The notes under the pieces: model-generated
The model's input: only the letters and a program-made list of their open reading frames with translations
Databases searched by the model: none
Told to the model about the DNA's origin: nothing
Made by a program: the position numbers and the translations under genes
NCBI RefSeq assembly: GCF_021083185.1
Contig: NZ_JAIGQB010000001.1
Span: 372,001 to 436,000, forward strand
Length of the DNA: 64,000 nt
Reading direction: 5' to 3'
Source of the DNA: Nocardioides furvisabuli
Lineage (GTDB): Bacteria; Actinomycetota; Actinomycetes; Propionibacteriales; Nocardioidaceae
Shown here: in pieces, positions 1-64,000 of the stretch
How the letters are laid out: each line of letters begins with the position of its first letter
How positions within the stretch are numbered: position 1 is the first letter of the stretch

Positions 1-495
1 TTCTACACGATGTACAAGCGCAAGCCCGTCGGTGACTACCACGTCGGTGTGTGCACCAACACACTGTGCGCGGTGATGGGCGGCGACTTGATCTTCGAGC
101 GGCTCAAGGACCACCTCGACGTCGGCAACGACGAGACGACCGAGGACGGGAAGATCACCCTCGAGCACGTCGAGTGCAACGCGGCGTGCGACTACGCCCC
201 GGTGATGATGGTCAACTGGGAGTTCATGGACAACCAGACCCCCGAGTCGGCCGTCCGGGTCGTGGACGACCTGCGCGCCGGCAAGGAGGTCCACTCGACC
301 CGCGGTCCGCGCCTGGGCACCTGGCGCGAGGCCGAGCGGGTGCTCGCCGGCTTCCCCGACGACCGCGCCGACGAGGGCCCCGCGGCCGGCGCGCCGTCGC
401 TCGTCGGCCTCAAGATCGCGCGCGAAAACGGTTGGACGGCCGGCACGGACACCTCCGACCAGGACGCCACGCCCACGAAGGGAGACGACCAGTGA
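1..495 (+). CDS. nuoE: NADH-quinone oxidoreductase subunit E (NuoE), 5' partial
   Basis: This is the C-terminal 164 residues of the 24-kDa-type peripheral subunit of respiratory complex I, which holds the [2Fe-2S] cluster N1a beside the NADH site. The reading frame is open from base 1, so the real start lies upstream; the first ATG inside the window (base 10) is internal. The thioredoxin-like ligand motifs are visible: CTNTLC (CX4C) and ECNAAC (CX3C) followed by DYAP. The stop overlaps the GTG start of nuoF. The last 50 or so residues after the ferredoxin fold form a charged, Ala/Gly-rich tail of a kind seen in actinobacteria. First of ten consecutive nuo genes. Confidence 0.95.
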   Translation, partial: FYTMYKRKPVGDYHVGVCTNTLCAVMGGDLIFERLKDHLDVGNDETTEDGKITLEHVECNAACDYAPVMMVNWEFMDNQTPESAVRVVDDLRAGKEVHSTRGPRLGTWREAERVLAGFPDDRADEGPAAGAPSLVGLKIARENGWTAGTDTSDQDATPTKGDDQ

Positions 496-1817
496 CCGAC
501 ACCCTCACCCCGGTCCTCACCGACAACTGGGACGCCAAGCGCGCCTGGACCCTGGCCTCCTACGAGGAGCGTGGCGGCTATGCCGCACTCGACAAGGCCT
601 TCGCCATGGCCCCCGACGACGTGATCAACGCCGTCAAGGAGTCCGGCCTGCGCGGCCGCGGCGGCGCGGGCTTCCCCACCGGCATGAAGTGGGGCTTCAT
701 CCCGCAGGACAACCCGAAGCCGAAGTACCTCGTCGTCAACGCCGACGAGTCCGAGCCGGGCACCTGCAAGGACACCCCGCTCATGCTGGCCAGCCCGCAC
801 ACCCTGGTCGAGGGCGTCATCCTCAGCTCGTACGCCATCCGCGCCAACACCGCCTTCATCTACGTCCGCGGCGAGATCATCCACGTCATCCGCCGCCTCC
901 AGCGCGCGGTGCAGGAGGCCTACCTCGCCGGCCACCTCGGCACGAACATCCACGGCTCGGGCTACGACCTGGACCTGATCGTCCACGCCGGCGCGGGCGC
1001 CTACATCTGCGGCGAGGAGACGGCGTTGCTCGAGGGCCTCGAGGGCCGTCGCGGCCAGCCTCGGCTGCGCCCGCCGTTCCCCGCCGTCGCCGGGCTCTAC
1101 GCCAGCCCGACGGTCATCAACAACGTCGAGTCGATCGCCTCGGTGCCGAGCATCATCAACCACGGTGCCGCCTGGTTCGCCGGCATGGGCACCGAGAAGT
1201 CCAACGGCTACGGCATCTTCAGCCTCTCGGGCCACGTCACCCGCCCCGGCCAGTACGAAGCCCCGCTCGGCATCACGCTGCGCGAGCTCATCGACCTCGC
1301 CGGCGGCATGCGCGAGGGCCACGAGCTGAAGTTCTGGACCCCCGGCGGCTCGAGCACCCCGCTGCTGACCCCCGAGCACCTCGACGTCCCCCTCGACTTC
1401 GAGTCGGTGGGAGCCGCAGGATCCATGCTCGGCACCCGGGCGCTGCAGCTCTTCGACGAGACCACCTGCGTGGTCCGCGCGGTGCTGCGCTGGACCGAGT
1501 TCTACAAGCACGAGTCCTGCGGCAAGTGCACGCCGTGCCGCGAGGGCACGTGGTGGCTGACCCAGACGCTGGCGAAGCTGGAGAAGGGGCAGGGCAGCGA
1601 GTCCGACCTCGACCTCCTGCTCGACCAGTGCGACAACATCCTGGGCCGCTCCTTCTGTGCCCTCGGTGACGGTGCCACCAGCCCGATCTCCAGCTCGATC
1701 CAGCACTTCCGCGACGAGTACCTCGCACACCTGACCCACGGCGGCTGTCCGTTCGACCCCGCCGCCTCCACCGCCTTCCCGTCCAGCACCAGCGCACCCG
1801 TGGGAGCCACTGCATGA
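492..1817 (+). CDS. nuoF: NADH-quinone oxidoreductase subunit F (NuoF)
   Basis: The 441-residue NADH- and FMN-binding subunit of complex I; it takes hydride from NADH and passes electrons to the Fe-S chain. The glycine-rich nucleotide motif [10 protein letters not shown] begins at about residue 55, and the FMN-region motif [11 protein letters not shown] follows. The [4Fe-4S] N3 ligands are C343, C346, C349 (CGKCTPC) and C389 (FCALGDG). The GTG at 492 was chosen because it overlaps the nuoE stop and gives the normal family length; the same frame is open further upstream, but only as out-of-frame reading through nuoE. The stop overlaps the nuoG ATG. Confidence 0.96.
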
Positions 1818-4222
1818 CCACCACTCCTGAGCGCACCGAGGTCGAGACGGTCACCCTGACCATCGACGGCGTCCAGGTCAGCGTCCCCAAGGACACGCTG
1901 GTCATCCGCGCCGCCGAGCAGGTCGGCGTACAGATCCCGCGCTTCTGCGACCACCCGCTGCTCGACCCGGTCGGCGCCTGCCGCCAGTGCCTGGTCGACA
2001 TCCCCGACGCAGGCAACGGCCGCGGCTTCCCCAAGCCCCAGGCCTCCTGCACGCTGCCGGTCGCCGAGGGCATGGTCGTCAACACCCAGGCGACCAGTGA
2101 GGTGGCCGACAAGGCCCAGCAGGGCGTGATGGAGTTCCTGCTGATCAACCACCCGCTCGACTGCCCGGTCTGCGACAAGGGCGGCGAGTGCCCCCTGCAG
2201 AACCAGGCGATGAGCAACGGGCGCGGTGAGAGCCGCTTCAACGAGTCCGGTGGCGTGAAGCGCACCTTCCCCAAGCCGATCAACATCTCCGCGCAGGTGC
2301 TGCTGGACCGCGAGCGCTGCGTGCTGTGCGCGCGCTGCACCCGCTTCTCCGAGCAGGTCGCCGGCGACCCGTTCATCGCCCTCGCCGAGCGCGGTGCGCT
2401 CCAGCAGGTAGCGATCTACGAGCGCGAGCCCTTCGAGAGCTACTTCTCCGGCAACACGATCCAGATCTGCCCGGTGGGCGCGCTCACCTCGGCCGACTAC
2501 CGGTTCCGCTCGCGGCCCTTCGACCTGGTCTCGACGCCGGGCGTGGCCGAGCACGACGCCTGCGGCGCCGCCATCCGCGTCGACCACCGTCGCGGCAAGG
2601 TGATGCGCCGTCTCGCCGGCAACGAGCCCGAGGTCAACGAGGAGTGGATCAGCGACAAGGACCGCTTCGCGTTCCGCTACACCCAGGTCGAGGACCGCAT
2701 CACCTACCCCCGGATCCGCGAGGACGGCGTGCTGCGCCCCGCCTCGTGGCCCGAGGCCTTCGCCGTCGCCGCCCGCGGGCTGCGTGACGCGGGGGCGGCC
2801 GCGGTCCTCACTGGCGGTCGGCTGACCGTCGAGGACGCCTACGCCTACGCCAAGTTCGCCCGCGTCGCGCTCGACACCAACGACGTCGACTTCCGCGCCC
2901 GCCCGCACAGCGCCGAGGAGGCGAGCTTCCTCGCCTCGCAGGTCGCGCTGTCCGGCGACGTGACCTACTCCGACCTCGAGGCGGCCCCGGTCGTGGTGCT
3001 GCTGGGCCTCGAGCCCGAGGACGAGGCGGCCACCATCTTCCTGCGGCTGCGCAAGGCGGCCCGCACGGGGCGTACGCAGGTCGTGTCCGTGGCGCCCTTC
3101 ACCTCGCGCGGCCTGCGCAAGATGAACGGTCGCCTCGTCGCGACCGCGCCGGGCGCCGAGGTCGAGGCCATCGGCTCGCTCCGGGACGCCGAGCACGGGG
3201 TCACCAAGGACGCCGTGATCCTCGTCGGCGAGCGCCTCGCGCAGACCCACGGGGCGCTGACCGCCGCGGTGGAGCTCGCCCGCAGCACCGGCGCCCGGCT
3301 CGCCTGGGTGCCGCGTCGCGCCGGTGACCGTGGTGCGGTCGAGGCCGGCGCGCTGCCCAACCTGCTGCCGGGCGGTCGCCCCGTCACCGAGGCCTCGGCC
3401 CGGGTCGACGTGGCCGCCGCGTGGGGCGTGGACTCGCTGCCCGCGCAGGTCGGTCGCGACGGCAACGCCATCGTCGCCGCGCTCGTCAAGGGCGACCTCG
3501 GCGGCCTCGTGGTCGCCGGTGTCGACCCCGACGACACCGCGGACCCCGCCGCCTTCCGCGCCGCCCTCGGCGCGGCCGGCTTCGTGGTCAGCCTCGAGCT
3601 GCGTGAGACCGACGTGACCCGTGCCGCCGACGTCGTGCTCCCGGTCGCGCCGGTCACCGACAAGTCCGGCACGTTCGTGACATGGGACGCCCGCACCCGC
3701 GACTTCGTCGCCGTCTTCAGCAACCCTGCGTCCCTGCCCGACCTGCGCGTGCTGTCGGGGATCGCCGACGAGCTCGGCCGCCCGCTCGGCTTCCGCACGG
3801 TGGAGCAGGTGCGCGCGGAGATGCAGGCCCTCGGCCCGTGGGACGGCGCCCGTCCGGCGCTCGACGCAGGCAAGGCGCCGAAGGCCCCGAAGGCGAAGGC
3901 CGGTGCGCTCGCCCTCGCGACCTGGAAGCAGCTGATCGACCTCGGCTCGATGCAGGACGGTGAAGCGCACCTGCGCGCCACCGCTCGCACACCCGTGGCG
4001 CGCCTGAGCCGGGCGACGTACGAGTCGGTGTTCGGCATGCTCGACGCCGGCCAGGACCCGGTCGCCACCATCTCCGGCGACCGCGGCAGCATCACGCTGC
4101 CGGTGGTGGTCGCCGACCTCCCCGACGACGTGGTCTGGGTCCCGGCCCGCTCCGTCGGCCGGGGTGTCCTCGCCGATCTCGCCTCGCCGGGCTCCTCGGT
4201 GATCGTGAAGGGAGCCAAGTGA
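1814..4222 (+). CDS. nuoG: NADH-quinone oxidoreductase subunit G (NuoG)
   Basis: The 802-residue large Fe-S subunit of the complex I peripheral arm. The N-terminal ferredoxin domain has the [2Fe-2S] ligands C45, C56 and C59 (CDHPLL, CRQC). Next come the His/Cys motif [14 protein letters not shown] and the CVLCARC cluster motif. The remainder is a molybdopterin-oxidoreductase-like fold of about 550 residues that has lost cofactor function in complex I. An ATGA overlap joins it to nuoF and a GTGA overlap joins it to nuoH, implying translational coupling. A Lys/Ala/Pro-rich linker is seen near residues 685-700. Confidence 0.96.
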
Positions 4223-5559
4223 TGCCCATCCTGCCCCTGGCGGCCTCGCTGCCCGACGCGGACCTGGCCCAGTTCGGTCAGGACCCGTGGTGGGTGATCG
4301 TCCTCAAGGCGGTCTTCATCTTCCTGGTCCTGGTGCTGCTGACGCTCTTCAACATCTGGTTCGAGCGCCGCGTCGTGGCCCGCATGCAGCACCGCGTCGG
4401 CCCCAACGTGCACGGCCCCTTCGGCCTGCTCCAGTCGCTCGCCGACGGCGTGAAGCTGGCGCTGAAGGAGGACATCATCCCCAAGGCGGCCGACAAGGTC
4501 GTCTTCCTGCTCGCGCCGGTCATCGCCGTGGTGCCGGCCTTCGTGACCTGGTCGGTCATCCCGTTCGGCCCGGAGGTCAGCTTCTTCGGCGAGCGCACGC
4601 CGCTCCAGCTCACCGACATGCCCGTGGCCGTCCTGTTCGTCATGGCGATCGCCTCGATCGGCATCTACGGCATCGTGCTGGGTGGCTGGTCCTCGGGCTC
4701 GACCTACTCGCTCCTCGGCGGCCTGCGCTCGAGCGCGCAGATGATCTCCTACGAGGTCGCGATGGGCCTGGCGCTCGTGGCGGTCTTCCTCTACGCCGGG
4801 TCGATGTCGACCTCCGAGATCGTCGCCGCCCAGGACGACCTCTGGTTCGGCCTGATCCTGCTCCCGTCCTTCGTCATCTTCGTCATCTCGATGGTCGGCG
4901 AGACCAACCGCGCCCCCTTCGACCTCCCGGAGGCCGAGGGCGAGCTGGTCGGCGGGTTCCACACTGAGTACTCCAGCCTGAAGTTCGCGCTGTTCTTCCT
5001 GGCCGAGTACATCAACCTCGCGACCGTGTCGGCCATCGCCACCACGCTCTTCCTCGGCGGCTGGGCCGCGCCGTGGGGCGTCGAGCACGTCTGGGCCGGC
5101 GCCAACTCCGGCTACTGGCCGCTGCTGTGGTTCTTCGGCAAGGTCTTCCTCTTCATCTTCATGTTCGTCTGGCTGCGCGGCTCACTGCCCCGCATGCGCT
5201 ACGACCAGTTCATGGCGCTGGGCTGGAAGGTCCTGATCCCGGTCTCGCTGGCCTGGATCGTGGCCGTCGCCACCATCCGCGTCATCTCGCTCGAGGGCGA
5301 CGTCAACCGCACCTACCTCGTGGCCGCGATCGCGGTCCTGCTCGTGATCACCGTCGGCCTGATGTTCCTGGGCGACAGCGACGGCGAGGGCGAGGAGGCG
5401 CCGGTCGAGGCCGACCGCGAGCCCCACGACGCGTTCGCGGGCGGCTTCCCCGTCCCGCCGATGCCGCAGGGCGGTGCCGTACGCGGCGGCGCCGCGCCGC
5501 TGACGTTCGAGTCGGGCCGCACCACCGTCACCGCTGCAGCGGAGGAGAACCATGAGTGA
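4219..5559 (+). CDS. nuoH: NADH-quinone oxidoreductase subunit H (NuoH)
   Basis: A 446-residue integral membrane subunit at the junction of the quinone pocket and the proton-pumping arm. About eight hydrophobic segments are evident. Family motifs include [16 protein letters not shown] near the first cytoplasmic loop and [17 protein letters not shown], an acidic loop that lines the quinone site. The start is GTG at 4219, immediately followed by an ATG codon at 4222; either could be used. A hydrophilic C-terminal extension of about 65 residues (acidic, then Pro/Gly-rich) is absent from E. coli NuoH but seen in actinobacteria. It overlaps nuoI by 8 bp. Confidence 0.95.
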
Positions 5560-6094
5560 GTCCCAGGACCCCACGAGCCCGGAGGGTGCCAAGCAGCGCG
5601 TCTGGGACCCGATCGCGGGCTTCGGCGTCACCTTCCGCACGATGTTCAAGAAGGTCGTCACCGAGCAGTACCCGTTCGAGAAGCTCCCGACGGCGCCGCG
5701 CTTCCACGGTCGGCACCAGCTCAACCGCTGGCCCGACGGGCTGGAGAAGTGCATCGGCTGCGAGCTGTGCGCGTGGGCCTGCCCGGCGGACGCGATCTAC
5801 GTCGAGGGTGCCTCCAACACCGAGGACGAGCGCTTCAGCCCCGGCGAGCGCTACGGCCGCGTCTACCAGATCAACTACCTGCGCTGCATCCTGTGCGGGC
5901 TGTGCATCGAGGCGTGCCCGACCCGCGCGCTGACGATGACCAACGAGTACGAGCTGGCCGACGACAACCGCGCCGACCTGATCTACGAGAAGTCCGACCT
6001 GCTCGCCCCGCTGCTGCCCGGCATGGAGCAGCCGCCGCACCCGATGCGCCTGGGCGACGACGAGGGCGACTACTACAGGGGGACCACACGATGA
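5552..6094 (+). CDS. nuoI: NADH-quinone oxidoreductase subunit I (NuoI)
   Basis: A 180-residue 8Fe ferredoxin-like subunit that carries clusters N6a and N6b and relays electrons toward N2 and the quinone. Two CX2CX2CX3CP motifs are present: [12 protein letters not shown] and [12 protein letters not shown]. It has the family's usual length. The ATG lies inside the 3' end of nuoH, so translation is probably coupled; the stop forms an ATGA overlap with nuoJ. Confidence 0.96.
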
Positions 6095-6936
6095 CGTTCT
6101 GGCTCCTCGCCCCGCTCATGGTGGCGGCGGCGCTCGGCATCCTGTTCGTCCGCAAGGCCGTGCACGCCGCGCTGCTGCTCGCGGTCGTGATGATCAGCCT
6201 GGCGGTCCTCTACGCCGTGCTGGACGCGCCGTTCCTCTTCGCGGTGCAGATCATCGTCTACACCGGCGCCATCCTCATGCTGTTCCTCTTCGTGATGATG
6301 CTGATCGGTGTCGACGCCTCCGACTCCACCGTCGAGACGATCCGCGGCCAGCGGGTCATGGCCGTCGTCCTGGGCCTGCTCTTCGGCATTGTCCTGGTCG
6401 TCGGGATCGGCCAGGTCACCTTCGGGACCGTGGTGGGCCTCGACGAGGCCAACGCCGGCGGCAACGTCCCGGCCATCGCCAACATCCTGTTCAGCAAGTA
6501 CGTCTTCGCCTTCGAGGCCACCAGCGCGCTGCTGATCACCGCCGCGCTCGGTGCGATGGTGCTCGCCCACCGCGAGCGTCTGACCCCGAAGCTCGGCCAG
6601 GCCGACCTCGCGGCACAGCGCATGCGTGACTACGCCGAGCACGGCAAGCACCTCGGCCCGCTGCCCTCGCCCGGTGTGTACGCCCGCCACAACGCCGTCG
6701 ACACCCCGGCCCTGCTGCCCGACGGCACCGCCGCCGAGTCGTCGGTGTCCCGGGTCCTGGTCGCCCGCGGCACCGTGCGCTCGGCCCCGGCGCTCGCCGA
6801 CGACATCGACGACGTACGCCGCCAGATCGGCGGCCTGGACGGGCACGGCGACCCGACCACGATGCCCGAGACCTCCGGCAAGGCCGGCGCGCCGGCGCAC
6901 ACCGAAGAGGACGTGCAGAAGGGCGAGGAGAAGTGA
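6091..6936 (+). CDS. nuoJ: NADH-quinone oxidoreductase subunit J (NuoJ)
   Basis: A 281-residue membrane subunit of complex I. The first 165 residues contain five hydrophobic helices, including the conserved third-helix region [17 protein letters not shown]. The start ATG at 6091 overlaps the nuoI stop; the same frame runs open further upstream but only as antiphase reading of nuoI. A soluble C-terminal tail of roughly 110 residues is unusually long compared with the E. coli protein (184 residues) and is rich in Pro, Ala and acidic residues, a trait shared with other actinobacterial NuoJ. Confidence 0.95.
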
Positions 6937-7226
6937 CCCAGTACATCGTCTTGTCGGCGATCCTCTTCACCATCGGCTGCGTGGGTGTCCTCACCCGCCG
7001 CAACGCGATCGTGGTGTTCATGTGCGTGGAGCTGATGCTCAACGCCTGCAACCTCGCCTTCGTCGCCTTCGCCAAGCAGCACGGCAACCTCGACGGCCAG
7101 ATCACCGCCTTCTTCGTGATGGTGGTGGCGGCTGCCGAGGTCGTGATCGGCCTCGCGATCATCATGACCATCTTCCGCACGCGACGCTCGGCCTCGGTCG
7201 ACGACGCCAGCCTGCTGAAGTACTGA
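6933..7226 (+). CDS. nuoK: NADH-quinone oxidoreductase subunit K (NuoK)
   Basis: A 97-residue, three-helix membrane subunit of the antiporter-like arm (MrpC homologue). It has the expected length, the conserved Glu in the second helix ([11 protein letters not shown]) and a second Glu in the third ([11 protein letters not shown]). GTG start overlapping the nuoJ stop. Ten bases separate its stop from nuoL and contain a GGGAGAG ribosome binding site. Confidence 0.95.
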
Positions 7227-7236
7227 GGGAGAGCTC

Positions 7237-9216
7237 GTGAACCTGTTGTCCCAGTCGGTCCTTCGCGCGGCCGAAGGCACCGAGATCCCGGTGGTCGCAC
7301 CCGACGCCGGCGCCGGTGGTGTGTTCGACCTGCTGTGGCTGGTCATCGCGCTGCCGCTGCTCGGCGCGTTCCTGCTGCTCGGCGTGGCGCCCTTCCTCAA
7401 GGGCTCACCCAAGGCGGCACTCGACAAGCACGGCCACCTCCTCGGCACCGCCACCTCGGTGTCGTCCTTCGTGCTCAGCCTGGTGCTGTTCGTCTCGCTG
7501 CTCGGTCGCGGCGAGGAGGAGCGCCAGGTCGGCCAGCAGCTCTGGACGTGGTTCGAGACGGCGACGATCAGCGTCGGCATGGACCTGCTCTACGACCCGC
7601 TCGCCGCGCTGTTCCTGCTGCTGATCACCGGCGTCGGCTCGCTGATCCACGTCTACGCGATCGGCTACATGGAGCACGACCCGCGTCGCCGCCGGTTCTT
7701 CGGCTACCTCAACCTCTTCGTCGCGGCGATGCTCACGCTGATCCTCTCGGCGAACTTCGTCGGCCTGTTCCTGGGCTGGGAGGGCGTCGGCCTGGCGTCG
7801 TACCTGCTCATCGGCTTCTGGCAGCACAAGCCCTCGGCTGCCGCCGCGGCCAAGAAGGCCTTCGTCATCAACCGCGTCGGTGACATCGGCCTCTCGCTGG
7901 CGATCGCCCTCATGTTCGCCACCTTCGGCACCACCGACTTCGCGGCGGTCAGCGAGGTGGCCGGCGAGGCCGACCAGGGCACGCTCAACGCCCTTGGCCT
8001 GCTGCTCCTCCTCGGTGCCTGCGGCAAGTCCGCGCAGGTCCCGCTGCAGGCGTGGCTGCTCGACGCGATGGAGGGCCCGACCCCGGTCTCCGCCCTGATC
8101 CACGCGGCGACCATGGTCACCGCCGGTGTCTACCTCGTGGTCCGGTCCAACTTCATCTACGAGCTCACCCCGGTCGCCCAGACCGCGGTCGTCGTCGTCG
8201 CGACGGTCACGCTCCTGTGGGGTGCGATCCTCGGCTGCGCCAAGGACGACATCAAGAAGGCGCTCGCCGGCTCCACCATGAGCCAGATCGGCTACATGAT
8301 GCTGGCCGCAGGACTGGGCCCGGCCGGTTATCCCTACGCGATCTTCCACCTGCTCACCCACGGCTTCTTCAAGGCCAACATGTTCCTGGGAGCCGGCTCG
8401 GTGATGCACGGGATGAACGACGACGTCGACATGCGCCACTACGGCGCGCTGCGCAAGGCGATGCCGGTCACGTTCCTGACCTTCGCCATGGGCTACCTCG
8501 CGATCATCGGCTTCCCCGGCTTCTCGGGCTTCTGGTCCAAGGACCGGATCATCGAGACCGCGCTCGCCGAGAACCTGTTCGTCGGGCTCCTCGCCCTGCT
8601 CGGAGCCGGCATCACCGCGTTCTACATGACCCGCCTGATGCTGATGACGTTCTTCACCGAGAAGCGCTGGGCCCAGGACGTCCACCCGCACGAGTCGCCG
8701 AAGGTGATGACCTTCCCGCTCATCGTGCTGGCGGCGCTCTCGGTCCTGGGTGGCGTGCTGCTGCTCGGCGACTGGATCAAGACCTGGCTGGAGCCGGTCA
8801 CCGGGACCGTGGAGCACCACGAGCCGCCGCTGCCCGCCCTCGTGATCACGCTGATCATCACCGCGGTGGTCGCGATCGGCGTCGCTGCCGCCTGGTTCCT
8901 CGTCGGCCGACGCGAGATCCCGCGTGAGGCCCCGCAGGACGTGTCCTTCGCGACCCGTGCGGCCCGCGCCGACCTCTACGGCGACGCGATCAACGACGCC
9001 GTCGTGGTGCGTCCCGGTGCCTCGCTCGTCGGTGGACTGGCCACCTTCGACCGCGTCGGCGTCGACGGTGCCGTCGAGGGCGGGTCCGCTGCCGTCGGGG
9101 GGCTCAGCTCCACGCTGCGACGTGTCCAGAACGGCTTCGTCCGCTCCTACGCCCTGTCCCTCCTCGCCGGGGCCCTGCTGGTCGTCCTGGCCCTCCTGGC
9201 GGTGAACCTCGGATGA
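7237..9216 (+). CDS. nuoL: NADH-quinone oxidoreductase subunit L (NuoL)
   Basis: The 659-residue distal antiporter-like subunit, with about 16 helices and the long lateral helix near the C terminus. Conserved elements include [27 protein letters not shown], and the ion-path Lys/His region [19 protein letters not shown], followed by [15 protein letters not shown] start with the ribosome binding site GAGGGAGAG just upstream. It overlaps nuoM by four bases. The N-terminal 20 residues before the first helix are longer than in E. coli. Confidence 0.95.
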
Positions 9217-10700
9217 TGCTCACTATCCTCATTCTGCTGCCGCTGGTCGGCGCGGTCGTCACGGCCTTCGTGCCCGGTGCGCTCGCCCGGCTGGTCGGCC
9301 TCGGCTTCGCGGCCGCGACCCTGCTTGCAGGCGTCGTCACCGCCACCCGCTACTCCGTGGGCGGCGGCATGCAGCTCACCGAGACCCACGTCTGGATCGA
9401 GTCCCTCGGGGTGCACTACGCCCTGGGCGTCGACGGCCTCGGCCTGCTGATGGTGCTGCTCACCGTCGTGCTGGTGCCGATCGTGCTCCTCGCCGGTTGG
9501 AAGGAGTCCGACGAGCCGGGCAACAGCGGGGCCAAGGCGTTCTTCGCCTGGACCCTCGCCCTCGAGGCGATGTCGCTGGCCGTCTTCACCGCCACCGACG
9601 TGCTGCTCTTCTACGTCGTCTTCGAGGCCACGCTCATCCCGGCCTACTTCCTCATCGGCGGGTTCGGTCGCGCCGGTCGAGGTCGTGCGGCGACCAAGTT
9701 CCTGATCTACCAGCTCGCGGGCGGACTGATCATGCTCGCCTCGGTGATCGGCCTCTACGTCGTCTCCGCCGACGCCGGCAACCCGAGCTTCCTCATCAGC
9801 GACCTCGCCGCGATCGACATCGACCCGATCACGCAGCGCTGGCTGTTCGCCGGCTTCTTCATCGCCTTCGCGATCAAGGCACCGATGTTCCCGGTGCACA
9901 CCTGGCTGGCCGACACGACCGAGAAGGCGACCACCGGCACCTCGGTGCTGCTGGTCTGCATCCTCGACAAGATCGGCACGTTCGGCATGCTGCGCTTCTG
10001 CCTCGGGCTGCTGCCCGACGCCTCGCAGTGGGCCACGCCGGTGGTCGTGGTGCTCGCGCTGGTCTCGATCATCTACGGCGCGCTCGTGGCGATCGGCCAG
10101 GACGACGTCCTGCGCCTGATCGGCCTCACGTCGCTGTCGCACTTCGGCTTCATCGTGCTGGGCATCTTCGTCTTCAGCTCGACCGGCAGCGCCGGGGCGA
10201 TTCTCTACATGGTCAACCACGGCATCGCGACCGCGCTGATGTTCCTGGTGGCCGGGTTCCTGATCCGGCGCACCGGCACGGCGTCGATCCGCGAGATGGG
10301 CGGCGTCGAGAAGGCCGCCCCGGTCCTCGCGGGCTTCTTCCTCGTCGGCGGCCTCGCCGCCGCCGGCCTGCCGGGGCTGTCGCCGTTCGTCTCCGAGATG
10401 ATGGTCATCATCGCCGCCTTCGACCACCACTGGCTGGTCGGCTCGGTCGCGGTGCTCGCCATCGTCCTGGCCGCGTTCTACGCGCTCTGGATGTACCAGC
10501 GCACGATGACCGGCCCCGGTCGCGAGGGCGCTGCCGTGGTGCCCGACCTCGACCGGCGTGAGGTCGGCATCCTCGCCCCGCTGCTGCTCGCGCTCGTGCT
10601 GTTCGGCTTCTACCCGATGCCGCTGCTCGACGTCATCAACCCGTTCGTCCAGGACTCGCTCGCGAGCGTGGGCATCGGCCAGGAGGGTGGTCCCCAGTGA
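9213..10700 (+). CDS. nuoM: NADH-quinone oxidoreductase subunit M (NuoM)
   Basis: A 495-residue Mrp-type antiporter-like membrane subunit of complex I. It shows the proton-path motif [18 protein letters not shown] and the fifth-helix Glu in [17 protein letters not shown]. Length and helix count (about 14) match the family. ATG start overlaps the nuoL stop, and its stop overlaps the nuoN GTG. Confidence 0.95.
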
Positions 10701-12289
10701 CCGAGTTCGTGAAGCCGAGCATCCAGTACTTCGAGCTCTGGCCCCTGCTGGCGGTCTTCGGCGTCGCCTGCCTCGGCGTCGTCATCGAGGCCTTCGCGCC
10801 GCGCGCGGTGCGCTACACCGCCCAGGTCACGGTGGCCCTCCTCGGCCTCGTCGGTGCCCTGGTCGGCGTCGTGCTGGTGGCCCGCGACGTCCAGTCGTAC
10901 GACGACGGCGCCGCCCGCGGTGTCTTCGCGGTCGGCGGCACGATCGCCGTCGACGGCCCGAGCCTGTTCATCTGGGGCCTGGTGCTGTCGCTGGCGATCG
11001 CGGGCGTGCTGCTGTTCGCCGAGCGTCACCTCGACGGCGGCGTCTCGGCCTTCGCCGGCCAGGCGGCCACGGTGCCCGGGACCGACGCGGAGACCGCGGC
11101 GATCGCGGCGAGGCGTGAGCACACCGAGGTCTACCCGCTGATGATGTTCGCGGTGTTCGGGATGATGCTGTTCCCCGCGGCCAACGACCTGCTGACGATG
11201 TTCGTCGGCCTCGAGGTGCTCTCCCTCCCGCTCTACCTGCTGAGCGGCCTCGCCCGTCGTCGTCGCCTGCTGAGCCAGGAGTCCGCGCTCAAGTACTTCC
11301 TGCTCGGTGCCTTCTCCTCGGGTTTCTTCCTCTACGGCGCGGCGCTCCTCTACGGCTACGCCGGGTCGATGGACTTCGCCGCCATCAACGAGGCCGTGCG
11401 CAACGACGTCGGCAGCTCCAGCCTGCTGCTCATCGGCACCGGCCTGCTCTCGGTCGGCCTGCTCTTCAAGGTCGGTGCGGTGCCCTTCCAGGCCTGGACC
11501 CCCGACGTCTACCAGGGCGCGCCGACTCCCGTGGTGGCCTTCATGGCCGCCGGCACCAAGGTCGCGGCCTTCGGTGCGCTGATGCGCCTGTTCTACGTCG
11601 CCCTCGGCGCGGACCGCTGGTCGTGGCAGCCGATGCTGTGGATCATCGCGATCCTGTCGATGTTCGTCGGCGCGGCACTGGCCATCACCCAGAGCGACAT
11701 CAAGCGCCTGCTGGCCTACTCCTCGGTCGCGCACACCGGCTTCATCCTGACCGGCGTGCTGGGCGTCCAGGCCTCCGACCAGCTCGCGGTCGGCGAGATC
11801 ACCTCGCTCCAGGCGGTGCTCTTCTACCTCACCACCTACGGCTTCGCGACGATCGGCGCCTTCGCCGTCGTCAGCCTCGTGCGTGACAGCGGAGGCGAGA
11901 CGACGGCCATCGAGCGGTGGGCCGGGTTGGGCAAGGAGTCGCCCGTGGTGGCGGCGGTCTTCGCCTTCTTCCTCCTCGCGATGGCGGGCATCCCGCTCAC
12001 GTCCGGCTTCGTCGGCAAGCTCGCGGTGTTCTCCGCGGCGCTCGCTGCGGGCGCCTGGCCGGTGGTGGTGGCGGCCGTGCTCGCCAGCATCGTCGCGGCG
12101 TTCCTCTACGTCCGGGTCATCAAGGTCATGTACTTCGACGAGCCCGTCGGGGCCGGTCCGAGCGTGGCCTACCCGTCGGTCCTGACCGCGACGACCATCG
12201 CCGTGGGCGCTGCGCTGACCCTCGTCCTGGGCGTCATCCCGGGCCCGGTGCTCGACCTGGCGGGGGTTGCAGGAGAATTCATCAGGTGA
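10697..12289 (+). CDS. nuoN: NADH-quinone oxidoreductase subunit N (NuoN)
   Basis: A 530-residue antiporter-like membrane subunit, last of the complex I genes here. Motifs include FVGLEVLSLPLYLLSG (helix-5 Glu), LLFKVGAVPFQAWTPDVYQG (ion-path Lys) and RLLAYSSVAHTGF. A loop of about 50 residues between the early helices (near 115-145) is charged and longer than in E. coli. Its stop overlaps the GTG of the polyprenyl synthase gene, so the two are likely co-translated. Confidence 0.95.
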   Translation: MTEFVKPSIQYFELWPLLAVFGVACLGVVIEAFAPRAVRYTAQVTVALLGLVGALVGVVLVARDVQSYDDGAARGVFAVGGTIAVDGPSLFIWGLVLSLAIAGVLLFAERHLDGGVSAFAGQAATVPGTDAETAAIAARREHTEVYPLMMFAVFGMMLFPAANDLLTMFVGLEVLSLPLYLLSGLARRRRLLSQESALKYFLLGAFSSGFFLYGAALLYGYAGSMDFAAINEAVRNDVGSSSLLLIGTGLLSVGLLFKVGAVPFQAWTPDVYQGAPTPVVAFMAAGTKVAAFGALMRLFYVALGADRWSWQPMLWIIAILSMFVGAALAITQSDIKRLLAYSSVAHTGFILTGVLGVQASDQLAVGEITSLQAVLFYLTTYGFATIGAFAVVSLVRDSGGETTAIERWAGLGKESPVVAAVFAFFLLAMAGIPLTSGFVGKLAVFSAALAAGAWPVVVAAVLASIVAAFLYVRVIKVMYFDEPVGAGPSVAYPSVLTATTIAVGAALTLVLGVIPGPVLDLAGVAGEFIR

Positions 12290-13284
12290 CCGACTCGCCC
12301 CTCGCACTGCCCGTCGTCGACGCCGAGCTCGAGCAGCGGCTGGTCGGCCGGCTGGCGCGCATCGAGGAGCTGCTCGAGGGCCACTGCCGCAGCCGTACGC
12401 CGTACGTCACGCGGGCCGCCACGCACCTCATGATGGCCGGTGGGAAACGCTTCCGGCCGCTGCTGGTGCTGCTCGCCTCTGAGGTCGGCCCGCACCCGGA
12501 GGCCGACGAGGTGGAGACGGCCGCGTGCGTCGTCGAGCTCACCCACGTCGCCTCGCTCTACCACGACGACGTCATGGACGAGGCGGCCCTGCGCCGCGGG
12601 GCCGACACGGCCAACGCCCGCTGGGACAACCACGTCGCGATCCTCACCGGCGACTTCCTCTTCGGCCGCTCCTCCGAGCTCACCGCCGACCTCGGTCCCG
12701 ACGCCGTACGCATCCAGGCGCGCACCTTCACCCGGCTGGTCGAGGGGCAGATCCTCGAGACGGTGAAGCCGGAGCCGGGGGAGGACCCGCTCGCCCACTA
12801 CCTCGAGGTCGTGGCCGGCAAGACCGGGTCCCTCATCGCGACGTCGGCCCGCTACGGCGCGATGTTCGCCGGTGCCCGCCAGGAGGTCGTCGAGGCGCTG
12901 AGCGCCTACGGGGAGATCGTCGGCTCGGCGTTCCAGCTCTCCGACGACATCCTCGACATCGACTCGGAGTCCGACACCTCGGGCAAGACGCCCGGCACCG
13001 ACCTCCGCGAGGGCGTACCCACCCTGCCGGTGCTCATGGCGCAGGCCTCGACCGACCCGGCGGACGCCCGCCTGCTCGAGCTCCTCGGCCGCCCGCTCAC
13101 CGACGACGCCGAGCACGCCGAGGCCCTCGCCCTGCTGCGTGCGCACCCCGCCATGGTGCGGGCCCGCGACTACGTCCTCGGGCAGGCCGCGCAGGCCAAG
13201 AAGCTGCTCGAGGTGCTCGACCCCGGCCCCGTGCGCGAGGCGCTGGAGTCGTTCGCCGACATCGTGGCCAACCGCTCCGCCTGA
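12286..13284 (+). CDS. polyprenyl diphosphate synthase (trans, long-chain type)
   Basis: A 332-residue all-alpha prenyltransferase that extends an allylic diphosphate with isopentenyl diphosphate. The first Asp-rich motif DDVMD is at residues 94-98 and the second, DDILD, at 220-224; GGKRFRP upstream of the first is the usual substrate-binding stretch. Small residues before the first motif favour a long-chain product. GTG start overlaps the nuoN stop. Its place at the end of a nuo operon, as in Streptomyces, suggests it makes the menaquinone side chain for the same respiratory chain (inference). Product chain length cannot be read from the sequence. Confidence 0.9.
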   Translation: MTDSPLALPVVDAELEQRLVGRLARIEELLEGHCRSRTPYVTRAATHLMMAGGKRFRPLLVLLASEVGPHPEADEVETAACVVELTHVASLYHDDVMDEAALRRGADTANARWDNHVAILTGDFLFGRSSELTADLGPDAVRIQARTFTRLVEGQILETVKPEPGEDPLAHYLEVVAGKTGSLIATSARYGAMFAGARQEVVEALSAYGEIVGSAFQLSDDILDIDSESDTSGKTPGTDLREGVPTLPVLMAQASTDPADARLLELLGRPLTDDAEHAEALALLRAHPAMVRARDYVLGQAAQAKKLLEVLDPGPVREALESFADIVANRSA

Positions 13285-13327
13285 TCCGGACGGGCCCACG
13301 CACGACTGGCCACCATCCCGGTGCTCG

Positions 13328-13474
13328 GTGGTGCTCGACGCGCGCCGGTCTTTCGGCTGGTACGCGGAGGGCGTCCCGGCCCGGGTCTGGCAGCCCGTGG
13401 TCCGCGCGGTCGACAAGCCGGCTGCCCGCGCCGTCATGCCTGCGCAGTGGTTCGCGGAGCGAGCCCGAGTGTGA
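13328..13474 (+). CDS. possible small protein, 48 residues, unknown
   Basis: A short frame with two tandem GTG start candidates (13328 and 13331) and a TGA stop. Third codon positions are about 90 percent G or C, as in the real genes, and the translation (starting VVLDARRSFGWYAEG, later VWQPVVRAVDKPAARAVMP) is balanced and rich in aromatic residues, unlike the Arg/Pro-rich shadow frames nearby. No Shine-Dalgarno sequence is visible. I do not recognise the family. It could be a genuine small gene, or the decayed 3' end of a larger one. Confidence 0.45.
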   Translation: MVLDARRSFGWYAEGVPARVWQPVVRAVDKPAARAVMPAQWFAERARV

Positions 13475-13559
13475 GCACCGCGCGCGCCTGATGCCACGAC
13501 TCCACCGGCACCCGTGCCTGTGACCCCGCCATCACATGGTGGCGGGGTGCGGGGCGGGG

Positions 13560-14990
13560 TCATCTTCGGGGTGACGGGATCCGGGGTGGGCCTGGACCTG
13601 CTTCGGGTAGGTCGAGTGGGTCGAGTGCGATGGTGCCGGTGTGGTCGCGTCGGTAACGGTGCCCGTGCGGGGACGTCCACTCGAAGACCCCGGGCGCGGT
13701 CATCCGGTAGTGCCAGGCGGAGTGGGTCTTCAACCGGTGATGGAACCGGCACAGGGTCGCGAGGTTGTCGGTGTGCGTGGGGCCGGGTTGGGGTCGGCCT
13801 TCTGCGTCGGCGTGATGGTCGTACTCGGTGACGTGGTCGACGTCGCAACCCCTTGCGGGGCGACCGCACCACGGGAAAACACAGGCGCGGTCGCGGAGGA
13901 CCACGCGGTCACGGATCCGGTCCGGGATCGCGTAGCCGGGCGCGGCCTTCGGCTGGTTGAGGTCGATGACCGGCTTGACGGTGACCTTGGTGCGGGAGTC
14001 GCCGCACCAGGACTTCAGCTGCTCGAGCAGGAGCAGCCGCTGTCCCTCCTCGAGCCGCCCGGTCGGCCCGAAGACCGTGGTGTCGCCGGACAGGGTGGCG
14101 TCGACGTGGGCGTGGAGCACGACTTCCCGCGCGACCGGCAGAGCCTGCCCGTCGTCCGAGCTGTTGGTGTGTCCGTGCTGGAAGAGGTCGAGCGCGGTCT
14201 GCGTACGAGCCAGGTCACCCAGCGCCTTCGCGCGGCGGGCATCCAGCGACTCCACGGACCCAAGGGCCTTGAGGGTGGCGGCTCGGTGGGCGAGGGCCTG
14301 GTGGAGGTCGAGTCCGTCGGCGAGGTCGACCTCCGCCTCGAGCCGCACGGTGCCGGCGAAGTGGACGTCCTGGTCGTGGATCGTGACGTGGCGCGGGTCT
14401 ACGTGGAGGTAGCCGTCCTCCGGGTCAGCTGCCGGGTCGGCGGTCGCGAGGTCGTAGCGCTTGATGGTCTCGGCGACGAGGCGGTCGAGCTGCGCGGGGC
14501 CGATCCGACCTGCGACCGCGGCGACCTGCGCGTCCACGAACCCGGCTGCCTCACGGGTGAGGGCCGGTGTGGAGTGGACGGTGGCCTCGGCGACTGCGCG
14601 GGCCCGCCAGGCCGGCACGCGTCCGGAGTGGACCTGCGCCCACAACCTCGGGAGGCGGTGGCGCAGCTCGAGGGCGTGGCCGATGAGCTTCTTCGCCGAC
14701 ACCGAGGTGATGCCCAGGACAGTGCCGAGCTCGGCGACACAGAACTCCGCCACCAACGGCGTACCCGGTCCTGCGATGGGCTCCTCGTGCTCACACCCCA
14801 CGACCGTGAAGGTCGCGGCGGAGTGGATGGACTCGGGTGGGTGGAGGTCGGCCCACCGGGCGGCGAGGTCGAGCTGCTCCGCCGCGGCAGCGTCTTCGAC
14901 AGACCGAGCCGAACGGATCGAGGCGAGCAGGGCCGCGGGGCCGAGGGCGTCTGCCCCGGCCTCTGCCCCTGCTTCCAGTTCCTCGATCAT
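13560..14990 (-). CDS. DUF222 / HNH endonuclease domain protein (13E12 family)
   Basis: A 476-residue protein with an N-terminal DUF222 region (about residues 20-310, helical, starting MIEELEAGAEAG) and a C-terminal HNH nuclease motif. The HNH part has Cys pairs and catalytic His residues in CVFPWCGRPARGCDVDH, then TDNLATLCRFHHRLKTH. This is the actinobacterial family related to the 13E12 repeat of Mycobacterium, usually present in many copies per genome. Its biological role is not established. It is flanked on one side by a non-conserved stretch and on the other by a dispersed-repeat-like element, consistent with a mobile or expanding family. ATG start; a -10-like hexamer lies 7 nt upstream. 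Confidence 0.9.
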   Translation of the reverse strand: MIEELEAGAEAGADALGPAALLASIRSARSVEDAAAAEQLDLAARWADLHPPESIHSAATFTVVGCEHEEPIAGPGTPLVAEFCVAELGTVLGITSVSAKKLIGHALELRHRLPRLWAQVHSGRVPAWRARAVAEATVHSTPALTREAAGFVDAQVAAVAGRIGPAQLDRLVAETIKRYDLATADPAADPEDGYLHVDPRHVTIHDQDVHFAGTVRLEAEVDLADGLDLHQALAHRAATLKALGSVESLDARRAKALGDLARTQTALDLFQHGHTNSSDDGQALPVAREVVLHAHVDATLSGDTTVFGPTGRLEEGQRLLLLEQLKSWCGDSRTKVTVKPVIDLNQPKAAPGYAIPDRIRDRVVLRDRACVFPWCGRPARGCDVDHVTEYDHHADAEGRPQPGPTHTDNLATLCRFHHRLKTHSAWHYRMTAPGVFEWTSPHGHRYRRDHTGTIALDPLDLPEAGPGPPRIPSPRR

Positions 14991-14997
14991 GCGTTCG

Positions 14998-15003
14998 AGT
15001 CTA
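14998..15003 (-). promoter_or_regulatory. -10 element, leaderless promoter of the HNH gene
   Basis: On the minus strand TAGACT ends 7 nt before the ATG of the HNH gene. That spacing places the transcription start at or beside the start codon, so the mRNA is probably leaderless. No Shine-Dalgarno sequence is seen. Confidence 0.55.
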
Positions 15004-15028
15004 GAGAAGGGGTCCGACAGCGGGGTGG

Positions 15029-15080
15029 GGTCTCGACATGCCTCGCTCGTTCCTCGCTCCGGCTGCTCGACCAGCGGGGG
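15029..15080. repeat. dispersed-repeat-like element (GGTCTCGAC...GCTCGACCA)
   Basis: About 52 bp bounded by GGTCTCGAC and GCTCGACCAGC, containing CCTCGCTCGTTCCTCGC. The ends are imperfect inverted repeats. Sequences of this style, pairing GGTCTCGA with TCGACC around CGAGGAACGAG, are familiar to me as a common intergenic repeat of Nocardioides-type genomes. Only one copy lies in this window, so repetition cannot be shown here. It sits between the divergently facing upstream end of the HNH gene and the 3' end of rarD. Confidence 0.45.
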
Positions 15081-15113
15081 AAGCGCTCGATCACCGAGAG
15101 CGATGAGGGGCGG

Positions 15114-16022
15114 TCAGGCGGCGCTGGCGTGGGCCACCAGCCGCAGCTGGCGGCGGCGGTGGTTGAGGGCCTCGACGGTGAACATCGCGAGCGCGACCCA
15201 CACCAGGCCGAAGCCGATCCAGCGGCTGGCGGGCATGGCCTCTTCGAAGACCAGGATGCCGAGCGCGAACTGGATCGTCGGTGCGAGGTACTGCAGCAGA
15301 CCGAGGGAGACCATCGAGACCCGGATCGCGGCGGCCCCGAAGAGCATCAGGGGGATGGCGGTGATGATGCCGGTGGTGGTGAAGAGGAGAGCGTGGCCGA
15401 GGCCGTGCGAGCCGAAGTTCGAGCTGCTGGTCGCGACCAGCCATGCGACGTACGCCATCGCGATCGGTGCGAGCACGAGGGTCTCGAGGGTGATGCTCTC
15501 CACCGCGCCGACGCCGGCCTGCTTCTTCAGCAGTCCGTAGGTGCCGAAGGAGAAGGCGAGGACGAGCGCCACCCACGGCGGACGTCCGTAGTCGACGGTC
15601 AGCACCACGACCGCGACGAAGGCGATGCCCATCGCGACCCACTGCAGCCGGCGCAACCGCTCGCCCAGGACCAGCACGCCCATCAGCACCGTGACGAGCG
15701 GGTTGATGAAGTAGCCCAGCGACGTCTCGAGGACCCGGCCGTTGTTGACGCCCCAGATGTAGCCGCCCCAGTTGACGGAGATGACGACGGCCGCGCCGCT
15801 GATCAGGAGCAGCTTCCGGCGGTCGCGGAGCAGGGCCTTGAGCTGGTCGACCCGGTGCCACAGCACGAGGATCAGCACCATGGTCAGCAGCGACCAGACG
15901 ATGCGGTGCGCGAGGATCTCGACGGCGCCGCCGGGCTCGAGCAGGGTCCAGTAGAGCGGGAAGGTGCCCCAGAGGGTGTAGGCCAGGGCGCCGAGGATCA
16001 GGCCGCGACGGCTTTCTGGCAC
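15114..16022 (-). CDS. rarD: RarD-type EamA-family transporter
   Basis: A 302-residue protein with ten hydrophobic helices arranged as two EamA repeats of the drug/metabolite transporter superfamily. Typical RarD stretches are LGALAYTLWGTFPLYW at the N terminus, the conserved helix start ILAHRIVWS, NWGGYIWGVN, LGYFINPLV and LQYLAPTIQF. The substrate is unknown; the RarD name reflects an old chloramphenicol-sensitivity phenotype in Pseudomonas. GTG start with a -10-like TAGACT 6 nt upstream, so leaderless. Single gene, divergent from the secreted-protein gene at 16123. Confidence 0.88.
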   Translation of the reverse strand: MPESRRGLILGALAYTLWGTFPLYWTLLEPGGAVEILAHRIVWSLLTMVLILVLWHRVDQLKALLRDRRKLLLISGAAVVISVNWGGYIWGVNNGRVLETSLGYFINPLVTVLMGVLVLGERLRRLQWVAMGIAFVAVVVLTVDYGRPPWVALVLAFSFGTYGLLKKQAGVGAVESITLETLVLAPIAMAYVAWLVATSSSNFGSHGLGHALLFTTTGIITAIPLMLFGAAAIRVSMVSLGLLQYLAPTIQFALGILVFEEAMPASRWIGFGLVWVALAMFTVEALNHRRRQLRLVAHASAA

Positions 16023-16028
16023 TCGGGG

Positions 16029-16034
16029 AGTCTA
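16029..16034 (-). promoter_or_regulatory. -10 element, leaderless promoter of rarD
   Basis: TAGACT (minus strand) lies exactly 6 nt before the rarD GTG. On the other strand TACGAT at 16051-16056 is a plausible -10 for the divergent secreted-protein gene, which keeps a 5' leader with the ribosome binding site GAGGGGGAG. Confidence 0.55.
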
Positions 16035-16122
16035 GGGCGGGGCCGTCGCCTACGATGAGGGGGCTCGGGGTTGGGACCCCGCGCTGTCCGACCAGACGTC
16101 GTCTCTCGAGGGGGAGTTCAAC

Positions 16123-16533
16123 ATGCGGGTCTTCCGCGCCGTCCTGGCGGCCTTCGTGGCCGCACTGCTCATGACCGGTGCACTCAGCACCGGCGCCACC
16201 GCCGGCTCGCTGCCCGAGCGCATCATCGACGAGAGGCCGCCGGGCAACAAGCAGGTCACCTACAACGCCTTCAAGCTCAAGGGAACCGTCCTGGAGCCGC
16301 AGGTCGACGGCACCGTGCTGCCCTACGCCAACCAGCAGGTGAAGATCCTCAAGAAGAAGTGCGGCACCTGCAAGTGGAAGACGGTCAAGAAGATCAAGAC
16401 CGACGACGCCGGCGTCTTCAAGACCCGCATCTACGCGCCCGAGAAGGGTCGCTGGAAGTGGCGCTCGAAGGTCGACCACTCCAACGGGTTCAGCAACACC
16501 AAGGGCAAGGTCTGGACGCTCTACTTCAAGTGA
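16123..16533 (+). CDS. small secreted protein, unknown function
   Basis: A 136-residue protein with a clear signal peptide (Arg at positions 2 and 5, hydrophobic core to about residue 23, cleavage probably after ATA or TAG near 27). The mature part is about 105 residues, strongly basic (many Lys), and looks all-beta, with Cys residues in the short motif KKKCGTCKWK that could form a disulfide or bind metal. The layout resembles single-domain beta-sandwich modules such as carboxypeptidase-regulatory-like domains, but I do not recognise the family. Strong ribosome binding site GGGGGAG, spaced 7 nt from the ATG. It stands alone, convergent with korB across a terminator. Confidence 0.85.
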   Translation: MRVFRAVLAAFVAALLMTGALSTGATAGSLPERIIDERPPGNKQVTYNAFKLKGTVLEPQVDGTVLPYANQQVKILKKKCGTCKWKTVKKIKTDDAGVFKTRIYAPEKGRWKWRSKVDHSNGFSNTKGKVWTLYFK

Positions 16534-16552
16534 TGCTCGCCGGGGTGATCCC

Positions 16553-16579
16553 CTGAGCCTCCCATGTGGGAGCGCTCAG
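16553..16579. terminator. bidirectional terminator hairpin between secreted-protein gene and korB
   Basis: CTGAGC CTCCC ATGT GGGAG C GCTCAG folds into an 11-bp stem with one bulged base. It lies between two convergent genes and overlaps the korB stop. No T tract follows, as is usual for high-GC actinobacteria. Confidence 0.6.
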
Positions 16580-17682
16580 AGGATCGTCCAGGTGTCGCCG
16601 CCGCCGATCAGTGCCGCCAGCCGCGCGGAACGGTCGGCGGCGTCGTCGTTCCCGGGCACGGTGCTCGCGGTGGCGACCTGCTCGCGGGCCGCGTCGTCGT
16701 ACGTCGGGCGCTGGACCTGGCGGAAGATGCCGATCGGCGAGGTGTTGAGGTAGCCCGCGTCGGTCAGGCGCGAGATCGCGAACGCCATCGTCGGGTCCGG
16801 GTTGTGCGCGTCGTGCACGAGGATGTCCTCAGCAGGGACGTCGGCCGTCGCGACGACCTTCACGCCACCGGTCTCCTCGTCGCGCACCAATGCCTTCGCG
16901 CCGCGGCCGTCCTCGAGCTGGGCGCCGAAGAGCACCGGCTCGCCGTGGACGAGCGGGATGATCGCGTCGGCCTTGGTGTCGGGCGACTTGATGGCGTCGA
17001 AGGCGCCGTCGTTGAAGATCGGGCAGTTCTGGTAGATCTCGACCAGCGACGTGCCGCGGTGCGCCGCAGCGGCCGCGAGCACCGAGGTGAGGTGCTTGCG
17101 GTCGGAGTCGATGGTGCGGGCGACGAACGACGCCTCGGCGCCGAGCGCGAGCGACACCGGGTTGAACGGGTGGTCGAGCGAGCCCATCGGGGTGGACTTG
17201 GTGACCTTGCCGGTCTCCGAGGTGGGGGAGTACTGCCCCTTGGTGAGGCCGTAGATCCGGTTGTTGAACAGCAGGATCGTCATGTTCACGTTGCGGCGCA
17301 GCGTGTGGATCAGGTGGTTGCCGCCGATCGACAGCGCGTCGCCGTCGCCGGTGACGACCCACACCGAGAGGTCCTCGCGGGCCGTGGCGATGCCGGTCGC
17401 GATCGTCGGCGCGCGGCCGTGGATCGAGTGCATGCCGTAGGTGTCGAGGTAGTAGGGGAACCGCGACGAGCAGCCGATGCCGGAGACGAAGACGATGTTC
17501 TCGCGGCGCAGGCCGAGGTCGGGCAGGAAGGACTGCACGGCCTTGAGCACGGCGTAGTCACCGCACCCGGGGCACCAGCGCACCTCCTGGTCGGAGGTGA
17601 AGTCCTTGCCCGTCTGCTTCTCGTCGGTCGTCGGGACCGACTCGGTGCCGGAGCGGAGGGCGGGAAGTCCCAGGTCAGTCAT
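16576..17682 (-). CDS. korB: 2-oxoglutarate:ferredoxin oxidoreductase, beta subunit (KorB)
   Basis: A 368-residue thiamine-diphosphate subunit of the KorAB 2-oxoacid oxidoreductase, which converts 2-oxoglutarate plus CoA to succinyl-CoA and reduced ferredoxin. The cluster and TPP-binding signature WCPGCGDYAVL is near residue 36; SGIGCSSRFPYY and HGRAPTIATG follow, then the TPP motif GDGDALSIGGNH with NNRIYGLTKGQ. It overlaps korA by 8 bp. In actinobacteria this pair can replace or back up the 2-oxoglutarate dehydrogenase complex; the low-potential electrons may feed biosynthesis. A C-terminal 100-residue extension is normal for KorB. Confidence 0.93.
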   Translation of the reverse strand: MTDLGLPALRSGTESVPTTDEKQTGKDFTSDQEVRWCPGCGDYAVLKAVQSFLPDLGLRRENIVFVSGIGCSSRFPYYLDTYGMHSIHGRAPTIATGIATAREDLSVWVVTGDGDALSIGGNHLIHTLRRNVNMTILLFNNRIYGLTKGQYSPTSETGKVTKSTPMGSLDHPFNPVSLALGAEASFVARTIDSDRKHLTSVLAAAAAHRGTSLVEIYQNCPIFNDGAFDAIKSPDTKADAIIPLVHGEPVLFGAQLEDGRGAKALVRDEETGGVKVVATADVPAEDILVHDAHNPDPTMAFAISRLTDAGYLNTSPIGIFRQVQRPTYDDAAREQVATASTVPGNDDAADRSARLAALIGGGDTWTIL

Positions 17683-19600
17683 CGTGGCTCTCCTGCTGGA
17701 TGGACGCGGGGGTGAGGTCGATGTCGATGCCCTCGGCCTCGGCGACGAGGCCGCCGATCACGTCGGCGAGCACGGCCGCCTTGAGGGGCAGGCCGCGGAC
17801 CTCGTTGTAGCCGACGACGTCGACGAGGTACTTCGCGCGCAGCAGCAGCGACAGCTGGCCGAGGTTCATCTCGGGCACCAGCACCTTGTCGTAGCGCTTC
17901 AGCACCTCGCCGAGGTCGTTCGGGAAGGGGTTGAGGTGGCGCAGGTGGGCCTGCGCGACGTGGTAGCCGGCCTTGCGCACCCGGCGTACGCCGGCGCCGA
18001 TGGGGCCGTACGTCGACCCCCACCCCAGCACGAGCACCTTCGCATCGCCCGTGGGGTCGTCGACCTCGAGAGGGGGCAGCGAGCTGGCGATCCGGTCGAC
18101 CTTCGCCTGGCGGGTGCGGACCATGAAGTCGTGGTTGGCGGGGTCGTAGGAGATGTTGCCGTGCCCGTCGCCCTTCTCGAGCCCGCCGATGCGGTGCTCG
18201 AGGCCGGGCGTGCCGGGGATCGCCCAGGGACGCGCCAGCGTGGCCTCGTCGCGGAGATAGGGCCAGAACTCGGCGTCGTCGCCCGAGCCCTGGTTCTTCT
18301 CGGTCGCGAAGTCCGGGTCGATCGCCGGCAGCTCGTCGAGTCCGGGGATGCGCCACGGCTCGGAGCCGTTGGCGAGGTAGCCGTCGGAGAGCAGCATCAC
18401 GGGGGTGCGGTAGGTGACCGCGATCCGCACCGCCTCGACGGCGGCGGCGAAGCAGTCGCCGGGCGACTGCGGCGCCACGATCGGCACGGGCGCCTCGCCG
18501 TTGCGGCCGAACATCGCCTGCATCAGGTCGGCCTGCTCGGTCTTGGTCGGCAGCCCGGTCGAGGGGCCGCCGCGCTGGACGTCGACGACCACGAGCGGGA
18601 GCTCGGTCATCACCGCGAGGCCGATCGCCTCGGACTTCAGCGCGACACCGGGGCCGGAGGTGGTGGTGACGCCGAGCTGTCCGGCGAAGGAGGCGCCGAT
18701 CGCGGCGCCGACGCCGGCGATCTCGTCCTCGGCCTGGAACGTCGTCACGCCGAAGCCCTTGTGCTTGCTGAGCTCGTGGAGGATGTCGGAGGCCGGGGTG
18801 ATCGGGTACGAGCCGAGGAAGACCGACAGCCCCGACTGCACGCCGCCGGCGATGAGGCCGTAGGACAGCGCCAGGTTGCCGGTGATGTTGCGGTAGTTGC
18901 CCGGCGCCATCTTGGCGGGCTTGATCTCGTAGCGGACGACGAAGGCCTCGGTGGTCTCGCCGAAGTTCCAGCCTGCCTTGAAGGCCGCGATGTTGGCGTC
19001 GCGGATGTCGGGCACCTTCGCGAAGCGCTTGGCCAGGAAGGCGTTGGTCGTCTCGGTCGGGCGGCCGTACATCCACGACAGCAGGCCGAGGGCGAACATG
19101 TTCTTGGCCCGCGAGGCGTCCTTGCGCGAGAGGCCGAACTCCTTGACCGCCTCGATCGTCATGCCGGTGAGGTCGACGGTGTGGAGGGCGTACTCCGCGA
19201 GGGTGTCGCCGTCGAGGGGGTTCTCGGTGTAGCCGGCCTTCGTGAGGTTGCGCGCGGTGAAGTCGTGGGTGTCGACGATGATCGTCGCGCCCTTGGACAG
19301 GTCGCCCAGGTTGGCGCGCAGCGCGGCGGGGTTCATCGCGACCAGCACGTCGGGGGCGTCGCCCGCGGTGAGGATGTCGTGGTCGGCGAAGTGCACCTGG
19401 AACGACGAGACTCCCGGGAGCGTGCCCTGGGGCGCGCGGATCTCGGCCGGGAAGTTCGGGAGCGTCACCAGGTCGTTGCCGAAAGCCGCGGTCTCCTGGG
19501 TGAACCGGTCTCCGGTGAGCTGCATGCCGTCGCCGGAGTCGCCCGCGAACCGGATGATGACGCGGTCGAGCTGCTTGACCTCTTTTTCGGGTGCTACCAC
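17675..19600 (-). CDS. korA: 2-oxoglutarate:ferredoxin oxidoreductase, alpha subunit (KorA, gamma-alpha fusion)
   Basis: A 641-residue subunit with an N-terminal gamma-type domain (about residues 8-190, starting KQLDRVIIRFAGDSGDGMQ) fused to the alpha pyrimidine-binding domain (about 230-460, with GSYPITPASDILHEL and the active-site strand TTSGPGVALKSEA). The C-terminal third holds the remaining CoA-side domains. The GTG at 19600 is preferred over an in-frame ATG at 19666 because the extra N terminus would be Arg-rich and non-conserved, and a -10-like hexamer lies between the two. It is translationally coupled to korB. Confidence 0.92.
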   Translation of the reverse strand: MVAPEKEVKQLDRVIIRFAGDSGDGMQLTGDRFTQETAAFGNDLVTLPNFPAEIRAPQGTLPGVSSFQVHFADHDILTAGDAPDVLVAMNPAALRANLGDLSKGATIIVDTHDFTARNLTKAGYTENPLDGDTLAEYALHTVDLTGMTIEAVKEFGLSRKDASRAKNMFALGLLSWMYGRPTETTNAFLAKRFAKVPDIRDANIAAFKAGWNFGETTEAFVVRYEIKPAKMAPGNYRNITGNLALSYGLIAGGVQSGLSVFLGSYPITPASDILHELSKHKGFGVTTFQAEDEIAGVGAAIGASFAGQLGVTTTSGPGVALKSEAIGLAVMTELPLVVVDVQRGGPSTGLPTKTEQADLMQAMFGRNGEAPVPIVAPQSPGDCFAAAVEAVRIAVTYRTPVMLLSDGYLANGSEPWRIPGLDELPAIDPDFATEKNQGSGDDAEFWPYLRDEATLARPWAIPGTPGLEHRIGGLEKGDGHGNISYDPANHDFMVRTRQAKVDRIASSLPPLEVDDPTGDAKVLVLGWGSTYGPIGAGVRRVRKAGYHVAQAHLRHLNPFPNDLGEVLKRYDKVLVPEMNLGQLSLLLRAKYLVDVVGYNEVRGLPLKAAVLADVIGGLVAEAEGIDIDLTPASIQQESHDD

Positions 19601-19608
19601 AAGCAGAG

Positions 19609-19614
19609 ACGATA
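19609..19614 (-). promoter_or_regulatory. -10 element of korAB, near-leaderless
   Basis: TATCGT on the minus strand, 8 nt before the korA GTG. It gives a transcript with at most a base or two of leader and argues against the longer upstream start. Confidence 0.5.
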
Positions 19615-19769
19615 GCCGCCGGTCCCGCGCCGACCGGGGCTTCCTGCCCTGTGGGACGGCCTCCACGCCTGCGGTGTGACAGGGGTCATGTCGATCGGGC
19701 CCCGGCCGGGTGGGCGCCCCGAGGGGTGAGGGCGTACGCCGTGGGGGCGCGTGCTAGCCCCGCAGCCAC

Positions 19770-19775
19770 TAGCGT
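19770..19775 (+). promoter_or_regulatory. -10 element, leaderless promoter of the B12-domain gene
   Basis: TAGCGT ends exactly 6 nt before the GTG start at 19782. No ribosome binding site is seen. Confidence 0.6.
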
Positions 19776-19781
19776 GCGTCT

Positions 19782-20438
19782 GTGCACACCTCGACGACGA
19801 CGGCGGACGAGCTCTGGGCCGCGGTCGAGACCTTCGATGCGGAGGCTGCGGAGGTCGCCATCGCGCGGCTGCTGTGGGACGTGCCGCTGTCGGGGGCGGT
19901 CACGGGTGTCGTGCTGCCGTTCCTCCGCGAGGTCGGCGACCGCTGGGAGGCCGGCACCCTGTCGGTGGCGCACGAGCACTTCGTCACCGACATGCTGCGC
20001 CGAACCCTGTCTGCCCTGGCCGCGGTCCCGCCGCAGCAGGTGCTGGACGACGCCTCGGCGCCGTCGCCCGTGGTGCTGCTGGCCTGCCCGCCCGGCGAGC
20101 GTCACGACCTGGTGCTGCTGTGCGTCGCGCTGATGCTGCGCGAGCGCGGGGTCCGGGCCCGCTTCCTGGGTGCCGACACCCCGATCCCTGCGATCCTCGC
20201 CGCGGCCCGGGTCACGGGGGCGGCGGCGGTCGTGCTGGCCGCGACCCGACCCACAGCCTTCACCGCCCACGCGTCGTCGCTGCGCCGTCTCGCCCAGGAC
20301 TGCGCGCTCTATGCCGCGGGCCGCGGTGCGGACGACCAGGCCGTGGCCGAGATCGGCGCGGCCCCGCTGCCAGACGACCCGGTGCGGGCCGTGGTCTTCC
20401 TCGTCGGCGCGCTGATGGGGCTCACCGACAGCTGGTGA
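19782..20438 (+). CDS. stand-alone cobalamin-binding protein with CarH-type light-sensor signature
   Basis: A 218-residue cytosolic protein made only of the two modules that follow the MerR domain in CarH/LitR photoreceptors. Residues about 8-85 form the four-helix cap, with the motif W55-X9-E65-H66 that contacts the upper face of adenosylcobalamin in CarH. Residues about 93-210 form the Rossmann-like B12 domain with E106-R107-H108, whose His would be the lower axial ligand; the Gly of the usual (D/E)XHXXG motif is replaced here by Val or Leu. FLGADTP matches the CarH strand that follows. There is no helix-turn-helix. It could sense light or B12 and act through a partner; no partner gene is adjacent. 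Convergent with the methyltransferase gene. Confidence 0.82.
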   Translation: MHTSTTTADELWAAVETFDAEAAEVAIARLLWDVPLSGAVTGVVLPFLREVGDRWEAGTLSVAHEHFVTDMLRRTLSALAAVPPQQVLDDASAPSPVVLLACPPGERHDLVLLCVALMLRERGVRARFLGADTPIPAILAAARVTGAAAVVLAATRPTAFTAHASSLRRLAQDCALYAAGRGADDQAVAEIGAAPLPDDPVRAVVFLVGALMGLTDSW

Positions 20439-20633
20439 GGCGGCCGCAGATCTCCGTCACGGTTCTGCGTCATGTCCCGGGGGCGGGACCGTCTCGTCTG
20501 CAGTAGGGATGCGAAAGGCGTCGCAGGGGAGCACCTGTCGCACCCGGTCGGTCGATCTCCCGTCACCCGGCCGGTTCCCCCCAGGACGTGACAGGGTGCC
20601 CCCGACCTACGAAGTGCTGGCGGTGCGGCTCAC

Positions 20634-20671
20634 CTGAGCGGGCCGCGCCGCCGGCCTCGGCAGCCGCTCAG
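20634..20671. terminator. GC-rich hairpin between convergent genes
   Basis: CTGAGCGG at 20634 and CCGCTCAG at 20664 form a perfect 8-bp stem closing a GC-rich inner hairpin. It overlaps the methyltransferase stop codon and probably terminates transcription from both sides. The rest of 20439-20633 shows no gene or recognised riboswitch. Confidence 0.55.
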
Positions 20672-21318
20672 CCCTGGCGTTGGAGCAGGATGGCGGTGAA
20701 CTGCTGGCGCGTGCCCCAGGGTGTGACGTGGTCCTCCCCGCTGGTCGACACGAGTCGGTAGCCGGGGAACTCCGCGGCAAGCTCGGCATGGGTGTAGCGC
20801 ACGATCGGCAGACCGCTGCAGGTCAGTGGTCCGTCGGGACCGAAGGTGGCGACCACCACGAAGCCGCCCGGCTCGAGGCAGTGCTCGAGAGACAGCCGGT
20901 AGTCGTCGCGCTCGTCCTCCTCGGTGAGGAAGTGGAAGACCGCGCGGTCGTGCCACAGCGCGAACTGCCGGGGAGGGCGGAAGTCGAGGACGTCGGCCAC
21001 GTCGAGGACGAGCTGTCCGGGGACCTCGCCCACCCGATCGCGCACGGTGTTGAGGGCCGTCAGCGACAGGTCGATCGCCGTGAGGTCGGTGTAGCCCCGC
21101 TCGACGAGGTGGTCGACCAGCGTCGACCAGCCCGCACCCACGTCGATCACGGAGCGCTCGCGTCCGAGCCCGGTCTCGTCGACGAGCCCGAGCGACAGCT
21201 CCGGCACGGACTGCCACCACGAGACACCGTCCTCGGGCTTCCCGTCGTGGACGTTCTCCCAGTAGTCGGATCGGGCGACGCCATCCGCGGGTCTGATCGG
21301 AGCAGCGGCAGGTTCCAT
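20668..21318 (-). CDS. class I SAM-dependent methyltransferase
   Basis: A 216-residue soluble enzyme with the Rossmann methyltransferase fold. Motif I is VIDVGAGWSTLVDHL (about residues 62-76), the acidic strand-2 end is TAIDLS, and the motif IV region is ALWHDRAVFHFL. The N-terminal signature YWENVHD...VSWWQ and the late CSGLPIVRY stretch mark a specific bacterial subfamily whose substrate I do not know; small thiol or chalcogen compounds are a guess from context only. It is transcribed away from the TusA-radical SAM operon across a 109-bp region containing a perfect palindrome, suggesting joint control. ATG start, probably leaderless. Confidence 0.85.
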   Translation of the reverse strand: MEPAAAPIRPADGVARSDYWENVHDGKPEDGVSWWQSVPELSLGLVDETGLGRERSVIDVGAGWSTLVDHLVERGYTDLTAIDLSLTALNTVRDRVGEVPGQLVLDVADVLDFRPPRQFALWHDRAVFHFLTEEDERDDYRLSLEHCLEPGGFVVVATFGPDGPLTCSGLPIVRYTHAELAAEFPGYRLVSTSGEDHVTPWGTRQQFTAILLQRQG

Positions 21319-21325
21319 GCATCCG

Positions 21326-21331
21326 ACCCTA
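21326..21331 (-). promoter_or_regulatory. -10 element, leaderless promoter of the methyltransferase gene
   Basis: TAGGGT on the minus strand, 7 nt before the ATG at 21318. Confidence 0.5.
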
Positions 21332-21366
21332 TGCCGGGGCGCCGCACCGGGGTCAACGGCCGCCTG

Positions 21367-21380
21367 TCACCGATCGGTGA
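21367..21380. promoter_or_regulatory. perfect 14-bp palindrome, candidate operator
   Basis: TCACCGATCGGTGA, a perfect palindrome in the intergenic region between the divergent methyltransferase and TusA-radical SAM genes. It lies about 36 bp upstream of the -10 of the right-hand operon and about the same distance from the left-hand -10, a position suited to a shared dimeric regulator. No regulator gene is found beside it. Confidence 0.55.
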
Positions 21381-21415
21381 GGAGTCGACCGTGGGCCAGC
21401 CGGGCACACGAGACG

Positions 21416-21421
21416 TAGGTT
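21416..21421 (+). promoter_or_regulatory. -10 element, leaderless promoter of the TusA-radical SAM operon
   Basis: TAGGTT ends 6 nt before the ATG at 21428, so the operon mRNA probably begins at the start codon. No clear -35 box is seen. Confidence 0.55.
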
Positions 21422-21427
21422 GGTCCC

Positions 21428-22540
21428 ATGGTCACTCCCGGCTCAGCCCCGACCACCACTCCCGTCGGTGACGTGGCTCGCCTGATCGACGGGGGAGACA
21501 TGGACTGCGGCAGCGGACTCCTGCTGCTCATCACCCGCGCGATGCGGCGGCTCGACAGTGGAGACCTGCTGGCTGTTCGTAGCGCGGAGGCCAGTGTCGT
21601 CACCGACCTCCCGGTGTGGGCCGAGCTGGTCGGCCACGAGGTCGTCGTCGAGCTGGCCGAGACCCGGGGCGGACCCTGGTGGTTCGCGGTGCGCAAGGAC
21701 GGTGCGGGCGCCGATGGGGTCGCCCGCCCGGAGGCCGGGACGGTGTTCAGCACCGGTGGCCGGACGCCCGTCGGCCATCGCCTCTGGGCCTACACCAACT
21801 TCGACTGCAACCTCGCCTGCCTCTATTGCTGCGCCGAGTCCTCCCCGAAGGCCGATGCCCGGCGCCTGGATCCCGAGGTCGTCGGGCCGCTCTTCGCCCA
21901 GTTCCGCGACCAGGGGGGCAGGGAGCTGCTGCTCACGGGGGGTGAGCCTTTCATGCACCCCCAGCTCGGCGAGCTCGTCGATGCGGCCGCCGGCCTCGAG
22001 CGCACGATCCTCACCAACGCGATGGTCTTCGGCCGCGGGCGTCGTCGCGAGCTGCTCGAGTCGATCGACCGCGACGTGGTCATGCAGGTGAGCCTGGACT
22101 CCGCGACGCCCGAGATCCACGACAGGATGCGCGGCGCCGGATCATGGGCACGAGCGCTGGACGGGATTGGTCTGGCCCACTCGCTGGGTTTCCGGGTCAA
22201 GATCGCCGCGACGCGGCTCGACGAGGACCCGGAGGGGGTGCGGGAGTTGCACGAGCGTCTCGATGCCGAGGGGATCGCGCAGGAGGATCGGGTCATCCGG
22301 CCCGTCGCCGCCGAGGGGTTCGCCGACAGCGGCATCCATGTCTCCATCGACTCGCTGGAGCCCGAGCCGGTGATCACCGCCGACGGCGCCTGGTGGCACC
22401 CGGTCGCGGTGACCAACCCCCACATGCGCATCGCCGACGCGCCGCTGGACCTCGACGAGATCTTCGGGGTGGTCCGCGACACGTTGCGGGTGCAGGATGC
22501 GGCGTCCGCCGCCGGCCGGGAGGTGTTCCGCTGTGCATGA
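21428..22540 (+). CDS. TusA-like domain fused to a radical SAM enzyme
   Basis: A 370-residue fusion. Residues about 20-78 form a TusA/SirA-like sulfur-carrier domain: D26-C27-G-S-G followed by LLLLI, and later the family-like stretch DLPVWAELVGHEVV. The catalytic CPXP of classical TusA is replaced by this DCGSG type, leaving C27 as the only candidate persulfide carrier. Residues about 115-330 are a radical SAM barrel with cluster ligands C127, C131 and C134 (CNLACLYCC) and the GGEP motif. There is no full SPASM domain, but the extreme C terminus ends FRCA. First gene of an operon with DoxX and a PhnDCE-like importer. Its product is unknown; handling sulfur or selenium is inferred from the carrier domain and the transporter. 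Confidence 0.85.
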   Translation: MVTPGSAPTTTPVGDVARLIDGGDMDCGSGLLLLITRAMRRLDSGDLLAVRSAEASVVTDLPVWAELVGHEVVVELAETRGGPWWFAVRKDGAGADGVARPEAGTVFSTGGRTPVGHRLWAYTNFDCNLACLYCCAESSPKADARRLDPEVVGPLFAQFRDQGGRELLLTGGEPFMHPQLGELVDAAAGLERTILTNAMVFGRGRRRELLESIDRDVVMQVSLDSATPEIHDRMRGAGSWARALDGIGLAHSLGFRVKIAATRLDEDPEGVRELHERLDAEGIAQEDRVIRPVAAEGFADSGIHVSIDSLEPEPVITADGAWWHPVAVTNPHMRIADAPLDLDEIFGVVRDTLRVQDAASAAGREVFRCA

Positions 22541-23489
22541 GTCGCTCAGGAGCAGAGTGAGCGCCCCGCTGGGCTGGGCACTGGATCCCACCCCGGCCGA
22601 CAACGCCCGGGCACAGTCCATCGCCGTCGCCGTCCTGCGCATCCTGCTGGGGCTCATGTGGCTCTACAACGTGTCGTGGAAGCGGGCGCCCGACTTCGGC
22701 GAGGACGCGGGCAACGGGCTCTACAAGTTCACGAAGTACGCCGTCGACTACCCGGTCCTCGCCCCCTACGCCTGGGTCACCGACAACCTGATCCTGCCCG
22801 TGTTCCCGGTCTTCGGCTGGGTCGTGCTGATCGCGGAGACCGCCCTCGCCGTGATGCTGCTGACCGGCACCCACGTCCGCCTCGCGGCGCTCATCGGGCT
22901 CGGCCAGTCGCTGGCCATCGGGCTCTCCGTGGCGTACGCCCCCCACGAGTGGCCGTGGTCCTACTTCCTCATGATCGGTGCCCACCTCGTGCTGGTCTTC
23001 GCTGTCGCCGGACGGGTCCTCGGCACGGACGGCGTCCGATCGGGCCACACCTCGGGCCGCACCCTGGGCCAGGTGTGGGCGGGGTTGGCGATCGTGACCG
23101 GGGGCGTCTCGCTCGTCAGGTCGCTCGATGACCCGGTCGCGGCCCGCGGTCCGCTCCTCGGCGACAGCGATCCCTCGCTGTCGCTGGGGGCCTACAACCT
23201 CGTCGGCTCCCTGGTGCTCGTCACCATCGGCGTACTGCTCCTGCTGGGGGTGCGTGCAGCCATGTCCCGGACCTTGCTCCTCGTGGCCGCTGCCCTCGGC
23301 CTGCTGGCCGCAGCGTCGTTGCACGCCCAGCTCGGGTTCACCGACCCGATCCTCGGCGGCAACCCGACATCGGCTGCCTTCTTCCTGTCCGTGGCCGTCG
23401 TCGCCCTCCTCGTGGGACGAGCCCCGTCGCACACCGCCACCCCTTCCGGCGCCGCCCCCACATCCCGACCAGAGAGCGACCAGCCATGA
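22533..23489 (+). CDS. DoxX/DoxD-type integral membrane protein
   Basis: A 318-residue membrane protein with about seven or eight hydrophobic segments. The first half (VLRILLGLMWLYNVSWKR, then a periplasmic loop, AETALAVMLLTG and HEWPWSYFLM) resembles the DoxX/DoxD and MauE-like superfamily, members of which belong to thiosulfate:quinone oxidoreductase or assist thiol redox processes. The GTG at 22533 was chosen for its strong ribosome binding site GGGAGGTG spaced 7 nt and its 8-bp overlap with the upstream gene; an alternative GTG is at 22557. It could link the pathway to the quinone pool (inference). Confidence 0.78.
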   Translation: MHESLRSRVSAPLGWALDPTPADNARAQSIAVAVLRILLGLMWLYNVSWKRAPDFGEDAGNGLYKFTKYAVDYPVLAPYAWVTDNLILPVFPVFGWVVLIAETALAVMLLTGTHVRLAALIGLGQSLAIGLSVAYAPHEWPWSYFLMIGAHLVLVFAVAGRVLGTDGVRSGHTSGRTLGQVWAGLAIVTGGVSLVRSLDDPVAARGPLLGDSDPSLSLGAYNLVGSLVLVTIGVLLLLGVRAAMSRTLLLVAAALGLLAAASLHAQLGFTDPILGGNPTSAAFFLSVAVVALLVGRAPSHTATPSGAAPTSRPESDQP

Positions 23490-24454
23490 CGCGCACCATC
23501 GCGACGTCCACCTCCATCACCCGCCTGGCCACGAGTCGCCGCGGGCTGTTCGTCGGCGCCTCCGGCCTGGTGCTCCTGGCCGCCTGCGGCAACGACGACT
23601 CCTCACCGAGCGGAGCCGGCGGTGACACCGCGTCGAACGCCGGCCCGCTCCCGATCTCGGCGATCCCGGACCAGGATCCCGAGGTGCTGAACCGTCTCTA
23701 CGGCGACGTGGCAGCACGCTTCGCCGAGGCCACCGGGCTCGAGGTCACCTACACGCCTGTGACGGAGTATCCCGCTGTCGTGCGCGGCTTCGAGGTCGGC
23801 GACCTCGCGATCGCCTGGATGGGTGGACTCACGGGGGTCCAGGCCGCCCAGCGCGTGGCAGGCGCCACCGCGTTCGCCCAGCGCAACATCGACGCGGAGT
23901 TCACCAGCCTCTTCATCGCGACCCGGAAGTCCGGCCTGTCACCCTTCGACGATGTCGACGGGTTGAGCAGGCTCGCCGGTCACTCGCTCACGTTCGGTTC
24001 CGAGACCTCGACGTCGGGCCGCCTGATGCCGCAGTACTTCATGGACCAGGCGGGCCTGTCGATCGACGACCTGAAGGGCCAGCCCGGCTTCTCCGGCTCC
24101 CACGACGCGACCATCGAGGCCGTGGCGTCCGGCAGCTTCGAGGTGGGGGCGGTCAACGAGCAGGTCTACACCGCCACCGTGGACGCGGGCGAGGTCGACC
24201 TCTCCGACGTGGTCGTGCTGTTCCGGACCCCTCCCTACTACGACTACCACTGGCTGGCCCGGCCTGACGTGGACGAGGTCTACGGTGCGGGCACCCTCGA
24301 CAAGGTCAAGGACCTGCTCTTCGGACTCGATCCGTCGGTGCCGGACGACGCCGCGATCCTCGACCTCTTCGGCGCCGAGTCCTTCGTCCCCACCGAGAAC
24401 TCCAACTACGACCAGATCCGCGATGTCGCCGAGGAGCTGGACCTGCTCGCGTGA
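23486..24454 (+). CDS. PhnD-like ABC transporter substrate-binding lipoprotein
   Basis: A 322-residue periplasmic-binding lipoprotein. The signal has a twin-arginine pair (R18, R19 in SRRGLF) and a lipobox LLAAC with C34 as the lipidated Cys. The mature part has PhnD-family features: ISAIPDQDPE at the start, IAWMGGLTGVQA, the anion-loop stretch GSETSTSGRLMP and GFSGSHDATIEAVASG. From memory, SAIPDQ plus GGLTGVQA points to the clade named 'putative selenate ABC transporter' (TIGR04553) rather than to phosphonate binders. It overlaps the genes on both sides by 4 bp. The ligand is not proven by sequence. Confidence 0.85.
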   Translation: MTRTIATSTSITRLATSRRGLFVGASGLVLLAACGNDDSSPSGAGGDTASNAGPLPISAIPDQDPEVLNRLYGDVAARFAEATGLEVTYTPVTEYPAVVRGFEVGDLAIAWMGGLTGVQAAQRVAGATAFAQRNIDAEFTSLFIATRKSGLSPFDDVDGLSRLAGHSLTFGSETSTSGRLMPQYFMDQAGLSIDDLKGQPGFSGSHDATIEAVASGSFEVGAVNEQVYTATVDAGEVDLSDVVVLFRTPPYYDYHWLARPDVDEVYGAGTLDKVKDLLFGLDPSVPDDAAILDLFGAESFVPTENSNYDQIRDVAEELDLLA

Positions 24455-25194
24455 ACGAGCACGTCGTACGCCTCGAGGGCGCCGGACGCAGCTTCGGCGC
24501 CAGCACCGCGCTGACCGGCGTCGACCTCACGATCCGGGCGGGTGAGCGCGTCGCGGTGCTCGGGGCGAGCGGCGCCGGCAAGTCGACCCTGCTCGCGCTG
24601 CTCAACGGCTCGCTCCAGCCGTCGGAAGGCAGCGTGGAGCTCTTCGGTGCTGCCACCGCCGGGCTGCCGGCGCGCACCCGACGGGGGTTGCAGCGCCGAG
24701 TCGGGACCGTCTCGCAGGGACTGGACCTCATCGAGCAGGTGCGGGTCCTGCACAACGTCAATGCGGGGCGGCTCGCCGAATGGGGTACGCCGCGCGCGCT
24801 CGCCTCGCTGGTCTGGCCGCATCCCGACGAGCGCGCGCTCGGCGCACTGGAGGCGGTCGGGCTCGGCTGGGCGGTGCACGAACGCACCGAACGGCTCTCC
24901 GGGGGTGAGCGACAACGAGTCGCGATCGCCCGGCTGCTGATCCAGCGACCCGACCTGGTCCTGGCCGACGAGCCGGTCGCGAGCCTCGACCCGACCCGAG
25001 CCGCCGAGGTGCTGGGGCTGCTGGGTCGGGCGACGGACTCGCGCGGCACCCTGGTGGTGACGCTCCACCAACCCCAGCTGGCGCGCGACCACTGCACACG
25101 GGCCATCGGGTTGCGAGAGGGCCGACTCGTGTTCGACACCCCCATCGCCGACCTCGCGAGTCACCTCCTCGACGAGCTCTACGCGCGGGCCTGA
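24451..25194 (+). CDS. PhnC-like ABC transporter ATP-binding protein
   Basis: A 247-residue importer ATPase. Walker A is GASGAGKST (near residue 38), the Q-loop is VSQGLDLI, the signature is LSGGERQRVAIARLL, Walker B is LVLADEP, and the switch His lies in TLHQPQ. All catalytic motifs are intact. The insert after the Q-loop (GRLAEWGTPRALASLVWP) is typical of PhnC. GTG start overlaps the stop of the binding-protein gene. It energises uptake through the fused permease encoded next. Confidence 0.92.
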   Translation: MNEHVVRLEGAGRSFGASTALTGVDLTIRAGERVAVLGASGAGKSTLLALLNGSLQPSEGSVELFGAATAGLPARTRRGLQRRVGTVSQGLDLIEQVRVLHNVNAGRLAEWGTPRALASLVWPHPDERALGALEAVGLGWAVHERTERLSGGERQRVAIARLLIQRPDLVLADEPVASLDPTRAAEVLGLLGRATDSRGTLVVTLHQPQLARDHCTRAIGLREGRLVFDTPIADLASHLLDELYARA

Positions 25195-25211
25195 GTCGCC
25201 CATGAGCCGCC

Positions 25212-26966
25212 ATGACTGACCTCGTCGAGGTCGCACGCCACGATCGGGACCCGACCGCCGGTCCCGACCGGGCAGGTAGACCCCCGTCGTCGTGTCGGGT
25301 GACGGGACGGCAGGTGGCGTTGCGCCGGGGAGCGGGAGCGCTGATCGTTCTCCTCCCTCTCACCTGGGCGCTCCAGCGCGCCCTGCCCCAGGGCGGTGAC
25401 ATCGTCAACAGGGGTGGCGTGCCGCTCATCGGCGACCTGCTCGGCAAGGCATGGAGTCCTCGCCTGGACGGCGAGTTCCTGGAGGTGGTGGTCGACGCCG
25501 CTGTCACCACGCTCGCCTTCGCCGCACTCGGCACGGCAGGGGCGCTGGTGATCGGCCTGCTCGGCGGGCTGGTGCTCAGCGACGTCGCCTGGGCACGCCG
25601 TCCGCCGTGGCCGGTGCGCACCGTGCGGACCGGGCTGCGCGGGGCGTTGGTGGCGATCCGGTCGATCCACGAGCTGGTCTGGGCGCTGCTGCTGGTGAGC
25701 GTGCTCGGTCTGGATCCGCTGGTCGCGGTGCTGGCGATCGCCCTGCCCTTCGGGGCGCAGACCGCGCAGGTCTTCGGGGACACCTTCGACGCGCTGCCGA
25801 CCCGCGCCCTCCGGGCACTGCGCGACGCTGGTGCGCCGGCTGCGCCAGCCGTCGCGTTCGCGCTGCTGCCTCCGGCCGGACCGCTGATGCTGTCGTACGC
25901 CTTCTACCGCTTCGAGTGCGCGGTGCGGTCGACCGTGCTGCTGGGCGCGGTCGGCGTGGGTGGGCTGGGTCAGGAGTTGGTCGTCAGTCTCAGCTCGCGC
26001 AACTGGGACGAGGTCTGGACGCTGGTCGCGGCGGTGATCGTGTTGTCGGCGGTCGTCGATGCGTGGAGCGGGCGGCTCCGCACCGACATGGCCGTGGCCA
26101 GCTGTTCGGAGTGGTCCGCCGGTGACGCTGGAGGCGCTGCAGGCACGGGCGGGCGTCGGCCCGGCTCGAGGTGGGCGCGTTGGTCGGCGATCGCCGCAGC
26201 GCCCGGGCTCGTCGTCGCCTGGTTCGCATCCGGGGTGTCGCTCTCGGGCCTCACCAGCGAACGCACCCGCATGCTGGCCGGCCGCCTCCTCGACGACCTG
26301 GTCCCGCCGGCACTCCCCAGGGGAGGGGCGGGCGAGGTGACGGCGGCGGTCCTGGACACACTGGCCATGGCGGTGCTGGCGATGGCGATCGCCGTCCTCA
26401 TCACCCTGGTCGTCTCGCCGTGGGCCGTCGCTGTCCGCCGCGGCACCGGTCCACCGGGGGGACTCGCCATGCGGTCCCTGCGGTGGATCTCCTGGCTGGT
26501 GGCCCGGATCGTCCTGCTGGTGCTGAGGTCGGTCCCACCGACGGTGTGGGCGGTGATCGCGCTGCTCGCGCTCTTCCCCGGCGTGCTCCCCGGAGCGCTC
26601 GCCCTCGGCGTCTACACCGGCGGGGTGCTGGGCCGGCTCGTCGCCGAGTCGTGGGAGAGCGTGAGCCCGGCACCGCGCGAGGCGCTCGTGCGCACCGGCG
26701 TGCCCGGCGCGGTCGCCACGGTCGCTGCCGTCGTTCCCGCCTCGGCGCAGCAGCTGGTGACCTTCACGCTCTACCGGTTCGAGATCTGCGTGCGTGAGAC
26801 GGCGGTCGTCGGCATCGTCGGCGCCGCCGGGCTCGGCCGCCTGCTGGCGGAGAACCTGAACTTCTTCCGCTTCCCGGTCGTGATGACGCTGCTGATCGCG
26901 TCGTTCGCGGTCAGCGTCGCCAGCGAGGTGGCCAGCCGTCGGCTGAGGCGCGCGATCCGGGCATGA
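25212..26966 (+). CDS. PhnE-like permease, two transmembrane domains fused
   Basis: A 584-residue permease with about twelve hydrophobic helices in two BPD_transp_1 domains. The first EAA-like loop is ALLPPAGPLMLSYAFYRFEC with VGGLGQELV; the second is VVPASAQQLVTFTLYRFEICVRE with AAGLGRLLAENL. PhnE proteins normally have one domain of about 270 residues and dimerise, so this is a tandem fusion. The two halves are clearly related but diverged. A charged linker of about 40 residues (near 290-330) joins them. Last gene of the operon. Confidence 0.88.
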   Translation: MTDLVEVARHDRDPTAGPDRAGRPPSSCRVTGRQVALRRGAGALIVLLPLTWALQRALPQGGDIVNRGGVPLIGDLLGKAWSPRLDGEFLEVVVDAAVTTLAFAALGTAGALVIGLLGGLVLSDVAWARRPPWPVRTVRTGLRGALVAIRSIHELVWALLLVSVLGLDPLVAVLAIALPFGAQTAQVFGDTFDALPTRALRALRDAGAPAAPAVAFALLPPAGPLMLSYAFYRFECAVRSTVLLGAVGVGGLGQELVVSLSSRNWDEVWTLVAAVIVLSAVVDAWSGRLRTDMAVASCSEWSAGDAGGAAGTGGRRPGSRWARWSAIAAAPGLVVAWFASGVSLSGLTSERTRMLAGRLLDDLVPPALPRGGAGEVTAAVLDTLAMAVLAMAIAVLITLVVSPWAVAVRRGTGPPGGLAMRSLRWISWLVARIVLLVLRSVPPTVWAVIALLALFPGVLPGALALGVYTGGVLGRLVAESWESVSPAPREALVRTGVPGAVATVAAVVPASAQQLVTFTLYRFEICVRETAVVGIVGAAGLGRLLAENLNFFRFPVVMTLLIASFAVSVASEVASRRLRRAIRA

Positions 26967-27033
26967 CGAAGCCGCACGGTGGCCCACCACCGCACCCCCG
27001 GCAGGGAGCCGGTGCGAGCCCGCGCCGCCGCCC

Positions 27034-27525
27034 TCAGCGGTAGTTGGTGAACTGCACCGCGAAGTCGTAGTCCTGCGACTTCACCAGCTGCTGGACGGCC
27101 TGGAGGTCGTCGCGCTTCTTCGACGACACCCGCAGCTCCTCGCCCTGCACCTGCGCCTTGACGCCCTTGGGGCCCTCGTCGCGGATGAGCTTGGAGATCT
27201 TCTTGGCGTCCTCGGAGGTGATGCCCTCCTTGAGCGCGATGTCGATCTTCGAGACCTGGCCGGACTGGCGGGGCTCCGAGGTGTCGAGGATCTTCAGGCT
27301 CTGGTTGCGCTTGATGAGCTTGTCCTGGAAGACGCTGAGCACGGCGCTCGCGCGGTCGTCGGCGGAGGCGGTGATCTCGATCGCCTTCTCGCCCTTCCAC
27401 TCGATGCTCGCACCGGTGCCCTTGAAGTCGAAGCGGGTGGCGATCTCGCGGGCTGCCTGGCTCAGGGCGTTGTCGACCTCCTGGCGGTCCAGCTTGCTCA
27501 CGATGTCGAAGCTCGAGTCAGCCAT
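27034..27525 (-). CDS. yajQ: YajQ-family nucleotide-binding protein
   Basis: A 163-residue protein of the YajQ (UPF0234) family, with two ferredoxin-like halves. The diagnostic N terminus [18 protein letters not shown] and the closing [12 protein letters not shown] are present. In Xanthomonas a relative binds cyclic di-GMP; in other bacteria it is reported to bind RNA or nucleotides. ATG start with the ribosome binding site TAGGAGG 7 nt upstream. Single gene, convergent with the ABC operon. Confidence 0.93.
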
Positions 27526-27607
27526 GTGTGCCTCCTAGTGGGGCCCCGTGGCGGCGCCCCGGCGATTCGTAGTGAAGTCCGTGCCTTGCTATTGTTCCGC
27601 ACGGCCC

Positions 27608-27689
27608 GGCAGGTTGCCCGAGCGGCCAAAGGGAGCTGACTGTAAATCAGCCGGCAACGCCTACAGAGGTTCGAATCCTCTACCTGCCA
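27608..27689 (+). tRNA. tRNA-Tyr (anticodon GTA)
   Basis: An 82-nt class II tRNA with a long variable arm. The acceptor stem GGCAGGT/ACCTGCC and T arm GAGG-TTCGAAT-CCTC pair well; the anticodon GTA is at 27642-27644 in the loop CTGTAAA. CCA is not encoded. TATTGT at 27590-27595 is a possible -10. Confidence 0.96.
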
Positions 27690-27705
27690 CTGGACGAGTC
27701 CAGGG

Positions 27706-27735
27706 CGAGACCCCCGTCGACAGGCGGGGGTCTCG
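27706..27735 (+). terminator. terminator of tRNA-Tyr
   Basis: CGAGACCCCCG and CGGGGGTCTCG form a perfect 11-bp stem with an 8-nt loop. It ends 17 bp before the ATG of the next gene, which argues against the alternative GTG at 27735 as that gene's start. Confidence 0.7.
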
Positions 27736-27752
27736 TGCATTTGACTCACCGC

Positions 27753-28982
27753 ATGGACATCGCCCCTCCCGACACGGCGTGGCTCGACGCCGAAGGTCGT
27801 CGCCTCCTCGACTTCGGGCGCCACGTCGGCCATCCCCTGGGCGGAGCCGCCTGGCTCGACGACGAGGGCCGTCCGGACCTGTCGCGACCGGTGCACACGT
27901 GGATCACCAGCCGCACCGTCCACGTGTTCGGGCTGGGTGCCCTGCTCGATGTCGACGGCTGCACCGACATCGCGGCGGCCGCGCTCGACGGGCTGCGTAC
28001 GACGCTGCGCGACGCCCAGCACGGGGGGTGGTTCACCGCGGTCGACGCCACCGGGACGCCGGTCGGCACGTCCAAGTCCTGCTACGACCACGCCTTCGTG
28101 GTGCTCGCGGGCTCGACGGCGGTCGTGGCCGGCCTGCCCGGCGCCGACGACCTCCTCGCCGAGGCGCTCGACGTCCTCGAGCAGCACTTCTGGGACGAGT
28201 CGACCGGTCTGGTGATCGACGAGTGGGACCGCGCGTGGACGACCCCCGCGCCCTACCGCGGGCTCAACGCCGCCATGCACTCGGTGGAGGCGATGCTCGC
28301 GGCCGGCGACGCGACCGGCGATCCGCGCTGGCACGAGCGGGTGGGCCGCGTCGCGGCGTACGTCGTGGGTCTCGCAGCAGCACACGACGCCCGCCTGCCC
28401 GAGCACTTCGACCCCGACTGGACGCCCGACCTCGGGCTCAACCGCGACCGGCCCGACGACCCGTTCAAGCCCTACGGCGCGACCATCGGCCACGGTCTGG
28501 AGTGGTCGCGGCTGCTGCTGCACGTCGAGGCCTCGCTCGGCGACCGCGCACCGGCCGGGCTGCTCGCCACCTCGCGCCGGCTCTTCGACCGCGCCGTGGG
28601 CGACGGCTGGGACGTCGACGGAGCACGCGGTTTCGTCTACACCACCGACTGGGACGGCACCCCGGTCGTGCGGCAACGGATGCACTGGGTGGCCGCGGAG
28701 GGCATCGCCGCTGCGGCCGCGCTGCACCGCCGCACCGGCGAGGAGCGCTACGCCCGGCTGTACGCCGCCTGGTGGCGCTACGTCGTCGAGCACGTCCGCG
28801 ACACCGACCGTGGGTCGTGGCACCACGAGCTCGACCCCTCCAACCGCCCGCAGGCGTCGGTGTGGGCGGGCAAGCCCGACCTCTACCACGCCGTCCAGGC
28901 CACCCTCCTCCCGCGACTCCCGCTCGCGCCCGGTCTCGCCCGGGCGGTGGCCCTGTCGGCACCCGGGCAGGCACCGGCATGA
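27753..28982 (+). CDS. AGE-family aldose-ketose isomerase / epimerase
   Basis: A 409-residue (alpha/alpha)6-barrel protein of the N-acylglucosamine 2-epimerase superfamily. Conserved stretches are RPVHTWITSRTVHVFGLG, KSCYDHAFVVLA, YRGLNAAMHSVEAML, IGHGLEWSRLLLH and RMHWVAAEGIAAA, which carry the His and Arg residues of the sugar pocket. YihS and mannose isomerase of this family convert mannose to fructose. Because a fructokinase-type gene and an MFS gene follow directly, mannose-to-fructose conversion is a reasonable inference. The ATG at 27753 was chosen over a GTG at 27735 that lies in the tRNA terminator. Confidence 0.85.
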   Translation: MDIAPPDTAWLDAEGRRLLDFGRHVGHPLGGAAWLDDEGRPDLSRPVHTWITSRTVHVFGLGALLDVDGCTDIAAAALDGLRTTLRDAQHGGWFTAVDATGTPVGTSKSCYDHAFVVLAGSTAVVAGLPGADDLLAEALDVLEQHFWDESTGLVIDEWDRAWTTPAPYRGLNAAMHSVEAMLAAGDATGDPRWHERVGRVAAYVVGLAAAHDARLPEHFDPDWTPDLGLNRDRPDDPFKPYGATIGHGLEWSRLLLHVEASLGDRAPAGLLATSRRLFDRAVGDGWDVDGARGFVYTTDWDGTPVVRQRMHWVAAEGIAAAAALHRRTGEERYARLYAAWWRYVVEHVRDTDRGSWHHELDPSNRPQASVWAGKPDLYHAVQATLLPRLPLAPGLARAVALSAPGQAPA

Positions 28983-28989
28983 TGGGTCC

Positions 28990-29946
28990 ATGACGGACGC
29001 CCAGCCGCGCATTCTCGTCGTCGGCGAGGCGCTCATCGACGTGGTCCCCGACGCCGCGGGCACGCCCCGCGACCTGCCCGGCGGAAGCCCTGCCAACGTC
29101 GCCATCGCCCTCGGCCGGCTCGAGCGCGACGTACGACTCGTCACCCTGCTCGGCGACGACGCGCGCGGGGCGCTGGTCCGCACCTGGCTCGAGGCCAGCA
29201 ACGTCACCGTGCTCGCGCAGCCCACCGGCAGCGGCCGCACGTCGAGCGCCGAGGTCACCCTCGATGCCTCGGGTGCCGCGAGCTACGTCTTCGACCTCGA
29301 CTGGGAGCTCTCGGCCGTCCCCGAGGAGGCCTGCGACGTCCTGCACGTCGGCTCGATCGCGACCGTGCTCGACCCCGGCGCCGACGCCGTCCTCGCCGCG
29401 GTGCGCGCCCGCCGCGGCCGCGCACTGGTCTCCCTCGACCCCAACGCCCGCCCGGCCATCACGCCGGACCGCGCCGGCCCCCTCGCCCGGGTCGAGGAGC
29501 TCGTCGCGCTGGCCGACCTGGTCAAGGTCAGCGACGAGGACCTCGACTGGTTGCACCCGGGCCACGACCCCGTCGCCACCGCCACGCGTTGGGCGGCGGC
29601 GGGTCCGGGGCTGGTCGTGGTCACCCGCGGCGGAGAGGGCGCGATCGCCGTACGCCACGACGGCACGACGCTCGAGGTGCCCGGGGTCCCGGTCCGCGTG
29701 GCCGACACCGTGGGCGCCGGCGACACCTTCAGCGGGGTGCTGGTCGACGCCCTCATCGCCCTCGGTGTGCACGGTGCCGACGCGGCCGCTGCACTGCGCG
29801 CGCTGTCGGACCGCGACGTGCTGGGCGTCGTGACGACCGCCGCTGTCGGCGCCGCCATCAACGTCTCGCGCCCCGGGGCCGACCCGCCGTCGCGCGCGGA
29901 GCTCGCCACCGCTCTGGGCACGACTCCCGAAGCGGACGAGGAGTGA
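28990..29946 (+). CDS. PfkB-family carbohydrate kinase (fructokinase-like)
   Basis: A 318-residue ribokinase-fold kinase. The N-terminal PfkB signature region reads GGSPANVAIALGRLE and the C-terminal anion-hole signature DTVGAGDTFSGVL carries the catalytic Asp. DLPGGSPAN resembles bacterial fructokinases more than ribokinases. ATG start; CATGAT, a weak -10, ends 6 nt upstream, so it may also have its own leaderless transcript besides readthrough from the isomerase gene. It overlaps the MFS gene by 4 bp. Likely product: fructose 6-phosphate (inference). Confidence 0.85.
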   Translation: MTDAQPRILVVGEALIDVVPDAAGTPRDLPGGSPANVAIALGRLERDVRLVTLLGDDARGALVRTWLEASNVTVLAQPTGSGRTSSAEVTLDASGAASYVFDLDWELSAVPEEACDVLHVGSIATVLDPGADAVLAAVRARRGRALVSLDPNARPAITPDRAGPLARVEELVALADLVKVSDEDLDWLHPGHDPVATATRWAAAGPGLVVVTRGGEGAIAVRHDGTTLEVPGVPVRVADTVGAGDTFSGVLVDALIALGVHGADAAAALRALSDRDVLGVVTTAAVGAAINVSRPGADPPSRAELATALGTTPEADEE

Positions 29947-31283
29947 CGCGGGAGCAGATCCACGACATCGGCCGCCGCCGCGCCTGGGTCATCTGGCTGG
30001 TCGCCCTCGCGGTCTACGTCCTGGCCGTCTTCCACCGCAGCTCGCTCGGCGTCGCCGGGATCATCGCCGCAGACCGCTTCGACATCAACGCCACCAGCCT
30101 GGCGACGTTCACCGTCCTCCAGCTCGTCGTCTACGCCGGCATGCAGGTGCCGGTCGGCGTCCTGCTGGACCGCTACGGCTCGCGGGCGCTGCTCGTCACC
30201 GGCCTGGTGCTGATGACCGCGGGTCAGCTCGGCTTCGCCTTCGTGGAGTCCTTCCCCGCCGCGGTGACCGCCCGCGCCGTGGTCGGCGCGGGGGACGCGA
30301 TGGTCTTCGTCAGCGTGATCCGCCTGGTCACCGCGTGGTTCCTGGTCCGCCAGGGCCCGATGGTCACCCAGCTCACCGGCCTGTCCGGCCAGCTCGGCGC
30401 GATCGCAGCGGCCGGCCCCCTGTCGTACCTCCTCCACGAGCTCGGCTGGACCGGCGCCTTCGCGCTGACGTCGAGCATCGGCGTGGTGCTGCTGGTCGCG
30501 GTGCTCGCGCTCGTCAAGGACTCGCCCTACCGCCGCGGCGACGTCGTCACCATCAAGCTCCGCGCGCTCGCGCTGTCGGTGCGGACGGTGTGGGGCAACC
30601 CGGGCACCCGGCTCGGCATGTGGTCGCACTTCGTCTCGCAGTTCTCCGCCACGGTCTTCGCGCTGCTGTGGGGCTACCCCTTCCTCGTCCAGGGCCTGGG
30701 CTGGTCGACGAGCGGGGCGAGCACCCTGCTGATGGCGATGACGGCGTGGGCGGTCGTGAGCGGGCTGGTCACCGCGCGGCTGGTGGCGCGACTGCCCTAC
30801 TACCGCTCGTGGATCGTGGTCGGCATCGTCATCGCGATGGTCGTGCCGTGGACCGCGGTCCTGCTCTGGCCCGGCGTCGCGCCCGGCTGGGTCGTGGTCG
30901 TGATGGCCTTCGCGACCGCCAGCGGGGGACCCGCTTCGATGGTCGGCTTCGACCTGGCGCGGTCCTTCACCGCACCGCACGAGACCGGGCGGGCCAACGG
31001 CCTGGTCAACGTCGGCGGCTTCACCGCCTCGCTGCTGACGATGGCGCTCATCGGCGTCGTGCTCGACCTGTCGGCACCGGGCGGCATGGAGTCCTACACG
31101 CTCGATGACTTCAAGCTGGCGATGTCGGTGCAGTACGTCTTCTGGGCCTTCGGCATCGTGCAGACCCTGCGCTACCGCCGACGCGGACTCGCCCACCTCG
31201 CCCGGGTCCACCCGGGCTCGGTCGAGCAGCTGAGGGCAGGCCGGGCCTTCGTGCACCCGGGGATCGGGACCGAGGGCGTCTAG
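29943..31283 (+). CDS. MFS transporter
   Basis: A 446-residue major-facilitator protein with twelve predicted helices. The loop 2-3 signature is GVLLDRYGSRALL; helix 4 carries RAVVGAGDAMVF. GTG start overlapping the kinase stop, so it belongs to the isomerase-kinase operon and may bring in their sugar, though export cannot be excluded. The stop codon TAG overlaps the stop of the convergent phosphatase gene in a shared CTAG. Confidence 0.85.
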   Translation: MTREQIHDIGRRRAWVIWLVALAVYVLAVFHRSSLGVAGIIAADRFDINATSLATFTVLQLVVYAGMQVPVGVLLDRYGSRALLVTGLVLMTAGQLGFAFVESFPAAVTARAVVGAGDAMVFVSVIRLVTAWFLVRQGPMVTQLTGLSGQLGAIAAAGPLSYLLHELGWTGAFALTSSIGVVLLVAVLALVKDSPYRRGDVVTIKLRALALSVRTVWGNPGTRLGMWSHFVSQFSATVFALLWGYPFLVQGLGWSTSGASTLLMAMTAWAVVSGLVTARLVARLPYYRSWIVVGIVIAMVVPWTAVLLWPGVAPGWVVVVMAFATASGGPASMVGFDLARSFTAPHETGRANGLVNVGGFTASLLTMALIGVVLDLSAPGGMESYTLDDFKLAMSVQYVFWAFGIVQTLRYRRRGLAHLARVHPGSVEQLRAGRAFVHPGIGTEGV

Positions 31284-31960
31284 CCGATCTCGCCGTCGTC
31301 GTCGGAGTCCAGGTCGCCGGTCGGGTCCTCGGCAGACGGGTCCTCCAGGTAGTCCCCGCCGACCGGGTGCCCCTGCCACGACACCATCCGCCAGCCCGAC
31401 TCGTGGTCGCCGTCGAGGACGATCAGCGCGGTGTTGTGCAGCGGCTGGTGCACGGATGGGGCGTCAGGGTGCGGGTCCATCCGGGTCGAGACCCACGTGC
31501 GGAGCGCGGCGCCGTGGCTGACCACGAGCGCGGAGCGGTGGCCGGCGTCGACGATCCTGCTCACCGCGGCGTCGAAGCGGGCCAGGAACTCCTCCCCCGT
31601 CTCCCCGCCGGGCATCCGGTGCGTGAGGTCGCCCTCGAGCCACGTCGCGACGGTGCCGACGTAGCCCGCGACCGCGTCGTGGTCGCTGCGCATCTCGAAG
31701 TCGCCCGCCGCGATCTCCTCCAGCCCGTCGAGCACGGTCAGGTCCAGGCCACGGTCCTCGGCGGTCGGCGCCGCGGTCTGGTGCGTACGCACGCGGCTGG
31801 AGACGTAGACCGCGTCGAGGTGCTCGTCGGCCAGCGCCTTGGCGGCGGCCGCAGCCTGGGCGCGCCCCAGGTCGGTGAGGTCCACCCCGGGATGGGTGGT
31901 GTCGAGCTCGCCGGAGACGTTGGCGTGGGTCTGGCCGTGGCGCATCAGGAGGAGTCGCAC
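31280..31960 (-). CDS. histidine phosphatase family protein
   Basis: A 226-residue phosphoglycerate-mutase-like phosphatase. The catalytic RHG is in LLLMRHGQTHAN at the N terminus, and the second catalytic His is in VVSHGAALRTW; PGGETGEEFLARF carries the conserved acidic residue. The C-terminal 25 residues are acidic and likely disordered. The GTG at 31960 is used; the frame stays open upstream only as a shadow of the metallophosphoesterase gene. Substrate unknown. It lies 8 bp after the metallophosphoesterase gene, so the two form an operon. Confidence 0.88.
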   Translation of the reverse strand: MRLLLMRHGQTHANVSGELDTTHPGVDLTDLGRAQAAAAAKALADEHLDAVYVSSRVRTHQTAAPTAEDRGLDLTVLDGLEEIAAGDFEMRSDHDAVAGYVGTVATWLEGDLTHRMPGGETGEEFLARFDAAVSRIVDAGHRSALVVSHGAALRTWVSTRMDPHPDAPSVHQPLHNTALIVLDGDHESGWRMVSWQGHPVGGDYLEDPSAEDPTGDLDSDDDGEIG

Positions 31961-31968
31961 AGGAGGTC

Positions 31969-32877
31969 CTAGCTGTCGGAGCGGGAGGTCTTGGACGAGG
32001 CGAGCTCGCGGGCCTGCTCCAGCGGCACGCCCTCGAGCGCCTCGGCGACGTCGGAGCCGAGGTGGCTCACCTCGGTGCCGCGCTCGAGCGGGACGAGCGT
32101 GTGCACCAGGCGGTCGTCGTAGGCGTGCACCATGGTGAAGGCCTGGTGGGCGTCGACGCCCGACACGAAGCGGTCCACCGGAGCCGGGTCGCTGGTGTAG
32201 CAGGTGGCCGAGGCCACCGACACCGGTACGCCTGCGAAGGTCGACCACGTCGACAGGTGCAGGTGCCCGGCCAGGATCCCGCGCACGTCGGTGCCGGTGA
32301 TGACCTCGGCCAGCGCCTGCTGGTCGTGCAGCTCGACCAGCTCGGCGGCGCGCAGCATGGGCAGCGGCAGCGGAGGATGGTGCATCGCGAGCAGGGTGCC
32401 GTGCTCGGCCGGAGTGGCCAGCACGTCGGCGAGCCACGCGAGCTGCCCGGGGGTGAGGTCGCCGTGGTGGTGGCCCGGGACGCTCGTGTCGAGGGCGACG
32501 ATGCGCAGCCCGTCGACCTCGTGCACCCGGTCCTGCGGGCCGTCGTCGTCGGAGTCGAGGAGACCGCGCGCGAAGGGCGCGCGCTCGTCGTGGTTGCCCA
32601 TCGTCCACACCACGACCGCGCCCATCGCGGCCGCGGCCGGCTCGACGATCGAGCGCAGCGTCGCGTAGGCCTCGGGCTCGGCGCGGTCGGCCAGGTCGCC
32701 GGTGAGGACGAGGGCCCGGGGAGCCGGGCTCACGGCCGCGAGCCGGTCGAGGGCGAGGCGGAGATGGGCATCGTTGTCGACCGCGCCGTGGTGCAACGCG
32801 CCGCCCCCGATGAGGTGCGGGTCGGAGAGGTGCGCGACGACGTGGCGCGGTGCGGCGTACTGGCCCAGCTGCTTCAC
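31969..32877 (-). CDS. calcineurin-like metallophosphoesterase (CpdA class)
   Basis: A 302-residue binuclear-metal phosphoesterase. Metal-ligand motifs are in order: LSDPHL, LTGDLAD, MGNHDERAPF, HHPPLPLP and GHLHLSTW. They match the class III cyclic-nucleotide phosphodiesterase (CpdA/Rv0805) group, so cAMP or a related phosphodiester is the probable substrate. GTG start with TAGGCT 6 nt upstream (leaderless). First gene of a two-gene operon with the histidine phosphatase. Confidence 0.9.
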   Translation of the reverse strand: MKQLGQYAAPRHVVAHLSDPHLIGGGALHHGAVDNDAHLRLALDRLAAVSPAPRALVLTGDLADRAEPEAYATLRSIVEPAAAAMGAVVVWTMGNHDERAPFARGLLDSDDDGPQDRVHEVDGLRIVALDTSVPGHHHGDLTPGQLAWLADVLATPAEHGTLLAMHHPPLPLPMLRAAELVELHDQQALAEVITGTDVRGILAGHLHLSTWSTFAGVPVSVASATCYTSDPAPVDRFVSGVDAHQAFTMVHAYDDRLVHTLVPLERGTEVSHLGSDVAEALEGVPLEQARELASSKTSRSDS

Positions 32878-32883
32878 GGCCTC

Positions 32884-32889
32884 AGCCTA
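32884..32889 (-). promoter_or_regulatory. -10 element, leaderless promoter of the metallophosphoesterase operon
   Basis: TAGGCT on the minus strand ends 6 nt before the GTG at 32877. Confidence 0.55.
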
Positions 32890-32937
32890 GGACCGCGCAG
32901 AAGGGCGACCGCGCTGGTGGGCGGGCTGGTGGCGCCG

Positions 32938-33108
32938 ATGGACTCGTCACTGCACGGCGCCTACCTGGCGATCGTGATCGGGTCGCTCGTGGTGGCTGCG
33001 GTCGCGGCGCTGCTGCTCGCCACCCGCCGGGCCCGCGAGCGGCTCGACGGCATCGCCACCGACGAGTGGACGTCGAGCAGGGAGCCGACCGTGGCCGACC
33101 AGGGGTAG
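32938..33108 (+). CDS. small single-pass membrane protein, 56 residues
   Basis: A short ATG frame whose translation has a convincing transmembrane helix (AYLAIVIGSLVVAAVAALLLA, cut here to its core AIVIGSLVVAAVAALLLA) followed by positive residues (TRRARER) and a polar tail, i.e. N-out/C-in. It overlaps the 3' end of the convergent glycosyltransferase gene by 148 bp. Third-base composition does not help because third positions of the two frames lie opposite each other. The regular membrane-protein architecture is the main support. Function unknown. Confidence 0.5.
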   Translation: MDSSLHGAYLAIVIGSLVVAAVAALLLATRRARERLDGIATDEWTSSREPTVADQG

Positions 33109-34142
33109 CGCTCCGCGCGCGTGCGGGCCGCGGCCCGGCGTCGCGCCACGGGGCGGGCCGCGACCTCGAGCACCGCGTCCGCGAGCGCGCCCGCCTCGGG
33201 GGCGCCCCACCCGCCGGAGGCCTCGTCGACCAGCTCGCGCGCCCCGCCCCTCTCGGCGGTGACGACCGGCGTGCCCGAGGCCAGCGCCTCGAGCACCGCG
33301 AGTCCGAAGGTCTCGCCGGGGCAGACGCTCAGCGCCACGTCGGCGTGGGCCAGTGCGCGGCTCAGCCGGGCGGGGGAGTCGACGTAGCCCCGGAACCGCA
33401 CGGGCGCGTCGCCGGCGAGCTCGACCAGCTCGTCGAGGTGCGGTCCGACGCCGTAGACGTCGAGGCACATCGGCACCCCGCGCCTGTGCAGCTCGACGGC
33501 GGTCGCGACCGCCAGGTGCGGGCTCTTCTCGCGCGACAGCCGCCCGGCGTGCACCAGCCGCAGCCCGTCGACCCGCGCGCGCCGGTGCGGGCGGAAGGTG
33601 TCCAGGTCGACGCCCAGCGGGACGCGTACGACGGGGCAGCCCGCCGCGGCTGCGACCGCGGCGAACTCCTCGCCGGCGTAGGCCGAGGTGACCACGACCG
33701 TGTCCACGCTGCGCACCAGCAGCCGGTTGAGCAGCCCGGCCGACACCTTCGACGTCGCACCGAGACCGGTGCGAAGCGCCAGCATGTCGTCGAGCCGCTC
33801 GTGGGAGAGCAGCACCGACCCGACGCCGCTGCGCCGGGCCCAGCGCGCCACCGGCAGCAGTGTCGACTTGTCGCTCAGCTCGACCGACGTCGGCTGCCAC
33901 TCCTCGAGCACCTCGATGACACGCCACGGCTCGACGATGAGCCGGTAGCCGCCTCCGACCCGCGGTGCGCGGAGCTGGACGACGTCGCCCAGCGGGCCGG
34001 ACGTGCGGGCGTCCTCGGGACCGGGTACGACGAGCAGGCGGCGGCAGCCGGCCTCCACGTATCCCGCGCCCAGGGCCCGCAGCGCGGTGCGCATGCCCCC
34101 CGACGCAGGTCCGACGAAGTTGGCCAGCTGGGCGATGCGCAT
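32961..34142 (-). CDS. GT4-family glycosyltransferase
   Basis: A 393-residue GT-B glycosyltransferase. The N-terminal acceptor domain begins MRIAQLANFVGPASGGM; the donor domain has the linker PLGVDLDTF, HAGRLSREKSPH and the EX7E motif region ETFGLAVLEALASGTPVV. It resembles the actinobacterial MgtA/PimB-type mannosyl- or glucosyltransferases of lipid glycosylation; donor and acceptor cannot be fixed. The last 27 residues (after LLDVH) are Ser/Arg/Ala-rich, non-conserved in appearance, and read antisense through the small membrane-protein frame. Confidence 0.87.
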   Translation of the reverse strand: MRIAQLANFVGPASGGMRTALRALGAGYVEAGCRRLLVVPGPEDARTSGPLGDVVQLRAPRVGGGYRLIVEPWRVIEVLEEWQPTSVELSDKSTLLPVARWARRSGVGSVLLSHERLDDMLALRTGLGATSKVSAGLLNRLLVRSVDTVVVTSAYAGEEFAAVAAAAGCPVVRVPLGVDLDTFRPHRRARVDGLRLVHAGRLSREKSPHLAVATAVELHRRGVPMCLDVYGVGPHLDELVELAGDAPVRFRGYVDSPARLSRALAHADVALSVCPGETFGLAVLEALASGTPVVTAERGGARELVDEASGGWGAPEAGALADAVLEVAARPVARRRAAARTRAERYPWSATVGSLLDVHSSVAMPSSRSRARRVASSSAATAATTSDPITIAR

Positions 34143-34193
34143 GTGCGCACGGTGGCGCAGCCGGGTGAACGGACCCCGACCGGCGCCTTGCCG

Positions 34194-35414
34194 TCAGCGG
34201 GCCGGGAGGATGCGGCCGGTGACCTCGCCGAGCGAGATCCGGCCGCCCCCGGTGCCGGGCGCGGTGTAGCGCAGCGTCACCTCGTCGCCGTCCTCGAGGA
34301 ACGTCCGCTCCCGGCCGGCGACGGTGAAGGGCTCCTTGCCGCCCCAGCTCAGCTCGAGCAGCGACCCGCGCTGGTCTCGCTCGGGTCCGGACACGGTGCC
34401 GGAGCCCCACAGGTCGCCGGTGCGCACGCTCGCGCCGTTGACGGTGGTGTGGGCCAGCATCTGCGCGGGCGACCAGTACATCGTGCGGTACGGCGGGCGG
34501 GCGACGACCTCGCCGTCGAGGACCACCTCGACCTCGATGTCGAGACCGGCGGGACCCTCGACGCGAAGATAGTCGAGCACCTCCGGGTCGTCCTGGCCGG
34601 GCAGCTCGGTCCACGCCGCGTCGAGCGCCGCGAGCGGCGTGACCCAGGCGCTGATCGAGGTGGCGAACGACTTGCCCAGGAACGGGCCGAGCGGGACGTA
34701 CTCCCACGCCTGGACGTCGCGCGCCGACCAGTCGTTGAGGCCCACGACCCCGAAGGTGTGGCGCGCGAAGTCGGCGGTCGCCACGCGCTCACCCATCGCG
34801 GAGGGGACACCGACGACGAAGCCGAGCTCGGCCTCGATGTCGAGGCGCGCCGACGGGCCGTAGGTCGGGAGCTCGGCGTCGGGCGCCTTGCGCTGCCCGC
34901 ACGGACGTACGACGTCGGTGCCCGAGACCACGACGGTGCCGGAGCGGCCGTGGTAGCCGACGGGGAGGTGCTTCCAGTTGGGCAGCAGCGGCTCGGCGTC
35001 GGGACGGAACATCCGCCCGACGTTGGAGGCGTGGTGCTCGGAGGCGTAGAAGTCGACGTAGTCGCCGACGGTGAAGGGCATCAGCATCCGCACCGAGTCC
35101 ACCGGCGAGAGCGCCGGCTCCACGAGGTCGCGCTCGGTCTCGTCGGTCAGCAGCCCGGTGACCCAGGCGCGCGTCGACTCCCACACCGTCGGCCCGGCCG
35201 CCATGAAGGGGTTGAGCGTGGGCTGGTCGAACAGCGCGTGGGTGTCGACCATGTCGGCGGCCGCCACGATGCTGAGGTCGAGCACCTGGTCTCCGATCCG
35301 GACGGCGACGCGCGGGTGCTCTCCGGAGCGCGCGAAGACGCCGTAGGGGAGGTGGTCGACGTCGAAGCCGGAGCCGGCGGCGCCGGGCACCCAGGTGGGG
35401 GCGTGGTGGGTCAT
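34194..35414 (-). CDS. fahA: fumarylacetoacetase
   Basis: A 406-residue hydrolase that splits fumarylacetoacetate to fumarate and acetoacetate, the last step of tyrosine/homogentisate breakdown. Signature pieces are VGDYVDFYASEHHASNVGRMFRP, cut here to DFYASEHHASNVGRMFRP; PVGYHGRSGTVV; the metal-binding DIEAELGFVVG; and GLNDWSARDVQAWEY. Full length for the two-domain enzyme. The ATG at 35414 overlaps the stop of the upstream gene, indicating coupling. Its partner homogentisate dioxygenase is encoded divergently at 36347. Confidence 0.95.
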   Translation of the reverse strand: MTHHAPTWVPGAAGSGFDVDHLPYGVFARSGEHPRVAVRIGDQVLDLSIVAAADMVDTHALFDQPTLNPFMAAGPTVWESTRAWVTGLLTDETERDLVEPALSPVDSVRMLMPFTVGDYVDFYASEHHASNVGRMFRPDAEPLLPNWKHLPVGYHGRSGTVVVSGTDVVRPCGQRKAPDAELPTYGPSARLDIEAELGFVVGVPSAMGERVATADFARHTFGVVGLNDWSARDVQAWEYVPLGPFLGKSFATSISAWVTPLAALDAAWTELPGQDDPEVLDYLRVEGPAGLDIEVEVVLDGEVVARPPYRTMYWSPAQMLAHTTVNGASVRTGDLWGSGTVSGPERDQRGSLLELSWGGKEPFTVAGRERTFLEDGDEVTLRYTAPGTGGGRISLGEVTGRILPAR

Positions 35415-36280
35415 GAGTCCTCCGCGGGGTGGGGGGTGATCAGGTCGAGGGCGACCAGGTCGTCGAGGGGCTCGGTCACCGAGCAGGAGCCGAAGGAGGT
35501 GAACCAGCGCCGCGCCGAGCCGATGTCGGTGGCGGCGAGAGCCTCGCCGTCGCGCTGGCGCAGGGCGTCGGTCGCGTCGGCGACGGAACCGCCGTCCCAG
35601 AGCACCTGGGTCGCGACCAGGACGTTGAGGAAGCCGTGCATCCCGCCGCCCTCCGGGTCGTGGCGCACGGCCCGGTGCAGGCCGGCGGTGCCCTTGAAGG
35701 ACGTCTCGCGGTCCAGGGCCGCGTCGATCCAGGACGCCACGGTGGCCTCGTCCGGCACCAGGTCGTGGTCGACGTGGCCCAGCCGCAGCTTGAGCCGGAG
35801 CTCGGCCGCGGCCACCTCGTCGGCGGCGGCGAGCCAGGCGGGTGTCGCCGGTCCGGGGACCTCGACGTGGACGCGTACGTCGTCGGCGAGCGTGCCCTCG
35901 TCGCGGGCGTGGTCCAGCGCGGCCACCACCCGGCGCACGTTGCCGGCGAGGTCGTCGGGGTCGCGCAGCGCGATCTCGAGCGCGGCCACCTCGAGGCCGA
36001 GGCGGGCGGCGGCACCGAGGGGACCGGCGACCTGCCCGGCGCCGCCGGTCACCACGACCGACAGCGGCGCGCCGAGGCCGCAGACCAGCGGCAGGTCGGT
36101 GTCCTTGAGCACGAAGGTCCCGACGAGGTCGGCGTACCACTCCTCGCGGCGGGCGCTCCACGACGCCGTCGCGTCGTGGAGGGGGACGTCACCGGGCGGG
36201 AAGACCGCGGCGTCGTCGACGAGGCCGCGCCACTGTGCGGGCCAGGGACCGGGATCGGCAGGTGCGGAGGAAGGAGCCAC
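35411..36280 (-). CDS. unknown protein coupled to fumarylacetoacetase
   Basis: A 289-residue soluble protein, no signal peptide or membrane helix. I do not recognise a named domain. The N terminus reads WRGLVDDAAVFPPGDVPLHD, which I have seen in uncharacterised actinobacterial proteins; the middle alternates beta and alpha stretches (LSVVVTGGAGQVAGPLG; LRLKLRLGHVDHDLVPDE) in a TIM-barrel-like rhythm, and the C terminus contains HGFLNVLVATQVLWDG. It overlaps fahA by 4 bp and shares the divergent promoter region with hmgA, so a role in homogentisate catabolism is inferred. GTG start with TAGAGT 6 nt upstream. Confidence 0.85.
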   Translation of the reverse strand: MAPSSAPADPGPWPAQWRGLVDDAAVFPPGDVPLHDATASWSARREEWYADLVGTFVLKDTDLPLVCGLGAPLSVVVTGGAGQVAGPLGAAARLGLEVAALEIALRDPDDLAGNVRRVVAALDHARDEGTLADDVRVHVEVPGPATPAWLAAADEVAAAELRLKLRLGHVDHDLVPDEATVASWIDAALDRETSFKGTAGLHRAVRHDPEGGGMHGFLNVLVATQVLWDGGSVADATDALRQRDGEALAATDIGSARRWFTSFGSCSVTEPLDDLVALDLITPHPAEDS

Positions 36281-36286
36281 GGGTCT

Positions 36287-36292
36287 ACTCTA
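36287..36292 (-). promoter_or_regulatory. -10 element, leaderless promoter of the fahA operon
   Basis: TAGAGT on the minus strand ends 6 nt before the GTG at 36280. Confidence 0.55.
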
Positions 36293-36304
36293 GCCACCAG
36301 ATAG

Positions 36305-36329
36305 CGGACGCCTGCGTCCGATAATCGGA
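36305..36329. promoter_or_regulatory. overlapping inverted repeats, candidate operator for homogentisate genes
   Basis: CGGACG-CCTG-CGTCCG (36305-36320) runs straight into TCCGAT-A-ATCGGA (36317-36329). The second repeat covers GATAAT, the likely -10 of hmgA, so a protein bound here would block that promoter; the site is also about 13-37 bp from the divergent fahA-side -10. The shape fits an IclR-, MarR- or TetR-type repressor, but no regulator gene is in the window. Confidence 0.55.
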
Positions 36330-36346
36330 AGACAGGAGCGACCGTC

Positions 36347-37567
36347 ATGGCCCACTACCGAGCCCTCGGCCGGCTGCCGCGCCAGCGCCACACGCAGATG
36401 CGCGACGAGGACGGCCACCTGTTCCGTGAGGAGCTGATGGGCGAGGAGGGCTTCTCCTCCGACTCGTCCCTGCTCTACCGCCGCGGCGTGCCGAGTGCGA
36501 TCACCGACAGCCAGGTCTGGGAGCTGCCCGACCAGTCGCGCCGGCCCAACCATCCGCTCAAGCCGCGCCACCTGAGGCTGCACGACCTGTCCACCGGCCA
36601 GTGCCCGGTCGAGGGCCGCCGGCTGGTCCTCGGCAACAACGACGTCCGCATCGCCTACGTCGTGACGGGCACCGATCCGTCCCCGCTCTACCGCAACGCC
36701 ATCGGCGACGAGTGCGTCTACGTCGAGTCCGGCTCGGGCACGGTCGAGACCGTCTTCGGCGTCGTGGCCTACCGCGCCGGCGACTACGTCCTGATCCCGC
36801 GCGCGACCGACCACCGCTGGGTCCCGGCCGAGCCGTCGCGCCTCTACGCGATCGAGGCCAACTCCCACATCCACCCACCCAAGCGCTACCTCTCGCGCTT
36901 CGGCCAGCTCCTCGAGCACGCGCCCTACTGCGAGCGCGACCTCCACGGGCCCACCGAGACGCACCAGGCCGAGGGCACCGACGTCGAGGTGCTGGTCAAG
37001 CACCGCGCTGCCGGTCAGGTCGTCGGCACCCGGCTGACCTACGCCACCCACCCCTTCGACGTGGTGGGCTGGGACGGCTGCCTCTACCCCTACACGTTCA
37101 ACATCGAGGACTACATGCCGATCACCGGCAAGGTCCACCAGCCGCCGCCGGTGCACCAGGTCTTCGAGGGGTGGAACTTCGTGATCTGCAACTTCCTGCC
37201 CCGCAAGGTCGACTACCACGACCTCGCCATCCCGGTGCCCTACTACCACTCCAACGTCGACTCCGACGAGGTCATGTTCTACGTCGGCGGCGACTACGAG
37301 GCGCGCAAGGGCTCGGGGATCAACCTCGGCTCGATCAGCCTGCACCCGGGCGGGCACGCCCACGGTCCACAGCCCAGCGCGATCGAGGCCAGCCTGGGCG
37401 CCGACTACTTCGACGAGTCCGCGGTCATGGTCGACACCTTCGCTCCGCTGGAGCTGGGCGAGGGCGGGATCGCCGTGGAGGACCCGGCCTACGCCTGGAC
37501 CTGGGCCGGTCGCGGTCCTGCGGCGTCCGGCGAGGACGGCGGACCGGCGGTCTTCAGCAACTCCTGA
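36347..37567 (+). CDS. hmgA: homogentisate 1,2-dioxygenase
   Basis: A 406-residue non-heme Fe(II) dioxygenase that opens the homogentisate ring to maleylacetoacetate. Conserved sections include [11 protein letters not shown]-like [19 protein letters not shown] (shown in part: [13 protein letters not shown]), [17 protein letters not shown] and the His-rich [14 protein letters not shown] that supplies metal and active-site residues. Slightly shorter than the eukaryotic enzyme, normal for actinobacteria. ATG start with AGGAG 8 nt upstream. Divergent from the fahA operon. No hpd or maleylacetoacetate isomerase gene is in the window. Confidence 0.95.
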
Positions 37568-37593
37568 GCCGTCCCCGCACTTCGGGTGGGCCG

Positions 37594-37599
37594 TAGCGT
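37594..37599 (+). promoter_or_regulatory. -10 element, leaderless promoter of zwf
   Basis: TAGCGT ends exactly 6 nt before the ATG at 37606; no ribosome binding site. Confidence 0.6.
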
Positions 37600-37605
37600 G
37601 GCGCC

Positions 37606-39030
37606 ATGACCAGCACCGGGCCCGACCTGCCGCCCTACGTCTTCCTGCTCTTCGGCGCCCGAGGCGACCTCGCGGCGCGCAAGCTCTTCCCCGGCCTCTA
37701 CCGCCTCGCCGCGGCCGGCCGGCTGCCGCAGGACTTCGCCGTCCTCGGCAGCGGACGCCACTCGCCGGGCACCGACGAGGAGTTCCGCGACGAGGTGCTC
37801 GACGGCCTGCGCGACAGCGTCGACGACCTCGACGAGTCGGTCGCCCGAGGCCTGCTGGAGCGCGTCTCCTTCGAGACCGCCGACGCCGACGACGGCTCCG
37901 ACCTGGCCGCGCGGGTGCGCGAGGTCGAGGAGTCCCTCGGCGAGGGCGTACGCCGCCTGGTCTACCTCTCCGTGCCGCCCACCGCCATGTCCGGGATGGT
38001 CGCCATGCTGGGCCGCGAGGGCCTCGCCGAGCGCGCGCGGCTGGTGATCGAGAAGCCCTTCGGGCTCGACCTCGAGTCGTTCGAGGAGCTCGACCGCGAC
38101 GTGCACGAGGTCTTCGACGAGGACCAGGTCTTCCGCATCGACCACTTCCTCGGCAAGGAGGCCGTGCAGAACCTGCTGGCCCTGCGCTTCGCCAACGCGC
38201 TCTTCGAGCCGGCCTGGGACCGGCGCAGCATCGCCTCGGTGCAGGTCGACGTCCCCGAGACGCTGGCGATGGAGGGCCGCGGCTCGTTCTACGAGTCCAC
38301 CGGGGCGCTGCGTGACATGGTCTCCACCCACCTGTTCCAGATCCTCGGTGCGGTGGCGCTGGAGGACCCGGGCGAGTGGTCCGCCGCCGCTGTGCGCCGC
38401 GCCCGGGCCGAGGTCTTCGAGGCCGTACGCCCGCTCGACCCCGCGCGGGTCGTGCTGGGCCAGTACGACGGCTACCGCGACGAGGACGACGTCGACGAGG
38501 ACTCGACCGTCGAGACCTTCGTGGCCCTCGAGGCCTGGGTCGACAACGACCGGTGGCGCGACGTTCCCTTCCACCTGCGCACCGGCAAGGCGATGGCCGA
38601 GACCCGCCGCACCGTCACCCTGCGCTTCCGGCAGCCCGACTCGACGGTGTTCGGCTCCGGCCTCGAGCCCGACGAGCTCGTCCTCGAGCTCACCGACGAG
38701 GCGCAGGTGCACGTCGAGCTCCTCGGCAAGCGCCCCGGTCCCGAGATGGACCTCGCCCCGGCCACGATGCGCCTCGACCTCGGCGAGGAGCTGCCCCACG
38801 ACGAGCCGCTCGAGGCCTACGAGCGGCTGCTGCTCGACGTGCTGCACGACGACCACACCCTCTTCGCCCACGCCGACGAGACGCGCCGGCTGTGGAAGGT
38901 CTGCCAGCCGGTCCTCGACGATCGCCCCGACCCGTTGCCCTACGACCAGGAGTCATGGGGACCGCCGGAGGCGCTCGACCTGCCGCCCGGCGGGTGGCGG
39001 CTCGGTCGGGGCGCGCCCGATGCCGGCTGA
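37606..39030 (+). CDS. zwf: glucose-6-phosphate 1-dehydrogenase
   Basis: A 474-residue enzyme of the oxidative pentose phosphate pathway. The NADP-binding start reads [19 protein letters not shown], with Arg where Thr or Ser is usual in GXTGDL. The substrate/catalytic signature is [19 protein letters not shown] with the active His, and EKPFG precedes it. RTGKAM and [13 protein letters not shown] C-terminal features fit. Actinobacteria often have two zwf genes; this one is not beside tal/pgl and may be the accessory isozyme. It overlaps the GH15 gene by 11 bp. Confidence 0.93.
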
Positions 39031-40852
39031 GCGCCGCGGGCCGTCGATCGCCGACCACGGCCTGGTCGGTGACCTGCGCACCGCGGCGCTCGTGGCGACC
39101 GACGGCACCATCGACTGGTTCTGCCCCGGACGCTTCGACGCCCCGAGCGTCTTCGCCTCGATCCTCGACCCCGACGCCGGCTCGTGGCGGCTGGCACCGG
39201 ACGACGAGGAGGCGCGCAGCCAGCAGTACTACCACCCGGAGACCAACATCCTCGTCACCCGTTTCATGACCGAGCAGGGCGTGGTGGAGGTCCAGGACTT
39301 CATGCCGGTGCTGCGTGCGCACGACCCCGACCACCGCCAGCGGCTCGTACGCCGCGTGGTCGGCCTGCGCGGCTGCGTCGGGCTCACCATGGTGATGGCG
39401 CCGCGTCCCGACTACGCGAGGACGATGCCCGAGCTGTCCACCGAGGACGACGTCGTGCGCTTCGCCGACGGAGACGTCCACCTCGCGCTCTCGAGCACCG
39501 CGGACGTGGAGGTCGCCGACCACGCCGCCACCGCGCACGTGGCGCTGCGGACCGGCGAGTCCGCGCTCTTCGTGCTCGAGGTCCTCGCCCCCAACGAGCC
39601 GGCCCGCGGGTGCGGCGAGGGCGACGTCGACGAGCTCTTCGACGCCACAGCGAGGTTCTGGCGCGGCTGGCTCGCGCAGAGCACCTACACCGGCCGCTGG
39701 CGCGAGTGGGTGGACCGCTCCGCGCTGACCCTGAAGCTGCTGTGCCACGAGCCGAGCGGCGGCATCGTCGCCGCGCCCACCACGAGCCTGCCCGAGCACA
39801 TCGGAGGCACCCGCAACTGGGACTACCGCTACGTCTGGGTGCGTGACGCCGCCTTCAGCGTCTACGCCCTCCTCCGCCTCGGCTTCATCGACGAGGCGTC
39901 GGCCTTCGTCCGCTTCCTGTCCGAGCGGCTCGGCGAGGCCGCCGACGACGGCGTCGACACCGAGCGGCTCGGCCCGCTGCGGGTGCTCTACGACCTCGAC
40001 GGCGCCATCCCCCACGAGCGCGAGCTCGACCACCTCGCCGGCCACCGCGGGTCGCGGCCGGTGCGCGTCGGCAACGGTGCGGTCGACCAGCTCCAGCTCG
40101 ACGTCTACGGCGAGCTCATCGACTCGGTCTACCTCTTCGACAAGCACGGGCGCGGCATCAGCCACGACGCCTGGACCGACCTGCGCCGCATCGTGTCGTG
40201 GCTGATGGACAACTGGGACCGGCCCGACGCGGGCATGTGGGAGGTCCGCGGCGAGCCGCGGACCCACACCACGTCGCTGGTGATGAGCTGGGTCGCGGTC
40301 GAGCGGATGATGCGGGTCGCTCGGCGGCGTGGGCTGCCGGGCGACCTCACCGAGCTCGCCGCCACCCGCGACGCGATCTACGAGCGCGTCATGACCGAGT
40401 GCTGGAACGACGAGCTCGGCGCCTTCACCGCCTCCGCCGGCGGCGACGTCGTCGACGCGGGGACGCTGCTGATGCCGATGGTCAAGATGCTCGCACCCGA
40501 CGACCCGCGCTTCCTCTCCACCCTCGCGCTCGTCGAGGAGCGCCTCGTCTCCGACAGCCTGGTGCTGCGCTACGACGCCGACGCCCTCGACGACGGCGTC
40601 GAGGGCGGCGCCGACGGCGAGGGCACGTTCTCGCTCTGCTCGTTCTGGTACGTCGAGGCGCTGACCCGTGCCGGCCGCCTCGACGACGCCCGGCTCGCGC
40701 TGGAGAAGATGTTCACCTACGCCAACCACCTCGGACAGTACGCCGAGCAGGTCGGCCTCAACGGCGAGCAGCTGGGCAACTTCCCCCAGGGCTTCACCCA
40801 CCTCGGCCTGATCAGCGCAGCGATCAACCTCGACCGCAGCCTCGACGCATGA
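39020..40852 (+). CDS. GH15-family glycosidase (trehalase/glucoamylase-like)
   Basis: A 610-residue cytosolic enzyme with an N-terminal beta-sandwich (about residues 1-230, starting [18 protein letters not shown]) and a C-terminal (alpha/alpha)6 barrel. GH15 signatures are [18 protein letters not shown], the stretch [16 protein letters not shown], and the second catalytic Glu region [14 protein letters not shown]. Mycobacterial members of this family are trehalases, so trehalose hydrolysis to glucose is likelier than starch breakdown. Overlap with zwf suggests that released glucose is routed into the pentose phosphate pathway (inference). Confidence 0.9.
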
Positions 40853-42078
40853 CCTCCGCGCCGGCCACCCGGCCGGCCCGCCGCACCCTGGCGCTGATCC
40901 CGTTCGTCCTGGCGCTGCTGTCGATGATCGGCCCCTTCAGCATCGACACGCCCTTCCCGGCGTTCGCCCAGATGGGCCAGGCCCTCGACGTCGCGGCCGG
41001 GGAGCTCCAGCTGGTCGTGACGGCCTACATGCTGGCCTTCGCGGCGATGAGCGTCTTCCACGGACCGCTGTCCGACGCGATCGGTCGCAAGCCGGTGATC
41101 GTGTGGTCGCTCGCGGCGTACGCCGTCGCGTCCGTGGCGTGCGCCTTCGCGCCGACGCTGGAGTGGCTGCTGGTCGGGCGCGTGGTCCAGGGACTGGCCG
41201 CCGGTGGTTCGACGATCGTGAGCCGCACGATCATCCGCGACCTCTTCGACGGCGTCGAGGCCCAGCGCATGATGAGCCAGGTCGCCGTGATCTTCGGGCT
41301 GGCCCCGGCGATCGCCCCGGTCGTCGGCGGCCTGCTGGTGCAGGTCGGGCCGTGGCAGACGGTCTTCTGGTTCATGGCGGCGCTCGCGCTGCTCCTCCTG
41401 GCCGGCTCGATCGCGCTGCTGCCCGAGAGCCACCCGCCCGAGCGCCGGGTTCCGCTCCGGGTCGGTGAGGTCGTCGCCGGCCTCCTCGCCGTCGTGTCCG
41501 TGCCCGCCTTCCACCGCATGGCCTGGGCCGGCACCCTCGTCTTCGGCGCGCAGTTCCTCTACATCGGCGGCGCCGCGATCTTCGTCGTCGACCTGCTGGG
41601 GGAGGGCGAGCTCGACTTCTGGAAGCTGTTCGTGCCCATGATCGGTGCGATGGTGGTGGGCTCGGTGCTGAGCGGTCGCCTGGGCCGGCTGGTGACCAGC
41701 ACCCAGCTGGTGTCCGTCGGCTACGTCGTGAGCGGCGCGGGCGCGCTGCTGGGAATCGTCGTCGCGCTGACGCCGGCGGGCGAGGTGCTGCCGTGGGCGG
41801 CCGCGGGGGTCGCGCTCGTGGCGCTCGGCAACGGCCTGGCCTTCCCCAACATCCAGCTGCTGATGCTCGACCTCGTCCCGACCCGTCGGGGCGCGGTCAT
41901 GTCCGCGGGGTCGTTCGTGACGCTGGTGTTCAACGCCGCCAGCGCAGCCCTCCTCGCGCCGTACGCCGGACGCTCGGTCCTCGGGTTCGCCGTGGCGGCC
42001 GCTGTGTGCGTGCTGCTGGGCTGGGCGTGCTGGCGCTGGCACCTCTCCGCGACGCGCGCGGCACACGTCCCGGTCTGA
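40849..42078 (+). CDS. MFS transporter, Bcr/CflA type
   Basis: A 409-residue major-facilitator protein with twelve helices. The start FVLALLSMIGPFSIDTPFPAF and loop GPLSDAIGRKPVIVW followed by GRVVQGLAAGGSTIVSRTIIRD match the Bcr/CflA drug-efflux group. ATG start overlaps the GH15 stop by 4 bp, so it is the last gene of the zwf operon. Substrate unknown. A nested palindromic repeat follows its stop. Confidence 0.88.
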   Translation: MTSAPATRPARRTLALIPFVLALLSMIGPFSIDTPFPAFAQMGQALDVAAGELQLVVTAYMLAFAAMSVFHGPLSDAIGRKPVIVWSLAAYAVASVACAFAPTLEWLLVGRVVQGLAAGGSTIVSRTIIRDLFDGVEAQRMMSQVAVIFGLAPAIAPVVGGLLVQVGPWQTVFWFMAALALLLLAGSIALLPESHPPERRVPLRVGEVVAGLLAVVSVPAFHRMAWAGTLVFGAQFLYIGGAAIFVVDLLGEGELDFWKLFVPMIGAMVVGSVLSGRLGRLVTSTQLVSVGYVVSGAGALLGIVVALTPAGEVLPWAAAGVALVALGNGLAFPNIQLLMLDLVPTRRGAVMSAGSFVTLVFNAASAALLAPYAGRSVLGFAVAAAVCVLLGWACWRWHLSATRAAHVPV

Positions 42079-42092
42079 CGCGGACCCCGGTC

Positions 42093-42205
42093 GGCGGTGA
42101 GCAGGACAGGTTCCGCACGCCGAGAAGCTGCCTCACCCACCGCCGCACCGGTCGGCGGTGAGTGAGACAGCTTCCGAGGCTCCAGAACCTGCCTCACCCA
42201 CCGCC
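42093..42205. repeat. REPIN-like nested inverted repeat, four 21-bp arms
   Basis: Four related 21-bp arms alternate in orientation: GGCGGTGAGCAGGACAGGTT (first 20 of 42093-42113), its inverse at 42124-42144, a forward arm at 42154-42174 and an inverse arm at 42185-42205. Consensus GGCGGTGRGTGAGRCAGSTTC. The base just before the arm ends shows that arm 1 (GGTTC) matches arm 4 (GAACC) and arm 2 (GAAGC) matches arm 3 (GCTTC), so the preferred fold is one long hairpin of outer plus inner stems. It sits between convergent genes and may also terminate transcription. Confidence 0.75.
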
Positions 42206-42218
42206 GGGCGGCAGGGCC

Positions 42219-44144
42219 TCAGGAGGTCCAGGCGTGCCAGAGGTCGGCGTACTCCCCGTCGAGGGCGAGCAGCTCGTCGTGGCTGCCGAGCTCGACGATC
42301 CGCCCATCGATCACCACGGCGATGCGGTCGGCGTCGTGCGCAGTGTGGAGCCGGTGCGCGATCGCGACCACGGTGCGGCCCTCGAGGAGGTTGTTCATCG
42401 ACCCCTCGAGGGTGCGCGCGGTGCGCGGATCGATCAGCGAGGTCGCCTCGTCGAGGACCAGCGTGTGGGGGTCGGCGATGATCAGCCGGGCGAGCGCGAC
42501 CTGCTGGGCCTGGGCCGGGGTGAGGGCGAAGCGGCCGGAGCCGATGAGCGTGTCGAGCCCGTCGGGCAGGCGCTCGACCCAGGCGAGCGAGCCGACCGCC
42601 CGCAGGGCCTCGCGGACGTCGTCGACGGTGGAGTCCTCACGGGCCAGCACGATGTTGTCGCGCACCGAGCCGATGAAGACGTGGTGCTCCTGGGTCACGA
42701 GCGCGACCTCGACGCGCAGCACCTCCAGCGGCAGGTCCACGAGGTCCACGCCGCCGACGCGCGCGGTCCCGGTGCGAGGACGGTTGATGCCGGCGAGCAG
42801 GCGCCCGAGGGTGGACTTGCCCGACCCGCTCGGACCGACGACGGCCAGTCGCTCGCCGACGGCGAGGTGGAGGTCGACGCCGTGGAGCACGTCGTGGCCC
42901 TCGCGGTAGGCGAAGCGCAGGTCCGTGGCCGTGAGCTCGACGCCGTCGGGGAGCCGGTCGCCGGGCTCGCGGTCGGGCGGCACCTCGGCGATGCCGAGCA
43001 GCCGGCTGGTCGACGCGGCGCCGACCTGGAGCCGGTCGACCTCGCCGATGACCGCGTCGAGCGGCTCGCTCAGCGCGACGACGTAGAGCATCGCGGCGGT
43101 GATCTGCCCGAGGTCGACCCAGCCGCGGGAGTAGCCGTAGGCGCCCACCACGAGCGTGACCACCTGCGGCAGCTGGAAGGCGGCGTTGAGCGCAGCGAAG
43201 AGCACGTTGCGCAGGGTCGTGCCGTAGCGCTCGGCCTGCGCGGAGACCTCGATGTCGTCGCTGCCCGCGCGCACCCGCGCACCGGACAGGTGCAGCGCCT
43301 CGACAGTGCGAGCACCCTCCACCGTCTCGGTGAGGGTGGTGTTGATCCGGGAGTAGGTGGCCCCCTCGGTGATGTACGCCTTGGGCGCGCGCCGCAGGTA
43401 GGTGCGCACCGCGGGGGTGCACAGCGCGAAGACCAGCAGCGCCGGCAGGGCGAGCACGACGGAGTTGAGCATCATCGCCACGACGGAGAGCAGGACCGTC
43501 ATCAGCGAGATCAGCAGCCGGGGCACGCCCCACTGCACGGAGCGTGCCATCGTGCCGACGTCGCGGGTCACGCGGGTGACGAGGTCGCCGGTGCTCGCGC
43601 CCTCGACGCGTCCCACGGGCAGCCGCAGGATCGTGTCGACGACGTACTCGCGAGCCGAGGCCAGCAGGTCCTGGCCGAAGTGGGTCGAGGTGCGCCGGGC
43701 GCCGAAGGTGAGGAGCGACTGGAGGACCACCACGCCCACGACCGCGAGGGCGATGGCGTCCAGGCCCTCCACCGCCGCGCCCTGCGCCTGCACGCGGTTG
43801 ACCAGGGAGCCGAGCAGGCGCGGCACCACGAGGGCGGCGCCGGCGGCGAGCGCGTTGAGGGCGACCATCAGCGCGAAGGAGCCCCGGCGGCTGCGGATCA
43901 GGTCGCCGAAGAAGGCCAGCACCGCACGGTTGCCCGAGACCGGCCAGCCGCGCACCGGGTTGCGCGAGGCGGCGTAGACGTCCTCGGCGCGCTGGCGGCG
44001 CAGCTCGTGGCGCTGCCACAGCGCGCGGTTGCGCTCGCGGGGACTGCCGTGCCCGGGCGGGCGCAGCTCGTCGGGGACCACCGGGGGGTCGACGCTGCGG
44101 TCGCGCCACGTGTCGGCGGAGGTGGCGAGCAGGTCGGTGGTCAT
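42219..44144 (-). CDS. ABC exporter half, catalytically competent NBD but degenerate signature
   Basis: A 641-residue half-transporter: an N-terminal ABC_membrane domain with six helices (about residues 90-360) and a C-terminal NBD. Walker A GPSGSGKST is at 437-445, Walker B is LVLDEATS, and the switch His is in VVAIAHRLHTAHDADR. The C-loop, normally LSGGQ, is LTPAQ at 541-545. It overlaps the upstream half-transporter gene by 4 bp. Together they form a heterodimer with one canonical ATP site. Drug or lipid export is likely; substrate unknown. The ATG at 44144 was chosen over an upstream in-frame codon inside the partner gene. Confidence 0.9.
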   Translation of the reverse strand: MTTDLLATSADTWRDRSVDPPVVPDELRPPGHGSPRERNRALWQRHELRRQRAEDVYAASRNPVRGWPVSGNRAVLAFFGDLIRSRRGSFALMVALNALAAGAALVVPRLLGSLVNRVQAQGAAVEGLDAIALAVVGVVVLQSLLTFGARRTSTHFGQDLLASAREYVVDTILRLPVGRVEGASTGDLVTRVTRDVGTMARSVQWGVPRLLISLMTVLLSVVAMMLNSVVLALPALLVFALCTPAVRTYLRRAPKAYITEGATYSRINTTLTETVEGARTVEALHLSGARVRAGSDDIEVSAQAERYGTTLRNVLFAALNAAFQLPQVVTLVVGAYGYSRGWVDLGQITAAMLYVVALSEPLDAVIGEVDRLQVGAASTSRLLGIAEVPPDREPGDRLPDGVELTATDLRFAYREGHDVLHGVDLHLAVGERLAVVGPSGSGKSTLGRLLAGINRPRTGTARVGGVDLVDLPLEVLRVEVALVTQEHHVFIGSVRDNIVLAREDSTVDDVREALRAVGSLAWVERLPDGLDTLIGSGRFALTPAQAQQVALARLIIADPHTLVLDEATSLIDPRTARTLEGSMNNLLEGRTVVAIAHRLHTAHDADRIAVVIDGRIVELGSHDELLALDGEYADLWHAWTS

Positions 44145-46024
44145 CGGACCGCCTCCTCGTCGTCGAGCTCGCGGGCGACCACGCGGCGGTAGTCGTCGTG
44201 GCCGACCAGGAGGTCGGCGTGCGCGCCCTCGGCCACGACGGTGCCGTCGTGCAGCAGCACCACGCGGTCGGCGTGGTGCAGCCACAGCGGGGACACGGTC
44301 ATGACGACGGTCGTGCGACCCCGTCGGGTCGCGGCGACGCGCTCGGCGATCCGCGCCTCGGTGTGGGCGTCGACGGCCGAGGTGGGCTCGACGAGCACCA
44401 GCACCGGCGGGTCGGCCGCAACGGCGCGGGCGAGGACCACGCGCTGCCGCTGTCCGCCGGAGAGGCCGCGGCCGCGCTCGTCGAGCTGGCCCTGCCAGCC
44501 CTCGGGCAGCGCGTCGTAGACGTCCTCGGCGTTGGCCACGCGCAACGCGTGCTCGGCCTGCTCGCGGGTGAGCCGGCCGTGCGGGTCGACGGCGTCCTGG
44601 AGGGTGCCGGCGAAGAGCTGGCTGCCGGTGTCGCTGACCAGCACCTGGTGGCGTACGTCGTCGAGCCCGGCGCGGGACAGGTCGACCCCGCCGAGGGTGA
44701 CGCCCCAGTCGTTGCCGGCCCGCTCCTCGTCGAGGGCGGCGATCCGTGCGCGTTCGCGTGCCCGGGCGGCGCGGGCCCGGCGGGCCGCCCGGCCGCGCGC
44801 GCCCTCCTCGCCCTCGGCGGGGACCGGCTCGGTGTCGGCCGGCAGGTAGCGCCCGAGTCGGTCGGCCAGGGCGGCGCTCTGCTCGGGGACGGCGCTGACG
44901 ACCACGGTCAGCAGACCCGGCTGGACCGTGAGGCCGCTGGCGGTGTCGTGCAGCGCGGCGGAGCCGTCGAGGGCGACCGGCTGCGCGGGGTCGCGCCAGG
45001 GCGGACGCTGCTCGAAGATCGCGATCGCCTTGCGGGCGCTCACCAGCGAGCGGGTGCCCTTCTGCACGAACTCGAAGAAGGTGCGGATCGGGCCGACCAT
45101 GAAGAGGCCGTAGCCCAGGAAGGTGATCAGCTCACCCACGCTGAGGGCGCCCTCGCGCACCTGCCGGGTGCCGAGCCACACCAGGCTCACCAGGAAGAGG
45201 CCGGAGAAGAGCACGCCGACCGCCTCGACGGCCGCCTGCCAGATGCCGGCCGACACCCCGGCCTGCCGGGCCGACTGCGACTGGCGCGCGTAGTTGGCGC
45301 CGAAGGTCTGCTCGCCGCCGATGCCGCGCAGGATCCTCAGGCCCGCCACGATGTCGGTGGCCAGCGAGGTGAGCTCGGAGGTGCGCGAGCGCTCGACCTG
45401 CTGGCGTCGGTGCAGCGGGCGCAGCAGCGGCAGGGCGGCGCCGACCAGCAGGGGCGCCGCGACCAGGGTGAGCAGGCCGAGCTGCCACGACAGGGTCAGC
45501 ACGATGAAGGCGACGGTCAGGTAGGAGACGAGCTGTCCCACGGTCCGCGCCAGGATCTCGGTGAGCGCGCCGAACTCGTCGGAGTCGCTCGAGGCCACGC
45601 TCAGCACCTCGCCGGTGGGGGAGCGGCGCGGCAGCACGTGGCCCATCTGCGCGACCTTGCGGGTGACCATCTCGAGCGTGCCGTAGAGGGCGACCAGCCA
45701 GCTCCGCACCACCAGCGTGTGCGAGACGATGCCGAAGACGCCGCCGATCACCACGACGAGCAGCAGCAGCGCGGCCCACCCGGCCAGCGCCTGCCCCGAG
45801 CCGCCGACGATGCCCTCGTCCACGGCGCGGCCGAAGATCCAGGGGCCGAGGGTCATCGGCAGGAACCACAGGGAGTAGCAGAGCGACGAGAGCGCGATCA
45901 GCGCCTTCTGGCGCCCGAGCACCCATCGCAGGAACGCCGCGGGCGACCGGGTCTCGGGGTCCGGCGTGGGTGCGTCGTCGGTGCCGGTGAAGAACGTCGC
46001 GATCCGGGGTGGGTAGTCCTGCAT
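44141..46024 (-). CDS. ABC exporter half with degenerate ATPase domain
   Basis: A 627-residue half-transporter. Six helices occupy about residues 40-330. In the NBD there is no Walker A: the strand region reads LLTVVVSAVPEQSAALADRL. A highly charged Arg/Ala/Glu insert of about 35 residues follows. The signature LSGGQ (521-525) is intact, but Walker B is VLVLVEPTSAVD (Asp lost) and the switch His is replaced (VVMTVSPLW). It can therefore complete the partner's ATP site but not hydrolyse on its own. ATG at 46024; TAGGGT lies 10 nt upstream. First gene of the pair. Confidence 0.88.
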   Translation of the reverse strand: MQDYPPRIATFFTGTDDAPTPDPETRSPAAFLRWVLGRQKALIALSSLCYSLWFLPMTLGPWIFGRAVDEGIVGGSGQALAGWAALLLLVVVIGGVFGIVSHTLVVRSWLVALYGTLEMVTRKVAQMGHVLPRRSPTGEVLSVASSDSDEFGALTEILARTVGQLVSYLTVAFIVLTLSWQLGLLTLVAAPLLVGAALPLLRPLHRRQQVERSRTSELTSLATDIVAGLRILRGIGGEQTFGANYARQSQSARQAGVSAGIWQAAVEAVGVLFSGLFLVSLVWLGTRQVREGALSVGELITFLGYGLFMVGPIRTFFEFVQKGTRSLVSARKAIAIFEQRPPWRDPAQPVALDGSAALHDTASGLTVQPGLLTVVVSAVPEQSAALADRLGRYLPADTEPVPAEGEEGARGRAARRARAARARERARIAALDEERAGNDWGVTLGGVDLSRAGLDDVRHQVLVSDTGSQLFAGTLQDAVDPHGRLTREQAEHALRVANAEDVYDALPEGWQGQLDERGRGLSGGQRQRVVLARAVAADPPVLVLVEPTSAVDAHTEARIAERVAATRRGRTTVVMTVSPLWLHHADRVVLLHDGTVVAEGAHADLLVGHDDYRRVVARELDDEEAVR

Positions 46025-46091
46025 GTCGTGGCCGACCCTAGGCGCTCTCACCCGATCGGCACGAGGCAATTACCGGGGAGTGGCCGGGGAC

Positions 46092-47186
46092 TCACGCGGC
46101 GCCGTACGCCGGGTAGTCGGTGTAGCCCTCGGCGTCGCCGCCGTAGAAGGACTCCGGCCGCTGCTCGTTGAGCGGCAGGTCCTCGGCCAGGCGGCGCGGC
46201 AGGTCGGGGTTGGCGATGAAGGTGCGGCCGAACGCCGCGGCGTCGACGAGCCCGGCACCGATGAGCCGGTCGGCCTTGGCGCGGTCGTAGCCACCGGCAC
46301 CGACGATGGGCCCGGGGTGGGCCGCGCGCAGCGCCCGGCGGTAGTCGTCGTCGAGCTCGGGGCCGCCGGCCCAGTCGGGCTCGGAGAGGTGGAGGAAGGC
46401 CAGGTCGCGCCGGCCCAGCTCGCGGGCCACGTGGAGGCCGGCCTCCAGGCCCTCGGGGTCGGAGGTGCCGTTGAAGGAGCCGATCGGCGAGATGCGGATC
46501 GCGACCCGGTCCGCGGACCACGCGTCGACCACGGCGTCGACGACCTCGAGCATGAGCCGCGCGCGGTTCGCCAGCGAGCCGCCGTACGAGTCGGTGCGCA
46601 GGTTGCTGTCGGCGGCGAGGAACTGGTGGAGCAGGTAGCCGTGCGCGCCGTGGATCTCGACGAGGTCGAAGCCGGCCCGGCGGGCGTTGACGGTGGCGCG
46701 GCGGTAGTCCTCCACGACGCGCGGGACCTCCTCGGTCCGCAGCGCCCGCGGCACCGGGCACGCCACGCGCGTCGGACGCCCGTCCTCGCCGCGCACGGTC
46801 GTGCGGTTGCGGTAGGGGCCGGCGCTGGCCGAGACCGGCAGCTGGCCGTCGTGGAAGGACTCGTGGGAGACCCGGCCGACGTGCCACAGCTGGGCCGCGA
46901 TGAGCCCGCCGGCCTCGTGGACGGCGTCGGTGACGCGACGCCACCCGGCGACCTGCTCTTCGCTGTGGATGCCCGGGGTGTCCATGTAGCCCTTGCCCTC
47001 GGGGCTGACCTGCGTGCCCTCGCTGATCAGCAGGCCGGCGCTGGCCCGCTGCACGTAGTGCTCGGCCATCAGGTCGTTGGCGACGTCGCCGGGCACCGTG
47101 GCCCGCATCCGAGTGAGCGGTGCCATCAGGACGCGGTTCTGCGTCGTCACGGCACCGAGAGTCAGGGGATCGAGGAGGGAGGGCAC
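46092..47186 (-). CDS. old yellow enzyme family NADH:flavin oxidoreductase
   Basis: A 364-residue FMN-dependent TIM-barrel ene-reductase. It begins SLLDPLTLGAVTTQNRVLMAPLTRMRA, cut here to LGAVTTQNRVLMAPLTRMRA, the usual FMN-binding N terminus. The active-site pair is in EIHGAHGYLLHQFL, followed by RTDSYGGSLANRARL, and the FMN phosphate site is near VGAGGYDRAKADRLI. The GTG at 47186 gives the normal family length but lacks a clear ribosome binding site. Resembles the NemA/xenobiotic reductase group that reduces activated alkenes or nitro compounds. Divergent from the molybdopterin enzyme gene. Confidence 0.9.
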   Translation of the reverse strand: MPSLLDPLTLGAVTTQNRVLMAPLTRMRATVPGDVANDLMAEHYVQRASAGLLISEGTQVSPEGKGYMDTPGIHSEEQVAGWRRVTDAVHEAGGLIAAQLWHVGRVSHESFHDGQLPVSASAGPYRNRTTVRGEDGRPTRVACPVPRALRTEEVPRVVEDYRRATVNARRAGFDLVEIHGAHGYLLHQFLAADSNLRTDSYGGSLANRARLMLEVVDAVVDAWSADRVAIRISPIGSFNGTSDPEGLEAGLHVARELGRRDLAFLHLSEPDWAGGPELDDDYRRALRAAHPGPIVGAGGYDRAKADRLIGAGLVDAAAFGRTFIANPDLPRRLAEDLPLNEQRPESFYGGDAEGYTDYPAYGAA

Positions 47187-47273
47187 GACAGGCGCCAACA
47201 GGGGGCTGTGCCCTGGTATTCCGGCAGACAGGACCCCTCCGGGCGGTGTGCGGGGCACCACCCCCGAGGCAGG

Positions 47274-49691
47274 ATGGGCCGGGTGACGCTTCTCTCCCAG
47301 CTGCGAGACGTGCCCGCCCGCCTCCGCAACGAGGCCCGGCAGGTGCCCACCCGTGACATCGACGAGGCGGAGGTCGAGGTCGAGTCGACGGCCCACGCCG
47401 CTGCCGGCGTCACCGCCGTGGCGGTGGCCATGCGGCGCGCCATCGGCCAGATGGGCCTGCGTCGCACCGCGTCCACGCTGACCCGCCTCAACCAGGTCGA
47501 CGGCTTCGACTGCCAGGGCTGCGCGTGGCCGGACCCCGCGCCGGGTCACCGGCACGCCGCGGAGTTCTGCGAGAACGGCGCCAAGGCCGTCGCGGAGGAG
47601 GCCACGCGCCAGGTGCTCGACCGCGAGTTCTTCGCCACCCACTCCGTGGAGGACCTCGCCGGTCGCACCGAGTTCTGGCTGGGCAAGCAGGGTCGGATCA
47701 CCGAGCCGATGGTCCTGCGCCCGGGTGCCACCCACTACACGCCGATCTCGTGGGACGACGCCTACGCCACCATCGCGGGGCACCTCCAGCGCCTGGACCA
47801 CCCCGACCAGGCCACGTTCTACACCTCCGGCAAGACCTCCAACGAGGCTGCCTTCGTCTACCAGCTCTTCGCGCGCTCCCTCGGCACCAACAACCTCCCC
47901 GACTGCTCCAACATGTGCCACGAGTCGTCCGGCTCCGCGCTCGTGGACACGATCGGCATCGGCAAGGGATCGGTCAGCCTCGAGGACATCCATCAGGCCA
48001 AGCTCCTGCTGGTCGTCGGGCAGAACCCCGGCACCAACCACCCGCGGATGCTGTCCGCGCTGGAGGAGGCGAAGTCCCGCGGTGCCCGCATCATCTCCGT
48101 CAACCCTCTCGAGGAGGCGGGCCTGGTCCGCTTCAAGAACCCGCAGAACGCCAAGGGCCTGACGGTCGGCACCGCGCTGGCCGACCTGCACCTGCCGATC
48201 CGGCTCAACGGCGACCTCGCCTTCTTCCAGGCCGTCGGCGCGCTGCTGGTCGAGTGGGACGCGGTCGACCACGACTTCCTCGAGCAGTACACGACCGGCT
48301 ACGACGCCTACGTCGAGCACGTCGCCGACCTCGACTGGGACAAGGTCGAGGCCTCCACGGGCCTCACCCGCGAGCAGGTCACCGAGGCGGCCCGGATGAT
48401 CGCGGAGTCGCCGGCCACCATCACGTGCTGGGCGATGGGCATCACCCAGCATCACAACGCGGTGGGCACCATCAAGGAGATCGTCAACGTCGCCCTCCTC
48501 CAGGGCAACATCGGCAAGCCCGGTGCGGGGGTGTGCCCCGTGCGCGGGCACTCTAACGTGCAGGGCGACCGCACCATGGGCATCTGGGAGCGGGTGCCCG
48601 ACCACTTCCTCGACGCGATCCGCGACGAGTTCGGCTTCGAGCCGCCCCGCGAGCACGGGCTCGACACGGTCGGCTCCATCCAGGCGCTGCGCGACGGCAA
48701 GATCCGGGTCTTCTTCGGCATGGGCGGCAACTTCGTCGGCGCCGCCCCCGACACCGGGGCCACCGAGGCGGCCATGCGCAACGCCGCACTGACCGTGCAC
48801 GTCTCCACCAAGCTCAACCGCTCGCACGTCGTGCACGGCGGCGAGGCGCTGATCCTGCCCGCCCTCGGGCGCAGCGAGAAGGACCTCACCGGCGGCCGCG
48901 TGCAGCGGGTGACGGTCGAGGACTCGATGTCGGCGGTGCACGCCTCGCGCGGTCCCCTCGACCCGCCGTCGGAGCACGTGCGGTCCGAGGTCGACATCGT
49001 CTGCTCCCTCGCCCTGGCCACGCTGGGCGAGGACTCGCCGGTGCCGTGGGCGGCGTTCCGCGAGGACTACACCGAGATCCGACGCCGGATCGCGCGCGTC
49101 GTCCCGGGCTGCGCGTCGTACGACGAGAAGGTCGACGAGCCCGGCGGGTTCGTCCTGCCGCACCCGCCGCGGGACAACCGCGTCTTCGAGACCCCGAGCG
49201 GCCGGGCCGTGATCACCACGACGCCCATCGACGTGCTCGACGTGCCGCGCGGGCGCTTCCTGCTCCAGACGATGCGCTCGCACGACCAGTTCAACACCAC
49301 CATCTACGGCCTCGACGACCGCTACCGCGGCGTGAAGGGCGGGCGCCGGGTCGTCTTCGTCAACCCGGACGACCTGCGCGACCTGGGACTGGCCGAGGGC
49401 GACCTGATCGACCTGGTCAGCGAGTGGCGCGACGGGGTGGAGCGCTACGCGCGGTCGTTCCGGGTCGTCCCCTACGACCAGCCGCGCGGCTGCGTCGCGG
49501 CCTACTACCCCGAGGCCAACCCGCTGGTCCCGCTGGACTCGACGGCGGACAAGAGCAACCAGCCGGTCTACAAGTCGATCGTCGTGCGGCTCGACCGACC
49601 GGGCGAGGGCGAGGGGCACTCGGACTCGCACGGCTCGCCCGACCAGGACTCCGGCTCCCACCGCGACGACCAACCCCACCACCTGAGCTGA
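47274..49691 (+). CDS. FdhF/YdeP-family molybdopterin oxidoreductase
   Basis: An 805-residue molybdenum bis-MGD enzyme of the YdeP (FdhF-like) type. An Fe-S ligand pair is visible at C80 and C83 (DCQGCAWPDP), and CSNMCHESSG and GQNPGTNHPRML are cofactor-domain motifs. The C-terminal domain begins near VFVNPDDLRDLGLAEGD. Members are linked to acid or thiol stress and formate-related chemistry, but the substrate is not known. No selenocysteine TGA is needed. Starts at 47274 (ATG) and 47283 (GTG) are both possible; the ATG is listed. A His/Asp/Ser-rich 25-residue tail is unusual. Confidence 0.88.
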   Translation: MGRVTLLSQLRDVPARLRNEARQVPTRDIDEAEVEVESTAHAAAGVTAVAVAMRRAIGQMGLRRTASTLTRLNQVDGFDCQGCAWPDPAPGHRHAAEFCENGAKAVAEEATRQVLDREFFATHSVEDLAGRTEFWLGKQGRITEPMVLRPGATHYTPISWDDAYATIAGHLQRLDHPDQATFYTSGKTSNEAAFVYQLFARSLGTNNLPDCSNMCHESSGSALVDTIGIGKGSVSLEDIHQAKLLLVVGQNPGTNHPRMLSALEEAKSRGARIISVNPLEEAGLVRFKNPQNAKGLTVGTALADLHLPIRLNGDLAFFQAVGALLVEWDAVDHDFLEQYTTGYDAYVEHVADLDWDKVEASTGLTREQVTEAARMIAESPATITCWAMGITQHHNAVGTIKEIVNVALLQGNIGKPGAGVCPVRGHSNVQGDRTMGIWERVPDHFLDAIRDEFGFEPPREHGLDTVGSIQALRDGKIRVFFGMGGNFVGAAPDTGATEAAMRNAALTVHVSTKLNRSHVVHGGEALILPALGRSEKDLTGGRVQRVTVEDSMSAVHASRGPLDPPSEHVRSEVDIVCSLALATLGEDSPVPWAAFREDYTEIRRRIARVVPGCASYDEKVDEPGGFVLPHPPRDNRVFETPSGRAVITTTPIDVLDVPRGRFLLQTMRSHDQFNTTIYGLDDRYRGVKGGRRVVFVNPDDLRDLGLAEGDLIDLVSEWRDGVERYARSFRVVPYDQPRGCVAAYYPEANPLVPLDSTADKSNQPVYKSIVVRLDRPGEGEGHSDSHGSPDQDSGSHRDDQPHHLS

Positions 49692-49735
49692 GCGGGCCCC
49701 CGCCGATCCACGCGGGGCGGGTACGGTGGCCGGCG

Positions 49736-50677
49736 ATGACCACGCACATCGACGTGCTCTCCCCGCGCGAGGTCCCTCTCGGAGGTCCCCGGGCCATGCG
49801 CGTACGACGCACGCTGCCGCAGCGGCATCGGTCACTGATCGGCGCCTGGTGCTTCGTCGACCACTACGGGCCCGACGAGGTCGACGAGACGGGCGGGATG
49901 GTGCTGCCCGCACACCCGCACACCGGCCTGCAGACCGCGAGCTGGCTCTTCGGCGGTGAGCTCGAGCACCGCGACTCCGTCGGCAGCCTCGCGACGGTGC
50001 GCCCCGGCGAGCTCAACCTGATGACGGCCGGCCGGGGGATCAGCCACACCGAGGTCTCCACGCCGGACACGACCGTCCTGCACGGCGCCCAGCTCTGGAT
50101 CGCGCTGCCCGACGCCACCCGCCACTGCGACCCCGGCTTCGAGCACTTCGCGCCCGAGCCGGTGCGCGGGCCGGGCTGGGAGGCGCGGGTCTTCATCGGC
50201 TCCCTCCTCGGGGCGAGCTCGCCGGTCCACACCCACACGCCCCTGCTCGGCGCCGAGCTGATGCTCGCGCCCGGCCGGAGCCTCGACGTCGAGCTCGACG
50301 CGACCTTCGAGCACGGCGTGCTCCTCGACGTCGGCCTCGTCGAGGTGGACGGCACGGAGGTCAAGCCGAGCGACCTCGCCCACGTCGCCGAGGGGCGTAC
50401 GACCCTGACGATCACCGCACTCGAGGAGTCCCGCCTGCTGCTGCTCGGCGGGCCTCCGTTCGGCGAGGCGATCGTCATGTGGTGGAACTTCATCGGTCGC
50501 ACCCACGAGGAGATCGTCGGCTTCCGCGAGGAGTGGCAGGACCAGATCACCGCCGACGGCGAGGTCGTGGACGCGGGCACGTCCGTCGCCGCCGGGCGCT
50601 TCGGCGTGGTCGACCTCGACCTCCCGCCGATCCCGGCCCCCGGCATGCCCCACGTCCGCCTCAAGCTGAGGCACTGA
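49736..50677 (+). CDS. pirin family protein
   Basis: A 313-residue bicupin. The metal-binding N-terminal cupin is recognisable from VDHYGPDEV, PAHPHTGLQTASWLFGGELEHRDS (in part HPHTGLQTASWLF) and LMTAGRGISHTEVS. The C-terminal cupin lacks clear metal ligands. Pirins act as quercetinases or as redox-sensing regulators in different organisms; which applies here is not visible. TACGGT ends 8 nt before the ATG, so transcription may be near-leaderless. Tag follows after 5 bp. Confidence 0.92.
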   Translation: MTTHIDVLSPREVPLGGPRAMRVRRTLPQRHRSLIGAWCFVDHYGPDEVDETGGMVLPAHPHTGLQTASWLFGGELEHRDSVGSLATVRPGELNLMTAGRGISHTEVSTPDTTVLHGAQLWIALPDATRHCDPGFEHFAPEPVRGPGWEARVFIGSLLGASSPVHTHTPLLGAELMLAPGRSLDVELDATFEHGVLLDVGLVEVDGTEVKPSDLAHVAEGRTTLTITALEESRLLLLGGPPFGEAIVMWWNFIGRTHEEIVGFREEWQDQITADGEVVDAGTSVAAGRFGVVDLDLPPIPAPGMPHVRLKLRH

Positions 50678-50682
50678 CCTCG

Positions 50683-51267
50683 ATGGGTGCCGTGGCCGTC
50701 GTCGGCGCGGACGGCGTCGCGCGCTGCCCGTGGGGTGCCGGCGACCCCGTCAACGCGGCCTACCACGACACCGAGTGGGGGATGCGCGTGTCGGGGGAGA
50801 GCGCCCACCTCGAGCGGCTCACCCTCGAGGCCTTCCAGTCCGGCCTGTCGTGGCTGACCATCCTCAACAAGCGGCCGCGCTTCCGCGAGGTCTTCGCGGG
50901 CTTCGACGCCGACGTCGTCGCCACCTTCGGGCCGGCCGACGTCGAACGCCTGATGACCGACGCCGGCATCGTGCGCAACCGGCGCAAGGTCGACGCCGCC
51001 ATCGCCAACGCCCGCGCCACCGTCGCCCTGCGCGCCGACGGCGGCCTGGAGTCCTTCATCTGGTCCTTCCGGCCCGAGCCCGGACCGCCGCCGCGCACCA
51101 CGGCCGACGTGCCCACGACCTCGCCGGAGTCGGTCGCGCTGGCCAGGGCGCTGAAGAAGGCCGGCTTCGTGCACGTCGGGCCCACCACGATGTACGCCCT
51201 GATGGAGGCCGTCGGCCTCGTCGACGACCACCTCGAGGGATGCCACCGGCGCGGCTGTGCTGGCTAG
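50683..51267 (+). CDS. tag: DNA-3-methyladenine glycosylase I
   Basis: A 194-residue base-excision repair enzyme that removes 3-methyladenine. Zinc-binding residues are in RCPWG near the N terminus and in CHRRGC at the C terminus; YHDTEWG and FEAFQSG-like LEAFQSGLSWLTILNKR are the family's helix-hairpin-helix region landmarks. Normal length. It lies 5 bp after the pirin gene and its stop codon is part of the next gene's -10 element. Confidence 0.94.
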   Translation: MGAVAVVGADGVARCPWGAGDPVNAAYHDTEWGMRVSGESAHLERLTLEAFQSGLSWLTILNKRPRFREVFAGFDADVVATFGPADVERLMTDAGIVRNRRKVDAAIANARATVALRADGGLESFIWSFRPEPGPPPRTTADVPTTSPESVALARALKKAGFVHVGPTTMYALMEAVGLVDDHLEGCHRRGCAG

Positions 51268-51270
51268 TCT
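51265..51270 (+). promoter_or_regulatory. -10 element, leaderless promoter of the amidase gene
   Basis: TAGTCT ends 6 nt before the ATG at 51277; its first three bases are the tag stop codon. Confidence 0.6.
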
Positions 51271-51276
51271 CGCCGC

Positions 51277-52683
51277 ATGGACCGCGTGCACGCCTTCTCC
51301 GCCGACGACGCCCTGACCGACCTCGACGCCACCGGGCTGGTCGCGGCGCTCCGCGACGGGCTGGTCTCGGTGCCCGAGGTGGTGGAGGCGGCCATCGCCC
51401 GCACGCAGCAGGTCGACGCTGCTCTCGGCGCAGTGGCGTACGCCGCCTACGACCGCGCGCGGGAGGAGGCCCGCCACCCGCGGGGCGGCTTCTTCGCGGG
51501 GGTGCCGACCTTCGTCAAGGACAACGTCGACGTGGCCGGGATGCCCACCCAGCACGGCAGCGACGCGTTCACCGCCGGGCCGCAGCGCACCGACGGCGAC
51601 TTCGCCCGGATGTACCTCGCCACCGGCCTCGTCCCGCTCGGCAAGACCCAGCTCTCGGAGTTCGGCTTCTCCGGCGCCGCCGACCACGTACGCCTCGGGC
51701 CGGTGCGCTCGCCCTGGAACCCCGACCACTACGCCGGCGCGTCGTCCGCGGGCTCGGCCGCCCTGGTCGCTGCCGGCGCAGTGCCCATCGCCCACGCCAA
51801 CGACGGCGGCGGGTCGATCCGCATCCCGGCCGCCGTCAACGGCCTCGTCGGCCTCAAACCGACGCGGGGGCGGCTCGCGCAGGACCGGATGATGCGCGAC
51901 ATGCCCGTGCGCATCGTCTCCGACGGCGTGCTGACCCGCAGCGTGCGCGACACGGCCGCGTTCTACCGCGAGGCCGAGAAGGTCTGGCGCAACCCGCTCT
52001 TGGCGCCGGTCGGTGACGTCACCCGACCGAGCCGGGCCCGGTTGCGGGTCGCGGTGGTGACCCGGGGCATCGGCCGCGACTGCAGCCCGGAGGTCCGCGA
52101 GCTCACCCTGCGCACCGCCGAGCTGCTGCAGTCCCTGGGGCACCACGTCGAGGAGGTCGACAACCCCGTCCCCGACAGCTTCCCCGAGCACTTCGTGCGG
52201 TTCTGGTCGATGCTCGCGCTGGTGATCGCACGGCGGGGCAAGAAGGACTTCGGCCCCACCTTCGACCCGACGCGCCTCGACAACCTCACCCTCGGCCTGG
52301 CCCGCCACGCCGCGCGCAACCTGCACAAGCAGCCGTTCTCGATCGCGGTGCTGCGTGGCTCCCAGCGCCTCGCCGCGCGCCACCGGGCGACGTACGACAT
52401 CACCCTCACGCCGACGCTCGCCACCGAGACGCCGCGCGTCGGGCACCTGCGTCCCGACCAGGACTACGACGAGATCATGGGCCGGCTGATGGACTGGGTC
52501 GCGTTCACGCCGCTGCAGAACGCGACCGGTGAGCCGGCCGTCTCGCTGCCCCTCGCGACCACCTCTGCGGGCCTGCCGCAGGGCATGATGCTGGGCGCCG
52601 GAGCGGGCCGCGAGGCCCGTCTCCTGGGCCTGGCCTACGAGCTCGAGGAGGCCGTCGGATGGCCCCGGATCCAGGCGGGCTGA
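51277..52683 (+). CDS. amidase signature family hydrolase
   Basis: A 468-residue Ser-cisSer-Lys amidase. The catalytic Lys lies in PTFVKDNVD, the cis-Ser and nucleophile in GASSAGSAALVAAG and GGGSIRIPAAVNG. The first motif has Ala where GGSSGG has Gly, still compatible with activity. No GatC/GatB neighbours, so it is a free-standing amidase rather than GatA. Substrate unknown. ATG start, leaderless. Confidence 0.92.
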   Translation: MDRVHAFSADDALTDLDATGLVAALRDGLVSVPEVVEAAIARTQQVDAALGAVAYAAYDRAREEARHPRGGFFAGVPTFVKDNVDVAGMPTQHGSDAFTAGPQRTDGDFARMYLATGLVPLGKTQLSEFGFSGAADHVRLGPVRSPWNPDHYAGASSAGSAALVAAGAVPIAHANDGGGSIRIPAAVNGLVGLKPTRGRLAQDRMMRDMPVRIVSDGVLTRSVRDTAAFYREAEKVWRNPLLAPVGDVTRPSRARLRVAVVTRGIGRDCSPEVRELTLRTAELLQSLGHHVEEVDNPVPDSFPEHFVRFWSMLALVIARRGKKDFGPTFDPTRLDNLTLGLARHAARNLHKQPFSIAVLRGSQRLAARHRATYDITLTPTLATETPRVGHLRPDQDYDEIMGRLMDWVAFTPLQNATGEPAVSLPLATTSAGLPQGMMLGAGAGREARLLGLAYELEEAVGWPRIQAG

Positions 52684-52741
52684 GGCCGTTCGGGAGCCGA
52701 TTTCTCATCGTGACGGCGCATGTGTATCGTTCTCCGTCGTT

Positions 52742-52814
52742 GCCCCTTTAGCTCAGTCGGCAGAGCGTCTCCATGGTAAGGAGAAGGTCTACGGTTCGAT
52801 TCCGTAAAGGGGCT
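52742..52814 (+). tRNA. tRNA-Thr (anticodon GGT)
   Basis: A 73-nt tRNA; acceptor GCCCCTT/AAGGGGC, anticodon GGT at 52775-52777, T arm TACGG-TTCGATT-CCGTA. CCA is not encoded. TATCGT at 52725-52730 is a plausible -10 for the tRNA-Thr, tRNA-Met, rpmG unit. Confidence 0.96.
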
Positions 52815-52850
52815 CTGGGTCGGACCTCCTCCGGGTGGTCGGACCTCCGC

Positions 52851-52927
52851 GGCGGGGTAGCTCAGGTGGTTAGAGCACACGGCTCATAATCGTGGTGTCG
52901 CGGGTTCGAGTCCCGCCCCCGCTACCA
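52851..52927 (+). tRNA. tRNA-Met (anticodon CAT, elongator), CCA encoded
   Basis: Acceptor GGCGGGG pairs with CCCCGCT (first pair G-U) followed by A and an encoded CCA. Anticodon CAT at 52885-52887. It lacks the three G-C pairs of the initiator anticodon stem, so it is the elongator. A tRNA-Ile2 with modified CAT is less likely given the Thr-Met-rpmG order common in actinobacteria. Confidence 0.92.
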
Positions 52928-52979
52928 CCGAATTCTCATCCAGCTCCACTCCGCACCACCCGCAACCCAAGGATCTCCC

Positions 52980-53150
52980 ATGGCCAGCAAGAGCTCTGAC
53001 GTTCGCCCCAAGATCACGCTCGCGTGCACGGAGTGCAAGGAGCGCAACTACATCACCAAGAAGAACCGTCGCAACGATCCCGACCGGATCGAGCTGAAGA
53101 AGTTCTGCCCGCGCTGCCGCGCGCACACCGCGCACCGCGAGACCCGCTGA
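52980..53150 (+). CDS. rpmG: 50S ribosomal protein L33
   Basis: A 56-residue ribosomal protein of the zinc-ribbon (C+) type, with CTEC and CPRC Cys pairs. Sequence from [16 protein letters not shown] onward is highly conserved. AAGGA ribosome binding site 6 nt upstream. Transcribed with the two tRNAs and closed by a strong hairpin. Confidence 0.97.
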
Positions 53151-53167
53151 CGCTCTTCGTCACCACC

Positions 53168-53194
53168 GACCCGTCCGAGACTCTCGGGCGGGTC
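53168..53194 (+). terminator. terminator after rpmG
   Basis: GACCCGTCCGAG and CTCGGGCGGGTC form a 12-bp stem (one G-U) with a 3-nt loop. Confidence 0.65.
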
Positions 53195-53205
53195 GCTGTG
53201 TGTTC

Positions 53206-53211
53206 TAGGGT
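53206..53211 (+). promoter_or_regulatory. -10 element, leaderless promoter of the dehydratase-murB operon
   Basis: TAGGGT ends 6 nt before the ATG at 53218. Confidence 0.6.
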
Positions 53212-53217
53212 CGTGCC

Positions 53218-53625
53218 ATGCCCGTCGACCCCTCCCTGGTGGGGCGCGAGTTCCCCGCGCCGGCTCCCCTCACCGTGACCCCCGAGCGCGTGAGCGCCTT
53301 CGCCGCAGCCGTGGGACACCCCGGCGACGCCGGCTCCGCGGTCCCGCCGACCTTCCCGATCGTGCTCGCCTTCGACGCCATGCAGGCCTTCCTCGACGCC
53401 GAGCAGATCGACCTGCACCGCATCGTCCACGGCGAGCAGCGCTTCGCGTACGTCCGCCCGCTGGTCCCGGGCGACGAGCTGACCGCCACGCTGACCGTGA
53501 CCGGGCTGCGCCAGATCGGCGGCGCCGACATCATCGCCACCTCCAGCGAGATCGCCGACGCCACGGGCGCGGTCGTCTGCACCGGCAGGGCGACGCTCGT
53601 CCACTCCGCCGGAGGTGCCGCATGA
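53218..53625 (+). CDS. MaoC-like dehydratase, HadA-type subunit
   Basis: A 135-residue hot-dog-fold protein. VGREFPAPAPLTVTPERV and VHGEQRFAYVRPLVPGDEL are the FAS1-like/HadA landmarks. It lacks the hydratase catalytic Asp-His motif, as expected for the substrate-binding subunit of a HadAB-type heterodimer. In mycobacteria HadAB dehydrates beta-hydroxyacyl-ACP for mycolic acids; in non-mycolate actinobacteria the same gene pair beside rpmG exists but its substrate is uncertain. It overlaps the catalytic-subunit gene by 4 bp. Confidence 0.88.
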   Translation: MPVDPSLVGREFPAPAPLTVTPERVSAFAAAVGHPGDAGSAVPPTFPIVLAFDAMQAFLDAEQIDLHRIVHGEQRFAYVRPLVPGDELTATLTVTGLRQIGGADIIATSSEIADATGAVVCTGRATLVHSAGGAA

Positions 53626-54026
53626 ACCCCGGTGACAGCCTCTCGACGAAGACCTTCACGATCACCCGTGCCGACCTCGTCGCCTACGCGGAGGCCAGCG
53701 GCGACCACAACCCGATCCACCAGGACGAGGACGTGGCGCGCAGCGTCGGTCTGCCCGGCGTCATCGCCCACGGGATGTACACCCTGGCCCTGGTCGGCCG
53801 CGCGGTCGCGGAGTGGACCGACGGTGCGGAGGTCGTGGACCTCGGCGCGAAGTTCACCAGCCCCGTCGTCGTGCCCGCCGAGGGCGGCGCGGACGTCGTC
53901 GTCGCCGGCACCGTGAAGTCGGTCGCCGACGGACTGGTCACCCTCGCCCTCGAGGTCACCTGCGGGGGCCAGAAGGTGCTGGGGATGCCGAAGGCCGTGG
54001 TGCGCGAGGCCACGATCCGTGCCTGA
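53622..54026 (+). CDS. MaoC-like dehydratase, HadB-type catalytic subunit
   Basis: A 134-residue hot-dog-fold (R)-hydratase. The catalytic motif is YAEASGDHNPIHQDEDVARS with the Asp and His dyad, followed by GLPGVIAHGMYTL. Pairs with the preceding HadA-type protein; ATGA overlap. Its stop lies inside the 5' end of murB (8-bp overlap), an arrangement conserved in actinobacteria. Confidence 0.9.
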   Translation: MNPGDSLSTKTFTITRADLVAYAEASGDHNPIHQDEDVARSVGLPGVIAHGMYTLALVGRAVAEWTDGAEVVDLGAKFTSPVVVPAEGGADVVVAGTVKSVADGLVTLALEVTCGGQKVLGMPKAVVREATIRA

Positions 54027-55071
54027 CCTGCGCGACCACACGACGTTGCGCCTCGGCGGTCCCGGCCGCTCGTGGGTGCGCGCGACCACCGAGGCCGAGC
54101 TCGTCACCGCCGTCGCGGACGCCGACGCCTCCGGGACGCCGGTCCTCGTGCTGGCGGGCGGCTCGAACCTCGTCGTCGCCGACGACGGCTTCGACGGCCT
54201 CGTCGTCCAGGTCGCGACGACGGGCGTGCACGCCGAGCCGGACGACGTCGACGCAGGCCCGCAGTGCGGAGGTGTCGAGCTCAGGGTCGCCGCGGGCGAG
54301 GACTGGGACGCGCTCGTGGGCCGGGCCGTCGCGCGCGGCTGGTCCGGCATCGAGGCACTGTCCGGCATCCCGGGAGCGGTCGGCTCGACGCCGATCCAGA
54401 ACGTCGGCGCCTACGGCCAGGACGTCTCCCAGACCATCTCCCGGGTCCGCACCTGGGACCGCGTCGATCGCACCCAGCGCACCTTCGCCGCGTCCGACTG
54501 CGCCTTCGGCTACCGCCACAGCCGCTTCAAGGCCGACCCGGGCCGCTATCTCGTCCTGGAGGTGACCTTCCAGCTGCGCACCGGCGCGCTGGCCGCCCCC
54601 GTGAGGTACGCCGAGCTCGCGCGCCGCCTCGGTGTCGAGGTCGGCGAGCGCGCCCCGCTGGCCGACGTACGTGCCGCCGTGCTGGCCCTGCGGTCCGGCA
54701 AGGGGATGGTGCTCGACGATGCCGACCACGACACGTGGAGCGCCGGGTCGTTCTTCACCAATCCGTTCCTCACCCACGAGCAGGCCGCCGCGCTGCCGGA
54801 TGCCGCGCCCCGCTGGGAGCAGCCCGACGGCACGGCGAAGTCGAGCGCGGCGTGGCTCATCGAGCACGCCGGCTTCGGCAAGGGCTACGTCAGCGAGGCC
54901 GCGGGGGAGCGGGTGGCGCTGTCCACCAAGCACACCCTCGCCCTCACCAACCGCGGTGGCGCCACCACCGAGGAGCTGCTCACGCTGGCCCGCGAGGTGC
55001 GCGACGGCGTCGAGGCCCGCTTCGGCGTCCGCCTGGTCAACGAGCCGGTCACCGTCGGCTGCGCCCTCTGA
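54019..55071 (+). CDS. murB: UDP-N-acetylmuramate dehydrogenase
   Basis: A 350-residue FAD enzyme that reduces UDP-GlcNAc-enolpyruvate to UDP-MurNAc for peptidoglycan. TTLRLGGPGRSW begins the FAD domain, with LAGGSNLVVAD; SGIPGAVGSTPIQNVGAYGQ holds the active-site loop; YRHSRFK and the terminal NEPVTVG carry catalytic residues (the Glu and the neighbouring proton donor Ser in SAGSFFTNP). A slightly longer type-I enzyme. GTG start. Confidence 0.95.
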   Translation: MPDLRDHTTLRLGGPGRSWVRATTEAELVTAVADADASGTPVLVLAGGSNLVVADDGFDGLVVQVATTGVHAEPDDVDAGPQCGGVELRVAAGEDWDALVGRAVARGWSGIEALSGIPGAVGSTPIQNVGAYGQDVSQTISRVRTWDRVDRTQRTFAASDCAFGYRHSRFKADPGRYLVLEVTFQLRTGALAAPVRYAELARRLGVEVGERAPLADVRAAVLALRSGKGMVLDDADHDTWSAGSFFTNPFLTHEQAAALPDAAPRWEQPDGTAKSSAAWLIEHAGFGKGYVSEAAGERVALSTKHTLALTNRGGATTEELLTLAREVRDGVEARFGVRLVNEPVTVGCAL

Positions 55072-55078
55072 CGCGGGA

Positions 55079-56110
55079 TCAGGCGAGCCAGGCCGCGATG
55101 TCGCGGCGAGCGGCTTCGAGCACGTCGGACGGCGCCCGGGAGGCCGCGAAGGACATCTCGGCGAGGCGGGCCAGCGTGGCGTCGTCGAGGTCGTGGGCGG
55201 CGCGCATCGTGGCGTACTGCCCGGCCAGGCGCGAGCCGAAGAGCAGCGGGTCGTCGGCGCCGAGCGCGACCGTCGCGCCGGCCGCGAGGAGCTGGGGGAG
55301 CGGCACCGACGTGAGGTCGGAGTAGACACCGAGCGAGACGTTGGAGACCGGGCACACCTCGAGCGCGACGCCGGCCTCGACGATCCGGTCGAGCAGGGCG
55401 GGGTCCTCCGCGCTGCGTACGCCGTGCCCGAGCCGTTGCGCCCCGAGCCGCTCGAGGCAGGTACGGACGTGGTCGGGGCCGCGCAGCTCGCCGCCGTGCG
55501 GCACCAGCACCAGCCCGGCGCGCTCGGCGATCCGGAAGGCGCCCTCGAAGTCCTCGGTGCGCCCGCGCCGCTCGTCGTTGGACAGCCCGAAGCCGACCAC
55601 CCCGCGACCGGCGTACTGCGCCGCCAGTCGTGCCAGCGTGCGGGCGTCGAGCGGGTGGCGCGTGCGGTTGGCGGCGATCACCACCGCGATGCCCAGACCG
55701 GTGCGCCCCGAGGCGTCCCGGACGCAGTCGAGCACCAGGTCGGTGAAGGCGGTGATGCCGCCGAAGCGTGCGGCATAGCCGCTGGGGTCCACCTGGATCT
55801 CCAGCCAGCGCCCGCCGTCGCGCACGTCGTCCTCGGCCGCCTCGAGCACCAGGCGGCGTACGTCGTCGGGCGTGCGCAGCACCGAGCGCGCCACGTCGTA
55901 GAGGCGCTGGAAGCGGAACCAGCCCTTCTCGTCGGCGGCGCTGAGGAGCGGCGGCCAGTCCTCCACCAGGGAGTCGGGCAGCACGATGCCGTCCCGCTCG
56001 GCGAGCTCGAGCAGCGTGCCGTGGCGCATCGAGCCGGTGAAGTGCAGGTGCAGGTGCGCCTTGGGAAGTCGTGACACCTCGCGCGGCTGCTGCGCCCCCT
56101 GGTCCGCCAT
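55079..56110 (-). CDS. add: adenosine deaminase family protein
   Basis: A 343-residue zinc TIM-barrel deaminase converting adenosine (or adenine-type purines) to the inosine form. Zinc ligands and catalytic residues are in KAHLHLHFTGS, VPHGGELRG, CPVSNVSLGVY and LGADDPLLFG. The last motif has Gly-Ala where NTDDP or STDDP is commoner, so substrate preference may differ from classical adenosine deaminase. ATG start at 56110; the upstream open frame is non-conserved. Convergent with murB. Confidence 0.9.
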   Translation of the reverse strand: MADQGAQQPREVSRLPKAHLHLHFTGSMRHGTLLELAERDGIVLPDSLVEDWPPLLSAADEKGWFRFQRLYDVARSVLRTPDDVRRLVLEAAEDDVRDGGRWLEIQVDPSGYAARFGGITAFTDLVLDCVRDASGRTGLGIAVVIAANRTRHPLDARTLARLAAQYAGRGVVGFGLSNDERRGRTEDFEGAFRIAERAGLVLVPHGGELRGPDHVRTCLERLGAQRLGHGVRSAEDPALLDRIVEAGVALEVCPVSNVSLGVYSDLTSVPLPQLLAAGATVALGADDPLLFGSRLAGQYATMRAAHDLDDATLARLAEMSFAASRAPSDVLEAARRDIAAWLA

Positions 56111-56117
56111 GGGTCGA

Positions 56118-56123
56118 ATCGTA
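56118..56123 (-). promoter_or_regulatory. -10 element, leaderless promoter of the deaminase gene
   Basis: TACGAT on the minus strand ends 7 nt before the ATG at 56110. Confidence 0.55.
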
Positions 56124-56236
56124 GGCGGGCGACCCCGCCGGTTCGACGCAGGCTGGACCCGCCCCGTATGCTTCCCGATTGGTGGTTTCACCACATGCTG
56201 CGGCATGCCCCGTCAAGGCGGGGACGGGACCACCGG

Positions 56237-56309
56237 AGGGCACTAGCTCAACTGGCAGAGCATCGGTCTCCAAAACCGAAGGTTGGGGGTTCAAGTCCCT
56301 CGTGCCCTG
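56237..56309 (+). tRNA. tRNA-Trp (anticodon CCA)
   Basis: A 73-nt tRNA; acceptor AGGGCAC/GTGCCCT, anticodon CCA at 56270-56272, T arm GGGGG-TTCAAGT-CCCTC. It sits just upstream of secE, the common actinobacterial arrangement. TATGCT at 56167-56172 may be its -10. Confidence 0.96.
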
Positions 56310-56350
56310 CGAGGAAACACTGCACAGCAACAACGATGAAGGTGGGAAAC

Positions 56351-56605
56351 GTGGCCGACGGCAACGCGGTTCAGGACCGGCGCGACTCGCGCGGCGACGA
56401 CCGTGGGCGCACCAGCCCCGTCACGTTCCTGCGCCAGGTGGTGGCCGAGCTCCGCAAGGTGGTGTGGCCCACCCAGCAGCAGCTGATCACCTACTTCTTC
56501 GTGGTGCTGGTCTTCGTCATCGTCGTGATGGCCATCGTGACGGTCCTCGACCTGGCCTTCGGAAGGCTGGCCTTCGAGGTCTTCACCGGTGGCGGCGCCC
56601 AGTGA
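56351..56605 (+). CDS. secE: preprotein translocase subunit SecE
   Basis: An 84-residue single-helix SecYEG subunit. ELRKVVWPTQQQLITYF is the conserved amphipathic region before one transmembrane helix (FVVLVFVIVVMAIVTVL). The GTG at 56351 has AAGGTGG 5 nt upstream; an in-frame ATG at 56336 would read through this site, so the GTG is preferred. The N-terminal 28 residues are polar. Confidence 0.94.
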   Translation: MADGNAVQDRRDSRGDDRGRTSPVTFLRQVVAELRKVVWPTQQQLITYFFVVLVFVIVVMAIVTVLDLAFGRLAFEVFTGGGAQ

Positions 56606-56714
56606 CCTGCTGACCAGCGCGCGTCCCGCAGCGGTTCCGCCGCACTGATCCCGCCGGACGAGCCCGGCCCCGGTCCCGCACCGGACCCCCAGCAACGACG
56701 TACGGAGTGAAGAC

Positions 56715-57545
56715 GTGTCTGAGAACAATGACGTGGACCAGGTCGACGACCAGGTCGAGTCGCTCGACGAGGCGACCGCGGAGGGCGCCGTCGACGACGC
56801 CGTCGAGGTCGAGGACGTGACCGACGAGGCGCCCGCCGAGGGCGACTCCGAGGACGACTCCGACGACGAGGCCTCCGACGACGAGGCCTCCGACGAGGAC
56901 GAGTCCGGCTCCGAGCCCGACGAGAACGACCCGCTCGAGGCGTTCCGCCGTGAGCTGTGGGCCAAGCCCGGCGACTGGTTCGTCGTGCACACCTACTCCG
57001 GCATGGAGAAGCGGGTCAAGCACAACCTCGAGAACCGCATCATCTCCCTCAACATGGAGGACTACATCCACGAGATCGTGGTCCCCACCGAAGAGGTCGC
57101 GGAGATCAAGAACGGCCAGCGCAAGATGGTCACCCGCACCGTGCTCCCCGGCTACGTCCTGGTCCGCATGGACCTCACCGACGAGTCCTGGTCGGCCGTG
57201 CGCCACACGCCGTCGGTCACCGGCTTCGTGGGCCACAGCCACCAGCCGGTCCCGCTCAGCATGAGCGAGGTGGAGGACATGCTGGCCCCCGCCGTCGTGG
57301 CCGTCGCCGAGGCCGAGGCAGCCGCCTCCGGCGAGAAGGGCGCCTCCACCACCCCGCGCAAGCCGGTCGAGGTGGCCGATTTCGACGTGTCCGACTCGGT
57401 CATGGTGGTCGACGGCCCGTTCGCCACGCTCCACGCGACGATCACCGAGATCAACGCCGAGTCCCAGCGCGTCAAGGCCCTCGTCGAGATCTTCGGCCGC
57501 GAGACCCCGGTCGAGCTCAGCTTCTCGCAGATCCAGAAGGTCTGA
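56715..57545 (+). CDS. nusG: transcription termination/antitermination factor NusG
   Basis: A 276-residue NusG with an unusually long N-terminal acidic extension (about residues 1-78, dominated by Asp, Glu and Ser with repeats of [10 protein letters not shown]). The NGN domain starts at [19 protein letters not shown] (near 85) and the KOW domain at [21 protein letters not shown], cut here to [14 protein letters not shown] 30-residue Ala/Glu linker separates them. Acidic extensions are typical of actinobacterial NusG. GTG start with GGAGTGA upstream. Confidence 0.95.
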
Positions 57546-57609
57546 CGCCAGAGTCCGACGATTTGGCGTCCGCCCGCTCTGCGGGCTGACAATGAAGTAG
57601 CGACAACCC

Positions 57610-57643
57610 GTGGCAGGGGGCGAAGTGCCCTCGTCATGACCAC
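57610..57643 (+). promoter_or_regulatory. candidate L1-binding mRNA hairpin upstream of rplK
   Basis: GTGG at 57610 and CCAC at 57640 close a hairpin with an inner GGGC/GCCC stem and an asymmetric internal loop. It lies 20 nt before the rplK start, where ribosomal protein L1 usually binds to repress rplKA translation. The match to the L1 rRNA site is by shape only. Confidence 0.45.
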
Positions 57644-57662
57644 ATGAGAGAAAGAGAAGGCT

Positions 57663-58091
57663 ATGCCTCCCAAGAAGAAGATCGCCGCACTCGTCAAGGT
57701 GCAGCTGCAGGCCGGTTCGGCCACCCCGGCCCCGCCGGTCGGTACGGCGCTCGGCCCGCACGGCGTCAACATCATGGACTTCTGCAAGGCCTACAACGCC
57801 CAGACCGAGTCCATGCGCGGCAACGTGATCCCCGTCGAGATCACCATCTACGAGGACCGCTCGTTCGAGTTCATCACCAAGACCCCTCCGGCCGCCGAGC
57901 TCATCAAGAAGGCCGCCGGTCTCTCCAAGGGCTCCGGTGTCCCGCACAAGGAGAAGGTCGGCAAGCTGACCAAGGACCAGGTCCGCGAGATCGCGACCAC
58001 CAAGCTGCCCGACCTCAACGCCAACGACATCGACGCCGCCATGAAGATCGTCGAGGGCACCGCCCGCTCGATGGGCATCACGACCGACTGA
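57663..58091 (+). CDS. rplK: 50S ribosomal protein L11
   Basis: A 142-residue ribosomal protein of the GTPase-associated centre. [17 protein letters not shown] at the start and [15 protein letters not shown] are conserved. ATG with AGAAGG upstream. Confidence 0.98.
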
Positions 58092-58153
58092 TCCGTGGGA
58101 GAGCCGCGCTGGCTCGCTGACCACATCCTTCGCACCACAGAAACGAGAAGACA

Positions 58154-58876
58154 ATGCAGCGCAGCAAGACCTACCGCGCAGCGGCTGAGGCGTTCGACAA
58201 GGACGAGCTCTACGCCCCGCTGGCAGCCATCAAGATCGCCAAGTCCGGCTCCAAGAAGAAGTTCGACGAGACCCTCGACGTCGTCATGCGCCTGGGTGTC
58301 GACCCGCGCAAGGCCGACCAGATGGTCCGCGGCACCGTCAACCTCCCCCACGGCACGGGCAAGACCGCCCGCGTGCTGGTCTTCGCCAACGCGGACAAGG
58401 CCGACGCCGCCCGTGAGGCCGGCGCCGAGTTCGTCGGTGGCGACGAGCTCATCGAGAAGGTCGCCGGCGGCTGGCTCGACTTCGACGCCGTCGTCGCCAC
58501 GCCCGACATGATGGGCAAGGTCGGGCGCCTCGGTCGCGTCCTCGGCCCCCGCTCCCTCATGCCGAACCCGAAGACGGGCACGGTGACCCCCGACGTCGCC
58601 AAGGCCGTCACGGACATCAAGGGCGGCAAGATCGAGTTCCGCGTCGACCGCCACGCCAACCTGCACTTCATCATCGGCAAGGCGTCCTTCGCCGAGGCCC
58701 AGCTCGCGGAGAACTACGCCGCTGCCCTCGAGGAGGTGCTGCGGCTCAAGCCGGCCAGCTCCAAGGGTCGCTACATCAAGAAGATCACCGTCTCCACGAC
58801 GATGGGCCCCGGCATCCAGGTCGACCCCAACCGCATCAAGAACGTCGCGTCCGAGGACGAGGCCGACCAGGCCTGA
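58154..58876 (+). CDS. rplA: 50S ribosomal protein L1
   Basis: A 240-residue protein of the ribosomal L1 stalk; also the probable autoregulator of rpl[17 protein letters not shown] and [19 protein letters not shown] are signature stretches. ATG with GAGAAG upstream. A strong terminator follows. Confidence 0.98.
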
Positions 58877-58913
58877 CCCTCACCGGACCCTCATGGGTCC
58901 GTGACCGTCGTGT

Positions 58914-58947
58914 CGGCCCGGTCGCCCCTCGCGGGGCGGCCGGGCCG
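58914..58947 (+). terminator. terminator after rplA
   Basis: CGGCCCGGTCGCCCC and GGGGCGGCCGGGCCG form a 15-bp stem (one mismatch) around TCGC. A smaller hairpin, GGACCC-TCAT-GGGTCC, precedes it at 58885-58900. Confidence 0.75.
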
Positions 58948-59064
58948 ATCTGCATGTCCGGGCCGACCTGCCCGACGGCGGTGGCGTTTCGGTGTGGAAG
59001 CATCGGGTAGGAAGTGACCAAGCGCCCTGCTTGCCGCTCGTCCTCGTCCGTGTCAGGAGACACC

Positions 59065-59934
59065 ATGCGCCTCTCGCCCGTTGCCCGCCGCCTCGGCTCC
59101 GCCGCCCTGGTGCTGACGATCGGCGTGGGAACGACCGCCTGCAGCGGCGACGACTCCGGTTCGGGATCCTCGAGCTCTGCCACCGACGAGTCGGGCGCGA
59201 CCAGCGCCGACGAGCCCGGCGAGGAGTCCGTCGCCGACGACGAGTCCGGCGACGGCACCGAGGCCCCCGGCGAGCTGTCGGCCGCGGACTTCTATCCCGC
59301 CGTGATGGAGGCGATGCGTGAGGCGGAGACCTTCACCTTCGAGACGGTCACCGACGCCGCCGGACAGGGCCAGACCATGACCGGCGAGGCGCGCTTCGGC
59401 GACGACGGCATCGAGATGAGGGCCTCGAGCACTGGTGCGCAGCAGATGGAGCTGATCCTGCTCGGCCAGGCGATGTACATGAAGTCACCCGAGCTCGGCA
59501 CCGGTGACACCTGGGTCAAGATCGACCTGAGCGATCCGAACTCGCTGTTCGGCATGATCGGCAAGGCGACCGACCCCGAGGTGATGTTCAAGGCCCTCGA
59601 GGAGCCCAAGAAGCTCGAGCTGGTCGGGGCCGAGGACGTCGACGGCGTGGCCACCAACCACTACCGGATCACCCTGGACCCGACGAAGTACCTCGCGGCC
59701 ATGGACTTCCCGGCCGCGATGGCGGACATGCTGCCCAAGGAGCTGGTGAGCGAGATGTGGGTCGACGCCGACGACCTCCCGCGCAAGTTCGCCCAGACCG
59801 TCGAGGTCCCCGCCGTCGGCGGAGGCCAGTCCACGACCTCGAGCACCGAGGGCACCTACTCCGACTTCGGCACCGACGTGGAGATCGAGGCCCCGCCGGC
59901 CAGCGAGGTCACCGAGGACTTCCCCGGCGCCTGA
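59065..59934 (+). CDS. LppX/LprG-like lipoprotein
   Basis: A 289-residue exported lipoprotein. The signal peptide ends in the lipobox GTTAC (Cys at about residue 26), followed by a Ser/Asp/Glu-rich linker of about 45 residues. The folded part (about 75-285) resembles the LppX_LprAFG family, a half-barrel that carries lipids in mycobacteria: TFTFETVTDAAGQG, MYMKSPELGTGDTWVKI and NHYRITLDPTKYL are typical strands. Ribosome binding site AGGAGA 6 nt before the ATG. It lies between rplA and rplJ, as in several actinobacteria, and not far from the mce-like locus that may share its lipid role. Confidence 0.85.
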   Translation: MRLSPVARRLGSAALVLTIGVGTTACSGDDSGSGSSSSATDESGATSADEPGEESVADDESGDGTEAPGELSAADFYPAVMEAMREAETFTFETVTDAAGQGQTMTGEARFGDDGIEMRASSTGAQQMELILLGQAMYMKSPELGTGDTWVKIDLSDPNSLFGMIGKATDPEVMFKALEEPKKLELVGAEDVDGVATNHYRITLDPTKYLAAMDFPAAMADMLPKELVSEMWVDADDLPRKFAQTVEVPAVGGGQSTTSSTEGTYSDFGTDVEIEAPPASEVTEDFPGA

Positions 59935-59966
59935 CCCGCTCCGCGGGCCGCGAGCCTCACTCGCGG
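59935..59966. terminator. paired short hairpins between convergent genes
   Basis: CCCGC-TCC-GCGGG and then CCGCG-N9-CGCGG, overlapping the 3' end of the DnaB-like gene. Possible bidirectional terminator. Confidence 0.4.
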
Positions 59967-60946
59967 AAGACGCGCTCGTCGATCAGCTGCTCCTTGACCT
60001 CGGTGCCCTCCTGCACGTAGCGGCCCTGGTCGAAGCGGGTCCTGAACTGCAGCACCACGCCGTCGCGCCCGAAGCGGTTCTTCTCCACCGTCAGGACGGC
60101 GAAGTCACGGAACCGCTCGGCGTTGCTGAGGTCGTAGGTCAGGTGGTGGCGCGCGACGATGTCGAACTTGTTGTTCAGCACCAGCACGACGTCGGCCTCG
60201 TACGCCAGCGCGCTGGAGCCGCGCAGGTCGCTGGCGCGCATCCGCTTGCCCGAGCGCAGTGCGGCCTTCTCGGCCGCGGCGATCGCCAGCACCGGGGCGT
60301 TGATGTCGATGGCGAGGTCCTTGAGGCCCTCGACGATCTCCGTGGAGCTGTCGTCCTCGTCGGGGTGCTGCGTCTTCACCTTCTGCAGGTAGTCGACGAT
60401 CACGAGCGGGGTCGTGCCCGCCAGCTCGCGCACGGCTTCGATGGCGTTCTCGATCGCGGCGAGGTCGGTGCGGGTCCCGGTCGAGCGGTGCACGAAGAGC
60501 ATCTCGCTGTAGTGCGAGACCCGGGTGAGCGCCTGGACGCCGCACGGCACGGACTCGAGGCGGTGCTCGAGCGAGCTGACCCACAGGTCGTCGAAGATCG
60601 ACCGGATGCTGTTGACCCGCACCTGGTCCGACTCGTCGAGCTCGCCGGCCTCCATCGCGATGAGCTTCTGGGTGATGTCCTCGGCGTCGTGCTCGTAGGA
60701 GAAGAAGATGACCGGACGCCCGGTCGCGGCGTTGTTGCGCGCCACCTGGAGGGCGAAGGTGGACTTGCCCAGGCCCTGCGGCCCGGCGAGCAGCACCAGC
60801 GAGCCGGCCCGCATCCCTCCGCCGATCAGCGGGTCGAGACCGACGAAGCCGGTCTTCCAGACCCGGCCTGCGGCGTTGCGGCCGGTGAGCATGCGTTCGT
60901 CGCTCCGGGCCAGTGAGGCCCCGACGGTCGTGAGCTGGTGATCCAC
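59957..60946 (-). CDS. DnaB-like RecA-fold ATPase without the DnaB N-terminal domain
   Basis: A 329-residue ATPase that matches only the C-terminal motor domain of DnaB helicases. GFVGLDPLIGGGMRAGSLVLLAG leads into Walker A (GPQGLGKST near residue 55); FFSYEHDAEDITQKLI is the H1a region; Walker B is LVIVDYLQKV; and DLRGSSALAYEADVVLVL with an Arg-rich late segment complete the fold. The primase-interacting N-terminal domain and linker are missing, so it is not the replicative helicase. GTG start at 60946. Function unknown; it could be a phage-derived or KaiC-like regulator. Confidence 0.82.
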   Translation of the reverse strand: MDHQLTTVGASLARSDERMLTGRNAAGRVWKTGFVGLDPLIGGGMRAGSLVLLAGPQGLGKSTFALQVARNNAATGRPVIFFSYEHDAEDITQKLIAMEAGELDESDQVRVNSIRSIFDDLWVSSLEHRLESVPCGVQALTRVSHYSEMLFVHRSTGTRTDLAAIENAIEAVRELAGTTPLVIVDYLQKVKTQHPDEDDSSTEIVEGLKDLAIDINAPVLAIAAAEKAALRSGKRMRASDLRGSSALAYEADVVLVLNNKFDIVARHHLTYDLSNAERFRDFAVLTVEKNRFGRDGVVLQFRTRFDQGRYVQEGTEVKEQLIDERVFRE

Positions 60947-61016
60947 GCGACCATGGAACCAGCGTCGGGGTGGTCGCGGCAGCGGATTGGGTCGTTTGCC
61001 CCGCAGTGGGCGCCGA

Positions 61017-61047
61017 TTTGTCTGCCTCGGGCCACGAGGCGTACTGT
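61017..61047 (+). promoter_or_regulatory. candidate promoter of rplJL
   Basis: TTTGTC/TTGTCT near 61017 and TACTGT at 61042-61047 are spaced about 18 bp, giving a transcript that starts just before the L10 leader. Confidence 0.45.
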
Positions 61048-61059
61048 CTGGCTTCGAAA

Positions 61060-61140
61060 CCAGAGACCGCAGGTGGTCACGAGCTCCTCGCCCGTGACCG
61101 AAGGTTCGCAGCAGCGAACGGCCGGCGCAGGTGAGAGCAG
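61060..61140 (+). ncRNA. ribosomal protein L10 leader
   Basis: The leader of rplJ contains AGACCGCAGGTGGTCACGAG, a GACCGAAGGTTCGCAGCAGC core and GGCGCAGGTGAGAG, matching the L10 leader as I know it from actinobacteria: a kink-turn stem bound by the L10-L7/L12 complex to repress its own synthesis. Boundaries are approximate. Confidence 0.65.
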
Positions 61141-61158
61141 CGGCTAGCGCCGCACCAA

Positions 61159-61185
61159 CGCCTCGAGCCTGTGCTCGGGGCGTTT
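61159..61185 (+). terminator. attenuator hairpin in the rplJ leader
   Basis: CGCCTCGAGC and GCTCGGGGCG pair over 10 bp (one G-U) with a 4-nt loop, followed by TTT. It sits between the L10 leader and the rplJ start, so L10 binding may control readthrough. Confidence 0.6.
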
Positions 61186-61234
61186 CGTCGTCTGTGGGCC
61201 GGGACGCCGGTGGTCAACCCCGGAAGGAGACCCC

Positions 61235-61900
61235 ATGGCGCGGCCAGAAAAGACTGCTGCCGTTGCGGAGATCGTTGAGTCGTTCAACGAGTCCGCCGGC
61301 GCTGTGCTGACCGAGTACCGCGGTCTCACCGTGAAGCAGCTGCAGGACCTGCGGCGCTCCCTCGGCGAGAACGCCCACTACGCCGTGGTCAAGAACACGC
61401 TCGCCAAGATTGCCGCCACCGAGGTGGGAATCGAAGGCTTCGACGACCTGCTGACCGGCCCGACCGCCATCGCCTTCATCAATGGAGACGTGGTCGAGGC
61501 CGCCAAGGGTCTGCGTGACTTTGCCAAGGCAAACCCCGCCCTCGTCATCAAGGGCGGTGTCCTGGACGGCAAGTCCCTCGACGCTGCAGAGATCGCCAAG
61601 CTGGCCGATCTCGAGTCGCGTGAGGTGCTGCTGGGCAAGCTCGCGGGCGGCATGCTCGCCTCGCTGTCCCAGGCCGTCTACCTCCTCAACGCCCCGCTCG
61701 CCCAGGTCGCCCGGCTCGCCGGCGCCCTGGAGACGAAGGCGACCGAGGACCCCTCGATCCTCGCAGGTGGTGCCGGTACGCCGGCTGCTCCGGCTGCCGA
61801 GGACGCCCCGGTCGAGGAGGACTCCGCTTCCGCGGAGGCCGCCGCGCCCGAGGCGACCGACGAGGCGGCCGACGCGGCCGCTGAGTCCACCGACGCCTGA
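61235..61900 (+). CDS. rplJ: 50S ribosomal protein L10
   Basis: A 221-residue L10; the core (about residues 1-175) is standard ([32 protein letters not shown]). A C-terminal tail of about 45 residues is almost entirely Ala, Glu, Pro, Thr and Asp, an extension seen in some actinobacteria. GGAAGGAG ribosome binding site 6 nt upstream. Confidence 0.97.
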
Positions 61901-61977
61901 CCCCGGGCCGACGTACACCACCTGGAAACCCTGACCCGCGCGCACGCGCGGGTCTCAGATCGGAAGGAACCGCCACC

Positions 61978-62364
61978 ATGGCGAAGCTGTCCACCGTCGA
62001 GCTGCTCGACGCGTTCAAGGAAATGACCCTCATCGAGCTCTCCGAGTTCGTCAAGGAGTTCGAGGAGACCTTCGGCGTCACCGCCGCTGCCCCCGTCGCC
62101 GCTGCCCCCGCCGCGGGCGCCCCGGCCGCCGGTGGCGAGGCCGCTGCCGAGCAGGACGAGTTCGACGTCGTCCTCGAGTCCGCTGGTGACAAGAAGATCA
62201 ACGTCATCAAGGAGGTCCGCGCGCTGACCTCCCTCGGTCTCAAGGAGGCCAAGGACCTCGTCGAGGCGGCCCCGAAGGCGATCCTCGAGAAGGTCGACAA
62301 GGCTGCGGCCGACAAGGCGAAGGAGGCCCTCGAGGCCGCCGGCGCCACCGTCACCGTCAAGTGA
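61978..62364 (+). CDS. rplL: 50S ribosomal protein L7/L12
   Basis: A 128-residue stalk protein: N-terminal dimerisation helices, Ala/Pro/Gly hinge (about 40-55), and C-terminal domain with [20 protein letters not shown]. Ribosome binding site GGAAGGA. Two strong hairpins follow. Confidence 0.98.
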
Positions 62365-62370
62365 CCCACT

Positions 62371-62399
62371 GACGGACGGGCCCTCGCGGGCCCTCCGTC
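62371..62399 (+). terminator. first terminator after rplL
   Basis: GACGGA-C-GGGCCC, loop TCGC, GGGCCC-TCCGTC: a 12-bp stem with one bulged C. Confidence 0.7.
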
Positions 62400-62407
62400 G
62401 ACCGCCC

Positions 62408-62441
62408 AGGGCGGTCACCCCTTCGCTGGGGTGGCCGCCCT
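62408..62441 (+). terminator. second terminator after rplL
   Basis: AGGGCGGTCACCCC and GGGGTGGCCGCCCT pair over 14 bp (one mismatch) around TTCGCT. Tandem with the first hairpin, it separates the ribosomal genes from the mce-like locus. Confidence 0.75.
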
Positions 62442-62535
62442 GTGGCGTCTTCCGGGACGCCCGCCACCGTCCTGCGCCACGGCCAGTGACGAGCGTCGCA
62501 CCCGGGCGTAACCTCCCGCGCCCTGCCGCGTTGGA

Positions 62536-62549
62536 CTACTCAGGAGTAG
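62536..62549. promoter_or_regulatory. palindrome upstream of mkl, candidate operator
   Basis: CTACTC-AG-GAGTAG, perfect 6-bp arms with a 2-bp spacer, 31 bp before the mkl ATG. It may bind a TetR-type lipid regulator (inference). Confidence 0.4.
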
Positions 62550-62579
62550 CGACGGGGAGAGGAAGGGGTCCGCGCAACC

Positions 62580-63536
62580 ATGGGTGTCGAGATCAAGGTC
62601 AACGACCTCTCCAAGTCGTTCGGCAAGCAGCTCATCTGGGGCGACGTGACGCTCACCGTCCCCGCCGGCGAGATCTGCGTCATGCTCGGCCCGTCGGGCA
62701 CCGGCAAGTCGGTCTTCCTCAAGACGCTCATCGGACTCCTCAAGCCCGACAAGGGCTCGATCATCATCGAGGGCACCGACATCGCGAGCTGCTCCGAGCG
62801 CGACCTCTACGAGATCCGCAAGCTGTTCGGCGTGCTGTTCCAGGACGGCGCGATGTTCGGCTCGATGAACCTCTACGACAACGTCGCCTTCCCGCTGCGC
62901 GAGCACACGCGGAAGTCCGAGTCCGAGGTCCGCGAGATCGTCATGGAGAAGATGGACCTCGTCGGCCTGGTCGGCGCCGAGGACAAGCTCCCGGGCGAGA
63001 TCTCCGGCGGCATGCGCAAGCGCGCCGGCCTGGCCCGTGCGCTGGTGCTCGACCCCGAGATCGTGCTCTTCGACGAGCCGGACTCCGGCCTCGACCCGGT
63101 GCGTACGGCGTTCCTCAACCAGCTGATCGTCGACCTCAACGCCCAGATCGACGCCACCTTCCTCATCGTCACCCACGACATCAACACCGCGCGGACGGTG
63201 CCGGACAACATCGGCCTGCTCTACCACCGCCACCTCGCGATGTTCGGCCCGCGCGAGCAGCTGCTGAGCTCCGAGGAGCCCGTCGTGCGCCAGTTCCTCA
63301 ACGCCCAGAAGGTCGGCCCCATCGGCATGTCGGAGGAGAAGGACGCCGACGAGCTCGCCGCCGAGGCCGGCCAGGAGCTGCCGCCGCTGCCGCCGATCCC
63401 GCTGCAGCTCGACCCGTCCAACGGGATCCCGCGACGCAGCCAGCGTCCCGCGGGGGAGTGGTGCCGCGAGCACGGCGTGACCCCGCCGCCCGGTTCGTTC
63501 GAGTCCAGCAACGCCGGCCTGGCTCCGGGAGCCTGA
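62580..63536 (+). CDS. mkl: Mce-system ABC transporter ATPase (Mkl/MceG-like)
   Basis: A 318-residue ATPase of the MlaF/MceG type that powers Mce lipid import. Walker A is GPSGTGKSV, the Q-loop is LFQDGAMFGSM, the signature is ISGGMRKRAGLARAL (the SGGM form typical of MlaF/MceG), Walker B is IVLFDEPDSGLDPV and the switch His is in IVTHD. A C-terminal extension of about 75 residues, Pro/Glu-rich, is longer than in E. coli MlaF and matches actinobacterial MceG. A permease gene follows after 2 bp. Confidence 0.92.
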   Translation: MGVEIKVNDLSKSFGKQLIWGDVTLTVPAGEICVMLGPSGTGKSVFLKTLIGLLKPDKGSIIIEGTDIASCSERDLYEIRKLFGVLFQDGAMFGSMNLYDNVAFPLREHTRKSESEVREIVMEKMDLVGLVGAEDKLPGEISGGMRKRAGLARALVLDPEIVLFDEPDSGLDPVRTAFLNQLIVDLNAQIDATFLIVTHDINTARTVPDNIGLLYHRHLAMFGPREQLLSSEEPVVRQFLNAQKVGPIGMSEEKDADELAAEAGQELPPLPPIPLQLDPSNGIPRRSQRPAGEWCREHGVTPPPGSFESSNAGLAPGA

Positions 63537-63538
63537 CC

Positions 63539-64000
63539 GTGGCCACCTCCGCCCCCACCTCGCTGACCTCGCGCGCCCTTGCGCCCGTCGGCGTCGCAGG
63601 CAACCTGTTCGCCTTCGCCCTCGACGTCTTCCGCGGACTGTTCCGACGGCCCTTCCAGCTGCGGGAGTTCATCCAGCAGGCGTGGTTCATCGCGTCGGTG
63701 ACGATCGTGCCCACCGCCCTCGTGGCGATCCCGTTCGGCGCGGTCATCGCGCTCCAGGTGGGCGGGCTGATCAAGCAGTTCGGTGCCCAGTCCTTCACCG
63801 GCTCGGCGTCGGTCCTCGCGGTGGTCCAGCAAGCAGCGCCGATCGGCACCGCGCTGCTCATCGCCGGGGCGGGAGGCTCGGCGATCGCCGCCGACCTCGG
63901 CGCGCGCAAGATCCGTGAGGAGCTCGACGCGATGATGGTGCTCGGCATCGACCCGATCCAGCGCCTGGTGGTGCCGCGGGTGCTGGCGTGCATGCTCGTC
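63539..64000 (+). CDS. Mce-system permease YrbE/MlaE, 3' partial
   Basis: The first 154 residues of a MlaE/YrbE permease; the frame runs past the window end. REFIQQAWFIASVTIVPTALVAIPFG (core QQAWFIASVTIVPTALVA), ALQVGGLIKQFGAQSF and the conserved GAGGSAIAADLGARKIREELD loop are diagnostic. GTG start 2 bp after mkl. It marks the first gene of an mce operon, probably followed by a second yrbE and mceA-F. Confidence 0.92.
   Translation, partial: MATSAPTSLTSRALAPVGVAGNLFAFALDVFRGLFRRPFQLREFIQQAWFIASVTIVPTALVAIPFGAVIALQVGGLIKQFGAQSFTGSASVLAVVQQAAPIGTALLIAGAGGSAIAADLGARKIREELDAMMVLGIDPIQRLVVPRVLACMLV

What the first reader, a model, noticed from the sequence alone, without database searches (positions are those of the whole stretch)
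20668..26966. Candidate undescribed module: methyltransferase facing a TusA-radical SAM / DoxX / PhnDCE-like operon
Six genes form two divergent transcription units around a perfect palindrome. The right-hand operon pairs a carrier-domain radical SAM fusion, a quinone-linked-type DoxX membrane protein and a complete anion importer with overlapping genes. The importer's binding protein has SAIPDQ and GGLTGVQA, which I associate with the 'putative selenate' clade, and TusA-like proteins handle persulfide or perselenide. A selenium (or other oxyanion) uptake, reduction and methylation module would explain all parts. No selD or selA is in the window, so classical selenocysteine use is not shown.
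Basis: partly seen in the sequence, partly recalled or inferred. Interest (0 to 1): 0.75.

Follow-up and report, generated by a model that had tools for sequence, protein, structure and literature searches.

The report
Radical-SAM module for unusual envelope sugar
A conserved six-gene set (a radical enzyme fused to a sulfur-carrier-like domain, a methyltransferase, a membrane protein and an oxyanion importer) is found in actinomycetes that also carry a gene cluster resembling the one for methylthioxylose, a surface sugar of the tuberculosis bacillus, and it is predicted to import a selenium- or sulfur-type oxyanion and likely builds it into a similar methylated sugar.

Summary
The six genes are real and form a conserved module: in 25 named-genome loci with the radical SAM protein, 18 to 21 keep each partner. 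The radical SAM and membrane proteins belong with the uncharacterised Rv1681 and Rv1678 families; a sister architecture (Rv1678-Rv1681 type) has an acyl-CoA-dehydrogenase-like flavoprotein and a cytosolic binding-protein homologue instead of importer and methyltransferase. The binding protein is TIGR04553 'putative selenate', but its nearest solved relative binds phosphite and phosphate with the same direct contacts; in two other genomes of the window's genus a related binding protein lies about 5 kb from selA and selD. The window's genome has no selD.

The new finding is a link to sugar chemistry. All 15 class genomes with the radical SAM family carry the epimerase of a methylthioxylose-like (MTX) cluster, against 181 of 394 overall; in a second survey the two lie within 16 kb in 6 of 10 genomes. 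The window's genome has an MTX-like cluster 229 kb away. I propose that the module supplies a methylated selenium (or sulfur) 5-deoxysugar precursor to that pathway. The link is strong; element and chemistry are inferred. The palindrome is not conserved.

The parts
20668..21318 (-). Class I SAM-dependent methyltransferase, divergent from the operon, module-specific orthologue group
   Evidence: Methyltransf_25 32 bits; hits over 300 bits in only 3 of 394 class genomes, exactly those with rSAM plus importer; next best 189 bits
21367..21380 (.). 14-base perfect palindrome in the divergent intergenic region; not conserved, probably no functional weight
   Evidence: in none of 21 intergenic regions of relatives; 13 perfect palindromes of 14+ bases in the window
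21428..22540 (+). TusA-like/radical SAM fusion protein, Rv1681-like
   Evidence: PF04055 74.5 bits; NF049973 321 bits, cut-off 380; conserved family
21506..21508 (+). Codon of Cys27 in DGGDMDCGSG, aligned by eye with the TusA catalytic Cys
   Evidence: present in 16 of 16 type A-side rows and in 0 of the 5 others (4 type B, L028) of A2
21806..21829 (+). CxxxCxxC motif (CNLACLYC) of the radical SAM core, followed by an invariant extra Cys (C135)
   Evidence: invariant in 21 of 21 rows
22532..22534 (+). Codon of invariant C-terminal Cys369
   Evidence: invariant in 21 of 21 rows
22533..23489 (+). DoxD/DoxX-like membrane protein fused to an Rv1678-type C-terminal membrane domain; GTG start assumed
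   Evidence: NF049986 77.8 bits, cut-off 50; a relative passes DoxD; the two halves are separate genes in L014
23486..24454 (+). Predicted lipoprotein binding protein of a PhnDCE-type importer (lipobox judged by eye)
   Evidence: TIGR04553 301 bits, cut-off 250; direct contacts of PhnD1 conserved
24451..25194 (+). ABC ATPase, PhnC-like
   Evidence: PF00005 110.8 bits; TIGR02315 201.9, cut-off 266.1
25212..26966 (+). Double-length PhnE-like permease (two fused halves)
   Evidence: TIGR01097 280.4 bits, cut-off 216.7, two stretches

Best explanation
The window holds a conserved six-gene module (methyltransferase, TusA-radical SAM fusion, DoxD-like membrane protein and PhnDCE-type importer) that likely supplies a methylated-chalcogen 5-deoxysugar precursor to a methylthioxylose-like envelope-sugar pathway predicted from genes elsewhere in the same genome, with selenium, probably imported as selenite, the likeliest element. 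Shown: the gene set, its conservation, its co-occurrence and partial physical linkage with the sugar cluster, the conserved TusA-type cysteine, and the importer's family. Inferred mechanism: (1) the importer takes up a small pyramidal oxyanion (selenite first, sulfite or thiosulfate possible); (2) cellular thiols reduce it and the TusA-like Cys27 would hold it as a perselenide or persulfide; (3) the radical SAM domain would join it to the 5'-deoxyadenosyl radical, as ArsS does with arsenic; (4) the methyltransferase would methylate the selenol or thiol to an analogue of 5'-methylthioadenosine; (5) the MTAP, nucleotidyltransferase-like DUF2064, epimerase, MtxS-like and GT-C proteins would turn this into a polyprenyl-linked 5-methylseleno- (or methylthio-) pentose for the cell envelope; (6) the DoxD-like protein would couple a redox step to quinone.
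For: Module conserved in Nocardioides, Phycicoccus, Micromonospora, Streptomyces, Blastococcus, Geodermatophilus, Mycolicibacterium and others. Methyltransferase hits over 300 bits occur in 3 of 394 class genomes, the same three that have rSAM plus importer. MTX-like epimerase (EPIM, E up to 1e-40) in 15 of 15 genomes with an rSAM hit over 250 bits (my cut; 10 pass the curated one) against 181 of 394 overall (Fisher p 6e-6; by genus 9 of 9 against 52 of 137, p 1e-4; no correction for kinship), in 23 of 24 named rSAM genomes and in 10 of 10 of a second survey. Linkage: rSAM within 13 kb of EPIM in 5 of 15 class genomes (chance about 2e-8 if independent) and within 16 kb in 6 of 10 of the second survey, G082 being in both; the importer-type locus L014 has GT-C, DUF2064, GT2 and EPIM beside the module. 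The window's genome has DUF2064-GT2-GT-C-EPIM-MTAP together (L148). The same cluster in G082 lies beside menA and fabH, the order I recall for M. tuberculosis Rv0533c-Rv0541c; MtxS (Rv0539) and MtxT (Rv0541c) of that cluster serve the methylthioxylose cap (figure legend in PMC8780516). TusA-type Cys in 16 of 16 type A-side rows. Selenium: related binding proteins lie about 5 kb from selA and selD in two rSAM-less genomes of the window's genus, in mnmH-importer-selD order in Sphaerotilus and near selA/selB in Paracoccus; in G387 the module ends 2.6 kb from selA and a selB-like gene. rSAM adenosylation of arsenic is known for arsenosugars (passage in PMC12159101).
Against: In the window's genome module and sugar cluster are 229 kb apart, in G166 and G387 over 1 Mb, and only 1 of 25 named loci (L014) has EPIM in the fetched flanks. 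EPIM is common without the rSAM (166 of 379 class genomes; 81 of 108 in the second survey), and the EPIM profile was built entirely from rSAM genomes. The element is unproven: the direct contacts are the same in phosphite/phosphate-binding PhnD1 and in the selenium-linked L162, L221 and L222; three of seven other importer loci examined showed no selenium gene; selD is over its cut-off in only 14 of 37 rSAM genomes searched and not in the window's. If the element were sulfur, ordinary 5'-methylthioadenosine would make the module look redundant. The Rv1678-Rv1681 type lacks the TusA Cys, the methyltransferase and the importer. The methyltransferase fold is generic and the rSAM model is poor around its cluster. 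That the sugar cluster makes methylthioxylose outside mycobacteria is similarity only.
Confidence: 0.34

Rival explanations
1. Sulfur version: the module serves the same sugar pathway, but the imported oxyanion is sulfite or thiosulfate and the product is methylthioxylose or an oxidised or otherwise altered form of it; no selenium is involved.
For: Same link to the MTX-like cluster. The sister architecture carries a FadE16 flavoprotein; among its next hits, all far below their cut-offs and mixed with ordinary acyl-CoA dehydrogenases, are a 3-sulfinopropanoyl-CoA desulfinase (115 bits), SfnB (96) and DszC (71). A relative of the membrane protein passes DoxD of thiosulfate:quinone oxidoreductase. 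The window's genome lacks selD. Methylthioxylose is a sulfur sugar reported from the M. tuberculosis complex (passage in PMC10675199).
Against: 5'-methylthioadenosine is already available to this pathway through the MTAP in the cluster; of seven other importer loci examined four have selenium genes. One (L161) has nitrate, nitrite-reductase and siroheme genes, which could also suit sulfite.
Confidence: 0.27
2. Phosphorus version: the importer takes up phosphite, phosphate or methylphosphonate as the closest solved PhnD1 does, and the radical SAM enzyme and methyltransferase act on a phosphorus compound or on a separate substrate.
For: Nearest solved relative 7s6g (282 bits, 49% identity) binds phosphite more tightly than phosphate or methylphosphonate (PMC10284923), and its direct contacts are conserved in 10 of 10 importer-type binding proteins aligned.
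Against: A phosphate importer has no obvious role in a TusA-rSAM operon (inference); selenium-linked relatives have the same contacts. I did not search the loci for phosphonate-processing genes.
Confidence: 0.14
3. One reading: a stand-alone selenium uptake, reduction and methylation (detoxification or volatilisation) module with no tie to sugars.
For: TIGR04553 importer, TusA-type Cys and methyltransferase; selenium-linked importers in relatives; TehB and the sulfur methyltransferase 4nec are among many fold matches of the methyltransferase.
Against: Does not explain why the rSAM family is nearly confined to genomes with the MTX-like epimerase or lies beside it in several genera, nor the need for a radical SAM enzyme.
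Confidence: 0.12
4. Arsenic version: an arsenosugar-like pathway with arsenite or arsenate import and rSAM adenosylation of arsenic.
For: Architecture resembles ArsM plus ArsS plus TIGR04282 glycosyltransferase; the one DUF2064 neighbour scanned (L014) matches TIGR04282 'arsenosugar' at 111.6 bits (cut-off 134).
Against: rSAM scores 48 bits on ArsS TIGR04167 (cut-off 300); the methyltransferase has no ArsM hit in NCBIfam. I did not search the loci for ars genes.
Confidence: 0.04

Closest known systems
Rv1678-Rv1681 families (NCBIfam NF049986, NF049984, NF049985, NF049973)
   Same: Radical SAM core with extra and C-terminal Cys, the DoxD-like membrane protein, a PhnD-fold binding-protein relative, and linkage to the MTX-like cluster
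   Different: They have a FadE16 flavoprotein and a cytosolic binding-protein homologue with His-Cys in place of the Asp-Tyr ligand cap; no importer, no module methyltransferase, no TusA Cys
MTX (5-deoxy-5-methylthioxylose) cap pathway of lipoarabinomannan, MtxS/MtxT cluster
   Same: The window's genome carries MTAP, epimerase, DUF2064, GT2 and GT-C genes together
   Different: In the passages seen no radical SAM, importer or separate methyltransferase is named for it; the window module is 229 kb away
Arsenosugar pathway (ArsM, ArsS)
   Same: Works-like analogy: oxyanion element, methyltransferase, rSAM adenosylation, 5-deoxy-5-heteroatom pentose (sugar structure recalled)
   Different: ArsS and ArsM families not met; a TusA-like domain and importer instead
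PhnD1 of marine picocyanobacteria (7s6g)
   Same: Family, motifs and direct pocket contacts
   Different: 49% identity, separate clade (100/100 for the 9 importer-type rows), Ser123 that holds a buried water is Thr, different operon

Membership tests
NF049973 Rv1681 family radical SAM | score over curated cut-off 380 | tested here: not met
   321.1 bits; a close sister, not a member of the curated equivalog
NF049986 Rv1678 family membrane protein (C-terminal domain) | score over cut-off 50 | tested here: met
   77.8 bits
TIGR04553 putative selenate binding protein | score over cut-off 250 | tested here: met
   301 bits
TIGR04553 putative selenate binding protein | ligand is a selenium oxyanion | tested here: inconclusive
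   selenium genes in 4 of 7 other loci examined; a proven phosphite/phosphate binder scores 337 on the same model
PhnD phosphonate binding protein TIGR03431 | score over cut-off 261.1 | tested here: not met
   103.9 bits
TusA PF01206 | score over gathering 28.6 | tested here: not met
   22.7 bits
TusA PF01206 | catalytic Cys at the CPxP position | tested here: met
   Cys of CGSG in 16 of 16 type A-side rows; the Pro residues are Gly (CPxP and the by-eye alignment are recalled)
MTX-type sugar pathway | MTAP, epimerase, DUF2064, GT2, GT-C together in the genome | tested here: met
   L148; the DUF2064 match is weak (85 bits); gene set of M. tuberculosis partly recalled
MTX-type sugar pathway | methylthio- or methylseleno-pentose in the envelope | not testable with these tools
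   needs chemistry
Selenophosphate-dependent selenium use | selD in the genome | tested here: not met
   best 69.9 bits, cut-off 125, genome listed 100% complete
ArsS arsenosugar rSAM TIGR04167 | score over 300 | tested here: not met
   48 bits

The most novel reading that the evidence does not exclude
A SelD-independent selenium pathway in actinomycetes: selenite is imported, carried on a TusA-like cysteine inside a radical SAM enzyme, joined to the 5'-deoxyadenosyl radical, methylated, and installed in the cell envelope as 5-methylselenoxylose through the methylthioxylose machinery; the orphan Rv1678-Rv1681 genes would be the sister arm that decides who makes this type of cap.
Probability: 0.18. 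Interest if true: 0.92.

Novelty: new variant of a known kind. Interest (0 to 1): 0.68.

Why it matters
Methylthioxylose is a diagnostic cap of tuberculosis lipoarabinomannan. A conserved radical SAM module that tracks its gene cluster across actinomycetes gives the uncharacterised Rv1678-Rv1681 families a testable role, and suggests a new route by which selenium or sulfur enters a bacterial surface sugar without selenophosphate. A 2022 review says no high-affinity selenium transporter had been identified (passage in PMC9312934); this importer family is a candidate. It also warns that the 'putative selenate' label TIGR04553 covers proven phosphite/phosphate binders.

Tried and rejected
Palindrome as an operator: rejected, not conserved. 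Classical selenium use: no selD in the genome; selD patchy in the family (14 of 37). Homology of the module's methyltransferase to the one beside selD in Sphaerotilus: rejected (20 bits, E 0.03). Arsenosugar membership: rejected by scores. Pocket residues as a test of selenium against phosphorus: uninformative. Fold searches: the rSAM model (mean pLDDT 76.5) matches BlsE, SuiB, viperin and MoaA types at TM about 0.4-0.5; the methyltransferase model (75.0) matches many class I enzymes, among them 4nec, TehB and halide methyltransferases; neither fixes a substrate. Papers: searches showed no paper, in their listings (capped at 10 to 40 rows), linking Rv1678-Rv1681 or a TusA-radical SAM fusion to methylthioxylose or selenium sugars; one search found one paper with the 'putative selenate' name, seen in the listing only. 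Passages only were seen of PMC13188914 and PMC9312934, neither naming TusA or PhnD. The Angala 2017 paper is not held, so its content, including the origin from methylthioadenosine, is recalled apart from citations in the passages. Of 78 distinct loci, L031-L083 (53, up to 37% identity, radical SAM superfamily only) were dropped before counting. Of 945 plasmid records with a binding-protein match (30 listed) I looked at four. L025 has its rSAM split over two frames and was left so; its rSAM is not in A2 or A3.
Full report
What is there. The window holds a methyltransferase gene on the minus strand facing a plus-strand operon of five genes with tight or overlapping junctions. The first operon gene fuses a TusA-like domain to a radical SAM core; then come a DoxX/DoxD-like membrane protein, a lipoprotein-type binding protein, an ATPase and a double-length PhnE-like permease. 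The radical SAM protein is a sister of NCBIfam 'Rv1681 family' (321 bits, cut-off 380) and the membrane protein passes 'Rv1678 family' (77.8, cut-off 50).

Conservation. One scan of named bacterial genomes gave 78 loci; 25 (L006-L030, from 24 genomes) hold true relatives of the radical SAM protein and the rest only the superfamily. In these 25, 20 have the methyltransferase, 21 the membrane protein, 20 the binding protein, 19 the ATPase and 18 the permease; some misses are contig ends, and L028/L029 (Solirubrobacteraceae) have the other architecture. The methyltransferase is specific: of 394 class genomes only three have a hit over 300 bits (next best 189), the same three that have rSAM plus importer. 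The importer is less exclusive: TIGR04553 is over its cut-off in 6 of 394, three of them without the rSAM.

Two architectures. Type A is the window's. Type B (for example G082, G183, G102, G043) has an acyl-CoA-dehydrogenase-like protein, a cytosolic binding-protein homologue and the radical SAM protein, with the membrane protein near by. Scanned members pass their NCBIfam models: FadE16/Rv1679 653 bits (cut-off 600), Rv1680 499 and 493 (400), Rv1681 513 (380). The TusA cysteine (DGGDMDCGSG) is present in all 16 type A-side rows (two of them, L024 and L125, without the module methyltransferase) and in none of the 5 others, of which L028 starts later; C127, C131, C134, C135 and C369 are invariant in all 21. 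In the type B binding-protein homologue the ligand-capping Asp-Tyr pair of PhnD1 is His-Cys in 8 of 8 rows, so it is probably an enzyme or covalent binder (inference).

The link to a sugar pathway. Around module copies in several genera lie a GT2 glycosyltransferase, a DUF2064 protein, GT-C proteins and a GalE-like epimerase (EPIM) with a Cys-bearing insert kept in 11 of 12 rows. All 14 rSAM genomes searched have a GT2 hit, which alone says little, GT2 being common. In 11 of the 13 stretches fetched around such hits the GT2 stands with DUF2064 and EPIM; the two others (L149, L154) are second, weaker GT2 hits. In G082 the order is GT-C, DUF2064, GT2, two unassigned genes, EPIM, S-methyl-5'-thioadenosine phosphorylase (MTAP), menA, fabH, which is the order I recall for M. 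tuberculosis Rv0533c-Rv0541c, the methylthioxylose (MTX) cluster; MtxS = Rv0539 and MtxT = Rv0541c are stated in a figure legend of PMC8780516. The window's genome has DUF2064-GT2-GT-C-EPIM-MTAP together at G000:C1:153000-171000 (L148; MTAP 388 bits on NF005876, cut-off 306), 229 kb from the module.

Counts. The epimerase profile A1, built entirely from rSAM genomes, hits 181 of 394 class genomes at E 1e-40 or better; all 15 genomes with an rSAM hit over 250 bits are among them (Fisher p 6e-6; by genus 9 of 9 against 52 of 137, p 1e-4). Ten of the 15 pass the curated rSAM cut-off; one (G371) is divergent and partial, and without it the count is 14 of 14. Of 24 named rSAM genomes 23 have EPIM; the miss is L023, a 2.6-Mb MAG. 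In a second survey, the genus of G082, 10 of 118 genomes have the rSAM and 91 of 118 EPIM; all 10 have both, and in 6 of 10 they lie within 16 kb; in one they are 1.5 Mb apart and in three on different contigs. In the class survey 5 of 15 lie within 13 kb, three (all type A, the window's included) lie 0.2 to 1.9 Mb apart and seven are on different contigs; chance for 5 or more is about 2e-8 if genomes were independent, which they are not. Among the named loci only L014 (Streptomyces sp. AP-93) has EPIM in its flanks, with GT2, DUF2064 and GT-C; L017, L018 and L027 have a related GT-C gene, L018 also DUF2064. The AP-93 genome has a second EPIM-like frame elsewhere, with one in-frame stop.

The importer's ligand. 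The nearest solved relative, Synechococcus PhnD1 (7s6g, 282 bits), binds phosphite better than phosphate or methylphosphonate; phosphate is held by Y44, S124-T125-S126, H156, D203 and Y204, with D11, N174, T65 and S123 in support (PMC10284923, abstract and sections 6-8 read). The direct contacts and D11, N174 and T65 are kept in 10 of 10 type A proteins aligned; S123 is Thr. 7s6g itself (266 residues) scores 337 bits on TIGR04553, so the name 'putative selenate' is no test. Context points to selenium in 4 of 7 other loci examined: importer between mnmH and selD in Sphaerotilus; near selA, selB and formate dehydrogenase in Paracoccus; binding protein about 5 kb from selA and selD in G063 and G380, two genomes of the window's own genus without the rSAM. 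In type A genome G387 the module ends 2.6 kb from selA and a selB-like gene (231 bits, cut-off 242). The other three, Rhodobacter with nitrate genes, Palleronia, and the G390 neighbours scanned, showed no selenium gene. Phosphite and selenite have similar pyramidal shape (established chemistry), so one pocket could serve either.

How it most likely works. Combining an oxyanion importer, a TusA-type cysteine inside a radical SAM enzyme, a dedicated methyltransferase and a pathway that handles 5-deoxy-5-methylthio pentoses, I propose that the module makes a methylselenium (or methylsulfur) analogue of 5'-methylthioadenosine for the MTX-like pathway. The chemistry has a precedent in arsenic: a radical SAM enzyme adenosylates arsenic in oxo-arsenosugar formation (passage in PMC12159101). 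Methylation, adenosylation, element and product are all inferred. Sulfur would make the module look redundant beside MTAP, which favours selenium; the lack of selD and the type B architecture argue for caution. A review calls MTX a residue unique to M. [quoted passage not shown] EPIM is in most genomes of the G082 genus and the rSAM in about one in twelve, so the rSAM arm may be what marks true producers; this is a suggestion only.

Verdict. The selenium reading is plausible but unproven; the tie to a methylthioxylose-like sugar pathway is the main new result and makes the function testable in harmless actinomycetes.

Noticed in passing
window 19782-20438 (+): CarH-like cobalamin-binding protein without the DNA-binding part (98 bits on NF052513, cut-off 400), just left of the methyltransferase; no match of 60 bits or more in the 25 relatives' loci.
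   Followed up: partly
window 16576-19666 (-): Two long overlapping reading frames that look like a 2-oxoacid:ferredoxin oxidoreductase pair (judged by eye, not scanned).
   Followed up: no
L116 8635-9450, L114 10489-11307 and relatives: Cytosolic PhnD-fold proteins (Rv1680 family) in which the Asp-Tyr ligand cap is His-Cys in 8 of 8 rows aligned; possibly an enzyme made from a binding protein.
   Followed up: partly
L116, L151, L156, L157, L158: A response regulator and/or histidine kinase gene stands inside the MTX-like cluster in several genera (L158 kinase and L151 regulator by eye).
   Followed up: partly
NCBIfam TIGR04553: The model named 'putative selenate' scores the proven phosphite/phosphate binder 7s6g at 337 bits, so the name is unsafe for annotation.
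   Followed up: yes
L126 (G387): Module ends 2.6 kb from selA and a selB-like gene, with an ISL3 transposase gene between them.
   Followed up: partly
L025 10001-11073: The radical SAM gene of this Lapillicoccus MAG is split over two frames.
   Followed up: no
L011, L012, L014 methyltransferase-rSAM intergenic regions: Three Streptomyces loci share a 12-base palindrome TCAGCCGGCTGA just before the rSAM start, different from the window's.
   Followed up: no
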